Below are positions 1 to 41,098 of a stretch of 41,098 nt of DNA, piece by piece. The notes below the pieces were generated by a model. It did not search any database and had not been told where the DNA came from. It saw only the letters and a program-made list of their open reading frames with translations. Both the position numbers and the translations under genes were made by a program. Within the stretch, counting starts at the first letter, position 1. Each line of letters starts with the position of its first letter. The stretch comes from Zetaproteobacteria bacterium CG_4_9_14_3_um_filter_49_83. GTDB taxonomy: Bacteria; Pseudomonadota; Zetaproteobacteria; Mariprofundales; Mariprofundaceae. The stretch covers positions 1 to 41,098 of the forward strand of contig PFXG01000073.1 in the NCBI GenBank assembly GCA_002791545.1. Direction: 5' to 3'.

Positions 1-89
1 GAAAAATCTCCGCCTCGGATGCGCTTACCGCCATCTTTACTGGCGATGCAAACGCTGCAATCTCTTTGATTGCTCAGAGGGCTGAATAG
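1..89 (+). CDS. C-terminal end of an unidentified protein (partial)
   Basis: One reading frame is open from the left edge (codons starting at base 3) to a TAG stop at 87-89. It gives a 28-residue alanine-rich, amphipathic tail ending in IAQRAE. The composition looks like genuine coding sequence, with well-mixed small and hydrophobic residues and GCC/GCG/ATC codons. Too little is present to name a family. The start lies outside the window. Confidence 0.45.
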   Translation, partial: KISASDALTAIFTGDANAAISLIAQRAE

Positions 90-422
90 TTACTCTTTAT
101 TTACATTTCTTAGCCACTTGTCTCAAGGTAAGCTGAGAAGTTATGTTGAGATAGAAGGAGGGGCTGAGCGGTTCTTTCACTTTGGAACAAAACATACAGT
201 TGTTACGTTGGACTCATACACAACATGATGCGCCATTCAGTGCCAATGTGCTTTCAGGTGGAACAGCCCGATTTATTTGTCTCGCAACTCTATCGGTATG
301 ATAGATTCAACGCATAAGCCGGAAAAGCGAAGCGTCATCCGGCAAAAATCATCCACCACCAATACCCCGGAATATCACCCTGTCGGGTGTTTCTTGAGTA
401 TTTCTATCCCATCTTGAAATGA
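90..422. other. Gene-poor gap of about 330 bases
   Basis: No convincing gene is seen here. The longest ATG-started frame, 225-317, would encode only 30 residues. Just after its stop lies the REP-like palindrome at 318-343. A 5-bp stem hairpin at 376-389 (CACCC, TGTC loop, GGGTG) is followed by TTTCTT on the plus strand. It could be a weak terminator for the gene entering from the left. The rest shows no structure I can interpret. Confidence 0.5.
318..343. repeat. REP-like palindrome
   Basis: A perfect outer inverted repeat, GCCGGA (318-323) and TCCGGC (338-343), encloses a GC-rich centre containing GCGAAGCG. The outline closely resembles enterobacterial REP/PU elements, which typically begin GCCGGAT and end TCCGGC and lie between genes. 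Only one copy was noticed in this window, so membership of a dispersed family cannot be shown here. It lies between the left-edge gene and the convergent DUF945 gene, a typical REP position. Confidence 0.5.
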
Positions 423-1766
423 TCAGGGAAGGTTCTGAGAGTAGTTATCCCTCACCTCTTGATTCAGCCCCAGCCAGGGGTAGAGAATTTCTATGGGTAA
501 AGGCTTTTCGTTGACCGTGAGTGCGCTCTGTTTCAGTTTGATTTCCACACTGAGTTTGTCGCCTTTTTCGGCAATCGTTCCCTGCTCCAGAAGCGATGCG
601 ACCACGCTGTCGAAAGGTGGGTGATCGACTACTGAGCGATCCAGCTCGGCAAGCAGGTGGATGTCAGCCGCTTGCAGGATTGTCTTATCGCCAATCAGAT
701 CCTTCAGCTGTACCCCATTGGCCGGTTCAACATAGCGGGCATCACAGTCGATGGATAATGTGCCACCCATACCATCCAGCTTTATCTGCTGATTAAGCTC
801 CAGCCCTTCCTGAAATAGCAGGGTAAAGAGCTCGCCCAATTTCTCTGCATCAAGGGCTTTATCCTGCGCTGATGCCGCTTGTGCTTCCCGGGTGATTTCA
901 GCCCATGCCTTTAATGCAGCAGGATTAAGCTGATTGAGCTGAATATCGTAGGTGAAGGCGGTGAGTGGAATGGGAGCGGTGATTTTTTCAATGCTGATGT
1001 GCTCGGACATATTCAATTTGCCATTTTGCTCTTCCCCATCGGTGGAGAAAGACAGTTGCTCCAGCGATATTTTGCCCTGTTTGGTCACAGCCAGGATCAG
1101 TGGCAGGCTAAGCGAGGATTTTCCGATCAGCATGTCTTCGCTGCTCAAGTGGTAATCAAATTTTCCGGATGTATCGGTCAGAGAGATGTTGATATCGTCG
1201 TTGCTCAGTGCAGATGCAAGCAGTGTGTAGTCACCACGGAGGGTGGAGTAGTCGAGTGCGCTGGTTGCATGCGCTTCAATACTGCCGACGCTGATGTGCA
1301 TTTTTTCATCATCAAGTTGAAAAGCGGCAATGCTCAGTCTGTCGTGCGCCAGCTGCTGGAAGTCGATCAGGGTGGTGTCGGAAATCGCATCGGCAGGCAG
1401 ATGCTTGTTGAAAAAGCGTTGTGCTTTTGCTGGCAGGCCGGTGACGTTGATATTGGTATGGATATATGCCATGCCAAATTTGATTCCATCATCGGTCAGC
1501 AGCAGCGGGCCATGCTGAATCTGTGAGTTAAGCACCAGTTTGATCGCATCAAGTTCCGCATCCCCCGTGTTGAGCCTGAGTTCAGTGAGCGCAGTGGAAG
1601 TGAACCACGACTGCGCATAATCCTTTTGGGTCAGATTCATGGAGTTGGCGGTTACGGGCGCATTTTCGATGCCCCGCTGATAAGCGCTATGGGCCATGTT
1701 GCCGACCAGAGCGGGTGATATCAGGCTAATTGCCAAAACGATTGCGATGATGATTATCTTTTTCAT
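423..1766 (-). CDS. YdgA-like DUF945 family protein
   Basis: A 447-residue protein with a hydrophobic N-terminal segment (about residues 3-22, KKIIIIAIVLAISLISPALV) that should act as signal anchor or signal peptide. A long beta-rich periplasmic region follows, with motifs such as HGPLLLTDDGIKFGMAYIHT that are typical of the DUF945/YdgA family. The biochemical role of the family is not established. I chose the ATG at 1766 because GGGGAG lies about 8 bases upstream; another in-frame ATG exists at 1781. It is transcribed alone, and 135 bases separate it from the NERD gene upstream on the same strand. Confidence 0.8.
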   Translation of the reverse strand: MKKIIIIAIVLAISLISPALVGNMAHSAYQRGIENAPVTANSMNLTQKDYAQSWFTSTALTELRLNTGDAELDAIKLVLNSQIQHGPLLLTDDGIKFGMAYIHTNINVTGLPAKAQRFFNKHLPADAISDTTLIDFQQLAHDRLSIAAFQLDDEKMHISVGSIEAHATSALDYSTLRGDYTLLASALSNDDINISLTDTSGKFDYHLSSEDMLIGKSSLSLPLILAVTKQGKISLEQLSFSTDGEEQNGKLNMSEHISIEKITAPIPLTAFTYDIQLNQLNPAALKAWAEITREAQAASAQDKALDAEKLGELFTLLFQEGLELNQQIKLDGMGGTLSIDCDARYVEPANGVQLKDLIGDKTILQAADIHLLAELDRSVVDHPPFDSVVASLLEQGTIAEKGDKLSVEIKLKQSALTVNEKPLPIEILYPWLGLNQEVRDNYSQNLP

Positions 1767-1901
1767 ACTTACTCTCCCCATGTATGTGAATTACAGACTA
1801 TGTTTTGCTATCGTGCCGCTGTCCATTGCTGATCAAGTGATGTTTGCCCAACGAGTCATGCAGAGTCCGGGGCAAAGGAAAAAATGACGCAGGGTTAAGC
1901 C

Positions 1902-2711
1902 TCAACCAATGTCAGAAATAGTCCGGCATTTAGGGAATGTTGAACATCCCCAAAACTGGCTGCCGGCATGTGGCCCTTTTAAGCTGGTGCGCAGCACCAT
2001 GTCGCTGCCGCATTTCGGACATGCTTTTGTTGATGCTGTTTCCGGCGGGCGCGATTTCACTTCGGCTTTTGCCGTCACGATTTCACGCACATGGCTGGCA
2101 TGCTGGCGACTGGTACCAATCGATGGTTGCAGGCGGCCATCGGTGATGTGTTCGATGGCCTGCTGTACTTCAGATGCGGTAAGCAAAACTTTGGTTTTTG
2201 ACTTGATGTACGGGATGTAATCAGCCCCGGAGGTAACATTTTCCGGCATGTCACTTTTGAAGGTACTGTCTCCGACAAATACGATAACGGAAAAGAGCTT
2301 GCCCGATGCAATCCCGAGCGCTGTTTCCAACGCTTTGGTGTGTTTGTGATTCTGATGCAAAGGATTCTGGAATTTACTTCTGCTTCTGAAGGTTTTCTGC
2401 GTCCATATTTTCTGGTGTTTACCACCGAAAATCCATCCCTTCATATTTTTGGTTTCGACGACAAACACGCCGAAGCGGGAAACGATGATGTGATCGATCT
2501 GGGTGGTACCATCCGTCGTCGGGAAGGTGACATTTTTGATCAGGTGGTAGTCGACTTTATCCAGTTGCCGTTGAACGGCGCGGTTGACCATCGCTTCACC
2601 GATGATTCCCTTGAACCAGGGTGATTTGAGCAGGCCGAGAATCATCAGTAGTGGCAATAACCACCAGTAAGAGGCAATCAGTTGCGAAAATAGCGAGCTT
2701 AAATGAGTCAT
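1902..2711 (-). CDS. NERD-domain protein with C-terminal topoisomerase-type zinc finger
   Basis: A 269-residue protein in three parts. First is an N-terminal transmembrane segment (about 10-30, rich in W/L). Next is a NERD nuclease-related domain (about 35-155) with GTTQIDHIIVSRFGVFVVETK, containing the D...E.K core of this endonuclease-like fold. Last is a C-terminal C4 zinc ribbon of the topoisomerase type, with CPKCGSDM near 228 and later CSTFPKC. NERD proteins are proposed to act on DNA, but the substrate is unknown. A GTG at 2714 is an alternative start directly before the chosen ATG. The membrane anchor places the domain at the inner membrane, presumably facing the cytoplasm. Confidence 0.82.
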   Translation of the reverse strand: MTHLSSLFSQLIASYWWLLPLLMILGLLKSPWFKGIIGEAMVNRAVQRQLDKVDYHLIKNVTFPTTDGTTQIDHIIVSRFGVFVVETKNMKGWIFGGKHQKIWTQKTFRSRSKFQNPLHQNHKHTKALETALGIASGKLFSVIVFVGDSTFKSDMPENVTSGADYIPYIKSKTKVLLTASEVQQAIEHITDGRLQPSIGTSRQHASHVREIVTAKAEVKSRPPETASTKACPKCGSDMVLRTSLKGPHAGSQFWGCSTFPKCRTISDIG

Positions 2712-2889
2712 CACCGATTACCTGTTCAGACACAAAGCAGGCTTTGTTTTGCAGTGTAGTAGCTTGATGTTGTCCGAGTGCATAAGCTTCCCCCGTAAAG
2801 GGCCCAGTATACGAGTCTCCAGACTCTGTACATCATCAATGTGGATGAAAAAAGACAATTATTTTCGAAAAAAATGAAATTATTGCGAA

Positions 2890-5800
2890 TTATTCATGAA
2901 TCGCGGGAATATCTCCTACCGGAGCATCTTTAAAGCCGAACCACTCTTTGCCGTATCGCAGGCCCACACGCGGAGACATGCGCACGGTTTGCTTTGAAAA
3001 TACTGATAGGCTGCGGGTGAGCATGTATTCAAGCGTTAAAGCCGTACTTGCTTCCCGGGAGACGGTTTGTTCAACGGATACGGTCAAATCGCGGGAGAGT
3101 TTTTTTCCGGCCCTGATCTGACCGCCGCTGGCATCGCCGCCAATTTCCAGTATGTCCAGCCCCGTAACTTTCCGGATGCTGCCCTGCACCTCCTGCATCA
3201 GTGTGCCCGGCCCGAGAATAAATTCTGCCGCCGTCATCACATCGCTGGCATTATCCGTACCCAGCGAAGCCAGCGGGCGACCGGTTGCAATGTATGAGAA
3301 AATTTCGCCACTGGACATGGCAGGCTCAGAAAACAGGCGCGATACCAGCTGGTCCTGCGGCCCCTCGACAAGGATTCCGGCCAGAATATCGCCAACCTTG
3401 CGGGCAGCCCGGATATGGATGCTCGGCCGCTTGGGGTCGCCGCTAAATGTCACCGTACTATCGGGCAGAATATCAAGCTTGACGCTGCGAAATTCAATTT
3501 TGCCACTCGCAATCTGCATTATTCCGGTCAACTCCGGCTGGCTGAAACTGCCACCCAGACGCAATTCCCCCCTGGGTTTCAGGCTCATGCCGCGTCCGTA
3601 AATCTCCGAATCCCCGCTCAGTCGTAACATTACGTCCATTTTCGAAAGTGGTGCTTTGCGTTTCCGGGATTGCACCATCGGATCAGTCGGCCACTGCAAA
3701 TCGCTGGTTGCCGCAGGCAGACTCTCGGGGATTTCCATGCGCATGCGAACGACATCAAGAATACCTTTCAGCGAACTTATTTTTCCGGTTTCGGAGGCCT
3801 GGATGCTGCCACTGACAACAAGTTGATAATCAGGCAATTGCATCAGCGGAAAGCGCTCGAAATGGATGTCGGGAACAATACGATTATGCATATCGACATC
3901 GCCCTGCATGCGCAATTCACCGTCGCCGCCCTGCAAGCGTAAATCGATAAGCGGTTTTCCCTTCGACAGGCGCGACTGCATTGAACCTTTAAGCGCGAGC
4001 CCGAATTCCGGAATACCCAGTGCATCAAGGCGGATCACGCCATGGCCGGTGAGCGAATCGGCAGTTAATGGCATGTTCCAGTTCAGCGCAAGCTCAGCAC
4101 TGCCTGCGAGTGGACTGATGCGAGGCAGCAGGGGTTGAACATCGGATAACTGTGAAAAGCGGAGGGCAAGCGAGCCGGAACCAGGCTGCGGCTCAGGCCA
4201 TGATAGTTGCCAGGGATACAGGCTGAACAATACGGCCATACGCCCGTGACTCTCCAGCAAGCCTTCGGCGGGCATTTGCGAATGCATTTTCCAGTGAGCA
4301 AAACCATCATGGAGGGTTATCTCCAGCTGGCTGTCGCTAAGGATTAAAGCATCGGCTGCCTCGGCAATCGGATGCCTGATCTGCAAAGCCGATGCAGTCA
4401 GGCTGAGTATGGCCGTTGGCGCTTGTGCTGAGCCGGAAATAGAGAGCGAGACATTGACCTTTCCACTGGTGGGGTAAGGCATATCGCGAAACCACGCTTG
4501 TTGCGGCGAGAGCTGAACACCGTCAATGTCGATGCCGCCATCAACCAGATCGGGGCTAAATGAAAATTTTATTTTGCCGACGCCGCCCATCAGCCGGAGC
4601 GGACTCTCAGCTAAACGGATTGTGTCAGCATCGATGCTGATATCCAATTTCGCAGCTTGTAGAAAACGGGCTTTGTCGATATTCAGCTGCACATCATGCA
4701 GGGTAATCGCAGCCTTGCCGGTTCCTTGCAACTGGATATTGGCCGTTGCCTGCGCTTGCAGCTTTCCTTCAGACGTCAGACTCGCAGTAAGTCTGTCGGC
4801 CTTTTGCCCGATGCTGAGTTTAAGCGTATCAAAGGCTTTGTTCCCATCTATCAACAGAGTGGTAGCGGCCAGCTTGTAGCTACCATCGCCGGATGCGTGA
4901 TGCGCTGAAATCAACAACGAATCGATGGCCATGCCATCGATTCTGATATGCTCTGCTTTTGCCGTAAGCCTGATGACAGGGGCGGTGTATGTTCCTTGTA
5001 CATTGATATTGCCCTGCACTTGGCCAGATGCCTCTTTTGCACCGCTTAGCCTGAGTGCCGGTGAAATGTTGTTGCCATGTATCGAGCCGGTCATGTTGAA
5101 TTGTTCAGTATCGCCTTGACCACTGGCAACAAGTTGCAGCCCCAGTGCCTGCACATCGACCTGACGGATATTCCAGTGCTTGGCTGTACCTTCGCTATCC
5201 AGTTGCATGGCCGCCGTGACACCTGCCAGCTCGCCCTTATCGATAGCGCTTTGCAATTGCCAGGTTTGTGTTTCTGAATTCCAGGCCGCAGTGACTTTGC
5301 CGCTGAGCTGGCCGGGGGCATGTTTCACAGGTGAATCCCACTGCTTTAACAACAGATCAGCGTGCAGCTGAGTATCGTCAAAACGCATGGAAAGCTTGAG
5401 GCTGCCGCCCTTTTCTATGAGCGTCGCACTGAGCCCGCTGTCATCGCGGAGAAGATCGATATCGACAGGTATCTGCCGACTCAGCAGCGATGGGCTGTCC
5501 AGCGCAAGCTGAAGATGCAAGGCGGTTTTCAGGCTGTCGGTCAATAAATGCAACTGCCAGCCCCCGTTAAATGTGCCTTCAATGATATGAGCGTCAGTCT
5601 GCCCGCGCAGCTGCCCTTGCGCCGTGATCTCTGTTGGATGTTTCTGCCAATTGCCGATCAGATGAAGCTCTTCACCTTCCAGCAGCGCATCAAGCTGCAT
5701 GCTGCCTGCGCTCAGATAGGCACCGTCACCGCTGAAGTCGAGCTGTTTGAAGCTCGCATGTGCAAGGCTGCCCGTGATATCCCAGCGGGCAGGGGCACCG

Positions 5801-6336
5801 GCGAGTTTCAACTTCAAGACCCCGTCCGGCAGTTGTGCTGACAGCTCGCCAGCCAGGCGGTTGGAAAATTCGCCTGCCAGAAGGCGGATATCGCTGATGT
5901 TTACCGGCGTTGCCTGATCCTGTTCAAATACCAATGTGTCAATCCGCAGCGCATCAATTCGGAGCCCAAACGGTAGCACCATATCAACGCTTTGCGGCGG
6001 CGGGTTAGCCGCTGAAATCGATGCGATTTGCACCATCTTAGCATGAAGTGCGGTGATCGCCAATTCGCCGTAGAACAAGCGGATGGGTGACCATTCCAGC
6101 GACAGTTGTTTGATGTTGACTGTTATGTCCTGCTGTTTGAAGACAGCGCTTTCAATTGATAGCTGCGATAACGGATGGCCGCGCAGGCCGAGAATTGTCA
6201 GCTCGCCATTGCTGCGTATCGCCACTTCGCTGGCCAGCCATTGGCGAGCGCTGTCGCTGTCCAGCCAGAACCAGAACCCGACAACACTGAGAGTGGTAAT
6301 AACAATCCCGCCAGCGATAAAGCGCAGCCATCTCAA
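2890..6336 (-). CDS. tamB: Translocation and assembly module subunit TamB
   Basis: An 1148-residue inner-membrane-anchored protein. It has an N-terminal transmembrane helix (about 5-24), then a very long beta-rich repetitive body. It ends in the conserved TamB/DUF490 domain (about 790-1148), including FSGDPKRPSIHIRA, SSGEIFSYIATGRPL and the final barrel-contacting strand GLRYGKEWFGF. TamB spans the periplasm and works with TamA in inserting outer-membrane proteins; the family is also linked to phospholipid transport. The start codon is TTG at 6336. Its TTGA overlaps the TGA stop of tamA, so translation is probably coupled. No in-frame ATG lies near the anchor, which supports the TTG. Confidence 0.93.
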   Translation of the reverse strand: MRWLRFIAGGIVITTLSVVGFWFWLDSDSARQWLASEVAIRSNGELTILGLRGHPLSQLSIESAVFKQQDITVNIKQLSLEWSPIRLFYGELAITALHAKMVQIASISAANPPPQSVDMVLPFGLRIDALRIDTLVFEQDQATPVNISDIRLLAGEFSNRLAGELSAQLPDGVLKLKLAGAPARWDITGSLAHASFKQLDFSGDGAYLSAGSMQLDALLEGEELHLIGNWQKHPTEITAQGQLRGQTDAHIIEGTFNGGWQLHLLTDSLKTALHLQLALDSPSLLSRQIPVDIDLLRDDSGLSATLIEKGGSLKLSMRFDDTQLHADLLLKQWDSPVKHAPGQLSGKVTAAWNSETQTWQLQSAIDKGELAGVTAAMQLDSEGTAKHWNIRQVDVQALGLQLVASGQGDTEQFNMTGSIHGNNISPALRLSGAKEASGQVQGNINVQGTYTAPVIRLTAKAEHIRIDGMAIDSLLISAHHASGDGSYKLAATTLLIDGNKAFDTLKLSIGQKADRLTASLTSEGKLQAQATANIQLQGTGKAAITLHDVQLNIDKARFLQAAKLDISIDADTIRLAESPLRLMGGVGKIKFSFSPDLVDGGIDIDGVQLSPQQAWFRDMPYPTSGKVNVSLSISGSAQAPTAILSLTASALQIRHPIAEAADALILSDSQLEITLHDGFAHWKMHSQMPAEGLLESHGRMAVLFSLYPWQLSWPEPQPGSGSLALRFSQLSDVQPLLPRISPLAGSAELALNWNMPLTADSLTGHGVIRLDALGIPEFGLALKGSMQSRLSKGKPLIDLRLQGGDGELRMQGDVDMHNRIVPDIHFERFPLMQLPDYQLVVSGSIQASETGKISSLKGILDVVRMRMEIPESLPAATSDLQWPTDPMVQSRKRKAPLSKMDVMLRLSGDSEIYGRGMSLKPRGELRLGGSFSQPELTGIMQIASGKIEFRSVKLDILPDSTVTFSGDPKRPSIHIRAARKVGDILAGILVEGPQDQLVSRLFSEPAMSSGEIFSYIATGRPLASLGTDNASDVMTAAEFILGPGTLMQEVQGSIRKVTGLDILEIGGDASGGQIRAGKKLSRDLTVSVEQTVSREASTALTLEYMLTRSLSVFSKQTVRMSPRVGLRYGKEWFGFKDAPVGDIPAIHE

Positions 6337-8033
6337 AACAATTCACCGAGCATGATGTAGAGCTGATAGCGCGAATCCTGCGGCCTGCGATTCAAGGGCA
6401 GGGCGATATCAAGACGCAGCGGGCCGGCCGGGGTTCGCATGATGCCGCCTATTCCTGCCGAGTTGACCGTGGGTGCGGCAAGTCCAACCGTCTGCCAGAC
6501 TTTTGCCGTATCAAAGAACAAAACAGGAGAAAATGTTTCAGCGTGTGGCATCAGCAGCAGATCAAGTCCGGCAAAGGTACGCATCAGCCCGCCTGTCGCC
6601 AGCCCTGTGTTATCCACCGGGCCCAAAGAATCCAGCGCATAACCGCGTGCCGTTGTGGCGCCGCCAGCGAACTGCCGGTACGTTTTTGGTACGCTGCCCT
6701 GAAGGTTCACGGTTCGTCCAACGCCGGCACGCGGTGCCAGAAGCAACCAGTCGGCAGGCTGGTAAAAGTATCGCCCACGCATATCCATCACAAGCCATAA
6801 ACCGGAGGCGTTGATGCGCTGTGGTATGCCGACACCCGTATCCATGCGCCAGCCTGAGACGGGGATAAGGCCGCCGTTTTCGTGCGCGAAATGAAGGTCG
6901 ACGCGAGGCCCCAGTGTCAGCACACTCAGCCCCGCTTCGCGCACTTGCTCGGCATACAGCGAGGTTCTCAGGTAATCGCTATTGCCGAAATCCACCTGCC
7001 AGAAAGGCCCACCACTGATGGCTTCATAGCTTCGCCCATCGTTGTCCACCCGGTTGTAATCAAGATTCAGGCCGGTTTTCTGGTTCGCCGCAGGCCAGGT
7101 CGGGCGCAGCAGGGTGGTGCCGACGCCTGAGGATGTGCGCGTGGCTGCACCGCGCAATGTGTATTCGAATTGACCATCCTGTAAGCTCCGATCCACCCAC
7201 AAAATACCCAGCCCTAAGCCGCTATCGCTTGAGTAGCCAACATCGCCGGTCAGTTTCTTCCAGCCGGATTCAGTGACGATGATGCGCACCGGCACCTGAT
7301 CGTCATCGATCTGCGACAGTTGCGGTACAATCATGACGGACTGGTAACGCGGATCGTCCAGAACATATTGCGTTGCGGCCTGTAAACGATCCTGCGTCGG
7401 CACCTGTGTGGCGCGCAAGCGACTGATTTTGATGGCCAGATCAGGGGTATACTGATGTGCGCCTTCAATTTTTATGTCAGAAATATGAAACAGCGGCTCC
7501 GGATTGATTTGCCAGACAATATCCACCTGCCGGGTTTGCGGCAGTGGAATCGCAATGGCCTTGCTGTAATCTGCTTGTAAATATCCGGCATCACGCCATG
7601 ACCAGCGCAAGGCGTTTTTGCGCGCTTCATAGCTTTCACTATGAAATGCTTCACCGCTGTGCGGCAATAAAATTTTGCTCTCTGGTGGTGGCGGGGAGAT
7701 TTCGACATGCCTGATTCGCCATAACACGCCAGCCTGTACCTGCCAGCGGGCTTTGCCGTTTTCGACAAAAGCCTGAACTACGGCGTCAAGGTAACCCTCG
7801 GCGCGCAGCCAGTTACGGATGAGTTGCGCATCCTGACTGGCCATATAGCGCAGCATGGCCATGCCGGATGCGTCGTTGAGGTGGGCCGTGTCGAATTTGG
7901 CACGCAGCACTTCAGGCATAGCAATCGGCAAGCCTGAAATATTGTTCTCAGCAGCTTGCACATAAGCTGAGAGCAGCAATGTGGCGGCAAATCCGATAAT
8001 TTGAAGCGCACGATTTTGCTTAACAAGCTTCAT
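6333..8033 (-). CDS. tamA: Translocation and assembly module subunit TamA (Omp85 family)
   Basis: A 566-residue outer-membrane protein. A signal peptide (about 1-26, ending YVQAAE) is followed by POTRA domains (about 30-250, including AIPLPQTRQVDIVWQINPEP and FHISDIKIEG). The last part is an Omp85-type beta-barrel (about 255-566) with GPFWQVDFGNSDYL, a GGATTARGYALDSLGP loop resembling the family RGY motif, and the C-terminal strand YQLYIMLGELF. I chose the ATG at 8033 because AGGAG lies 6 bases upstream; a TTG at 8048 would overlap that site. It forms a two-gene operon with tamB. Confidence 0.93.
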   Translation of the reverse strand: MKLVKQNRALQIIGFAATLLLSAYVQAAENNISGLPIAMPEVLRAKFDTAHLNDASGMAMLRYMASQDAQLIRNWLRAEGYLDAVVQAFVENGKARWQVQAGVLWRIRHVEISPPPPESKILLPHSGEAFHSESYEARKNALRWSWRDAGYLQADYSKAIAIPLPQTRQVDIVWQINPEPLFHISDIKIEGAHQYTPDLAIKISRLRATQVPTQDRLQAATQYVLDDPRYQSVMIVPQLSQIDDDQVPVRIIVTESGWKKLTGDVGYSSDSGLGLGILWVDRSLQDGQFEYTLRGAATRTSSGVGTTLLRPTWPAANQKTGLNLDYNRVDNDGRSYEAISGGPFWQVDFGNSDYLRTSLYAEQVREAGLSVLTLGPRVDLHFAHENGGLIPVSGWRMDTGVGIPQRINASGLWLVMDMRGRYFYQPADWLLLAPRAGVGRTVNLQGSVPKTYRQFAGGATTARGYALDSLGPVDNTGLATGGLMRTFAGLDLLLMPHAETFSPVLFFDTAKVWQTVGLAAPTVNSAGIGGIMRTPAGPLRLDIALPLNRRPQDSRYQLYIMLGELF

Positions 8034-8099
8034 CTTAAGCTCCTGCAACCCATGGTATGAAGCTGAAGCGCAAGCAGCCGGGTCAGTATCCGCGCCGGG

Positions 8100-8663
8100 T
8101 TACTCAGCCGCTTTTAAATTTTCCGGGTCAGACAGGCAGGCGGAGGCCGCAATGGCTATGGCTTTGCCAATCATATTGCCGTTATCCGAGGCTGAGGGAT
8201 TCAGGGCGAACTGATCTTCCGCTGACGCTTTGTATGTTTTTGTGACATCGGAATCATTGCGTTTGGATTCGATGACAACGGTGACGTTCACCGTACTCTT
8301 CAGCATAGCTCTGGAGGCAATGTAGTCGATGCTCAGAATACGGATCAGCAGTCCGGATGTGCTTTCCGGGCTGTACGGGACAAGCGTATAGCCAGCCTTT
8401 TTCAAAGATGCAGCCAGATAAGCGTACAATGACGTTGCAATATCAGTGGCCGGAACAAGCGATTCACCGCTGATTGCTTTGCCTAATATTTTATCTTGGC
8501 GGACATCTTCCACCCAAAGAGCCACATCACCGGAAGCTTGCTCCAGCGTCACACTACTTTTGAGAAAGTTGATATCCACGGTGATATCTTTCCCGATGTC
8601 CTGAGCCTGTGCCAGAAAGGAACCCGCAAACAGCAATCCGATCATAAAACTTGTTTTAAACAT
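8100..8663 (-). CDS. YajG-like periplasmic protein
   Basis: A 187-residue secreted protein. The signal peptide is about 1-20 (MFKTSFMIGLLFAGSFLAQA). The mature domain has an alternating pattern (DVALWVEDVRQDK, LYAYLAASLKKAGYTLVPYS, IRILSIDYIA) resembling the YajG lipoprotein family. Unlike true YajG lipoproteins there is no cysteine at the cleavage site, so it is probably soluble and periplasmic. The start at 8663 has AAGGAAG 7 bases upstream. A TATAAT hexamer on the minus strand (8725-8730) could be the -10 of its promoter, although no good -35 is seen. The function of the family is unknown. Confidence 0.65.
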   Translation of the reverse strand: MFKTSFMIGLLFAGSFLAQAQDIGKDITVDINFLKSSVTLEQASGDVALWVEDVRQDKILGKAISGESLVPATDIATSLYAYLAASLKKAGYTLVPYSPESTSGLLIRILSIDYIASRAMLKSTVNVTVVIESKRNDSDVTKTYKASAEDQFALNPSASDNGNMIGKAIAIAASACLSDPENLKAAE

Positions 8664-8866
8664 GTTATTACTTCCTTGAGGGCATGACATGCCTCCTTGC
8701 CATTCTGTCAGCATTACGCGGATTATTATAGTGCTGAGTTCCATTTCTGAGTGGGCTGGAGAAATGGCGGATAAGACTGGATGTGGAAAATTATGATAAC
8801 AAAAACTAGGCTGCACCGTCAAAGCGTTGATTCAGAGTTTCTTACATTTCAAAAAAGGAAGTTACC

Positions 8867-9949
8867 ATGACTAGAAAATTTAATTTCAGTGCAGGTCCGG
8901 CAATGTTGCCAACACCCGTGATTGAGCGCGCGCTGGCAGAGATGCTGGATTGGAACGGTTCAGGCATGTCGGTGATGGAGATGAGCCATCGCGGTAAGGA
9001 ATACATGTCGATCGCGGCCAGGGCGGAGAAAGATCTGCGCGAGGTGATGGCGATTCCGGATAATTACAAGGTACTGTTCCTGCAAGGTGGTGCTTCTGCT
9101 CAGTTCGCTATGATTCCGCTGAATCTGCTGGGCGATAAGGGTAGCGCCGACTATATCAATACCGGTATGTGGTCTAAAAAGGCGATTGCCGAGGCTAAAC
9201 GCTACTGCACGGTGAATATCGCGGCCGATACCTCAGGCGATGGTTTCACCAGCGTACCGACGCAGGCAGAGCTGAAGCTGAACCCGGCTGCCGCCTATGT
9301 GCACTACACGCCGAATGAGACCATTGGCGGCGTTGAGTTCGATTATATTCCGGAAACGGGCGATGTACCGCTGGTGGCCGATATGTCCTCGACCATTTTG
9401 TCGCGTCCGCTTGATGTGTCTAAATTCGGCATGATCTATGCCGGTGCGCAGAAAAATATCGGCCCTGCCGGACTGACTATCGTCATCATTCGTGATGATT
9501 TGCTGGGCAAGGCATCGGCGATCTGCCCGACCATGTTCAACTACGCCGTTCATGCTGAAAACGACTCGATGTATAACACACCGGCGACTTACAGCTGGTA
9601 TATGGCAGGACTGGTTTTCGAGTGGCTCAAGGAACAGGGCGGCTTGCAGGGTATGGCCGAGATCAACAAGCGCAAGGCCGATAAACTCTATGCCGCCATC
9701 GATGCCGGTGATTTCTACGGCAGCCCGGTTGCCAGAAATGCCCGTTCATGGATGAATGTACCGTTCACACTGGCCGATGCTGAACTGGACGTCGCTTTTC
9801 TGCAGGGCGCTTCCGAACGCGGTCTGGTGACCCTGAAAGGTCATCGATCTGTGGGTGGTATGCGTGCCAGTATCTACAACGCCATGCCGGAAGAGGGTGT
9901 GGATGCACTGGTTGCTTTTATGCAGGAATTTGCCCAGAGCTATAGCTAA
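8867..9949 (+). CDS. serC: Phosphoserine aminotransferase SerC
   Basis: A 360-residue PLP enzyme of the usual SerC length. It converts 3-phosphohydroxypyruvate and glutamate to phosphoserine in serine synthesis and also acts in pyridoxal phosphate synthesis. Family signatures include NFSAGPAMLP at the N-terminus, the cofactor-binding region LQGGASAQF, and the Schiff-base lysine K196 in YAGAQKNIGPAGL. The C-terminal KGHRSVGGMRASIYNAMP is also diagnostic. AAGGAAG precedes the ATG by 5 bases. The gene is monocistronic: it is divergent from the YajG-like gene and is followed by a strong terminator. Confidence 0.97.
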   Translation: MTRKFNFSAGPAMLPTPVIERALAEMLDWNGSGMSVMEMSHRGKEYMSIAARAEKDLREVMAIPDNYKVLFLQGGASAQFAMIPLNLLGDKGSADYINTGMWSKKAIAEAKRYCTVNIAADTSGDGFTSVPTQAELKLNPAAAYVHYTPNETIGGVEFDYIPETGDVPLVADMSSTILSRPLDVSKFGMIYAGAQKNIGPAGLTIVIIRDDLLGKASAICPTMFNYAVHAENDSMYNTPATYSWYMAGLVFEWLKEQGGLQGMAEINKRKADKLYAAIDAGDFYGSPVARNARSWMNVPFTLADAELDVAFLQGASERGLVTLKGHRSVGGMRASIYNAMPEEGVDALVAFMQEFAQSYS

Positions 9950-10002
9950 GCAAGACTGAATAAGTATACATGGCTGCAACTGCGGCCAGGTGATTTTCCC
10001 GG

Positions 10003-10044
10003 AAGGACAGCCTGAACAGAAGTAAGTTCAGGCTGTCCTTTTTT
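10003..10044 (+). terminator. Strong intrinsic terminator after serC
   Basis: A perfect 15-bp stem (10003-10017 with 10026-10040, AAGGACAGCCTGAAC and its complement) with an 8-base loop leads straight into a T run. It lies about 50 bases after the serC stop. It separates serC from the LexA/UmuD gene. Confidence 0.92.
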
Positions 10045-10119
10045 GTATGGTTCAGCTTGCAAGTTCGGGATTCAAACAGCCCTGAAGCATACGATGACAT
10101 GGCATGGCAGTCTTGCAAA

Positions 10120-10135
10120 GTACACGGGCGTGTAC
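10120..10135. promoter_or_regulatory. Candidate LexA-type operator GTACAC-N4-GTGTAC
   Basis: A perfect 6+6 palindrome, GTACAC GGGC GTGTAC, ends 12 bases before the chosen start of the LexA/UmuD-like gene. It sits in the 17-base spacer between TTGCAA (10113-10118, possible -35) and CATGCT (10136-10141, weak -10). A bound repressor here would block RNA polymerase. The half-site differs from the known enterobacterial (CTGT/ACAG) and Gram-positive (GAAC/GTTC) LexA motifs. Assignment to this regulator is inferred from position and symmetry. Confidence 0.6.
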
Positions 10136-10147
10136 CATGCTTTCGGC

Positions 10148-10720
10148 ATGGTAAACAACGATGAAATCTATCTGGGTAAGCTTCAGGACTATTATGCGCA
10201 GCATCGGGGTATCCCGTCTTATGCGGGCATCGGTTCGCTGATTGGCGTGAGTAAACGTGCGGCGGTGAAATTTGTTGATCGCATGAAGGCAGCCGGTTGT
10301 CTGAATAAGTCGCCGGATGGCCGGGTGACGCCGACGACGACATTTTTTTCCCGCCCTTATGTTGGCAATGCTCCGGCGGGATTTGCCAGCCCGGCGGCAG
10401 AATTGATGGGCGATGCGATTACGATTGATGAATATCTGGTTGAGCATCCATCCAGCACGGTGCTGGTGCAGGTGCAGGGTGACTCGATGATCGGTGCGGG
10501 TATTCACAATGGCGATTTTCTTGTGGTGGAGCGCAGGAGTACAGCACGGGAAGGCGACATCGTGGTGGCTGTCGTTGATGGTGATTTCACCATCAAATAC
10601 CTGCAACGCGATAAGCAGGGTTATTATCTGCAACCTGCCAATCAGGCATTTCCGATGATTCGGCCGTATGCGGCACTGGATATTTATGGCGTGATGGTTG
10701 GCCTGTTCCGTAAAACATGA
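10148..10720 (+). CDS. umuD: LexA/UmuD-like self-cleaving repressor (S24 peptidase)
   Basis: A 190-residue protein. Residues about 8-52 form a winged-helix-like DNA-binding region (YYAQHRGIPSYAGIGSLIGV). The rest is a UmuD-type S24 peptidase. It has a cleavage site A77-G78 (APAGFASPA, compare CPCGFPSPA of UmuD), catalytic S113 in GDSMIGAG and K150 in DGDFTIKYL; their spacing of 37 equals that of LexA and UmuD. The extra N-terminal domain is absent from classical UmuD and recalls Acinetobacter UmuDAb, which regulates the DNA-damage response. There is no clear ribosome site at 10148, and the mRNA may be leaderless. It overlaps umuC by ATGA. It is probably both regulator and polymerase subunit. 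Confidence 0.85.
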   Translation: MVNNDEIYLGKLQDYYAQHRGIPSYAGIGSLIGVSKRAAVKFVDRMKAAGCLNKSPDGRVTPTTTFFSRPYVGNAPAGFASPAAELMGDAITIDEYLVEHPSSTVLVQVQGDSMIGAGIHNGDFLVVERRSTAREGDIVVAVVDGDFTIKYLQRDKQGYYLQPANQAFPMIRPYAALDIYGVMVGLFRKT

Positions 10721-11955
10721 GGCCGATGACGGACTGGCGCAATGCCATCGCCCACATCGATGCCGATTGTTTCTATGTGTCGTGCGAAATGACACGCCAC
10801 CCCGAATTGCAAGGCCAGCCTGTTTGTGTCTTATTCAATCAGGGCGCTTTCGTGATTGCCAAAAGTTACGATGCCAAAGCCAGGGGAATCAGCACGGGCA
10901 TGTCGGTGTGGGATGCCAGAAAACGAATGCCCGATGCGGTATTTCTGATGCCTGATTTTCATTATTACGGCCTGCTGTCGGAGAAGATGTTTGCCGTTTT
11001 CAGGCGCTTTTCTCCCGATGTGGAAGTGTATTCAATCGATGAGGCATTCGTCGATATGAATGGAATCCGCTCACTCTGGCACAAGAGTTTTCGGCAACTG
11101 GGCGATGCAATCCGGCATGCTGTTGCCGCCGAGGTGGGCATCACGGTATCGGTCGGTATTTCCACCAGCAAAACCTTGGCCAAAATCGCCTCGGAATGTA
11201 ACAAACCCGATGGCACGACGGTGATTCCGGGCAAGCGCATCGGGCGTTTTCTGGCCGATATTGCGGTGCAGGATATTCCCGGCATCGGCCGCAACCGCGC
11301 TTGCCTGCTGCATAAGTTCAATATCCGCACAGCTGCACAATTTGCCATGGCAGAAGAGTCGCAAATTGGGCGAGTACTGGGTCGGCATGGACTTGTACTG
11401 TGGCATGAGCTGAATGGAGAGTCAGTGCAGAAGCTGGCGCTTAACCCGCCATTACCCAAGAGCATCGCCCGCACGGCATCGATGGGGCAGGTCTCCGACA
11501 GCAGGACGCTGCTGGCGGCGCATTTGTCACATCATACGCACCGGCTGGTGTCCGAACTAGTCGCCAAGGGTCTGTTCACCGAGCGGATTTCGGTGTTTCT
11601 TTCACGCCAGTCGTTTGAAAACACAGGGGTCGAGATGCGCATGGATTGCCCGACCAACAGCCTGCAAAGGATCTCCGAGGCTGTGCGGAAGGCATTTATG
11701 GCGCTGTACCGGAATGAAGAGCGCTATCGGGGCTGCGGCGTTGTGGCAAGCAGGATCAGTCGTGCATCGACGGCAACAGCGGATCTTTTTGGCCAGATGC
11801 AGGCCGATCAACGGCAAACGGAACTGATGCTGACAATCAACACGATCAACGACAAATACGGCAGGCATATGGTCACATCCGGGGCCGCCAGCAGGCTGGG
11901 TAAACATCAGTCCAATGCCATCCGCTTTCGCTATCCGCTACTGAAAGCTGGCTGA
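10717..11955 (+). CDS. umuC: Translesion DNA polymerase V subunit UmuC (Y family)
   Basis: A 412-residue Y-family polymerase. Metal-binding D15 lies in HIDADCFYV, and D108/E109 in YSIDEAF. A helix-hairpin-helix region (DIPGIGRNRACLLHK) and the little-finger domain (about 245-350) follow. A clamp-binding-like ATADLFGQ lies near 356. With UmuD' it copies damaged DNA during the SOS response. Its start overlaps the upstream gene (ATGA at 10717), so both are one SOS-type operon controlled from the palindrome at 10120-10135. A second in-frame ATG lies 9 bases downstream. Confidence 0.95.
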   Translation: MRPMTDWRNAIAHIDADCFYVSCEMTRHPELQGQPVCVLFNQGAFVIAKSYDAKARGISTGMSVWDARKRMPDAVFLMPDFHYYGLLSEKMFAVFRRFSPDVEVYSIDEAFVDMNGIRSLWHKSFRQLGDAIRHAVAAEVGITVSVGISTSKTLAKIASECNKPDGTTVIPGKRIGRFLADIAVQDIPGIGRNRACLLHKFNIRTAAQFAMAEESQIGRVLGRHGLVLWHELNGESVQKLALNPPLPKSIARTASMGQVSDSRTLLAAHLSHHTHRLVSELVAKGLFTERISVFLSRQSFENTGVEMRMDCPTNSLQRISEAVRKAFMALYRNEERYRGCGVVASRISRASTATADLFGQMQADQRQTELMLTINTINDKYGRHMVTSGAASRLGKHQSNAIRFRYPLLKAG

Positions 11956-11990
11956 AGAAGCGCCCGACAGTTTTGCTGCGACAGCACGCA

Positions 11991-12020
11991 TTGTCCTTGC
12001 AAGTCGATCTTTGCTATAAT
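11991..12020 (+). promoter_or_regulatory. Sigma-70-type promoter of the signalling operon
   Basis: TTGTCC (11991-11996) is followed, 18 bases later, by a perfect TATAAT (12015-12020). The expected transcript start is near 12027, about 20 bases before the ATG at 12049. The promoter lies between umuC and the REC-PAS gene. Confidence 0.65.
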
Positions 12021-12048
12021 CAGAACGTTGAATTGCGCAGGAGGATGT

Positions 12049-13713
12049 ATGCTGAGCAAAACACTTAAGATACTACTGGTGGATGCCGAGGCGACTCATG
12101 TGGAGATGATTCGGCATTCGCTTGAAGCAACGGATTCTTCTACGCAACTTGTTGTTGCAGGGTCTTTGGCTGAAGCTGAGAAATTCCTGCAAGACAACAC
12201 CCCGGACATGATCATTAGCGATTATCTGTTGCCCGATGGTAAGGGGATGCAGCTGCTACCCGGCGATGTTGAAAAGCGCACCATGCCGATTGTGATGCTT
12301 ATGGCCCATGGCGATGAAAAGGTCGCTGCGGCTTCGCTGAAGGCCGGTGCTCTGGATTATATCGTTAAATCTGATGCAAGCCTGCGTGATGTGTCGAATA
12401 TGGTTCAGCGTAGCTTACGCGAGTGGGAGCACATTGCTCAGTGCAGAAAGGCTAAAAGGGAACTGGCGGAGAGTGAGGAGCGCTTAAAACTTGCCATGCG
12501 TGTGGCCAATCAAGCCTGGTTTGATGTTAATGTGCAGACGGGAGAAGCTTGTATAAGCCCGGAATGCGCAGTCATGCTTGGTTATGAGCCTGAAACTTTC
12601 AAGTCATCGTTGCAGATCTGGATGGATAATCTGCACCCGGATGATCGCGATGCTGCGATAGCGGCTTACCGCTCATGTCTTGTTTCCGGCGAACCATTGT
12701 CCATGGAGTATCGCAGGCAAAGTAAATCCGGGGATTGGTTGTGGATGCATTCCATAGGCCGGGTCGTGGAATGGGATGAGACAAAGCAAGCGTTGCGTAT
12801 AATTGGCATTCATATGCTCGTTTCCGAGCGAAAGGCATTGGAAAAAGTCTGGAAACAATACGCATTCATCGTCAATAGCTCGCAGAACTTCATGAATCTG
12901 ATTGACCGGAATTATGTCTATCAATCTGTGAACGATGCTTTCCTGAAGGCACATGGTGTGAGACGGGAAGAGGTGATCGGCAAGACGGTGGCTGATATCT
13001 GGGGAGAGGAAACCTTTAATTCGGAGATCAAGCCGATCATGGATCAATGCTTTTCCGGCAAACTCACCAGGCATGTGTTTGAATTTGAGTTTAATTCGCC
13101 AGTGATCGGGCCGCGCTATTATGAGGCTAGCTTTTATCCTTACACGGATGATGAGGGTAAAACTGAGCTGGCCACAGTGGTGACACGTGATGTCACCGAA
13201 AGGAAACAGGCAGAGAGTTCGCTGAAGGAAAATGAGGAGAAGTTCGAATCACTCATTCAAAATATGAGCGAAGGTGTTGCGCTGCATAAAATAATTAACG
13301 ATGCAAATGGTTGCCCTGTGGATTATCGAATACTGGATATTAATCCTGCATTCGAGCGACATACCGGATTATCTGCCGACAAGGTCAGAGGGCAATTGGC
13401 AACAGCGCTTTATGAGGTGCATACAGCACCATACCTTGAGGATTACGCGCGGGTGGCGCTTACCGGTGAACCTTGCAGTTTTGAGACTGCCTTTTCCCCA
13501 CTGCAACGGCACTTTGAGGTTTCTGTGTTCTCTCCCGGAAAGGGTCTTTTTGCCACGGTATTTACGGACATTACGCAACGCAAACAGTCTGAACAGCAAC
13601 TTCAGGAACGCTTCGACGAAATTGAACGGATCAATCGCTTGATGGTCGGACGTGAATTGAAGATGGAAGAACTCCGGCAGGAAATCAAACGGCTGAAAGG
13701 AAATGCCGTATGA
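12049..13713 (+). CDS. Response regulator REC-PAS-PAS-PAS protein without output domain
   Basis: A 554-residue cytoplasmic protein. An N-terminal receiver (about 6-125) has phospho-acceptor D58 in IISDYLLPDG and the conserved lysine in DYIVKSD. Three PAS domains follow (about 140-265, 275-395 and 405-515), each closing with a (D/S)xTxRKQ-type exit such as VTRDVTERKQAE. A terminal coiled coil (about 515-550) contains ERINRLMVGRELKMEELRQE. No kinase, GGDEF, EAL or DNA-binding domain is present, so it probably relays signals by partner contact. The start at 12049 is preceded by AGGAGG; a TTG at 12028 is possible. It overlaps the next gene by ATGA. Confidence 0.85.
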   Translation: MLSKTLKILLVDAEATHVEMIRHSLEATDSSTQLVVAGSLAEAEKFLQDNTPDMIISDYLLPDGKGMQLLPGDVEKRTMPIVMLMAHGDEKVAAASLKAGALDYIVKSDASLRDVSNMVQRSLREWEHIAQCRKAKRELAESEERLKLAMRVANQAWFDVNVQTGEACISPECAVMLGYEPETFKSSLQIWMDNLHPDDRDAAIAAYRSCLVSGEPLSMEYRRQSKSGDWLWMHSIGRVVEWDETKQALRIIGIHMLVSERKALEKVWKQYAFIVNSSQNFMNLIDRNYVYQSVNDAFLKAHGVRREEVIGKTVADIWGEETFNSEIKPIMDQCFSGKLTRHVFEFEFNSPVIGPRYYEASFYPYTDDEGKTELATVVTRDVTERKQAESSLKENEEKFESLIQNMSEGVALHKIINDANGCPVDYRILDINPAFERHTGLSADKVRGQLATALYEVHTAPYLEDYARVALTGEPCSFETAFSPLQRHFEVSVFSPGKGLFATVFTDITQRKQSEQQLQERFDEIERINRLMVGRELKMEELRQEIKRLKGNAV

Positions 13714-14978
13714 AAAAGTTGATGGATATGATTGCGGGTATTTACTCAGGCTTATGGCTGCTGTTGCTGGCATGGGTGTTGATCGCAGCGGCATCGTTGA
13801 CCTGGAATATGAAGGAGCTGTACGAGCACAGCATGGATGAGGTGAAAGTGAATGCCAAAGCCTTGTTTAGTCAGGAATTAATATTTCGCAGATGGAATGC
13901 CGGACATGGCGGCGTATATGTTCCCATCACAGAAACAACGCAACCCAATCCTTATTTGAGTCATATTCCTGAGCGGGATGTGACGACCACCACCGGTAAA
14001 AAACTGACCCTGATCAATCCGGCTTATATGTCGCGTCAGCTGCATGAACTGATGCTGGAAGACGCAGGTGGCAGGCGTGGACATATCACCAGCCTGAAGC
14101 CGATACGAGCAGAGAATAAAGCCGATGCATGGGAGACATCGGTGTTAAAAACGTTTGAAGCTGGCAAGTCCGAAGCCTTTTCGCGTGAAAAGATGGCGGA
14201 CGGCAAAGAATATTTCCGTTTTATGGGACGACTGCTGGTTGAACAGAGTTGTCTGAAATGTCATGCCACGCAGGGTTATAAGCTTGGCGATGTGCGAGGA
14301 GGAATCAGTATTTCGGTGCCGGTGGAAGCTGAGGTCGCTTTATTGGAACACAAAGAAAGAGCGCTCTTCATCGGTCATGCGTTGCTCTGGGGGCTGGGTT
14401 GGGTGGTGCTGTTTATCGGTGGTGTGAAGCATACAGAAGCTAAAGCGGAGAGAAGAAGAGTAAATGAGACGTTCAGAACGCTGTATTCATCTTCTCGTGA
14501 TGCCATTATGATATTGTCGACAGAGGGGCTTTTAATCAGTGGAAATCAGGCCTCGATAACCATGTACGGTTGTCGTGATGAAGCGGAGCTGGTTACGATG
14601 TCATTGCCTGGATTGTGCCCGGAGATTCAGCCGGATGGCCGCAAATCCGTAGAGATAGAGCAAGAGAAAAGGCAACAGGCACTCCGGGACGAGGTAAACT
14701 TCTTCGAGTGCGTGCACAGGCGTGTGGATGGCACAGTGTTTCCGACAGAGGTGATGTTGACGCGTATGGAGGTGGATGGCAAAACACTGTTGCAAGCATC
14801 CGTACGCGATATCAGTGAACGCCGGCTGGCTGAAGAGAGCCTCAAAGATCGCCTGACTGAGCTCGAGCGTTTTCATGCCGCAACCATTGAACGCGAGTTT
14901 CGCATCAAGCAATTGCGTGATGAAATTGCCGCGCTGAAAGCCGCGAGCCGCCTGGGAGATAGCCATGAAACAGATTGA
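13710..14978 (+). CDS. Membrane sensor: periplasmic c-type heme (DUF3365/Tll0287-like) plus PAS
   Basis: A 422-residue protein. TM1 (about 10-30) is followed by a periplasmic DUF3365 domain (about 35-215) carrying one heme-c motif C181-L-K-C184-H185 (EQSCLKCHATQGY). TM2 (about 219-238), a cytoplasmic PAS domain (about 250-375) and a C-terminal coiled coil (ELERFHAATIEREFRIKQLR) follow. Tll0287-type domains are thought to sense redox state or small gases through heme. There is no kinase or cyclase output. The tail resembles that of the upstream REC-PAS protein, so the two may dimerise or share a partner. It starts in the ATGA overlap and overlaps the ODP gene by 14 bases. Confidence 0.87.
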   Translation: MKKLMDMIAGIYSGLWLLLLAWVLIAAASLTWNMKELYEHSMDEVKVNAKALFSQELIFRRWNAGHGGVYVPITETTQPNPYLSHIPERDVTTTTGKKLTLINPAYMSRQLHELMLEDAGGRRGHITSLKPIRAENKADAWETSVLKTFEAGKSEAFSREKMADGKEYFRFMGRLLVEQSCLKCHATQGYKLGDVRGGISISVPVEAEVALLEHKERALFIGHALLWGLGWVVLFIGGVKHTEAKAERRRVNETFRTLYSSSRDAIMILSTEGLLISGNQASITMYGCRDEAELVTMSLPGLCPEIQPDGRKSVEIEQEKRQQALRDEVNFFECVHRRVDGTVFPTEVMLTRMEVDGKTLLQASVRDISERRLAEESLKDRLTELERFHAATIEREFRIKQLRDEIAALKAASRLGDSHETD

Positions 14979-15732
14979 TATTACCAAGGCGGCACATGCG
15001 CCAACAGTGTTGTATGAAAACAATGGTCATGCCATTTACTGGCTCGGTATCGCTGAACCCACCGCTTTTCGCTCCAATGTATACCTGATCCGGGATGGCA
15101 AGGAGGCTTTGCTGGTTGATCCTGGCAATCGCGCTTTTTTCTCACAGGTGTGGCAACGCGTGGCACAGATCATGCCACCGGATCAGGTCAGCGGCATGAT
15201 TGTTTGTCATCAGGATCCGGATGTGGCGGCTTCGATGGCTGACTGGCTTGGCATCAATCCACAGATGCGTGTGTACACCTCGCCGCGCACGCAGGTGTTG
15301 CTGCCTTATTATGGGTGTCCGGATTATGATTACGTGGATGTTGAGGCGAATCCTTTGCTGGAACTGCCTTCTGGAGCTGTGCTGCATTTTAAAGCCGCGC
15401 CTTTTTTACATTTCCCGGGTGCTTTTGCCAGTTTTGATATGGCTGCCGGGTTTCTATTTTCAGGCGATGTGTTTGCCTCGCTGGATGTAGGAAGTCGGTT
15501 GATAGCTGAGGAATTCGAGATGCTGGCTGGTAATATGGGTATGTTTCATGCCGACTATATGGCTTCGAACATCGCCACGCATGGTTTTGTGAACAGTCTT
15601 ACTGGCCTGGATGTGCGGATGATTCTGCCGCAGCACGGCCAATTGATAGGTACCGATTTCGTTGCCGGGGCTATGCACTGGCTGGCGGGGTTGCAATGCG
15701 GAACGGATTTGATTTATCCGGAACTATCCTGA
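14965..15732 (+). CDS. ODP-type oxygen-binding diiron metallo-beta-lactamase-fold protein
   Basis: A 255-residue protein resembling the diiron half of flavodiiron proteins, with no flavodoxin domain. Candidate iron ligands are H82, D84 and D86 (CHQDPDVAAS), H149 (FLHFPG), D168 (FSGDVF) and H224 (PQHGQ). Compared with HxExDH of flavodiiron proteins, Glu is Asp and the last His is Val. ODP proteins bind oxygen; in Treponema denticola one acts as an oxygen sensor for chemotaxis. GGAGAT precedes the ATG. It lies between a heme sensor and a c-di-GMP phosphodiesterase, which suggests a sensing rather than detoxifying role. A reductive O2 or NO scavenging role remains possible. Confidence 0.8.
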   Translation: MKQIDITKAAHAPTVLYENNGHAIYWLGIAEPTAFRSNVYLIRDGKEALLVDPGNRAFFSQVWQRVAQIMPPDQVSGMIVCHQDPDVAASMADWLGINPQMRVYTSPRTQVLLPYYGCPDYDYVDVEANPLLELPSGAVLHFKAAPFLHFPGAFASFDMAAGFLFSGDVFASLDVGSRLIAEEFEMLAGNMGMFHADYMASNIATHGFVNSLTGLDVRMILPQHGQLIGTDFVAGAMHWLAGLQCGTDLIYPELS

Positions 15733-15757
15733 AGATATGAGTGGCAGGGAAATGTCT

Positions 15758-17338
15758 ATGCAAGCAAGCAGTCTGGAGCAGGAAAATACCCGGTTGAAAC
15801 AGCAACTGGCGCAAGCCAGGCGTTTGCAACGCCAGTACGATGAGGTTGTCAGAAAGCTGAAGTTCGCAGAAATGAAAAACAGCGCGATATTGTCCGGGGC
15901 TCCCGATGCCATCATAAGCATGGATTATGAGGGTCGCATCCTCGCTTTTAATACGGCGGCGGAAAAGATGTTTGGCTATTCGAAGCTCGATGCTGTCGGC
16001 AAGCCGATGGAAGAACTCATTATACCCTCGCACTTGCGCAAGATGGTCAGGCAGAGACTGGCCAGAAGTGTTGCCGATGAGCGTCGTGGTGAAGGGCATG
16101 ATGCGCACATGGAAACCACGGCCATGCGTGCAGATGGTTCGATAATATCGGTCAGCTTCAGCATCGCACATGTAACTTGTGACGGTCTGCAATTGCTTAT
16201 CGGATTCGTTAAGGACATCAGTGAGCGAAGAAAAATGGATGCGCTGTTGAATTATACACGGGAGCGCCTTGAGACAGTGCAGAATATTGCCAGGCTTGGC
16301 AGCTGGGAGATGAATCTGCTCAACGGTGGTTTGTGGTGGTCTGATGAAGTTTATCACATGTTCAGTCTTGATCCGGAACGCTTTAATACTACGTATAAGA
16401 CATTTATCGATATCGTGCATCCGGAGGATCGCGATCTGGTTGAGCGCACCTACAGAGCTTCCGTTAAGAGCCAGTCACCCTATCAGCTTGTACACCGGCT
16501 GTTGTTGCCGGATGGTTCAGCCAGGTGGGTGCTTGAGCACTGTAAAACCATCTATGCCGATGACGGAACGCCGCTACGCTCCATTGGCACGATATCTGAT
16601 ATCACCGAACGTAAACATATGGAAGACTCGTTGCGCCAACGTGTGGAAGAAGGTGAGATGGCGCGTAAGGCTATGCTCTACATGCTTGAGGATATCAATG
16701 AGTCTTCTGAGGTTCTGCAAAAGACCAATGAGGAACTCGAACACACGCATGTGCAGCTGCATGCTGCGTTGGAGGGTTGTATTAATGCTATCGGCAAAGC
16801 GGTTGAGGCGCGTGACCCATACACCTCCGGCCATCAGCGGCGTGTTGCCGATCTTGCCTGTGCCATTGCCGTTGAATTGGGGTTGGATAAGGATCAAATT
16901 GAAGGTATCCGTATGGGCAGTTTGATCCATGATATTGGTAAAATTCATCTTCCGGCGGAGATTCTCAGTAAACCATCCCGTTTGTCTGAGATGGAACTTA
17001 TGCTGGTAAATACCCACTCACAGGTTGGCTATGAGATTCTCAAGGACATTCAATTTCCGTGGCCGGTTGCCCAGATCGCATATCAGCATCACGAGCGGAT
17101 GGATGGTTCCGGTTATCCGCAAGGTTTGAAGGGTGAGGATATTTGTCTGGAAGCACGAATCGTTGCCGTGGCCGATGTGGTCGAGGCGATGGCCAGTCAT
17201 CGTCCTTACAGAGCTGGACTGGGTATCGATAAGGCGCTGGAAGAAATCCGGCAGCATCGGCAGACATTATATGCCCCGGCCGTCGTTGATGCCTGTATCA
17301 GCTTGTTCGAAAATAAAGCATACGAGATGCTCGTTTAA
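15758..17338 (+). CDS. PAS-PAS-HD-GYP cyclic-di-GMP phosphodiesterase
   Basis: A 526-residue protein. An N-terminal coiled coil (about 1-35) is followed by a PAS domain (about 40-155) and a second PAS with PAC (about 175-290). A linker helix and the HD-GYP domain (about 325-520) follow, with HDIGKIHLP and HHERMDGSGYPQGLKG. HD-GYP proteins linearise or hydrolyse c-di-GMP; the full HD and GYP signatures predict activity. The ATG at 15758 has AGGGA 7 bases upstream; ATGs at 15737 and 15752 are alternatives. It begins a few bases after the ODP stop, as the last gene of the operon that starts at 12049. Confidence 0.9.
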   Translation: MQASSLEQENTRLKQQLAQARRLQRQYDEVVRKLKFAEMKNSAILSGAPDAIISMDYEGRILAFNTAAEKMFGYSKLDAVGKPMEELIIPSHLRKMVRQRLARSVADERRGEGHDAHMETTAMRADGSIISVSFSIAHVTCDGLQLLIGFVKDISERRKMDALLNYTRERLETVQNIARLGSWEMNLLNGGLWWSDEVYHMFSLDPERFNTTYKTFIDIVHPEDRDLVERTYRASVKSQSPYQLVHRLLLPDGSARWVLEHCKTIYADDGTPLRSIGTISDITERKHMEDSLRQRVEEGEMARKAMLYMLEDINESSEVLQKTNEELEHTHVQLHAALEGCINAIGKAVEARDPYTSGHQRRVADLACAIAVELGLDKDQIEGIRMGSLIHDIGKIHLPAEILSKPSRLSEMELMLVNTHSQVGYEILKDIQFPWPVAQIAYQHHERMDGSGYPQGLKGEDICLEARIVAVADVVEAMASHRPYRAGLGIDKALEEIRQHRQTLYAPAVVDACISLFENKAYEMLV

Positions 17339-17484
17339 TCTTGTTGTCTATCCTGCGCTTGCTCACATGTTGTTCCGCAGCCACAATAGAGCCAATATGG
17401 CTTTGCTATACAACAGAATGCTGCTTGAGTGATGACAAAAGCACGCATCAGCGAAAATAGCGATCATCTTATGGAACAGAAATC

Positions 17485-17622
17485 ATGTATTCTGAAGTTA
17501 ATGGTCAAGCGATGTCAGAGGCAAGAGCTGGTGAAGAAGGTGGTGAGCGGGCGATGAAAAAACGGGCGAACTTTTATATTCGAGATGCGCAGCCGATTCA
17601 GAACGAGATGGGCCACGTGTGA
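17485..17622 (+). CDS. Possible small upstream CDS coupled to REC-HD-GYP (45 aa)
   Basis: An ATG at 17485 opens a 45-codon frame rich in charged residues, with MKKRANFYIRDAQPIQ in its second half. It stops with TGA at 17620-17622. That stop overlaps the GTG start of the next gene as GTGA, the same junction style used by established gene pairs in this window. No strong ribosome site is seen; internal ATGs at 17512 and 17554 could be the true start. It may be a leader peptide that couples translation to the phosphodiesterase. No family is recognised. Confidence 0.4.
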   Translation: MYSEVNGQAMSEARAGEEGGERAMKKRANFYIRDAQPIQNEMGHV

Positions 17623-18737
17623 TAAAACTCCTGCTTGTCGATGATAACGAGGATGCAAGAGATGTGCAGAGCCTCATCTTTAGCAGTCATGGTTATGAAG
17701 TCATGACTGCCGAGAACGGGGTTGATGCCATGGAGTACATCCGGCAATCAAGGCCCGACTTAATCATCACAGATGTTCTCATGCCGAAAATGGATGGTTA
17801 TGAACTCTGCCGCAGGCTTAAAACTGATAAAACCCTTAAAGATATCCCGATTGTTTTTTATTCGGCGCATTATCTTGATCCGCAAGATGAGAAAATGGCA
17901 CGTGATTTGGGCGTTGTACAACTGATTCAGAAGCCGATGGATACGGCAGAATTTCTGCGCATTATCGACGGTATCGTGCAACAATTCGGCAAATCTGAAT
18001 TTTTGCCACCGGTGTGGCTTTTCAAAGAAGATCTAGATTTCGAGCGTAAACATGAGCAACGCCTGACCGAGATGCTGTATAAAAAGCTTGGTGAATTAGA
18101 ACAAACCCGCAGCATGCTTAAAAACGCACTTGAAGGAACGATTGCCACAGTTGCTCTGGCCGTCGAAGCCAGAGACCCGTCAACGTCAGGTCATCAGCGG
18201 CGGGTTGCTACGCTGGCTGAAGCGATTGCGCGTGAAATGAAGCTGGAGGAGAAGCAGGTCGAAGGCATTCGAATGGGTGCTACGATTCATGATATCGGCA
18301 AGATTCAAATTCCGGCCGAGATACTCGGTAAGCCTGCAAAGTTATCTGATATTGAAATTCATCTGGTTCAGGAGCATACAACGGTTGGCTACAATATTCT
18401 GAAAGTAGTCGCGTTTCCATGGCCTGTGGCTCAAATCGCATATCAGCATCATGAAAGAATGGATGGTTCCGGTTATCCGCAAGGTTTGAAGGGTGATGAG
18501 ATATCTCTGGAAGCCCGTATTGTCGCTGTGGCGGATGTGGTTGAAGCGATGCTCAGTCATCGTCCCTACAGGGAAGCCCAGGCTGTTGAAGTGGCTTTGG
18601 AAGAAATAAAGCAGCGTCGTGGTACGCTGTATGATCCGCTTGTTGTTGATGCATGCCTGTCGTTGTTTCAGCTGAAGAATTTTCGCCTGGAGTCAGAAGG
18701 GCGCCGTGACACAGATGCTGGCATCAGAGCACAATAA
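17619..18737 (+). CDS. Response regulator REC-HD-GYP cyclic-di-GMP phosphodiesterase
   Basis: A 372-residue protein. The receiver domain (about 2-120) has acidic residues in VDDNED, phospho-acceptor D52 in IITDVLMPKMDG and lysine in QLIQKP. A helical linker and an HD-GYP domain (about 165-355) follow, with HDIGKIQIP and HHERMDGSGYPQGLKG. This is the RpfG-type layout, in which phosphorylation controls c-di-GMP breakdown. The start is GTG within a GTGA overlap, and no good ribosome site precedes it. The HD-GYP domain is a close paralogue of the one ending at 17338. No cognate histidine kinase lies in the window. Confidence 0.92.
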   Translation: MIKLLLVDDNEDARDVQSLIFSSHGYEVMTAENGVDAMEYIRQSRPDLIITDVLMPKMDGYELCRRLKTDKTLKDIPIVFYSAHYLDPQDEKMARDLGVVQLIQKPMDTAEFLRIIDGIVQQFGKSEFLPPVWLFKEDLDFERKHEQRLTEMLYKKLGELEQTRSMLKNALEGTIATVALAVEARDPSTSGHQRRVATLAEAIAREMKLEEKQVEGIRMGATIHDIGKIQIPAEILGKPAKLSDIEIHLVQEHTTVGYNILKVVAFPWPVAQIAYQHHERMDGSGYPQGLKGDEISLEARIVAVADVVEAMLSHRPYREAQAVEVALEEIKQRRGTLYDPLVVDACLSLFQLKNFRLESEGRRDTDAGIRAQ

Positions 18738-18820
18738 GCAGGCCAACCTTTACTGGTGAATTGAATCCAGCAACCCCTGATGGGTCATTTTAATACGATT
18801 GCCTTACAAGCTTATACTCA

Positions 18821-19351
18821 TCAACCGCAATTCCAGCCATTTGCACCTGTTAGGTCCATGATTGAGTCAGTTGGATCAGTAATGTCAGCATCGGCTAAGG
18901 GGTTATAACTTTTTTTGAAACAGGGCGTACCCGGAGCGTCAAGGTCAATAGCAATAATTTTTGAGCCCCCATGGTGGCGGCCACCGCAGATAACAGATTG
19001 TTTGCTGGCACTTACTTTACACAGGACATCAACTTTTTTTGATAAATTAATTTCAAATCTTTGAGCCGAACCATCTAAGAGGGCAACATTGATAGATACT
19101 GCACCAGTGGCTTGTTTGTCAGCAATTGTTACGGGCGCAAATTCAGCGTGCTCATTGAAAAATTGGTTCTCAAAGAGAAAAACATGGTGTACATCTGAAT
19201 GAGCGGCTGAATTGCTCGCGTTTTCTTTGTGTTTGGCGAACATAGGGGTGGCAATAGAAGCTAAAATTCCGATAATCGCAATTACGATCATGATTTCAAT
19301 TAACGTAAAACCAAATTCATTACGTCTTTTGCGAGTCTCTGGTTTACGCAT
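18821..19351 (-). CDS. Type IV pilin-like protein (second pilin of the locus)
   Basis: A 176-residue prepilin. A basic leader (MRKPETRKRRNEFG) is followed by the prepilin peptidase site G/FTLIE with Glu at position 5, and the hydrophobic helix MIVIAIIGILASIATPMF. The globular part (about 60-176) has four cysteines, two in LCKVSASKQSVICGG. The ATG at 19351 has GAGGAT about 7 bases upstream. An in-frame ATG at 19450 overlaps the upstream gene by ATGA but would give an unusually long 47-residue leader. It is the last gene of the pilA-ABC cluster and may be a minor or alternative pilin, or a pseudopilin. Confidence 0.85.
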   Translation of the reverse strand: MRKPETRKRRNEFGFTLIEIMIVIAIIGILASIATPMFAKHKENASNSAAHSDVHHVFLFENQFFNEHAEFAPVTIADKQATGAVSINVALLDGSAQRFEINLSKKVDVLCKVSASKQSVICGGRHHGGSKIIAIDLDAPGTPCFKKSYNPLADADITDPTDSIMDLTGANGWNCG

Positions 19352-19446
19352 TGGCTTATCCTCAAGCATTTTGGTGTGTTCAATTGGAGATTTTTTAACG
19401 CATTGGTGCGAGGGAGTCAAGCTACGGGATCCTAATAAGTGCTTAT

Positions 19447-20139
19447 TCATAGTGCGTCTGGCTTGCTTTCTGCTTGCTCTTTGAGTTTTTGGATGCGAAT
19501 TTCAATTCCGTGTTGCATGGATGGCGGTAGTGTTTGCTTTCGCGCTTGCAGAAATGCGATGGCGGCTTCAAGGCTGATTTCGTCTTTCATTAAACGAGAA
19601 GCAAAGCCGAAGGCCATGACAGGCGCATTGGTTTTGCCAGTGGCTATTTGCGCTAAAGTTAAAGCGCGTTTTTTGTCATTTAGCTGCGTTGAGGCAATGA
19701 AAGAAGCGACCAGCGGTATAAGCCAGTCATCCATCACCTGGCTGCCCTTCGAAAGTAATGCAACGGCTTCATTCGGCATGTTGGCATCATACGGCAAGAG
19801 CCCTTCGGCAAGGCGATACGTGTCACGAAATTTAGGGTCGAGGTGTTGCGCTATTTGAAGCTCCTGATGCAGTGTGCTCCAGGCATAGTCGTTTTGTTCA
19901 TTGTCGAGAGTTTTTTGCGAGGTATCAGAGTAGATGGTGAAAACACGGAGGATAGAAAAGTCGGCACACATGCCGGGAAGTTGTCCGCATGCAACATCAA
20001 ACAACCATAATTTGGGTGACTGGGGCTGATAATAAAAATTCTTTTCTGTTGGACCGATGCCGGATTGTGTGCGCGCAAAAACCAGCAATGTAAGCATGCT
20101 GAATATCAGTAAGCCAAGGCGAAAAGCCTTTGTGTTCAC
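19447..20139 (-). CDS. Membrane-anchored helical protein of the pilin-ABC locus (possible PilG counterpart)
   Basis: A 230-residue protein. One N-terminal hydrophobic segment (about 8-24, GLLIFSMLTLLVFA) is followed by a mostly helical region with TPR/SEL-like periodicity (DPKFRDTYRLAEGLLPYDANMPNEAVALL). The start is GTG at 20139, in a GTGA overlap with the permease stop. The frame extends further upstream, but that part lies within the permease gene and I reject it. In Myxococcus xanthus, pilG accompanies the ABC genes pilH and pilI beside pilA. Equivalence here is inferred from position, not from visible sequence similarity. Confidence 0.75.
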   Translation of the reverse strand: MNTKAFRLGLLIFSMLTLLVFARTQSGIGPTEKNFYYQPQSPKLWLFDVACGQLPGMCADFSILRVFTIYSDTSQKTLDNEQNDYAWSTLHQELQIAQHLDPKFRDTYRLAEGLLPYDANMPNEAVALLSKGSQVMDDWLIPLVASFIASTQLNDKKRALTLAQIATGKTNAPVMAFGFASRLMKDEISLEAAIAFLQARKQTLPPSMQHGIEIRIQKLKEQAESKPDAL

Positions 20140-20933
20140 AGATCCTGCCTGGAAAAAAGAAGAACAGATACAATTAAGGCTAAAATAGCGTAGCTGACAT
20201 GTTCCAGGATAAAGAATAAAGCTTGGGATATGGCTACAGCATCGCCATGCGAGATCATCAAAGATATCTGATGCCCATTTAAATGCGGTAATAGCTGATA
20301 AACGGAAGATATCGCGAACAACAGCCAGCCAGGCATAGTCTGAGAAACTTCCGGATTCTGTGTGGCAGCAAGAACAGGTGGAATGACCCATGCGATGACC
20401 CAGACAAGAAAAACCATTACCAATAATTCGTTTTCACCGCTAGCCCAACTGAAGAACAACATGGCAATGGCAATCATGCTTATGTATTCGATGGCATAGA
20501 GCATGACGCCACTTATAATGAAAGTGGGAACAAAGTCTTCGGCATACCCTTCCCATAGGTGGGTGATAAGGCTGGCTATCAGAGTTGAGGAGATGGCAAG
20601 GCAAAGCATCAGCAACAGGAACATCAGAGAAATACCGATGAAACGTGACAATATGTATTGTGGGCGAGATATGCTTTGACCAACCAGCATAAAATAGAAG
20701 CGATTTTTCAAATCTTGTGCCAGAAAAGGGACGGCTAATAATAATAAAAATATCACCGCAAGCAGATGGCTGAAGGTAAAAATGCCGTCGATATAGACTT
20801 TCCCAAGGTCCAGCATAAATAACGAGGCAAATACAGCGGCCAAAACAGGCATAACCAGGGTGCTTGCAAGCAAGACCCGGAAGCTTAGTAAGTTCCAGAA
20901 CTCAAGCGTGGTTAGTCGAATTACTCTATGCAT
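20136..20933 (-). CDS. ABC-2-type transporter permease of the pilin locus (PilI-like)
   Basis: A 265-residue integral membrane protein with about six predicted helices, for example near 17-38 (FRVLLASTLVMPVLAAVFASLF), 50-70, 100-125, 140-165, 172-192 and 240-260. It should form the channel for the ATPase encoded just upstream, whose gene it overlaps by 13 bases. In M. xanthus the comparable PilH/PilI transporter is required for type IV pilus assembly; its cargo is unknown. The placement between two pilin genes supports the same role. The sequence alone says only ABC-2 permease. Confidence 0.82.
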   Translation of the reverse strand: MHRVIRLTTLEFWNLLSFRVLLASTLVMPVLAAVFASLFMLDLGKVYIDGIFTFSHLLAVIFLLLLAVPFLAQDLKNRFYFMLVGQSISRPQYILSRFIGISLMFLLLMLCLAISSTLIASLITHLWEGYAEDFVPTFIISGVMLYAIEYISMIAIAMLFFSWASGENELLVMVFLVWVIAWVIPPVLAATQNPEVSQTMPGWLLFAISSVYQLLPHLNGHQISLMISHGDAVAISQALFFILEHVSYAILALIVSVLLFSRQDL

Positions 20934-21616
20934 ACTTTGTTACGCTCGTGTAAGGCTAGTCTGGATTCGATAATTTCCACCTCAGCGATAGAATGTTCGG
21001 TGATGGTAAATGTTTCGGCAATTTCCCCATGGGAAATTAAAACAATTTTGTGGCATATGCGAACAAGATCGGCTACCTGATGGCTGCAAATTAAAATGCT
21101 GCCGCCATTGTTGTGAAAGTCAGAAAAGACGTCCAGCATGTGCCTTCTTCCCAGTGCATCCAGGCCAGACATGGGTTCATCGAGGATGAGCCATTTAGCC
21201 CGCGATGCCAGTGTAAAAGCTATGGATGTGCGTTGTCGCATGCCCTTGGAGTATTCGTTTGTTTTCCGATGCCAGGATTCTTCATTCAAGGCAACTTGCC
21301 GCAATAGACGTTCTGTTTCTCGTGGCTTGTTCCGGGTTGCGAAGTTGAGAAGTTGCCAGGCAGATAAAGTGGATGGCAAGCAACTTACTTCAGGTAAATA
21401 ACTGATATCACCCGGTTTGATGGGTTTACCGTTAAGAGCAATATTGCCCTGATCAGGATTGATCAGGCCCAGTATGGATTTGATAAGGGTGCTTTTTCCG
21501 GCACCATTGACGCCAAGCAGGCCTGTGATGGTGTTGTCAGTAAAGTCACTGCATATATTATTTAAAATGGTGCGCTGGTTATAAGCTTTGCGTAAATGCT
21601 GAAGAGAGAGGTTCAT
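20921..21616 (-). CDS. ABC transporter ATP-binding protein of the pilin locus (PilH-like)
   Basis: A 231-residue ATPase with complete motifs: Walker A G35-T43 (GVNGAGKST), signature YSKGMRQR near 122-129, Walker B with D146/E147 (WLILDEPMSGLD), and switch H179 (ICSHQ). The Q-loop position reads YLPE, as in many ABC-2 exporters. It pairs with the permease downstream (13-base overlap). It starts about 58 bases after the pilA stop, just past a hairpin, so it is probably expressed by read-through at a lower level than pilA. It is compared with M. xanthus PilH by gene order. Confidence 0.88.
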   Translation of the reverse strand: MNLSLQHLRKAYNQRTILNNICSDFTDNTITGLLGVNGAGKSTLIKSILGLINPDQGNIALNGKPIKPGDISYLPEVSCLPSTLSAWQLLNFATRNKPRETERLLRQVALNEESWHRKTNEYSKGMRQRTSIAFTLASRAKWLILDEPMSGLDALGRRHMLDVFSDFHNNGGSILICSHQVADLVRICHKIVLISHGEIAETFTITEHSIAEVEIIESRLALHERNKVCIE

Positions 21617-21619
21617 AAG

Positions 21620-21653
21620 AATAAAACAAAAGGGAGGCTGGCATGCCAGCCTC
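21620..21653 (-). terminator. Terminator or attenuator between pilA and the ABC genes
   Basis: A perfect 20-base palindrome (21634-21653, GAGGCTGGCA and its complement) begins about 20 bases after the pilA stop. On the minus strand it is followed by CCTTTTGTTTTATT. Partial termination here would let the abundant pilin be made in excess of the transporter subunits. Confidence 0.8.
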
Positions 21654-21673
21654 TCAATGTGCCGTTAATCTAA

Positions 21674-22135
21674 TTAACAGCCAGGTGCAGTTACGTCGGC
21701 ATCGAGCAATACAGTACCAGCAGTGCTGGCAGCTTCCACCATGGATGGAGCATCACTGGCTACGTTGTAAATTTTATCGCCAGGTGCGTTTTTGGTCGCA
21801 GCGCCATAGCACTGATTTGTGGTTCCGATTACAGAAGCAAAGGCAACATTCTTAGAAAGATTGATTACAACAGGTGCTGCAAGTCCTGCTGCAGTATCTA
21901 AAGTGGCCGTGCCGGTAGCTACAAGGACAGTTTTAGGATATTCTGAATTGTCATTGAAGAAAACTTCATAAGCAGTTGCTGCACCTTTAAGGTCTGATTG
22001 TGCAGCCGTGTTGAATGCTTTAATGCGGTATGATGCAAACTGTGGAATCGCTACAGCGGCCAGAATACCGATAATTGCAACTACGATCATCAGTTCGATC
22101 AGGGTGAAGCCTTGTTCTTTGTTCATTGGTTTCAT
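21674..22135 (-). CDS. pilA: Major type IV pilin PilA
   Basis: A 153-residue prepilin. A short leader (MKPMNKEQG) is followed by the cleavage/methylation site G/FTLIE and the classic N-terminal helix [20 protein letters not shown]. The globular domain ends with Cys in VTAPGC, which can pair with the Cys in TTNQCYG as the usual D-region loop. AGGAG precedes the ATG by about 7 bases. It is first in the pilin-ABC cluster, with a sigma-54-type promoter at 22191-22207. Pilins of this class support twitching motility and attachment, as well as DNA uptake. Confidence 0.93.
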
Positions 22136-22190
22136 AATTGTTCTCCTGTTTAATTAAAGACACCGTGTAACGATGTTCTGCCAATAGTGT

Positions 22191-22207
22191 AGCAAGCGGC
22201 ATGCCAA
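22191..22207 (-). promoter_or_regulatory. Sigma-54 (RpoN) promoter of pilA
   Basis: Read on the minus strand the site is TTGGCATGCCGCTTGCT. It carries the -24 GG and -12 GC dinucleotides 10 bases apart and matches TGGCACG-N4-TTGCW except for one base. The predicted transcript start is near 22181, giving a leader of about 45 bases before the pilA ATG. RpoN control of pilA is established in other proteobacteria. Confidence 0.82.
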
Positions 22208-22242
22208 AGTTGAGTGAAGGGGTAGATGGGTTTCAGCAGCGG

Positions 22243-22263
22243 GACTGACAAAAAATGTCAGTC
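22243..22263. promoter_or_regulatory. Inverted repeat upstream of pilA, candidate enhancer-binding site
   Basis: GACTGACA and TGTCAGTC form a perfect 8-bp inverted repeat with a 5-base A spacer. It is centred about 70 bases upstream of the predicted pilA transcript start. It contains TGTC half-sites like those reported for PilR in Pseudomonas. There is no T run after it on the minus strand, so it is unlikely to be a terminator of yciB. The role is inferred. Confidence 0.5.
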
Positions 22264-22327
22264 GACGGTATAATGATTGTCACTACAGCTCAGAAATAAC
22301 GTTTTTAAAGCTATGTGAAGCACTGGA

Positions 22328-22861
22328 TCACGACTCTTCCTGCATATAACGTGCTAAATACAGGCTTTGAGCCACGATAAACACAAACGTCAGACCCAAC
22401 ATGCCGAAAAGTTTGAAGTTAACCCAGGTTTCGGTATCAAATGAATAGACGACGATCAGATTAATAATGCCCATGACAACAAAAAATACCGACCAGAGCA
22501 GGTTGAGGCGTAACCAGATGGTGTCAGGCAGGCTCAGATGATCGCCCATCATGCGGCGGATCAGCGGTTGTTTGCCGATCCACATGCTGCCGATAAACAC
22601 CAGCGCAAACAGCCAGTTAATCACCGTTGGTTTCCATTTGATAAACATTTCATCATGCAGCAACAAGGTCATACCACCAAAAACGCACACCAGAACCAGC
22701 GTAATAACGTGCATGTTTTCAAAACGTCTTTGACGTAGCCAGTAGATGCCGGTTTGCAGGATAGAGGCGATGATCAGTACGGCGGTAGCGGTGTAGATGT
22801 CATACAGTTTGTAGGCGGCAAAAAACAGTGCTACCGGGAAAAAGTCGAAAAGCATTTTCAT
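22328..22861 (-). CDS. yciB: Inner-membrane protein YciB (septation protein A family)
   Basis: A 177-residue membrane protein of normal family length with about five helices. It starts MKMLFDFFPVALFFAAYKLYDIYTA; other family-typical parts are KPTVINWLFALVFIGS and the C-terminal KLFGMLGLTFVFIVAQ. YciB proteins affect cell-envelope integrity and septation, but the exact activity is unclear. The ATG at 22861 has GAGG 8 bases upstream. The frame extends to 22975, but that part overlaps rnhA. It follows rnhA on the same strand and may be co-transcribed. Confidence 0.92.
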   Translation of the reverse strand: MKMLFDFFPVALFFAAYKLYDIYTATAVLIIASILQTGIYWLRQRRFENMHVITLVLVCVFGGMTLLLHDEMFIKWKPTVINWLFALVFIGSMWIGKQPLIRRMMGDHLSLPDTIWLRLNLLWSVFFVVMGIINLIVVYSFDTETWVNFKLFGMLGLTFVFIVAQSLYLARYMQEES

Positions 22862-22922
22862 CGTGTAAACCTCGTTATAAATATCATCAGGAAAAATTGC
22901 CGCGTTTGTCGGGTCGGAAAGC

Positions 22923-23354
22923 TTACGTCGGAATCCCCTGACGGGCCAGTGCATCGGCGCGTTCGTTGCCTTCATGTCCGGCGTGACCTTTAATCCACTG
23001 CCATTTTACATCGTGGATGGCATTGAGCGTATCCAGTTGCTGCCAAAGTTCTGCATTGGCGACAGGTTTTTTGGCAGTATTTTTCCAGCCATTCTTTTTC
23101 CAGCCGTGAATCCATGAGGTGATGCCATCGACAACATATTTGGAATCGGAAAAAATAGTGATCGCACACGGTTTTTTGAGCGCTTTCAGAGCTTCAATAG
23201 CAGCTTGCAGCTCCATGCGCTGGTTGGTGGTGTTTGGTTCGCCGCCGCATAGTTCCTTTTCATGCTTGCCATAGCGCAGCCAGACGCCCCAGCCGCCGGG
23301 GCCGGGATTGCCGGAGCAGGCACCATCGGTAAATGCTTCTATGTGTTGGCTCAT
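22923..23354 (-). CDS. rnhA: Ribonuclease HI
   Basis: A 143-residue enzyme that cuts RNA in RNA-DNA hybrids. The catalytic residues match E. coli numbering exactly: D10 ([14 protein letters not shown]), E48 (QRMELQ), D70 (FSDSKYV) and D134 (NERADALA), with H124 in KGHAGHEGN. The basic helix [11 protein letters not shown] is also present. It begins in an ATGA overlap with the stop of the MscS-family gene, so the two are probably translated together. Confidence 0.97.
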
Positions 23355-24448
23355 GCTTGTTTGTCCATGTCGTGCATATAAACGCTGCGGCTGGGGAAAG
23401 CAAAGTCCAGATTCAGTGATTCAAGTAAGCTCATGATTTTCAAATTTACATCCTGTCGTACAGCCAGATATTCGCCCCATGCTTTGCTGGCGGAGAAATA
23501 GTAGAGGAAGATCGACAGGGAAGAATCGGCGAACTCATCGAATTTCACCAGTTTAAATTCCTGATCGACGCCGGGGTGTGTTTCCAGAATGTGCTCAATG
23601 CCGGCAATAGCCAACTGCATTTGTTCGGGGGTGGTGGCATAGGTCAGGCCGATGCGCATTTTAATCCGTCGCACAGAACGGGCATCAATATTATCGATGA
23701 CCATATTGGCCAGTTGCGAGTTGGGGACATTGACGAGCGTTTTCTCAAAGGTGCGGATGCGCGTGGAGCGAAAACCGACTTCTTCAACAACACCCTCAAA
23801 ATCGTTGGTTTTGATCCAGTCACCCACCATGAACGGGCGATCGATAAGGATCATGATGCTGCCGAAAATATTGGCGATGGAGTCCCGCGCCGCCATGGCC
23901 ACAGCAATGCCGCCGATGCCCAGTGATGCCAGCAAGCCGGAAATGGAGTAGCCCATGTTTTGGGCCATCACCAATATGCCGGTAATCACCAGAAAGGCTT
24001 TCAGGGTTTTGGCAATAAACGGGATTAACTGATCGTCGAGTGTCGTTTCAGTATGGGAGGCCTGCTCGCCAAAGTAGATCGTGAGCCCGTCCAGCAGCCG
24101 CCACAAAAACCAGACGCCGACGAAAATAATCGCTACGCGGGCCATTTGATCGGTAAAACGAACCAGCGGTAGCATGTTTTCTGTCGGGCTGAGAATGTGC
24201 ACTGCCAATAACATGCCAAGCAGCAGAATAAAACCATTGGCCGGCTTTTCTGCTGCTTTGAACAGTACCGTATCCAACGTGGTTTTGCTCTGACGGGCCA
24301 TGCGCTGTGTAAGAAAGCGGAATACATGTTTGACAATGATGCTTTGCAGTACGAAAGTCATAAAAAGCACCATGATAGCGGCCAGCCATTGCATGAGAGG
24401 GATGGTCAGAAAAGAGGTGTCGAGTAGTGATTGCAATGTATCCATCAT
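23351..24448 (-). CDS. MscS-family mechanosensitive ion channel
   Basis: A 365-residue membrane protein. N-terminal helices (about 15-40, 65-90, 100-120 and 145-165) precede the pore helix [19 protein letters not shown]. The canonical MscS beta domain follows ([16 protein letters not shown] and [14 protein letters not shown]), then the C-terminal alpha/beta domain. Such channels release solutes during hypo-osmotic shock. With more N-terminal helices than E. coli MscS, it resembles the larger YbdG/YnaI-type members. No clear ribosome site precedes the ATG at 24448; a second ATG follows directly. Confidence 0.9.
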
Positions 24449-24525
24449 CGGTGCAAGTATGATGGCTCAGGCTTTATTGGCAAACAGCAATGGTGTTGCA
24501 GTCGTGAAGGTAAGGGAGGAAGCGC

Positions 24526-24816
24526 ATGGATAAGGAATATTTATATCAGCTGATATCAGACCATAATGCGATGCGGAGTTTAATCGGCAGGCCTGTACGC
24601 TATGCTGATGAGGCTTGTGAGATTTGTGATGTGTTATTTGAAGAGTCGCTGCTGGTACTGGCTTCATTGAGTTGCGATGAAATGCAGGATGACAGCTATG
24701 GCCGTCCCCATCGGAAAGTTCCTGCTTATCACAGCCTTCCATTTAAAGATGATGCAGGCAATCCTTCATACATGTGGGGGGAATTGATTTTTCTTGATGG
24801 TGAGGGTGCGAGCTAA
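24526..24816 (+). CDS. Small acidic protein of unknown function (96 aa)
   Basis: I do not recognise this family. The protein is soluble and acidic, with no signal peptide or membrane segment. It has a Cys pair in DEACEICDVLF, a third Cys in LSCDEMQDD and a C-terminal stretch HSLPFKDDAGNPSYMWGEL. A strong AGGGAGGA lies 5 bases before the ATG, which supports a real gene. It is divergent from the MscS gene, and its 3' end overlaps the 3' end of anmK by 4 bases. Confidence 0.72.
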   Translation: MDKEYLYQLISDHNAMRSLIGRPVRYADEACEICDVLFEESLLVLASLSCDEMQDDSYGRPHRKVPAYHSLPFKDDAGNPSYMWGELIFLDGEGAS

Positions 24817-25991
24817 ACAGGCTGGCGTCCGCAGCAGAGTTGCATGATTTCGGGCCAGTTGTTGCCCGGTGAAATTTTTCCGCCACACACATTTTTATCA
24901 GCGCCGGTAACACTGGCCAGCGTATTGGCCTGACCGGCAATACATGCCTGACCAAGCAGTGCAAAACTGACTGCCTCAACAGCATTGGGTGGAATGCCTG
25001 CGTCAGCCGTGGTGCAGACATGCAGCGGCGCAAGAAGCTTGTTCAGGCGCTGCATCAGGTAGGGGTTGTATGCGCCGCCGCCGCAAATCAGGCAACGGGC
25101 TGGCTGAGCGGGAAGAAATTGCAGTGCATCAACAATGCAAAGTGCAGTCCATTCGCAAGCGGTTGTCAGCATGCTTGCATGATCAATATCCGGCCAACTG
25201 AGTATCAGGTTAAGAATATCATCGCTAAACTCTTCACGACCCGTTGATTTGGGTGGTTTGCGTGATAAAAACGGGTGCTGTTTCAGCCGCTCCAGCAGTG
25301 GCCGATACACCTGACCATGTTCGGCCATTTCGCCATTGCGATCATAACGTTGCCTGCCTTCGGTAAGTTCCAGCATCAGACTGTCCATGACCATATTGCC
25401 CGGGCCGCAATCAAAACCGGAAATGCTGCCATCGGCTCCCAGCCAGGTGATATTGGCAATGCCACCAATATTAACAACGATGACGTTTTGCTGGTCGCTG
25501 GCAAATAAACGTTGATGGGCAAAAGGCACCAGTGGCGCACCTTCGCCACCGGCGGCAATGTCTTTACGGCGAAAGTCGGATACTGTTGTAATGCCAGTCA
25601 TGTCGGCAATGGTATCGGCACAACCAATCTGTAAGGTGAACGGCAAGCTGCCGAATTGGTATCCGGGGCGATGCCGGATGGTTTGACCGTGTGAGCAGAT
25701 CGCCGCGATGCTGGAAGCGCGAACGCCGGTTTGTTCAAGGGTGTCGAGCACGGCTTGCGCAAAGGCGCGCCCGAGCAGGCGGTCAAGATGTCCCATGGTG
25801 TCAATTTCATTGAAGCCCGGAGCAGCCAGACGCAGCGCCGGTTCATGCAGTTCTTTGGGCATAGGGTGCTGCATAAAATGCAGTAGTTCGGGTTTTTCGC
25901 GCGATGCAGGGCCTTGTTTGATAATGGCAACATCGATGCCATCGCAGGAAGTTCCTGACATCATTCCGATCCAGTAAGTAGCATGATTCAT
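24813..25991 (-). CDS. anmK: Anhydro-N-acetylmuramic acid kinase AnmK
   Basis: A 392-residue sugar kinase of the ASKHA fold that converts anhMurNAc from peptidoglycan recycling, with ATP and water, to MurNAc-6-phosphate. Family motifs are WIGMMSGTSCDGIDVAI at the N-terminus, ICSHGQTIRHRPG, NIGGIANITWL, GFDCGPGNMVMD and LICGGGAYNPYLM. The ATG at 25991 gives the canonical start; ATG 26003 is a possible alternative, and neither has a good ribosome site. It is divergent from tyrS. Confidence 0.95.
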   Translation of the reverse strand: MNHATYWIGMMSGTSCDGIDVAIIKQGPASREKPELLHFMQHPMPKELHEPALRLAAPGFNEIDTMGHLDRLLGRAFAQAVLDTLEQTGVRASSIAAICSHGQTIRHRPGYQFGSLPFTLQIGCADTIADMTGITTVSDFRRKDIAAGGEGAPLVPFAHQRLFASDQQNVIVVNIGGIANITWLGADGSISGFDCGPGNMVMDSLMLELTEGRQRYDRNGEMAEHGQVYRPLLERLKQHPFLSRKPPKSTGREEFSDDILNLILSWPDIDHASMLTTACEWTALCIVDALQFLPAQPARCLICGGGAYNPYLMQRLNKLLAPLHVCTTADAGIPPNAVEAVSFALLGQACIAGQANTLASVTGADKNVCGGKISPGNNWPEIMQLCCGRQPV

Positions 25992-26098
25992 TCGCAGGAT
26001 CATAAACAAAAAAGAACAATTTCCAACGGATTTGAAGGGTTCACGCTGGCAGATGCAGTGCAAGACGCTATGATCCGCGACTTATCAAGGAGCGGTTT

Positions 26099-27286
26099 AT
26101 GATGAATATCGAAGATCAATGGAACTTATTATCGCGTGGGACACTGGAAATTCTTCCTGAAGGTGGGCTCAAAGCGAAATTGGCTCTGGCCATTAAAGAG
26201 AATCGACCGCTACGCATTAAGGCAGGGTTTGATCCGACGGCACCGGATTTGCATCTGGGGCATACCGTATTGCTTGAAAAGCTGCGACAGTTTCAACAAT
26301 GCGGACATCAGGTGATTTTTCTGATTGGTGATTTTACCGGCATGGTGGGAGATCCAACGGGGAAAAGTGTAACACGCCCGGCACTCACCGAGGCAGAGGT
26401 TGCCGCCAATGCGGAAACCTATAAGCAGCAGGTGTTCAAAATTCTTGATCGGGATAAAACAGAAATCCGCTTCAATTCCGAATGGCTGGGAAGCATGGGC
26501 GCGGCTGATTTGATTCGTCTGGCGGGTAAGGCGACCGTGGCGCGTATGCTGGAGCGCGATGATTTCGAGAAGCGTTATAAAGGTGGCCAGAGTATCGCTA
26601 TTCACGAATTTCTTTATCCGTTGATACAGGGTTACGATTCAGTGGAGCTGCAGGCCGATGTTGAACTTGGCGGCAATGATCAGAAATTCAATTTGTTGAT
26701 GGGTCGTCAGTTGCAGGAAGCTTTTGGTAAAACACCGCAGGTTATTTTAACCATGCCATTGCTGGAAGGGCTTGATGGCGTCAATAAAATGTCCAAGTCG
26801 CTGGATAATTACGTTGGTATTCAGGAAGAAGCCGGTCAACAGTTCGGTAAGCTGATGTCGATCAGCGATGATCTGATGTTTAAATACTACGAACTGCTGA
26901 CGGATAAGCATCTGGATGCTATTCGGGCCAAGCATCCGATGGAGGCTAAAAAGCAGATGGCATCGCTGCTGGTGGCTCGTTTTCATGGCGATGAGGCGGG
27001 TAAAGCGGCGCGCGAGGGTTTTGAAAAGCAGTTCTCAAAAGGCGAAGTGCCGGATGATGTACCAACGGCTACGCTGCAATCAGAAGACGGTGAGCTGTGG
27101 GTCGTGCATGCATTAAGCCAGGGCGGCATGACGGCATCCAATGGCGAGGCGATTCGCCTGATTAAGCAACAAGCGCTTTCTATCGACGGAGAAAAAGTGT
27201 CGGATAAGGATTATCGCCTGCAAGCTGGCGCAACGTATCTGTTGAAATTGGGTAAACGGAAATTTCTTGAGTTAAGCGTGAAATAA
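26099..27286 (+). CDS. tyrS: Tyrosyl-tRNA synthetase
   Basis: A 395-residue class I aminoacyl-tRNA synthetase. The HIGH-type motif is H52-L-G-H55 ([10 protein letters not shown]) and the KMSKS motif is at 230-234. The C-terminal S4-like RNA-binding domain (about 330-395) includes [16 protein letters not shown]. The [12 protein letters not shown] form places it in the TyrZ-like bacterial branch. AGGAG lies 6 bases before the ATG. The gene is monocistronic and ends in a strong shared terminator. Confidence 0.97.
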
Positions 27287-27289
27287 ACA

Positions 27290-27322
27290 AAAGCCCGGAC
27301 GTCTCTATCGCGTCCGGGCTTT
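27290..27322. terminator. Bidirectional terminator between tyrS and accC
   Basis: A perfect 12-bp stem (27290-27301 with 27311-27322, AAAGCCCGGACG and its complement) has a 9-base loop. The stem ends in T on the plus strand, and on the minus strand it is followed by TTGTTT. It lies between convergent tyrS and accC and should stop both transcripts. Confidence 0.9.
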
Positions 27323-27333
27323 GAATGTGTTCA

Positions 27334-28683
27334 TTAGGATGGGATTTGCTTAAGCCAGTTTTCGAGGAAGTGAATATTGAAATCTCCGCGCTGAAATCCC
27401 GGATTGGCCAGCAGACGTTTGTGTAGTTCGGTGTTGGTTGTAATGCCAATCACCGCCAGCTCATCCAGTGCACGCTGCATGCGGCGAATACATTTCTGAC
27501 GATCACGGGCATGCGTAATAATCTTGGCAATCATGGAATCATAATGCGGCGGTACGGTGTAGCCGGTATACAGCGCGGAATCGACGCGAACACTTCGACC
27601 GCCCGGTGCATGGTAAAGTTCAACGGTGCCGGGGCTGGGGGTGAATTTAAACGGATGCTCGGCATTAATGCGACATTCAATCGCATGACCCTTCATTTTG
27701 ATGTTTTGTTGCGTGAAGGCCAGCTTCTCGCCGAAAGCGACGCGAATCTGCCATTCGATCAAATCGACGCCGGTAATCCATTCGGTGACCGGATGTTCAA
27801 CCTGAATACGTGTATTCATTTCCATGAAATAAAATGAATTGTCGGGATTGAGCAGAAACTCGATGGTGCCAGCACCTTCATAGTTGACGGCTTTGGCAGC
27901 ATTTAATCCGGCTTCACAGATCGCCTGACGGGTGGCTTCATCGATGGACGGGCTTGGCGCTTCTTCGAGCACTTTCTGATTGTTGCGTTGCATGGAGCAT
28001 TCGCGCTCAAACAGATGAATGATATTGCCATGTTTATCGCCCAGAACCTGTACTTCGATATGTTTGGGCTCTTCCAGATATTTTTCGATAAATACTGTGT
28101 GATCACCAAATGCGGCACCGGCTTCAGTTTGGCATTTATTGAAGGCAGCGGGTAAACGTGGTTCTGCATGAACAACCTGCATGCCGCGCCCGCCACCGCC
28201 GGAGGCTGCTTTGATGATCAGCGGGAAGCCTGTGCTTTTTGCAACCTGTCTGGCTTCTTCAATGGAGTGGACGGCGCCGTCAGAGCCGGGAACAAGCGGC
28301 ACGTTGGCTTCTTGCATGCGGGCTTTAGCGCGCACCTTGTCACCCATAATACGCATTGATTCGGGTGATGGGCCAATCCAGGCGTAGCCTGACTCAATCA
28401 CGATCTCGGCAAATTCGGCATTTTCAGCCAGAAAACCGTAGCCCGGATGAATGGCTTCCGCATCGGTAATTTCAGCAGCGGCCATGATTGACGGGATATT
28501 CAGATAGGATTTTGAGCTGGGGGTGGGGCCAATGCAAACAGCTTCATCAGCCAGACGAGCATGCATGGCTTCTTTGTCAGCTTCGGAGTAGACCGCGACG
28601 GTGGCAATGCCGAGCTCCTTGCAGGCACGAATAATGCGAACGGCAATTTCGCCGCGATTGGCAATCAGAATTTTATGAAACAT
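27334..28683 (-). CDS. accC: Acetyl-CoA carboxylase biotin carboxylase subunit AccC
   Basis: A 449-residue ATP-grasp enzyme that carboxylates the biotin carried by AccB in the first step of fatty acid synthesis. The N-terminal signature is FHKILIANRGEIAVRIIRA. The glycine-rich ATP loop KAASGGGGRGMQVV, the substrate region ERECSMQRNNQKVLEEAPSP and the catalytic EMNTRIQVEHPVTE are all intact, at full family length. AAAGGAAAT precedes the ATG. It lies 42 bases downstream of accB in the standard accBC operon. Confidence 0.97.
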   Translation of the reverse strand: MFHKILIANRGEIAVRIIRACKELGIATVAVYSEADKEAMHARLADEAVCIGPTPSSKSYLNIPSIMAAAEITDAEAIHPGYGFLAENAEFAEIVIESGYAWIGPSPESMRIMGDKVRAKARMQEANVPLVPGSDGAVHSIEEARQVAKSTGFPLIIKAASGGGGRGMQVVHAEPRLPAAFNKCQTEAGAAFGDHTVFIEKYLEEPKHIEVQVLGDKHGNIIHLFERECSMQRNNQKVLEEAPSPSIDEATRQAICEAGLNAAKAVNYEGAGTIEFLLNPDNSFYFMEMNTRIQVEHPVTEWITGVDLIEWQIRVAFGEKLAFTQQNIKMKGHAIECRINAEHPFKFTPSPGTVELYHAPGGRSVRVDSALYTGYTVPPHYDSMIAKIITHARDRQKCIRRMQRALDELAVIGITTNTELHKRLLANPGFQRGDFNIHFLENWLKQIPS

Positions 28684-28725
28684 ATGATTTCCTTTGTTGA
28701 AGGCTCGGTTGAAGTTCGATAGCGC

Positions 28726-29172
28726 TTAAGCAGGTCGGATGACAAACAGGGGCTGACCGTACTCAACGGGAGAAGCATTTTCGGCAAGGATTTTTTCCAC
28801 GACGCCGGCATATTCAGCTTCGATTTCATTCATCAGTTTCATCGCTTCGATGATGCAGAGCGTGTCGCCTTTGTTCACCTGGGCCCCAACCGTGACAAAT
28901 GCCGGTGTGTCGGGATTAGAAGCACAGTAGAAAGTACCCACCATCGGTGATTTTACGATATTGGCCTCGATCTGCTCAGTCTTGGCAGGCGCAGCGGTAT
29001 CGGCAGCAGCGACCGGTGCGACCATTGGTATCGGAGCGGCTGGTGCGGCAACAGTCACGTGCGTTGATTGGCGGGAGATGCGAACACTTTGATCGCCTTC
29101 CGTGACCTCAATTTCAGTCAGGTCAGAGCTTTGTACCAGTTTGATCAGCTTTCTAATTTCTGAGATATCCAC
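28726..29172 (-). CDS. accB: Biotin carboxyl carrier protein AccB
   Basis: A 148-residue carrier. An N-terminal helix ([14 protein letters not shown]) is followed by an Ala/Pro-rich linker (about 40-65) and a biotinyl domain with the attachment lysine K112 in [11 protein letters not shown], plus the thumb-containing [14 protein letters not shown] chose the GTG at 29172 because AGGAG lies 6 bases upstream and family members begin MD(I/L)..I; a TTG at 29178 would touch the ribosome site. It lies in the order aroQ-accB-accC. Confidence 0.95.
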
Positions 29173-29216
29173 TTGCAACTCCTGTTAGATGGTTATGTTT
29201 TTTAAACTTGCGGGTT

Positions 29217-29669
29217 TTAATGTTGGCTACGTAAATGATTGCAAATGCCGCGTAATGCCAGTAAATATGATTTAGCGCCAAAGCCGGATACCATGCCGGT
29301 TGCAATATCCGACAGATAGGAATGATGACGGAATGCTTCGCGACGATGGATATTCGACAAATGGACTTCGATGAACGGAATGCTTACGCCAAGAAAAGCA
29401 TCGCGAATGGCGACGCTGGTATGCGTGAATGCAGCAGGGTTGATGATAATGCCATCGATATTCTGCGACTTGGCCTGATGAATCCGGTCAACCAGGGCGC
29501 CCTCATGATTGCTTTGGAATGTGGTGATTTCAATATTCAGGCTGTCACCCAGTTCGATCAGTTGCTGATCGATATCAGCCAGTGTTTGTGTGCCGTAATG
29601 ACCGGGCTCACGTGTCCCCAGAAGGTTCAGGTTGGGGCCATGTAGCGCCAGAATGGAAAGTCTTTTCAA
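29217..29669 (-). CDS. aroQ: Type II 3-dehydroquinate dehydratase AroQ
   Basis: A 150-residue dodecameric enzyme of the shikimate pathway that dehydrates 3-dehydroquinate. Motifs are [17 protein letters not shown] with active-site R20 and Y25, [15 protein letters not shown], and [17 protein letters not shown] containing the catalytic His. The start is TTG at 29669, forming a TTGA overlap with the stop of the upstream helical-repeat gene; GAGG lies about 8 bases upstream. aroQ-accB-accC is a common order in proteobacteria. Confidence 0.95.
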
Positions 29670-30142
29670 GCTGTCACCTCATTATTCCACGATGCTTGCC
29701 AATGTTGCAGTTCTGCATCATCGGGCTGTTTCAGCAGCAGGATTGAAAGCATGGCTCGTGCTGCCTCATAGTCGCCTTGTTGCCAGAGAATGCGCGCCAG
29801 AGATTTTGATACAGGCGGTTTATTTCCAGACATGCTGGCTACCAGTTTGCGGGTCAAAATAGTTTTGGCGCGTTCAATGCATTGCGCCGATTCATCATGG
29901 CATTGCTTTAATGCAAGAATTTTACCCAGCCATGCCCAGGCTTTGGCCTCGTTGGGAGCAAATTCGAGCACACCACGCAGTAATGATTCCGCCTGATCAT
30001 ATTGAAGGTTTTTGAAGGCCAGTTTAGCTTCGATTAAACCTTTGTTAACGCCATGCCAGTTATCCGGCCTCGGGGTGCGGCGTATACGTTTACGTTGGCG
30101 TTCATGTTGCGCCTTGGGCGTTGCGGAAGATGCTGTTAGCAT
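29666..30142 (-). CDS. Small TPR-like protein upstream of aroQ
   Basis: A 158-residue soluble protein with a basic, Arg-rich N-terminus ([11 protein letters not shown]) and about three TPR-like helical repeats. Examples are [32 protein letters not shown], given here as the span near residues 42-75, and [22 protein letters not shown] folds mediate protein contacts; the partner is unknown. The ATG at 30142 has GAGG close upstream; a TTG at 30178 is less likely. The stop overlaps the TTG start of aroQ. The divergent neighbour is thiS. Confidence 0.7.
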
Positions 30143-30286
30143 GTGCCTCACGCTACGCAGTGGGGAAAATAGGGTCAATTGCTATTTTTGCGCATTTTTC
30201 GTTGTTTCAGGCTCAAAATAACTTGTTTTTTTTCTGATCCTTTAAGTTTTTTAATGGATGTAATAATTCAGATAGAGGGGTGTTGC

Positions 30287-30484
30287 ATGAAGATCCGGCT
30301 GAATGGTGAAGCAAAAAATGTTGATGCCACGACAGTCTCATCACTGATTGTTGAATTGGGGCTGGAAACACGGATGCTGGCCGTTGAGCGTAATCTGGAA
30401 GTGGTGCCGCGCAGTCAGTATGAAACGACAGCGTTGTGCGAGGGTGATCGCATTGAAGTAGTACATATGATAGGTGGAGGTTGA
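30287..30484 (+). CDS. thiS: Sulfur carrier protein ThiS
   Basis: A 65-residue ubiquitin-like carrier ending in HMIGGG, the tail that is adenylated and thiocarboxylated for thiazole synthesis. The beta-grasp pattern is clear (MKIRLNGEAKNV and LAVERNLEVVPRSQY). AGAGGGG precedes the ATG at 30287. It lies 3 bases upstream of thiG, its partner. No thiF, thiH/thiO or thiE occurs in the window. Confidence 0.93.
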   Translation: MKIRLNGEAKNVDATTVSSLIVELGLETRMLAVERNLEVVPRSQYETTALCEGDRIEVVHMIGGG

Positions 30485-30487
30485 GGC

Positions 30488-31264
30488 GTGAGTGACAGGC
30501 TCAAAGTAGGCACGTATGAATTTACATCGAGGCTCATCGCGGGGTCCGGTAAATACAAGAATTTTGCCATAACAAAAGCGGCAACCGAAGCTGCTGAAGC
30601 AGAAATGATTACCGTTGCTATTCGGCGTGTGAATATTACCGATCCGGGTAAGGAAAACCTGCTTGATTATATAGATCCGAAGAAATATGTGATTTTGCCG
30701 AATACGGCAGGTTGTTTTAACGCCGAGGATGCGGTTCGCACACTGCGTCTGGCGCGTGAGGCCGGTGGCTGGGATCTGGTGAAGCTGGAAGTGCTCGGTG
30801 ATACGGAAACATTGTATCCGAATGTGGTGGAAACGATTAAAGCGGCAGAAACGCTAGTGGCTGAAGGTTTTCAGGTGATGGCTTACACCTCGGATGACCC
30901 TATCGTGGCGCTGAAGCTGGAAGATGTTGGTTGTGTCGCTGTGATGCCGTTGGGAAATCCGATCGGCTCCGGGCGCGGGCTAGCTAATCCGTTTAATATC
31001 CGCGTTATCAAGCAACGTGCCAGCGTGCCGATTGTCGTGGATGCCGGCATCGGCACGGCATCGGATGCCGCCAAGGCGATGGAATTGGGGGCGGATGCAT
31101 GTCTGATTAACACGGCGATTGCCGAGGCAAAAGACGAATGCATGATGGCCAGAGCCATGCGTGATGCCGTACGAGCAGGGCGTCAGGCATTTTTGGCTGG
31201 ACGTATGCCCAAGCGTGCGTTTGCATCGGCATCGTCACCGACTGAAGGTTATATCTGGGATTAA
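30488..31264 (+). CDS. thiG: Thiazole synthase ThiG
   Basis: A 258-residue TIM-barrel enzyme that makes the thiazole phosphate of thiamine from DXP, dehydroglycine and ThiS-thiocarboxylate. The Schiff-base lysine is K99 in [11 protein letters not shown]. Other signatures are [28 protein letters not shown] and [18 protein letters not shown]. The start is GTG at 30488, with GGAGG upstream inside the end of thiS. It is co-transcribed with thiS. Confidence 0.97.
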
Positions 31265-31321
31265 ATAATTGAACGGTCAGGATACAGGTTCCGCTATCTT
31301 GATTGCAAAAAGGAAATAGCA

Positions 31322-32389
31322 ATGACTGAATTGAAGAATGATTTATTTCTGCGCGCTTGTTTGCGGCAGGATGTGGAACGCACACCGGTTTGGATGATGC
31401 GTCAGGCCGGGCGTTATCTGGCTGAATATCGCGCCACACGCGCTCGCGCAGGCGGCTTTCTGAATCTTTGCCGTTCGCCGGAAATGTGCAGTGAAGTGAC
31501 GCTGCAGCCGATTGATATTCTCGATGCTGATGCGGCGATTCTTTTTTCCGATATTCTGGTGGTGCCGGAAGCCATGGGTATGGAGCTCACCTTCGGCGCC
31601 GGTGAGGGACCGAAGTTTCCTGATCCGATCACCTGCCGCGCCGATGTCGAGAAACTGCCGGTGTTGAACGACCCGACTATTGGTTTGGGTTATGTGATGG
31701 ATGCGGTAAGTACCATTCGCCGTGATCTTAATGGCCGCGTGCCGCTGATCGGATTTGCCGGTTCACCGTGGACACTGGCAACGTATATGGTTGAAGGTGG
31801 TGGCTCGAAGAATTTCTCCAAAGTCAAAGCGATGATGTTCAATGAACCGCAAACGATGCATCTCCTGCTTGAAAAACTGGCCGACTCAGTGGCGGCATAT
31901 CTGAATGGTCAGATCGCTAACGGGGCGCAGGCCGTGCAGATTTTCGATACATGGGGCGGCATTCTGTCTACCCGTGATTACAAGGAATTTTCACTGGCTT
32001 ATATGCAGCGCATTGTCTCGCAGCTGACGCGTGAAAATGAAGGCCGCAAGGTACCGGTGATTCTCTATTCCAAGGGTGGTATGGGTTGGCTGGAAGCAAT
32101 GGCCGATACCGGTTGTGATGTGCTGGGTCTGGACTGGTCGATTGATATTGATCTGGCCAAAGCACGCGTTGGTGACCGTGTGGCATTGCAGGGTAATATG
32201 GATCCGACCATGCTCTACGCCAAGCCCGAGCGTATTCGCGCCGAAGTGAAAGATATTCTGGCCCGCTTCGGTCATGGCAATGGTCATGTGTTCAATCTCG
32301 GTCACGGTATCACACCGGATGTTCCACCTGAGCATGCGATTGAGTTCTTTAAAGCCGTGCGCGAAGAATCAGTTAAATACCACGGATAA
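31322..32389 (+). CDS. hemE: Uroporphyrinogen decarboxylase
   Basis: A 355-residue heme-pathway enzyme that decarboxylates uroporphyrinogen III to coproporphyrinogen III. Both family signatures are present: [18 protein letters not shown] (about 21-38) with the substrate-binding Arg residues, and [17 protein letters not shown] (about 144-160). GNMDPTMLY and [14 protein letters not shown] complete the C-terminal half. AAGGAAAT precedes the ATG. It follows thiG by 57 bases and is followed closely by the zinc-ribbon gene. Confidence 0.97.
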
Positions 32390-32409
32390 TTTCAGCTGGG
32401 GATATTGAT

Positions 32410-32628
32410 ATGCCTATTTATGAATTTCACTGTCGGCAATGTGAGCGCGATTTCGAAACGCTGGTGATGCGCTCGCAAGAGAAAGTCAGCTGTCCTGATT
32501 GCGGCAGCGATCAATTGCAAAAGCTGATCTCGGCGCATGCCGTGGGTCATGCTATGCCGGATACCGCATGTGGTTCAGCGCCCTGTTCGCCTGCACCGGC
32601 TTGCGGCGGCGCTTGTTCGGCGCGCTAA
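32410..32628 (+). CDS. FmdB-family zinc ribbon protein
   Basis: A 72-residue protein starting MPIYEFHCRQCERDFE, with CxxC pairs in HCRQCE and SCPDCG that form the zinc ribbon of the FmdB/CxxC regulatory family. The C-terminal third is unusually rich in Cys, Ala and Pro (ACGSAPCSPAPACGGAC), which could bind another metal. FmdB-type proteins are proposed regulators without a settled role. It lies 20 bases after hemE and 35 bases before purD, probably in one transcript. Confidence 0.88.
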   Translation: MPIYEFHCRQCERDFETLVMRSQEKVSCPDCGSDQLQKLISAHAVGHAMPDTACGSAPCSPAPACGGACSAR

Positions 32629-32663
32629 AACGTAATAACTATGATGTTGAGAGAGGGTATTCG

Positions 32664-33932
32664 ATGGGCATGAAGGTGTTGGTGGTTGGCGGTGGCGGCC
32701 GTGAACATGCGCTGTGCTGGAAGTTGAGAGATTCCGCATCGGTCAGTGAAGTGATTTGTGCGCCGGGCAATCCCGGCATTCGCCGCGATGCACGTTGCAT
32801 TGCTATAGGCGTTGAAGATATTCAGGGATTATTGCAACTGGCCCAGCAGGAGCAGGTGGATCTCGTTGTTATCGGTCCGGAAGTGCCGCTTGTACTGGGT
32901 CTGGCCGATGTGTTGAGAAAGGCAGGGTTTAAAGTGTTCGGTCCGGATCAGGCGGCGGCAGAGCTGGAGGGTAGCAAATCATTCTCCAAGATGCTGATGG
33001 ATGAAGCCGGTGTGCCGACAGCCAAATTCGAAGTGCATACGGATGTGCAAAAAGCTGAAGCCCTGATTCATTGCTGGGGTGCGCCGATTGTGGTCAAGGC
33101 CTCCGGTCTGGCGGCAGGCAAGGGCGTGATTGTGGCGCAAAGCGAAGATGAAGCCATTGAAGCGGTGCGCGATATGCTTTCCGGCAATGCCTTCGGCGCG
33201 GCCGGGGCAGAGGTGGTGATAGAGGCGTGTCTGATGGGTGAAGAGGCCTCGTGCCTGTTTATCGTCTCCGGCGACACCATTGTTCCGCTGCTCTCCAGTC
33301 AGGATCATAAAGCTCTGCTCGATGGTGATAAGGGTCCGAATACCGGTGGCATGGGCGCTTATGCACCCGCACCGTGCGTCACCGCTACGGTGGCGAACGA
33401 AGTCATGGAAACAATTGCTCGTCCGATTATCAAGGCACTGAAAGCGCGTGGTATTGATTATGTCGGCACCTTGTATGCGGGTGTGATGCTAACCAGTGAT
33501 GGCCCGAAGACGCTGGAGTTCAATGTGCGCTTTGGTGATCCGGAGTGTCAGCCGTTAATGTCGATGCTGAAATCTGATCTGGGTGAAGTGTTGCTGGCGG
33601 CAGCTGAACATCGTCTCGATGGTATGGAGTTAAGCTGGCATTCGGGCTCGGCCCTTTGTGTGGTTGTTGCATCTCAGGGCTATCCGCAGGATTTTGACAA
33701 AGGTCAGGCCATTGGCGGCCTGGATGCTGTTGAAGCAGCTGGTGCTGTCGTATTTCACGCCGGAACCGCAGAAAAAGATGGTGTTCTGGTGAATTCCGGG
33801 GGTCGCGTGCTGGGTGTAACCGTGGTGGCGGATGATGTGGCAAGCGCTCAGCAGAAAGTTTATCAGGCATTGCAACATCTGGATTGGCCCGGTGGATATT
33901 ATCGTAAGGATATTGGTCACCGCGCGGTTTGA
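32664..33932 (+). CDS. purD: Phosphoribosylamine-glycine ligase PurD
   Basis: A 422-residue ATP-grasp enzyme joining glycine to phosphoribosylamine in purine synthesis. Signatures are MKVLVVGGGGREHALCWKL at the N-terminus, GPEVPLVLGLAD, the nucleotide loop KASGLAAGKGVIVAQ, DHKALLDGDKGPNTGGMGAY and the metal-site region LEFNVRFGDPECQ. The ATG at 32664 has GAGAGGG 7 bases upstream; the frame remains open upstream into the zinc-ribbon gene, and I reject that part. It is the last gene of the run and is followed by a terminator. Confidence 0.96.
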   Translation: MGMKVLVVGGGGREHALCWKLRDSASVSEVICAPGNPGIRRDARCIAIGVEDIQGLLQLAQQEQVDLVVIGPEVPLVLGLADVLRKAGFKVFGPDQAAAELEGSKSFSKMLMDEAGVPTAKFEVHTDVQKAEALIHCWGAPIVVKASGLAAGKGVIVAQSEDEAIEAVRDMLSGNAFGAAGAEVVIEACLMGEEASCLFIVSGDTIVPLLSSQDHKALLDGDKGPNTGGMGAYAPAPCVTATVANEVMETIARPIIKALKARGIDYVGTLYAGVMLTSDGPKTLEFNVRFGDPECQPLMSMLKSDLGEVLLAAAEHRLDGMELSWHSGSALCVVVASQGYPQDFDKGQAIGGLDAVEAAGAVVFHAGTAEKDGVLVNSGGRVLGVTVVADDVASAQQKVYQALQHLDWPGGYYRKDIGHRAV

Positions 33933-33939
33933 TCAGGCG

Positions 33940-33977
33940 GAAGCTCTGGCAAGCAATGTAGAGCTTCTGTTTTTTTT
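33940..33977 (+). terminator. Intrinsic terminator after purD
   Basis: An 8-bp stem, GAAGCTCT (33940-33947) with AGAGCTTC (33960-33967), has a 12-base loop and is followed by TG and a run of eight T. It ends just before the convergent ubiB stop. Confidence 0.85.
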
Positions 33978-33981
33978 ATAC

Positions 33982-35586
33982 TCACCGGTGGGCAGCCAGT
34001 AGCAGGCCGAAGAAAATCATCGAGCCACCGGAAATGCCTGTCCAGAAACCGACCTCACCGGTGGCGTAACTGGCAAGGATGCCGCCACCAATTGCAGCAA
34101 GCATGCTGCCCAGTATTTGCGGCATGCGTGAGCTTTCGAGGTGCTGGCTGGGTATGCGGCCTTCGGTCACCGTGGTCATCAGTCGGTCCAGCTTTTGCGG
34201 CAGGGTCATCCAGTCACGCAGTTGTCCGCGAATTTCTCCGGCAAGGGCTTCGGTTTTGCCGATCGGGCCCATGTGGCGGGCCATCCATTCGGTCACCAGC
34301 GGACGGGCCAGCATCCAGATATTGACCTGATCAGCCAGCTCGCGGGCAACACCTTCGATGACCACCATGGTTTTTTGCAACAATAGCAATTGTGGTTGAG
34401 TTTCCATTTTAAAACGTTCGGTGACGGCAAACATACTGAACAGCAATTCGGCAATGGAAATCTGCGCCAGAGGCCGGTTGAAAATAGGCACGGCAATTTC
34501 CCGTAGTGCATCTTCAAAAGCAGAGATGTCCGTATCCAGCGGTACATAGCCGGCATCCAGATGGACCAGCGCGGCACGGTTATAATCTTCCCTGAGAAAG
34601 GCCATCAGCATATCGCCGATATAACGGCGCGAATGCATGTCCAGCCGACCGACAATGCCGAAATCCACCAGAATGATTTCGCCCTGCTCGGAAACAAAGA
34701 TGTTGCCCGGATGCATATCGGCATGGAAATAACCATCAACAAAGACCATGTGAAAGAACAGTGCAGCGGCGCGTTCACACAGTTTAAGGGTATCCACACC
34801 GGCTTTTTGCAGCGCTTCAATCTCGTCAATCGGCATGCCGCTGATGCGTTCGCTGGTCATCACTTCGCCATTGCTGTAGTTCCACAGCACCGCCGGAACT
34901 CTTACTCCGTCAAGCTTGGCGAAGTTTTCCGCGAAGCGGCCTGCATGGGCGGCTTCAGCCCGCAGATTCAACTCACCACGGATAGTGGTGGAGAATTCTT
35001 CAACAACACGCACCGCCTTCAGGCGCTCATATTCAGGGAAATACTTTTCAAACATCGATGCCAGCAGCGTTAGAATCGATAAATCATCTTCAATGGTGCG
35101 CGCCACATGCGGGCGTCGCACTTTCACCGCAACGCGTTGTCCATCTTTGAGCTCGGCAAAGTGCACCTGCGCAATCGAGGCGGCTGCAATCGGCGTTTCA
35201 TCAAAGCTTTCAAAGATGCCATGTTCGCCGATTAACGGTTTTTTAAAAGAGCGCTCAATAATGTGACGGATCGAGTGAAATGATTCCGGTGGTACATCGT
35301 CCTGTAGCTTCTTCAGCTCAAGCGCAACATCCATGGGCAGTAAATCGACACGGGTCGACAGCATTTGACCGAATTTGATGAACGTCGGCCCCAGCGATTC
35401 CAGCGCCTGACGAATCTGACTGCCAAGGTCGGCGGGCATGGCATCGTCGCGGAAAAACTGGATTAACCATGCATAGGGACGAAACAAACGCATACGCACA
35501 GCCAGCGCGGCCATGCCATGTGTGGTCAGAATGTAACCGATGCGCAGCAGGCGAAGATTACGATTAATATTTCCGGGTAGTTTCAA
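33982..35586 (-). CDS. ubiB: Ubiquinone biosynthesis accessory ATPase/kinase-like UbiB
   Basis: A 534-residue ABC1/ADCK-family protein. It carries the family KxGQ motif in GPTFIKFGQMLSTR, the Ala-rich loop AAASIAQVHFAEL replacing the kinase glycine loop, FHADMHPGNIFV and the metal site LVDFGIVGRL. Two C-terminal membrane helices follow (about 488-530). UbiB supports the membrane-bound Ubi complex. The start appears to be TTG at 35586, with no clear ribosome site. It is the third gene of ubiE-ubiJ-ubiB, the same order as in E. coli. Confidence 0.94.
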   Translation of the reverse strand: MKLPGNINRNLRLLRIGYILTTHGMAALAVRMRLFRPYAWLIQFFRDDAMPADLGSQIRQALESLGPTFIKFGQMLSTRVDLLPMDVALELKKLQDDVPPESFHSIRHIIERSFKKPLIGEHGIFESFDETPIAAASIAQVHFAELKDGQRVAVKVRRPHVARTIEDDLSILTLLASMFEKYFPEYERLKAVRVVEEFSTTIRGELNLRAEAAHAGRFAENFAKLDGVRVPAVLWNYSNGEVMTSERISGMPIDEIEALQKAGVDTLKLCERAAALFFHMVFVDGYFHADMHPGNIFVSEQGEIILVDFGIVGRLDMHSRRYIGDMLMAFLREDYNRAALVHLDAGYVPLDTDISAFEDALREIAVPIFNRPLAQISIAELLFSMFAVTERFKMETQPQLLLLQKTMVVIEGVARELADQVNIWMLARPLVTEWMARHMGPIGKTEALAGEIRGQLRDWMTLPQKLDRLMTTVTEGRIPSQHLESSRMPQILGSMLAAIGGGILASYATGEVGFWTGISGGSMIFFGLLLAAHR

Positions 35587-35597
35587 GATGGTTTATG

Positions 35598-36263
35598 TCA
35601 GGAGACTGACGTCTGGTCTTGTTGCTGCTGTTCCAGGCGATGTTCAAGACGGGTGGTGCGGGCTTTCAGGCGGCTGATCTGGTGGGCCAGCGTTTCCACA
35701 CCCGCCTGCCAGTTTTGCAGGCGCTCACCATCGGGAGTATGCATCGATTGCAAGACATCGCTGACAGCCTGTTTGGAATTTTTGCTGACGGTGGCCTCGG
35801 CAGCGACCAGTGCATGCGCTGTTTTAGCGACACGTGAACCGAAAAATTCACCGAAATTCGAGCGTAACTCCTGTTCCCAGTCGAGATCAGCCGTGGCCAG
35901 TAAAGTTTTAAAGCGCAGCATGGCTTCAGAGTCACCGCTCAGCTTCAATACCTGTTGAAAAACGAGATCATCCGGATCCTCTCTGGCGAAACACAAGCGG
36001 GCAAAACCAGCTGTGGTTGCTTCGATGCGGACATCGATGCTGCCTTGATGGTTCGGGTGCACCCAGACGCGGCCTTTGGCAAAACCGAGGAAAAAGCAGC
36101 TTGAGGTGTCGCGCACATAAATGCGGAAGGTTTTATCGTTCAGTGCGTTGAGCAGCGGTTTGAGTTCAGCATCACGCGAGAAAAACAAATCAAGCACAGT
36201 GGAAAGTACGACGCACTGAACCGGTACCGGAATTAAGCGCAGGGGTAAAAACAGCACACTCAT
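35598..36263 (-). CDS. ubiJ: Ubiquinone biosynthesis accessory factor UbiJ (SCP2 domain)
   Basis: A 221-residue protein. An N-terminal SCP2 sterol-carrier-like lipid-binding domain (about 25-130, with VWVHPNHQGSIDVRIEA and LKLSGDSEAMLRFKTL) is followed by a C-terminal coiled coil (LKARTTRLEHRLEQQQQ). UbiJ binds quinone intermediates within the Ubi complex. It starts in an ATGA overlap with ubiE and ends 11 bases before ubiB. Identity rests on the domain plus the exact ubiE-ubiJ-ubiB order. Confidence 0.9.
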   Translation of the reverse strand: MSVLFLPLRLIPVPVQCVVLSTVLDLFFSRDAELKPLLNALNDKTFRIYVRDTSSCFFLGFAKGRVWVHPNHQGSIDVRIEATTAGFARLCFAREDPDDLVFQQVLKLSGDSEAMLRFKTLLATADLDWEQELRSNFGEFFGSRVAKTAHALVAAEATVSKNSKQAVSDVLQSMHTPDGERLQNWQAGVETLAHQISRLKARTTRLEHRLEQQQQDQTSVS

Positions 36264-37006
36264 AGTTTGTAACCTCGATGCAGGGCAACAATTCCACCAG
36301 TCATATTGTCATGCCGAACCAGTTCAAAACCGGCTTTGCCAAGCATTTTTTCAAAGCGTTGCTGGTCGGGGAAGCGGCGGATTGATTCTACCAGGTATTG
36401 ATAGGAGGCACGGTCACCGGCAATCAATTCACCCATCGGCGGAATAATGTTGAAGGAATAGGCATCGTAAACCACATCCAGCAGCGGCAGTACCGGCTTG
36501 GAAAATTCCAGGCACAAAAACTGACCGCCGGGTTTCAGGACACGATGGAATTCAGCTAAGCCAGCAGCAATATCAACAAAATTACGGATGCCGAAAGCAA
36601 TCGTTACGCAGTCAAAACTATTCTCGGCAAACGGCAGTTTCGAGCCGTCGGACTGGATGCAATCGGCACGGCCGGGCAGATAACCGGCATCGATGACGCG
36701 CCGAGCGCCTTCGCGCAGCATCGGACCATTCAGATCGGTCAGTACGACGCGGCCTTTGCCGCCCATTTTTTTGAGTAAGCCGATAGAAATATCACCGGAG
36801 CCCGCCGCTACATCCAGCGCCGTCTGACCATGACGTACAGCGGCAGTACCCAGCATGCGCATTTTCCACAAGCGGTGCATGCCCATACTCATGGCATCGT
36901 TCATGATATCGTATTTGCTGGCGACGGATGAAAATACACCCATGACCTTTTTTTCTTTTTCGTCTGTTCCGACGGTTTCAAAACCGAAATGTGTCTGCTG
37001 CCTCAT
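36260..37006 (-). CDS. ubiE: Ubiquinone/menaquinone C-methyltransferase UbiE
   Basis: A 248-residue SAM-dependent methyltransferase. The N-terminal signature VFSSVASKYDIMNDAMSMG, the SAM-binding loop ALDVAAGSGDISIGL and the family motif FGIRNFVDIAAGLAEFHRVLKPGG are all present. It C-methylates the ring in ubiquinone or menaquinone synthesis; with ubiJ and ubiB present, ubiquinone is most likely. The ATG at 37006 is chosen; a TTG at 37015 is possible, and no ribosome site is obvious. First gene of the minus-strand ubi operon, divergent from nrdJa. Confidence 0.96.
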   Translation of the reverse strand: MRQQTHFGFETVGTDEKEKKVMGVFSSVASKYDIMNDAMSMGMHRLWKMRMLGTAAVRHGQTALDVAAGSGDISIGLLKKMGGKGRVVLTDLNGPMLREGARRVIDAGYLPGRADCIQSDGSKLPFAENSFDCVTIAFGIRNFVDIAAGLAEFHRVLKPGGQFLCLEFSKPVLPLLDVVYDAYSFNIIPPMGELIAGDRASYQYLVESIRRFPDQQRFEKMLGKAGFELVRHDNMTGGIVALHRGYKL

Positions 37007-37127
37007 GGGTTGCAAGGGTATCAGCCACCTCGCTAAAGCTCCAGAAAAAGCAGCTTTTACAAGCCTTTTGCGGGTTGGGGCTGTGCATAAGCTGTGGATT
37101 ACTTATGGATGGTTTGTGATGTGGAAC

Positions 37128-37143
37128 ACACTATCAGTAGTGC
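37128..37143. promoter_or_regulatory. NrdR-type box 1 upstream of nrdJa
   Basis: ACACTATCAGTAGTGC matches the NrdR consensus (acaCwAtATaTwGtgt) at 7 of the 10 core positions and is nearly palindromic. Its core begins 32 bases before that of box 2, close to the three-helical-turn spacing usual for NrdR pairs. Confidence 0.65.
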
Positions 37144-37154
37144 TGTAAGATGTA

Positions 37155-37182
37155 TTGACGCGCAAGATATAGTTTGTAAACT
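37155..37182 (+). promoter_or_regulatory. Probable nrdJa promoter
   Basis: TTGACG (37155-37160) and TAAACT (37177-37182) are spaced by 16 bases, giving a transcript start near 37189 and a leader of about 65 bases. NrdR-type box 2 lies inside this spacer, so repressor binding would exclude polymerase. Confidence 0.5.
37160..37175. promoter_or_regulatory. NrdR-type box 2 upstream of nrdJa
   Basis: GCGCAAGATATAGTTT has core CAAGATATAG, matching CwAtATaTwG at 9 of 10 positions. It pairs with box 1 at a 32-base distance and overlaps the promoter spacer. NrdR is the general repressor of bacterial ribonucleotide reductase genes; no nrdR gene is in the window. Confidence 0.72.
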
Positions 37183-37254
37183 CGGCCGCCGTGAGTCGCA
37201 CCGGACGTCGGAAACAGAGCCTGCGACGAATTGATGAGAAGAGGGAGTTTTAAT

Positions 37255-39429
37255 ATGTGCGCCAGATTGAGTAACACCGTGGCGGTGTCCAGTGAACCAG
37301 CGAATGATGTTGAAAAAGAAGACCTGCCTTTGCAGCCTGCCAGTGCAGATATCTGGGACGTTAAATATCGCCTCAAGGACAAGCAGGGGCAAGCCGTAGA
37401 CCAGAGTATTGAAGATACATGGCGTCGTGTGGCGCGCTCGCTGGCCGATGTAGAAGCGCCTGAAAATCAGGAATTCTGGTATCAGCGCTTTGTCTGGGCA
37501 CTGGCGCAAGGTGCGATTCCGGCCGGACGTATTATGTCCAACGCCGGTGCCGAGGCTTACAAGCCAGCCACATCAACCATCAACTGCACGGTTTCCGGCA
37601 CGATTCCTGATTCAATGAATGGTATTTTGTCGATGGTGAAAGAAGCCGGGCTGACGCTGAAAGCCGGTTGCGGTATCGGTTATGAGTTTTCCACGCTGCG
37701 TCCCAAGGGCGCCTATGTGACCGGTGCCGGCGCTTACACTTCCGGCCCGCTGTCGTTTATGGATATTTTTGATTCGATGTGTTTCACGGTTTCTTCGGCC
37801 GGTGGCCGTCGCGGCGCCCAAATGGGCACGTTTGATATTTCGCATCCCGACGTTATCGATTTTATCCGTGCTAAACGTGAAAACGGCCGTCTGCGCCAGT
37901 TCAATCTCTCCTGTCTGATCACCCGTGATTTTATGGAAGCAGTGAAAAACGATACCGACTGGGATCTTGTTTTTCCGGCTTCGGCAAGTGAAGTCGAAGA
38001 TACGAACAACACCATCGTCTGGAAGCATTTACCGCATTATAAAACCAATAACGTGGTGCGTAACGACAAGGCACAGGTGGCATGCAGGGTCTATAAAACC
38101 ATCAAGGCCCGGCGTTTGTGGGATGTCATCATGGCCTCGACCTACGATTATGCCGAGCCGGGCTTTATTCTGATCGATGAAGTCAACGAGATGAACAACA
38201 ACTGGTTCTGCGAAGATGTGCGTGCGACCAACCCGTGTGGAGAGCAACCGCTGCCGCCGTATGGCGCTTGTCTGCTGGGCAGCGTCAACCTGACCAAATT
38301 CGTGCGCCACCCGTTCACCGACAAAGCTTTTTTCGACTGGGATGCTTATCGCGAAGTGGTTTCCGTGTTCACTCGCATGCTGGACAATGTGGTGGAAGTG
38401 AACGGTCTGCCCTTGCCGGGCCAGCGCGATGAAATTATGCGCAAGCGTCGTCATGGTATGGGTTTTCTCGGGCTTGGTAGTGCCCTGAGCATGTTGCGCG
38501 TGCCCTATGGTTCTCCTGATTCTCTCGTGTTTACCGAAAAAGTGTCCTACGAAATGGCACGCACCGGTTTCAGGGTGGGAATTGATCTGGCCGCTGAAAA
38601 AGGTGTTGCACCAGTGATGGAGGAAGAGTTCGAAGTTACCACCGAGATGCTGGCCAAGCGTCCTGAGCTGGCGGCCGACGGTATCAAGCTGGGTGACAAG
38701 CTGAAGGGGCGCGTGTTGTGGGCGAAATATTCCCGCTACATGCAGAAATTCGCCAGCACCGGCAATGCCGAAGATGTGGCAATGCTCGATGCGCTGATCG
38801 AAAAAGGCTGTCGTTTTACACACCATTCCTCGATTGCCCCGACCGGCACCATCAGTCTGAGTCTTGCCAACAATGCCTCCAACGGTATTGAGCCGAGCTT
38901 CGCTCATCATTATGCCCGCAATATCATCCGTGAAGGCAAGAAGAGTAAGGAAAAGGTGGATGTATTCTCCTATGAACTGCTGGCTTATCGCGAGCTGATC
39001 AACGGTGATGCCATGCCGTATGCCGAAGATGAAGCATGCAAGTTGCCGGACTATTTTATCAGTGCCGATGAAGTTACGCCGAAACAGCATGTGGATATTC
39101 AGGCGGCGGCGCAGCTGTGGATTGATTCGTCGATCTCCAAGACCGCCAACGTACCAACCGATTTCGCCTATGAGGATTTCAAAGACATCTACATGTATGC
39201 CTACGATAAAGGCCTGAAAGGCTGCACCACCTTCCGCTTTAATCCGGAAGCATTTCAGGGCGTGCTGGTGAAAGACAAAGACCTCGCCAACACCACTTAT
39301 CGCTTCAAGCTGGAAGACGGCACGGAAGTTGAGCTGAAGGGCAATGAGGAAGTCGAATACGACGGCGAAATGCACACCGCCGCCAATCTGTTCGATGCCT
39401 TGAAAGAAGGCTATTACGGCAAGTTCTGA
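37255..39429 (+). CDS. nrdJa: Coenzyme-B12-dependent (class II) ribonucleotide reductase, large part NrdJa
   Basis: A 724-residue class II reductase that makes deoxyribonucleotides with an adenosylcobalamin radical and no need for oxygen. Signatures are the substrate/redox Cys region TSTINCTVSGTIPDS, KAGCGIGYEFSTLRP, the finger-loop region ATNPCGEQPLPPYGACLLGS with the thiyl-radical Cys, and APTGTISLSLANNASNG. It stops without the usual C-terminal CxxC tail, which is found on the next gene, as in Pseudomonas NrdJa/NrdJb. The ATG at 37255 has GAGGGAG about 6 bases upstream. Two NrdR-type boxes precede it. Confidence 0.93.
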   Translation: MCARLSNTVAVSSEPANDVEKEDLPLQPASADIWDVKYRLKDKQGQAVDQSIEDTWRRVARSLADVEAPENQEFWYQRFVWALAQGAIPAGRIMSNAGAEAYKPATSTINCTVSGTIPDSMNGILSMVKEAGLTLKAGCGIGYEFSTLRPKGAYVTGAGAYTSGPLSFMDIFDSMCFTVSSAGGRRGAQMGTFDISHPDVIDFIRAKRENGRLRQFNLSCLITRDFMEAVKNDTDWDLVFPASASEVEDTNNTIVWKHLPHYKTNNVVRNDKAQVACRVYKTIKARRLWDVIMASTYDYAEPGFILIDEVNEMNNNWFCEDVRATNPCGEQPLPPYGACLLGSVNLTKFVRHPFTDKAFFDWDAYREVVSVFTRMLDNVVEVNGLPLPGQRDEIMRKRRHGMGFLGLGSALSMLRVPYGSPDSLVFTEKVSYEMARTGFRVGIDLAAEKGVAPVMEEEFEVTTEMLAKRPELAADGIKLGDKLKGRVLWAKYSRYMQKFASTGNAEDVAMLDALIEKGCRFTHHSSIAPTGTISLSLANNASNGIEPSFAHHYARNIIREGKKSKEKVDVFSYELLAYRELINGDAMPYAEDEACKLPDYFISADEVTPKQHVDIQAAAQLWIDSSISKTANVPTDFAYEDFKDIYMYAYDKGLKGCTTFRFNPEAFQGVLVKDKDLANTTYRFKLEDGTEVELKGNEEVEYDGEMHTAANLFDALKEGYYGKF

Positions 39430-39551
39430 TGGATATGCAGCAAGCTGAATTCAGCATCTTACCGGGCAATTGTCGCCATCAGGCGAAGCGTTACATGCAA
39501 CAGAAGATCGCGCATCTTCCGGCTGCTACAGGAGGGCACCATGGCCATTAA
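39429..39551 (+). CDS. Possible small ORF bridging nrdJa and nrdJb (40 aa)
   Basis: An ATG at 39429 overlaps the nrdJa stop (TGATG). It opens a 40-codon frame, beginning MDMQQAEFSILPGNC, that ends at TAA inside the start of nrdJb. It would let ribosomes run from nrdJa into the AGGAGG site of nrdJb. No family is recognised, and it may be chance. No upstream ribosome site other than coupling is seen. Confidence 0.25.
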   Translation: MDMQQAEFSILPGNCRHQAKRYMQQKIAHLPAATGGHHGH

Positions 39552-40179
39552 AATCGAGAAGAAAATCACCGGCTACGAAGTTGTAAAAGCTGGCGACAGA
39601 GAGGAACAGCCAAGCAATGTGACACATATTGCGCCATTGCTTGAGCGTGATGATATTCTTGACGGTATCACCTACAAAATCAAAACGCCGATGTCCGATC
39701 ACGCCATGTACATCACCATCAACGATGTGGTGGTGAATGTCGGCACTCCGGATGAACACCGCCGTCCGTTTGAAGTGTTCATCAATTCCAAGAACATGGA
39801 ACATTTCATGTGGATTGTGGCGCTCACCCGCGTGATTTCCGCTATCTTCCGCAAAGGTGGCGATATCACCTTCCTGGTGGAAGAGATGAAAGCGGTGTTT
39901 GATCCGCGTGGTGGTTATTACAAACGCGGCGGCCGATATATGCCGTCACTGGTGGCTGAAATCGGTGAAGTGATTCAGCAGCATCTGGTCTCCATCGGCA
40001 TGATGGAAGGTCAGCTCGATACGCCGGAACTCGAAGCCAAGCGTCGTGAAGTCAAAGAGCGCCTCGGTGATGATGCGATTGCCAAGGGTAATCAGTGCGA
40101 CAAATGCGGTGCCATGGCCGTCATCAGGCTCGATAATTGTAATACTTGTCTGGAGTGCGGCGACTCCAAGTGTGGGTGA
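39541..40179 (+). CDS. nrdJb: Class II ribonucleotide reductase C-terminal part NrdJb (TSCPD domain)
   Basis: A 212-residue protein. A TSCPD-type domain (about 20-145, with MEHFMWIVALTRVISAIFRKGG) is followed by a Cys-rich tail: CDKCGA near 182, then NTCLECGDSKCG at the end. In one-piece NrdJ enzymes the matching tail shuttles electrons to the active site, so this chain probably reduces NrdJa. Pseudomonas aeruginosa has the same split. AGGAGG lies 6 bases before the ATG, and the gene begins 111 bases after nrdJa. Confidence 0.88.
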   Translation: MAIKIEKKITGYEVVKAGDREEQPSNVTHIAPLLERDDILDGITYKIKTPMSDHAMYITINDVVVNVGTPDEHRRPFEVFINSKNMEHFMWIVALTRVISAIFRKGGDITFLVEEMKAVFDPRGGYYKRGGRYMPSLVAEIGEVIQQHLVSIGMMEGQLDTPELEAKRREVKERLGDDAIAKGNQCDKCGAMAVIRLDNCNTCLECGDSKCG

Positions 40180-40234
40180 TATTGTATTGAAGATGTTCAA
40201 AAAGAGTGTGAGATAGAGTATAAGTTGCAAAAAG

Positions 40235-40724
40235 TTAAATGGGTGCCTGGGGAGGATTCTTTCCGGGCACCTGTGTTTCTAGAAATAGAGAAATGAGGAA
40301 CATTGGCTTCAGTTCTTCAAACTGCTCGATCATCTGGTAAAGCTCGTCAGAGCACATGATTTTCAGGCTTGTCATTTCTTCAGAGACTCGACTGAATGTT
40401 CTCTGAATCTTGTGAGGAAACTCTCCGACTGTTTGTTGGAATTCGACAATTACTTCTGGTGAGTTATTCGACTCAAGCAGCTTTAGCATGACTTGAGGCA
40501 TGGTTTCTCTTGAAAATGCCTCATACTCCTGCGCTACGGCAGCAGCTGATGCCTCGAACTTCTTGAAAATACTCGACATAGGTATCTTTCTTTGCCACAA
40601 AGAGCATCTCTTCCCGCTCACGCTTGTATTTGAAGTGATGAAGCAAAAAAGGGACAACTATCGAAGCGATAATGACGCCAAATTTTTGGATAGAAATTTC
40701 TATCCAGCTCACTTCATCGCTCAT
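40235..40724 (-). pseudogene. Frameshifted membrane-anchored coiled-coil protein gene
   Basis: Two overlapping frames look like one gene. The first (from ATG 40724) gives a transmembrane segment (KFGVIIASIVVPFLLHHF) and KREREEMLFVAKKDTYVEYFQ, then runs into unrelated residues. The second, shifted by one base, continues with KKFEASAAAVAQEYEAF and a helical domain ending at 40235. Skipping one base near the minus-strand CAAGAAG (about 40565-40572) would join them into a protein of about 160 residues. The layout recalls common unnamed proteins with one N-terminal membrane helix and a charged helical tail. The start overlaps the RhuM stub by ATGA. If not decayed, the second frame could start at ATG 40579. 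Confidence 0.6.
40242..40281 (+). terminator. Weak hairpin terminator after nrdJb
   Basis: GGTGCC (40242-40247) pairs with GGCACC (40266-40271), with two further G-C pairs inside. It is followed by TGTGTTTCT, a poor T run. It lies about 60 bases after nrdJb and overlaps the last codons of the minus-strand frameshifted gene. Confidence 0.4.
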
Positions 40725-40990
40725 TTGTCACCTTCCAGCTTCTTCTGTGCTTTCAAAAAAGCTTTGGTTTGTTTGTCGAAGTCAGATTCCATTTTCTGGG
40801 TTTTGTTGAATTTCTCGTATTCTGACCATGCTTTCTGTTCCGCTTGTTTGCGTGATATGTTCCCAAAACCATCCAGAACCTTGTATTCATTGAACTCCAG
40901 GAATTTATTCACGCTCTCGGCAAAACCTTCCATGGTGAAACTGTTTCTACGTTCGATAATGCCTTCGATATAATCAAACTGAAGTTTCAC
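40721..40990 (-). pseudogene. C-terminal stub of a RhuM-family protein
   Basis: An 89-residue frame from GTG 40990 (KLQFDYIEGIIERRNSFTM, FAESVNKFLEFNEYKVLDG, EYEKFNKTQKMESDFDKQ) resembles the last quarter of RhuM (virulence RhuM family) proteins, which are usually about 330 residues. Upstream sequence to the window edge is AT-rich and has stops in frame, so the N-terminal three quarters are missing. No ribosome site precedes the GTG. The function of RhuM is unsettled; such genes often lie in islands or near restriction systems. The similarity is recalled, not searched. Confidence 0.6.
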
Positions 40991-41098
40991 CGTTTTTTTA
41001 AGGCTATTTTAGTCAAGTTGGCATGAAAATTTCTTCGCAATTTTGATGCTAAAAATAATCGTTATATAACAGTAGGTTACATCTATATTAACTTGTTT
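40991..41098. other. AT-rich non-coding edge of the window
   Basis: No gene is supported here. The sequence is markedly AT-rich (TTATATAACAG, TATATTAAC), unlike the core genes. It could hold a promoter for the minus-strand remnants, or be the scar of a deletion that removed the front of the RhuM gene. Confidence 0.45.

What the first reader, a model, noticed from the sequence alone, without database searches (positions are those of the whole stretch)
12049..18737. Heme-c / diiron / PAS relay linked to two c-di-GMP phosphodiesterases
Overlapping or tightly spaced genes encode, in order, REC-PAS-PAS-PAS, a membrane sensor with periplasmic CxxCH heme plus PAS, an ODP-type diiron protein and PAS-PAS-HD-GYP, followed by REC-HD-GYP. 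Seen: domains, ligand residues, and overlaps or short gaps joining the first four genes. Known: ODP binds oxygen and serves chemotaxis in Treponema; HD-GYP degrades c-di-GMP. Inferred: this is an oxygen/redox sensing system that lowers c-di-GMP, with periplasmic (heme) and cytoplasmic (diiron) inputs. I know of no described system with this set of parts.
Basis: partly seen in the sequence, partly recalled or inferred. Interest (0 to 1): 0.8.

Follow-up and report, generated by a model that had tools for sequence, protein, structure and literature searches.

The report
Plug-in oxygen sensor for c-di-GMP enzymes
In an iron-oxidising marine bacterium, a small oxygen-binding di-iron protein is encoded right before a c-di-GMP-degrading enzyme that starts with a helix shared by most partners of this protein in other bacteria, whether enzyme or kinase, so the pair looks like a sensor that plugs into interchangeable outputs.

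Summary
The five genes and their domains are as described. The window lies in a Mariprofundaceae genome (microaerophilic Fe(II) oxidisers). The full set (REC-PAS3, heme-c sensor, ODP, PAS-HD-GYP, REC-HD-GYP) is not conserved. The conserved unit is ODP plus the gene directly 3' of it. In 68 of 79 close ODP loci from several phyla, that gene, whatever its output (kinase, GGDEF, GGDEF-EAL or HD-GYP), begins with one ~40-residue helix (window effector: LEQENTRLKQQLAQARRLQRQYDEVVRKLK). The same helix sits behind ODP in natural ODP-GGDEF and ODP-kinase fusions. A profile of it found 10 sites in 397 genomes, 9 next to an ODP. Two other ODP clades show the same design with different helices. Best reading: ODP is a detachable O2/iron sensor subunit that docks on this helix; here it controls an HD-GYP phosphodiesterase. 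The heme-c sensor belongs to a family (sCache_heme) whose membrane-bound type binds NO, so it may add an NO or redox input. Direction of control, partner contact and metal content are untested. ODP as a sensor, and its linkage to signalling genes, were published in 2019; the helix rule and the HD-GYP pairing were not found in the literature held here.

The parts
12049..13713 (+). REC-PAS-PAS-PAS protein without catalytic domain, ending in a coiled tail; ATG start with GGAGG upstream
13710..14978 (+). Membrane sensor: periplasmic Tll0287/DUF3365 (sCache_heme) domain between two apparent membrane segments, then PAS and the same coiled tail; no catalytic domain
   Evidence: membrane segments read by eye
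14250..14264 (+). CxxCH heme-c attachment motif (CLKCH)
14965..15732 (+). ODP, stand-alone oxygen-binding di-iron protein (255 aa)
15208..15222 (+). HQDPD metal-site motif of ODP
15737..17338 (+). PAS-PAS-HD-GYP phosphodiesterase, the direct ODP partner
15764..15883 (+). N-terminal helix of the partner (aa 10-49), the conserved ODP-associated motif; profile hit at 15764-15874
17619..18737 (+). REC-HD-GYP phosphodiesterase, probably a neighbour unit; also beside the ODP pair in L067

Best explanation
ODP (14965-15732) is a detachable cytoplasmic O2/Fe(II) sensor subunit. It docks on the N-terminal helix of the PAS-PAS-HD-GYP protein encoded right after it (helix at 15764-15883). Oxygenation (di-iron-peroxo) or loss of iron would change ODP's shape or pairing; this would be passed down the dimeric helix through the PAS domains to switch the HD-GYP phosphodiesterase and so shift c-di-GMP, and with it the choice between attached and motile life at the O2/Fe(II) interface. 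The two upstream kinase-less proteins, one with a periplasmic heme-c domain that may sense NO or redox, probably add further inputs through their coiled tails. Shown here: the genes, ligand sets, conserved pairing, the shared helix on unrelated outputs, its position behind ODP in fusions, and its near-exclusive presence at ODP loci. From the literature: a related ODP is an O2 sensor, and tethered sCache_heme binds NO. Inferred: physical docking, signal path, sign of the effect, and the role of genes 1 and 2.
For: ODP identity: PF19583, solved relatives, ligands; the modelled natural fusion L093 matches the T. maritima/T. denticola ODPs, including the peroxy-diiron form 6r9n, TM-score 0.89-0.92 by target length. 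Pairing: 68 of 79 loci of this ODP clade have the helix 538-691 bp 3' of HQDPD, no hit on the reverse strand. One helix on different outputs: profiles trained without a given output class recover the held-out partners. Whole N-terminal region: 4/4 HD-GYP, 18/18 GGDEF and all HK partners. 40-residue core: 4/4, 18/18 and 26/41 at E<0.01; only 4 other ORFs of 1561 hit, and all 4 are themselves in ODP clusters. Genome-wide: 10 hits in 397 genomes of 231 genera, 9 next to an ODP. Natural fusions with the helix behind ODP: L049 ODP-PAS-GAF-GGDEF, L093 ODP-HK, L078 ODP-PAS-GGDEF (the L078 helix is seen by eye but is weak in the core profile). Minimal partners made of helix plus GGDEF only (L110, L111) leave ODP as the only sensor. 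Outputs were swapped repeatedly on the ODP tree: 10 changes; within the HK and GGDEF labels well-supported branches force at least 4. The same design with different helices occurs in two other ODP clades.
Against: No contact was shown: the single-chain model of a fusion gives an ODP and a straight helix, with no dimer and no interface score. A helix-bearing kinase in G013 has no detectable ODP in a 93% complete genome, and about nine ODPs of the clade have no helix gene directly 3', so the pairing is not absolute. Coiled coils can look alike by composition, though the controls found no stray hits. Five or more of the genome-wide hits were in the training set (this affects sensitivity, not specificity). 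Whether this ODP binds Fe and O2, rather than another metal or NO, is untested. HD-GYP substrate (c-di-GMP or 3',3'-cGAMP) is not fixed by sequence; the closest solved chain is a cGAMP enzyme.
Confidence: 0.72

Rival explanations
1. One reading: one heme-c / di-iron / PAS relay in which all five proteins act together to sense O2/redox and lower c-di-GMP.
For: Tight gene packing of genes 1-4; membrane or PAS sensors with the same C-terminal tail also precede ODP in L066 and L118; Tll0287 kinases near ODP in L077 and L079.
Against: The set is not conserved in the other ODP/HD-GYP loci; the tail is generic and occurs without ODP; the tethered heme domain type is an NO binder (PMC12889525).
Confidence: 0.25
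2. The helix is a generic coiled-coil linker or dimerisation segment inherited with the operon; ODP acts in another way, as an O2- or NO-consuming enzyme or iron store beside the signalling gene.
For: Coiled coils are common in signalling proteins; the ODP fold is related to the flavodiiron O2/NO reductases.
Against: Controls show the helix almost only at ODP loci and on unrelated outputs; it lies behind ODP in fusions; ODP has no flavodoxin domain; the second and third ODP clades have different helices but the same arrangement.
Confidence: 0.15
3. ODP acts mainly through the upstream PAS or membrane proteins or in trans on other kinases, and the following gene is only co-transcribed.
For: Some ODPs of the clade have no helix partner 3'; in L051 and L052 ODP follows its kinase.
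Against: The strict 3' position and the helix conservation across output swaps.
Confidence: 0.1

Closest known systems
Treponema denticola ODP (TDE2498) with the sensor-less chemoreceptor TDE2496 (Muok et al. 2019, doi 10.1073/pnas.1904234116, known here through PMC7666581 and PMC7319448)
   Same: Stand-alone ODP encoded with a signalling protein; same metal-site residues; about 31% identity; same fold
   Different: Partner here is a PAS-HD-GYP phosphodiesterase, not a chemoreceptor; no MCP or CheA in the cluster; this ODP belongs to another clade with a defined partner helix
ODPs in operons with, or fused to, signal transduction genes (Muok 2019, as summarised in PMC7319448)
   Same: Same broad phenomenon
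   Different: No shared docking helix or HD-GYP pairing is mentioned in the text available here; the 2019 paper itself could not be read
DUF3365/Tll0287 'sCache_heme' NO-binding sensors (PMC12889525)
   Same: Gene 2 has the family profile, the CxxCH motif and two apparent membrane segments
   Different: Followed by a PAS and a coiled tail, with no kinase, MCP, GGDEF or HD-GYP domain
Hemerythrin- or globin-coupled HD-GYP phosphodiesterases (PMC9388753, PMC10882959)
   Same: Gas or redox sensor coupled to an HD-GYP domain
   Different: There the sensor is a domain of the same chain; here it is a separate metallo-beta-lactamase-fold subunit
Flavodiiron proteins
   Same: Shared di-iron metallo-beta-lactamase fold
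   Different: No flavodoxin or rubredoxin domain, so no obvious electron path

Membership tests
ODP (PF19583) | Family profile above the curated cut-off | tested here: met
   189.2 bits against 27.2
ODP (PF19583) | Di-iron ligand set H-x-D-x-D...H...D...H | tested here: met
   HQDPD, H149, D168, H224
ODP (PF19583) | No flavodoxin domain | tested here: met
   255 aa; only ODP and Lactamase_B match
ODP (PF19583) | ODP fold | tested here: met
   Model of relative L093 (window ODP among its alignment rows) matches 6qwo/6qrq/6r9n; the window protein itself was not the modelled chain
ODP (PF19583) | Reversible O2 binding as di-iron peroxo | not testable with these tools
   needs purified protein
Treponema-type ODP chemotaxis system | ODP encoded with an MCP | tested here: not met
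   No chemoreceptor among the five genes
HD-GYP phosphodiesterase | HD_5 profile, HDxGK and HHExxDGxGYP | tested here: met
HD-GYP phosphodiesterase | c-di-GMP hydrolysis | not testable with these tools
   substrate could also be 3',3'-cGAMP
sCache_heme (DUF3365/Tll0287) | PF11845 profile with CxxCH | tested here: met
   78.3 bits against 24.1, CLKCH
sCache_heme (DUF3365/Tll0287) | Covalent heme and NO binding | not testable with these tools
   needs spectroscopy
Conserved five-gene relay | Same gene set in related genomes | tested here: not met
   Only ODP + effector recurs widely; upstream genes vary

The most novel reading that the evidence does not exclude
ODPs are a general plug-and-socket sensing system: separate di-iron sensor subunits that dock on short, clade-specific N-terminal helices, letting bacteria put the same O2/iron sensor in front of kinases, diguanylate cyclases or HD-GYP phosphodiesterases. 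At least three ODP clades have mutually different sockets. The window is the HD-GYP version in iron-oxidising bacteria.
Probability: 0.58. Interest if true: 0.8.

Novelty: new variant of a known kind. Interest (0 to 1): 0.7.

Why it matters
It would turn a known but little-studied O2 sensor family into a readable code: the N-terminal helix of a kinase or c-di-GMP enzyme would tell which ODP drives it. It gives microaerophilic iron oxidisers, for which c-di-GMP control of stalk formation and attachment has been proposed (PMC8250860), a candidate direct link from O2/Fe(II) to c-di-GMP. It also supplies small partners for reconstitution, such as helix-GGDEF proteins of 236-238 residues.

Tried and rejected
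Single-protein scan of genome contigs with the window ODP found no relatives; an alignment query did. A regular expression and a literature search for the C-terminal tail of genes 1-2 gave nothing; a profile showed the tail is generic and not tied to ODP, so it was dropped as a specific part. One tail alignment (A5) held a mistyped row and was not used. Profiles made from the full N-terminal region also matched generic coils before HATPase domains, so the motif was cut to its 40-residue core. AlphaFold of the natural fusion gave no docked helix and the output has no interface score; the second structure job was not used. No paper held links ODP to HD-GYP or GGDEF. The 2019 ODP paper is not held, so what it says about partners is known only second-hand. 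Promoter and terminator scans were at chance level.
Full report
OBSERVATION. The five ORFs and domains are real. Genes 1-4 (12049-17338) overlap or lie 4 bp apart; gene 5 (17619-18737) follows after 280 bp. ODP has the metal-site residues of the solved Treponema and Thermotoga proteins (HQDPD, H149, D168, H224). The HD-GYP domains keep HDxGK and HHExxDGxGYP. Gene 2 carries the DUF3365/Tll0287 domain with one CxxCH. The window's nearest named relatives are Mariprofundaceae (L066 68% and L067 66% ODP identity), in a family whose sampled genomes are 1.2-3.1 Mb.

WHAT IS CONSERVED. The whole set is not. Among 61 related genomes, Tll0287 domains are common but mostly elsewhere. In ODP clusters the domain was found in the window and, as a histidine kinase, in Gallionella L077 and Rhodoferax L079. 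The gene before ODP varies: a membrane GAF protein with the same C-terminal tail in L066, an exonuclease-like gene in L067. The tail itself (LKDRLTELERFHAATIEREFRIKQLRDEIAALKA) occurs in PAS/GAF proteins without ODP nearby. What recurs is ODP followed by a signalling output. ODP-PAS-PAS-HD-GYP is found in the window, L066, L067 and G141, with window, L066 and L067 one well-supported clade; L067 also has REC-HD-GYP and GAF-HD-GYP genes next to it. The window genome's second ODP (54% identical) precedes a PAS-PAS-kinase-REC. ODP-PAS-GAF-GGDEF and ODP-GGDEF fusions exist in the same family, the latter next to a PAS-HD-GYP gene.

THE SHARED HELIX. Lining up the starts of genes directly 3' of ODP showed one N-terminal helix on kinases, cyclases, cyclase/EAL proteins and HD-GYP proteins alike: consensus xIxxLExxxxLLxxxxxQxxRIxxxxxxxxxxLKxxxxxL, with one Gln invariant in 37 diverse rows. 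Window: ASSLEQENTRLKQQLAQARRLQRQYDEVVRKLKFAEMKNS. Leave-one-output-class-out profiles recover the held-out class (full region: 4/4 HD-GYP, 18/18 GGDEF, all HK partners; core only: 4/4, 18/18, 26/41 at E<0.01). With the core profile only 4 further ORFs of 1561 match; three lie just 3' of an ODP that the ORF caller had missed and one is in the same cluster. By direct translation, 68 of 79 loci of the clade have the helix 538-691 bp 3' of the HQDPD site, with no hit on the reverse strand; two of the 11 others end at a contig edge and one is the divergent fusion L078. In 397 genomes of the phylum (231 genera) the profile hits 10 places; 9 are next to or fused behind an ODP (one at a contig edge, checked in L163), and the tenth, G013, has no ODP. 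ODP itself is in 101 of these genomes, so the helix marks one ODP clade. In the fusions L049, L093 and L078 the helix stands between ODP and the next domain. On the ODP tree the output type changes about 10 times, so the helix was kept while outputs were exchanged.

GENERALITY. Two other ODP clades have their own conserved helix on their partners. Clade B (L058, L060, L061, L222-L224, L237, L238): LIExSLxMRxxAYLSQVKAxLLTxTIxExD on kinases and a PAS array. Clade C (L225-L235): EQxAxLAxxRxNxxLLxxLVxxFVxxERQL on kinases, minimal GGDEF proteins and one HD-GYP protein. A clade C profile trained on kinases only finds the cyclases (7e-10 to 2e-6) and the HD-GYP protein (4e-4), and nothing among 1646 background ORFs.

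STRUCTURE. AlphaFold2 of residues 1-345 of natural fusion L093, alignment of 63 sequences: mean pLDDT 92, an ODP domain followed by one helix 267-344. Some alignment rows are read-throughs of the stop between ODP and partner gene. Foldseek matches are the T. maritima and T. denticola ODPs, including the peroxy-diiron form (TM-score 0.89-0.92 by target length). The model does not show docking, and no interface score is available.

MECHANISM AND LIMITS. Most likely, dimeric ODP caps the effector's dimeric N-terminal helix, and the di-iron state (O2-bound, reduced or empty) changes helix register or separation and so the activity of the domains below. For the window this means O2/Fe control of c-di-GMP (or 3',3'-cGAMP) hydrolysis; the sign is unknown. 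This parallels the T. denticola case, where ODP is coupled to a chemoreceptor that lacks a sensor domain (PMC7666581). Gene 2 may add NO or redox sensing, since the membrane-tethered sCache_heme domain studied binds NO (PMC12889525). c-di-GMP signalling genes are enriched in Zetaproteobacteria, where c-di-GMP control of stalk formation has been proposed (PMC8250860). Direct docking, metal content and partner specificity are inferences.

NOVELTY. ODP as an O2/iron sensor, and its presence in operons with or fused to signalling genes, is known (Muok 2019, via PMC7319448). No paper held links ODP to HD-GYP or GGDEF, and none was found that describes partner helices. The 2019 paper could not be read, so novelty of the helix is likely, not certain.

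Noticed in passing
L063, L065, L174, L180, L181, L185, L188, L192, L196 (Mariprofundaceae): Another ODP clade is encoded between two small proteins; the 3' one is a Roadblock/LC7 protein (Pfam 1.7e-11) and the 5' one (~134 aa) has no Pfam match. A further kind of ODP context.
   Followed up: partly
L225-L235: ODP clade whose partners (kinase, GGDEF-only, GAF-HD-GYP) share a different N-terminal helix (EQxAxLAxxRxNxxLLxxLV...ERQL).
   Followed up: partly
L058, L060, L061, L222, L223, L224, L237, L238: ODP clade whose partners share the helix LIExSLxMRxxAYLSQVKAxLLTxTIxExD.
   Followed up: partly
G013:C143:4470-6536 (L201): Kinase with the ODP-type helix but no ODP detectable in a 93% complete genome; orphan or ODP lost.
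   Followed up: partly
L077:5847-13227: Gallionella cluster with two helix-bearing kinases around one ODP, plus a Tll0287-kinase: one ODP may serve two effectors.
   Followed up: no
window 12049-14978: Both upstream proteins lack any catalytic domain and end in the same coiled tail, which recurs on PAS/GAF proteins in other genomes; function unknown.
   Followed up: partly
window 10043-11955: LexA/UmuD-like gene followed by a Y-family DNA polymerase-like gene (judged by eye), directly upstream of the finding.
   Followed up: no
window 18821-22135, - strand: Two type IV pilin-like proteins (GFTLIE motifs) around an ABC transporter pair.
   Followed up: no
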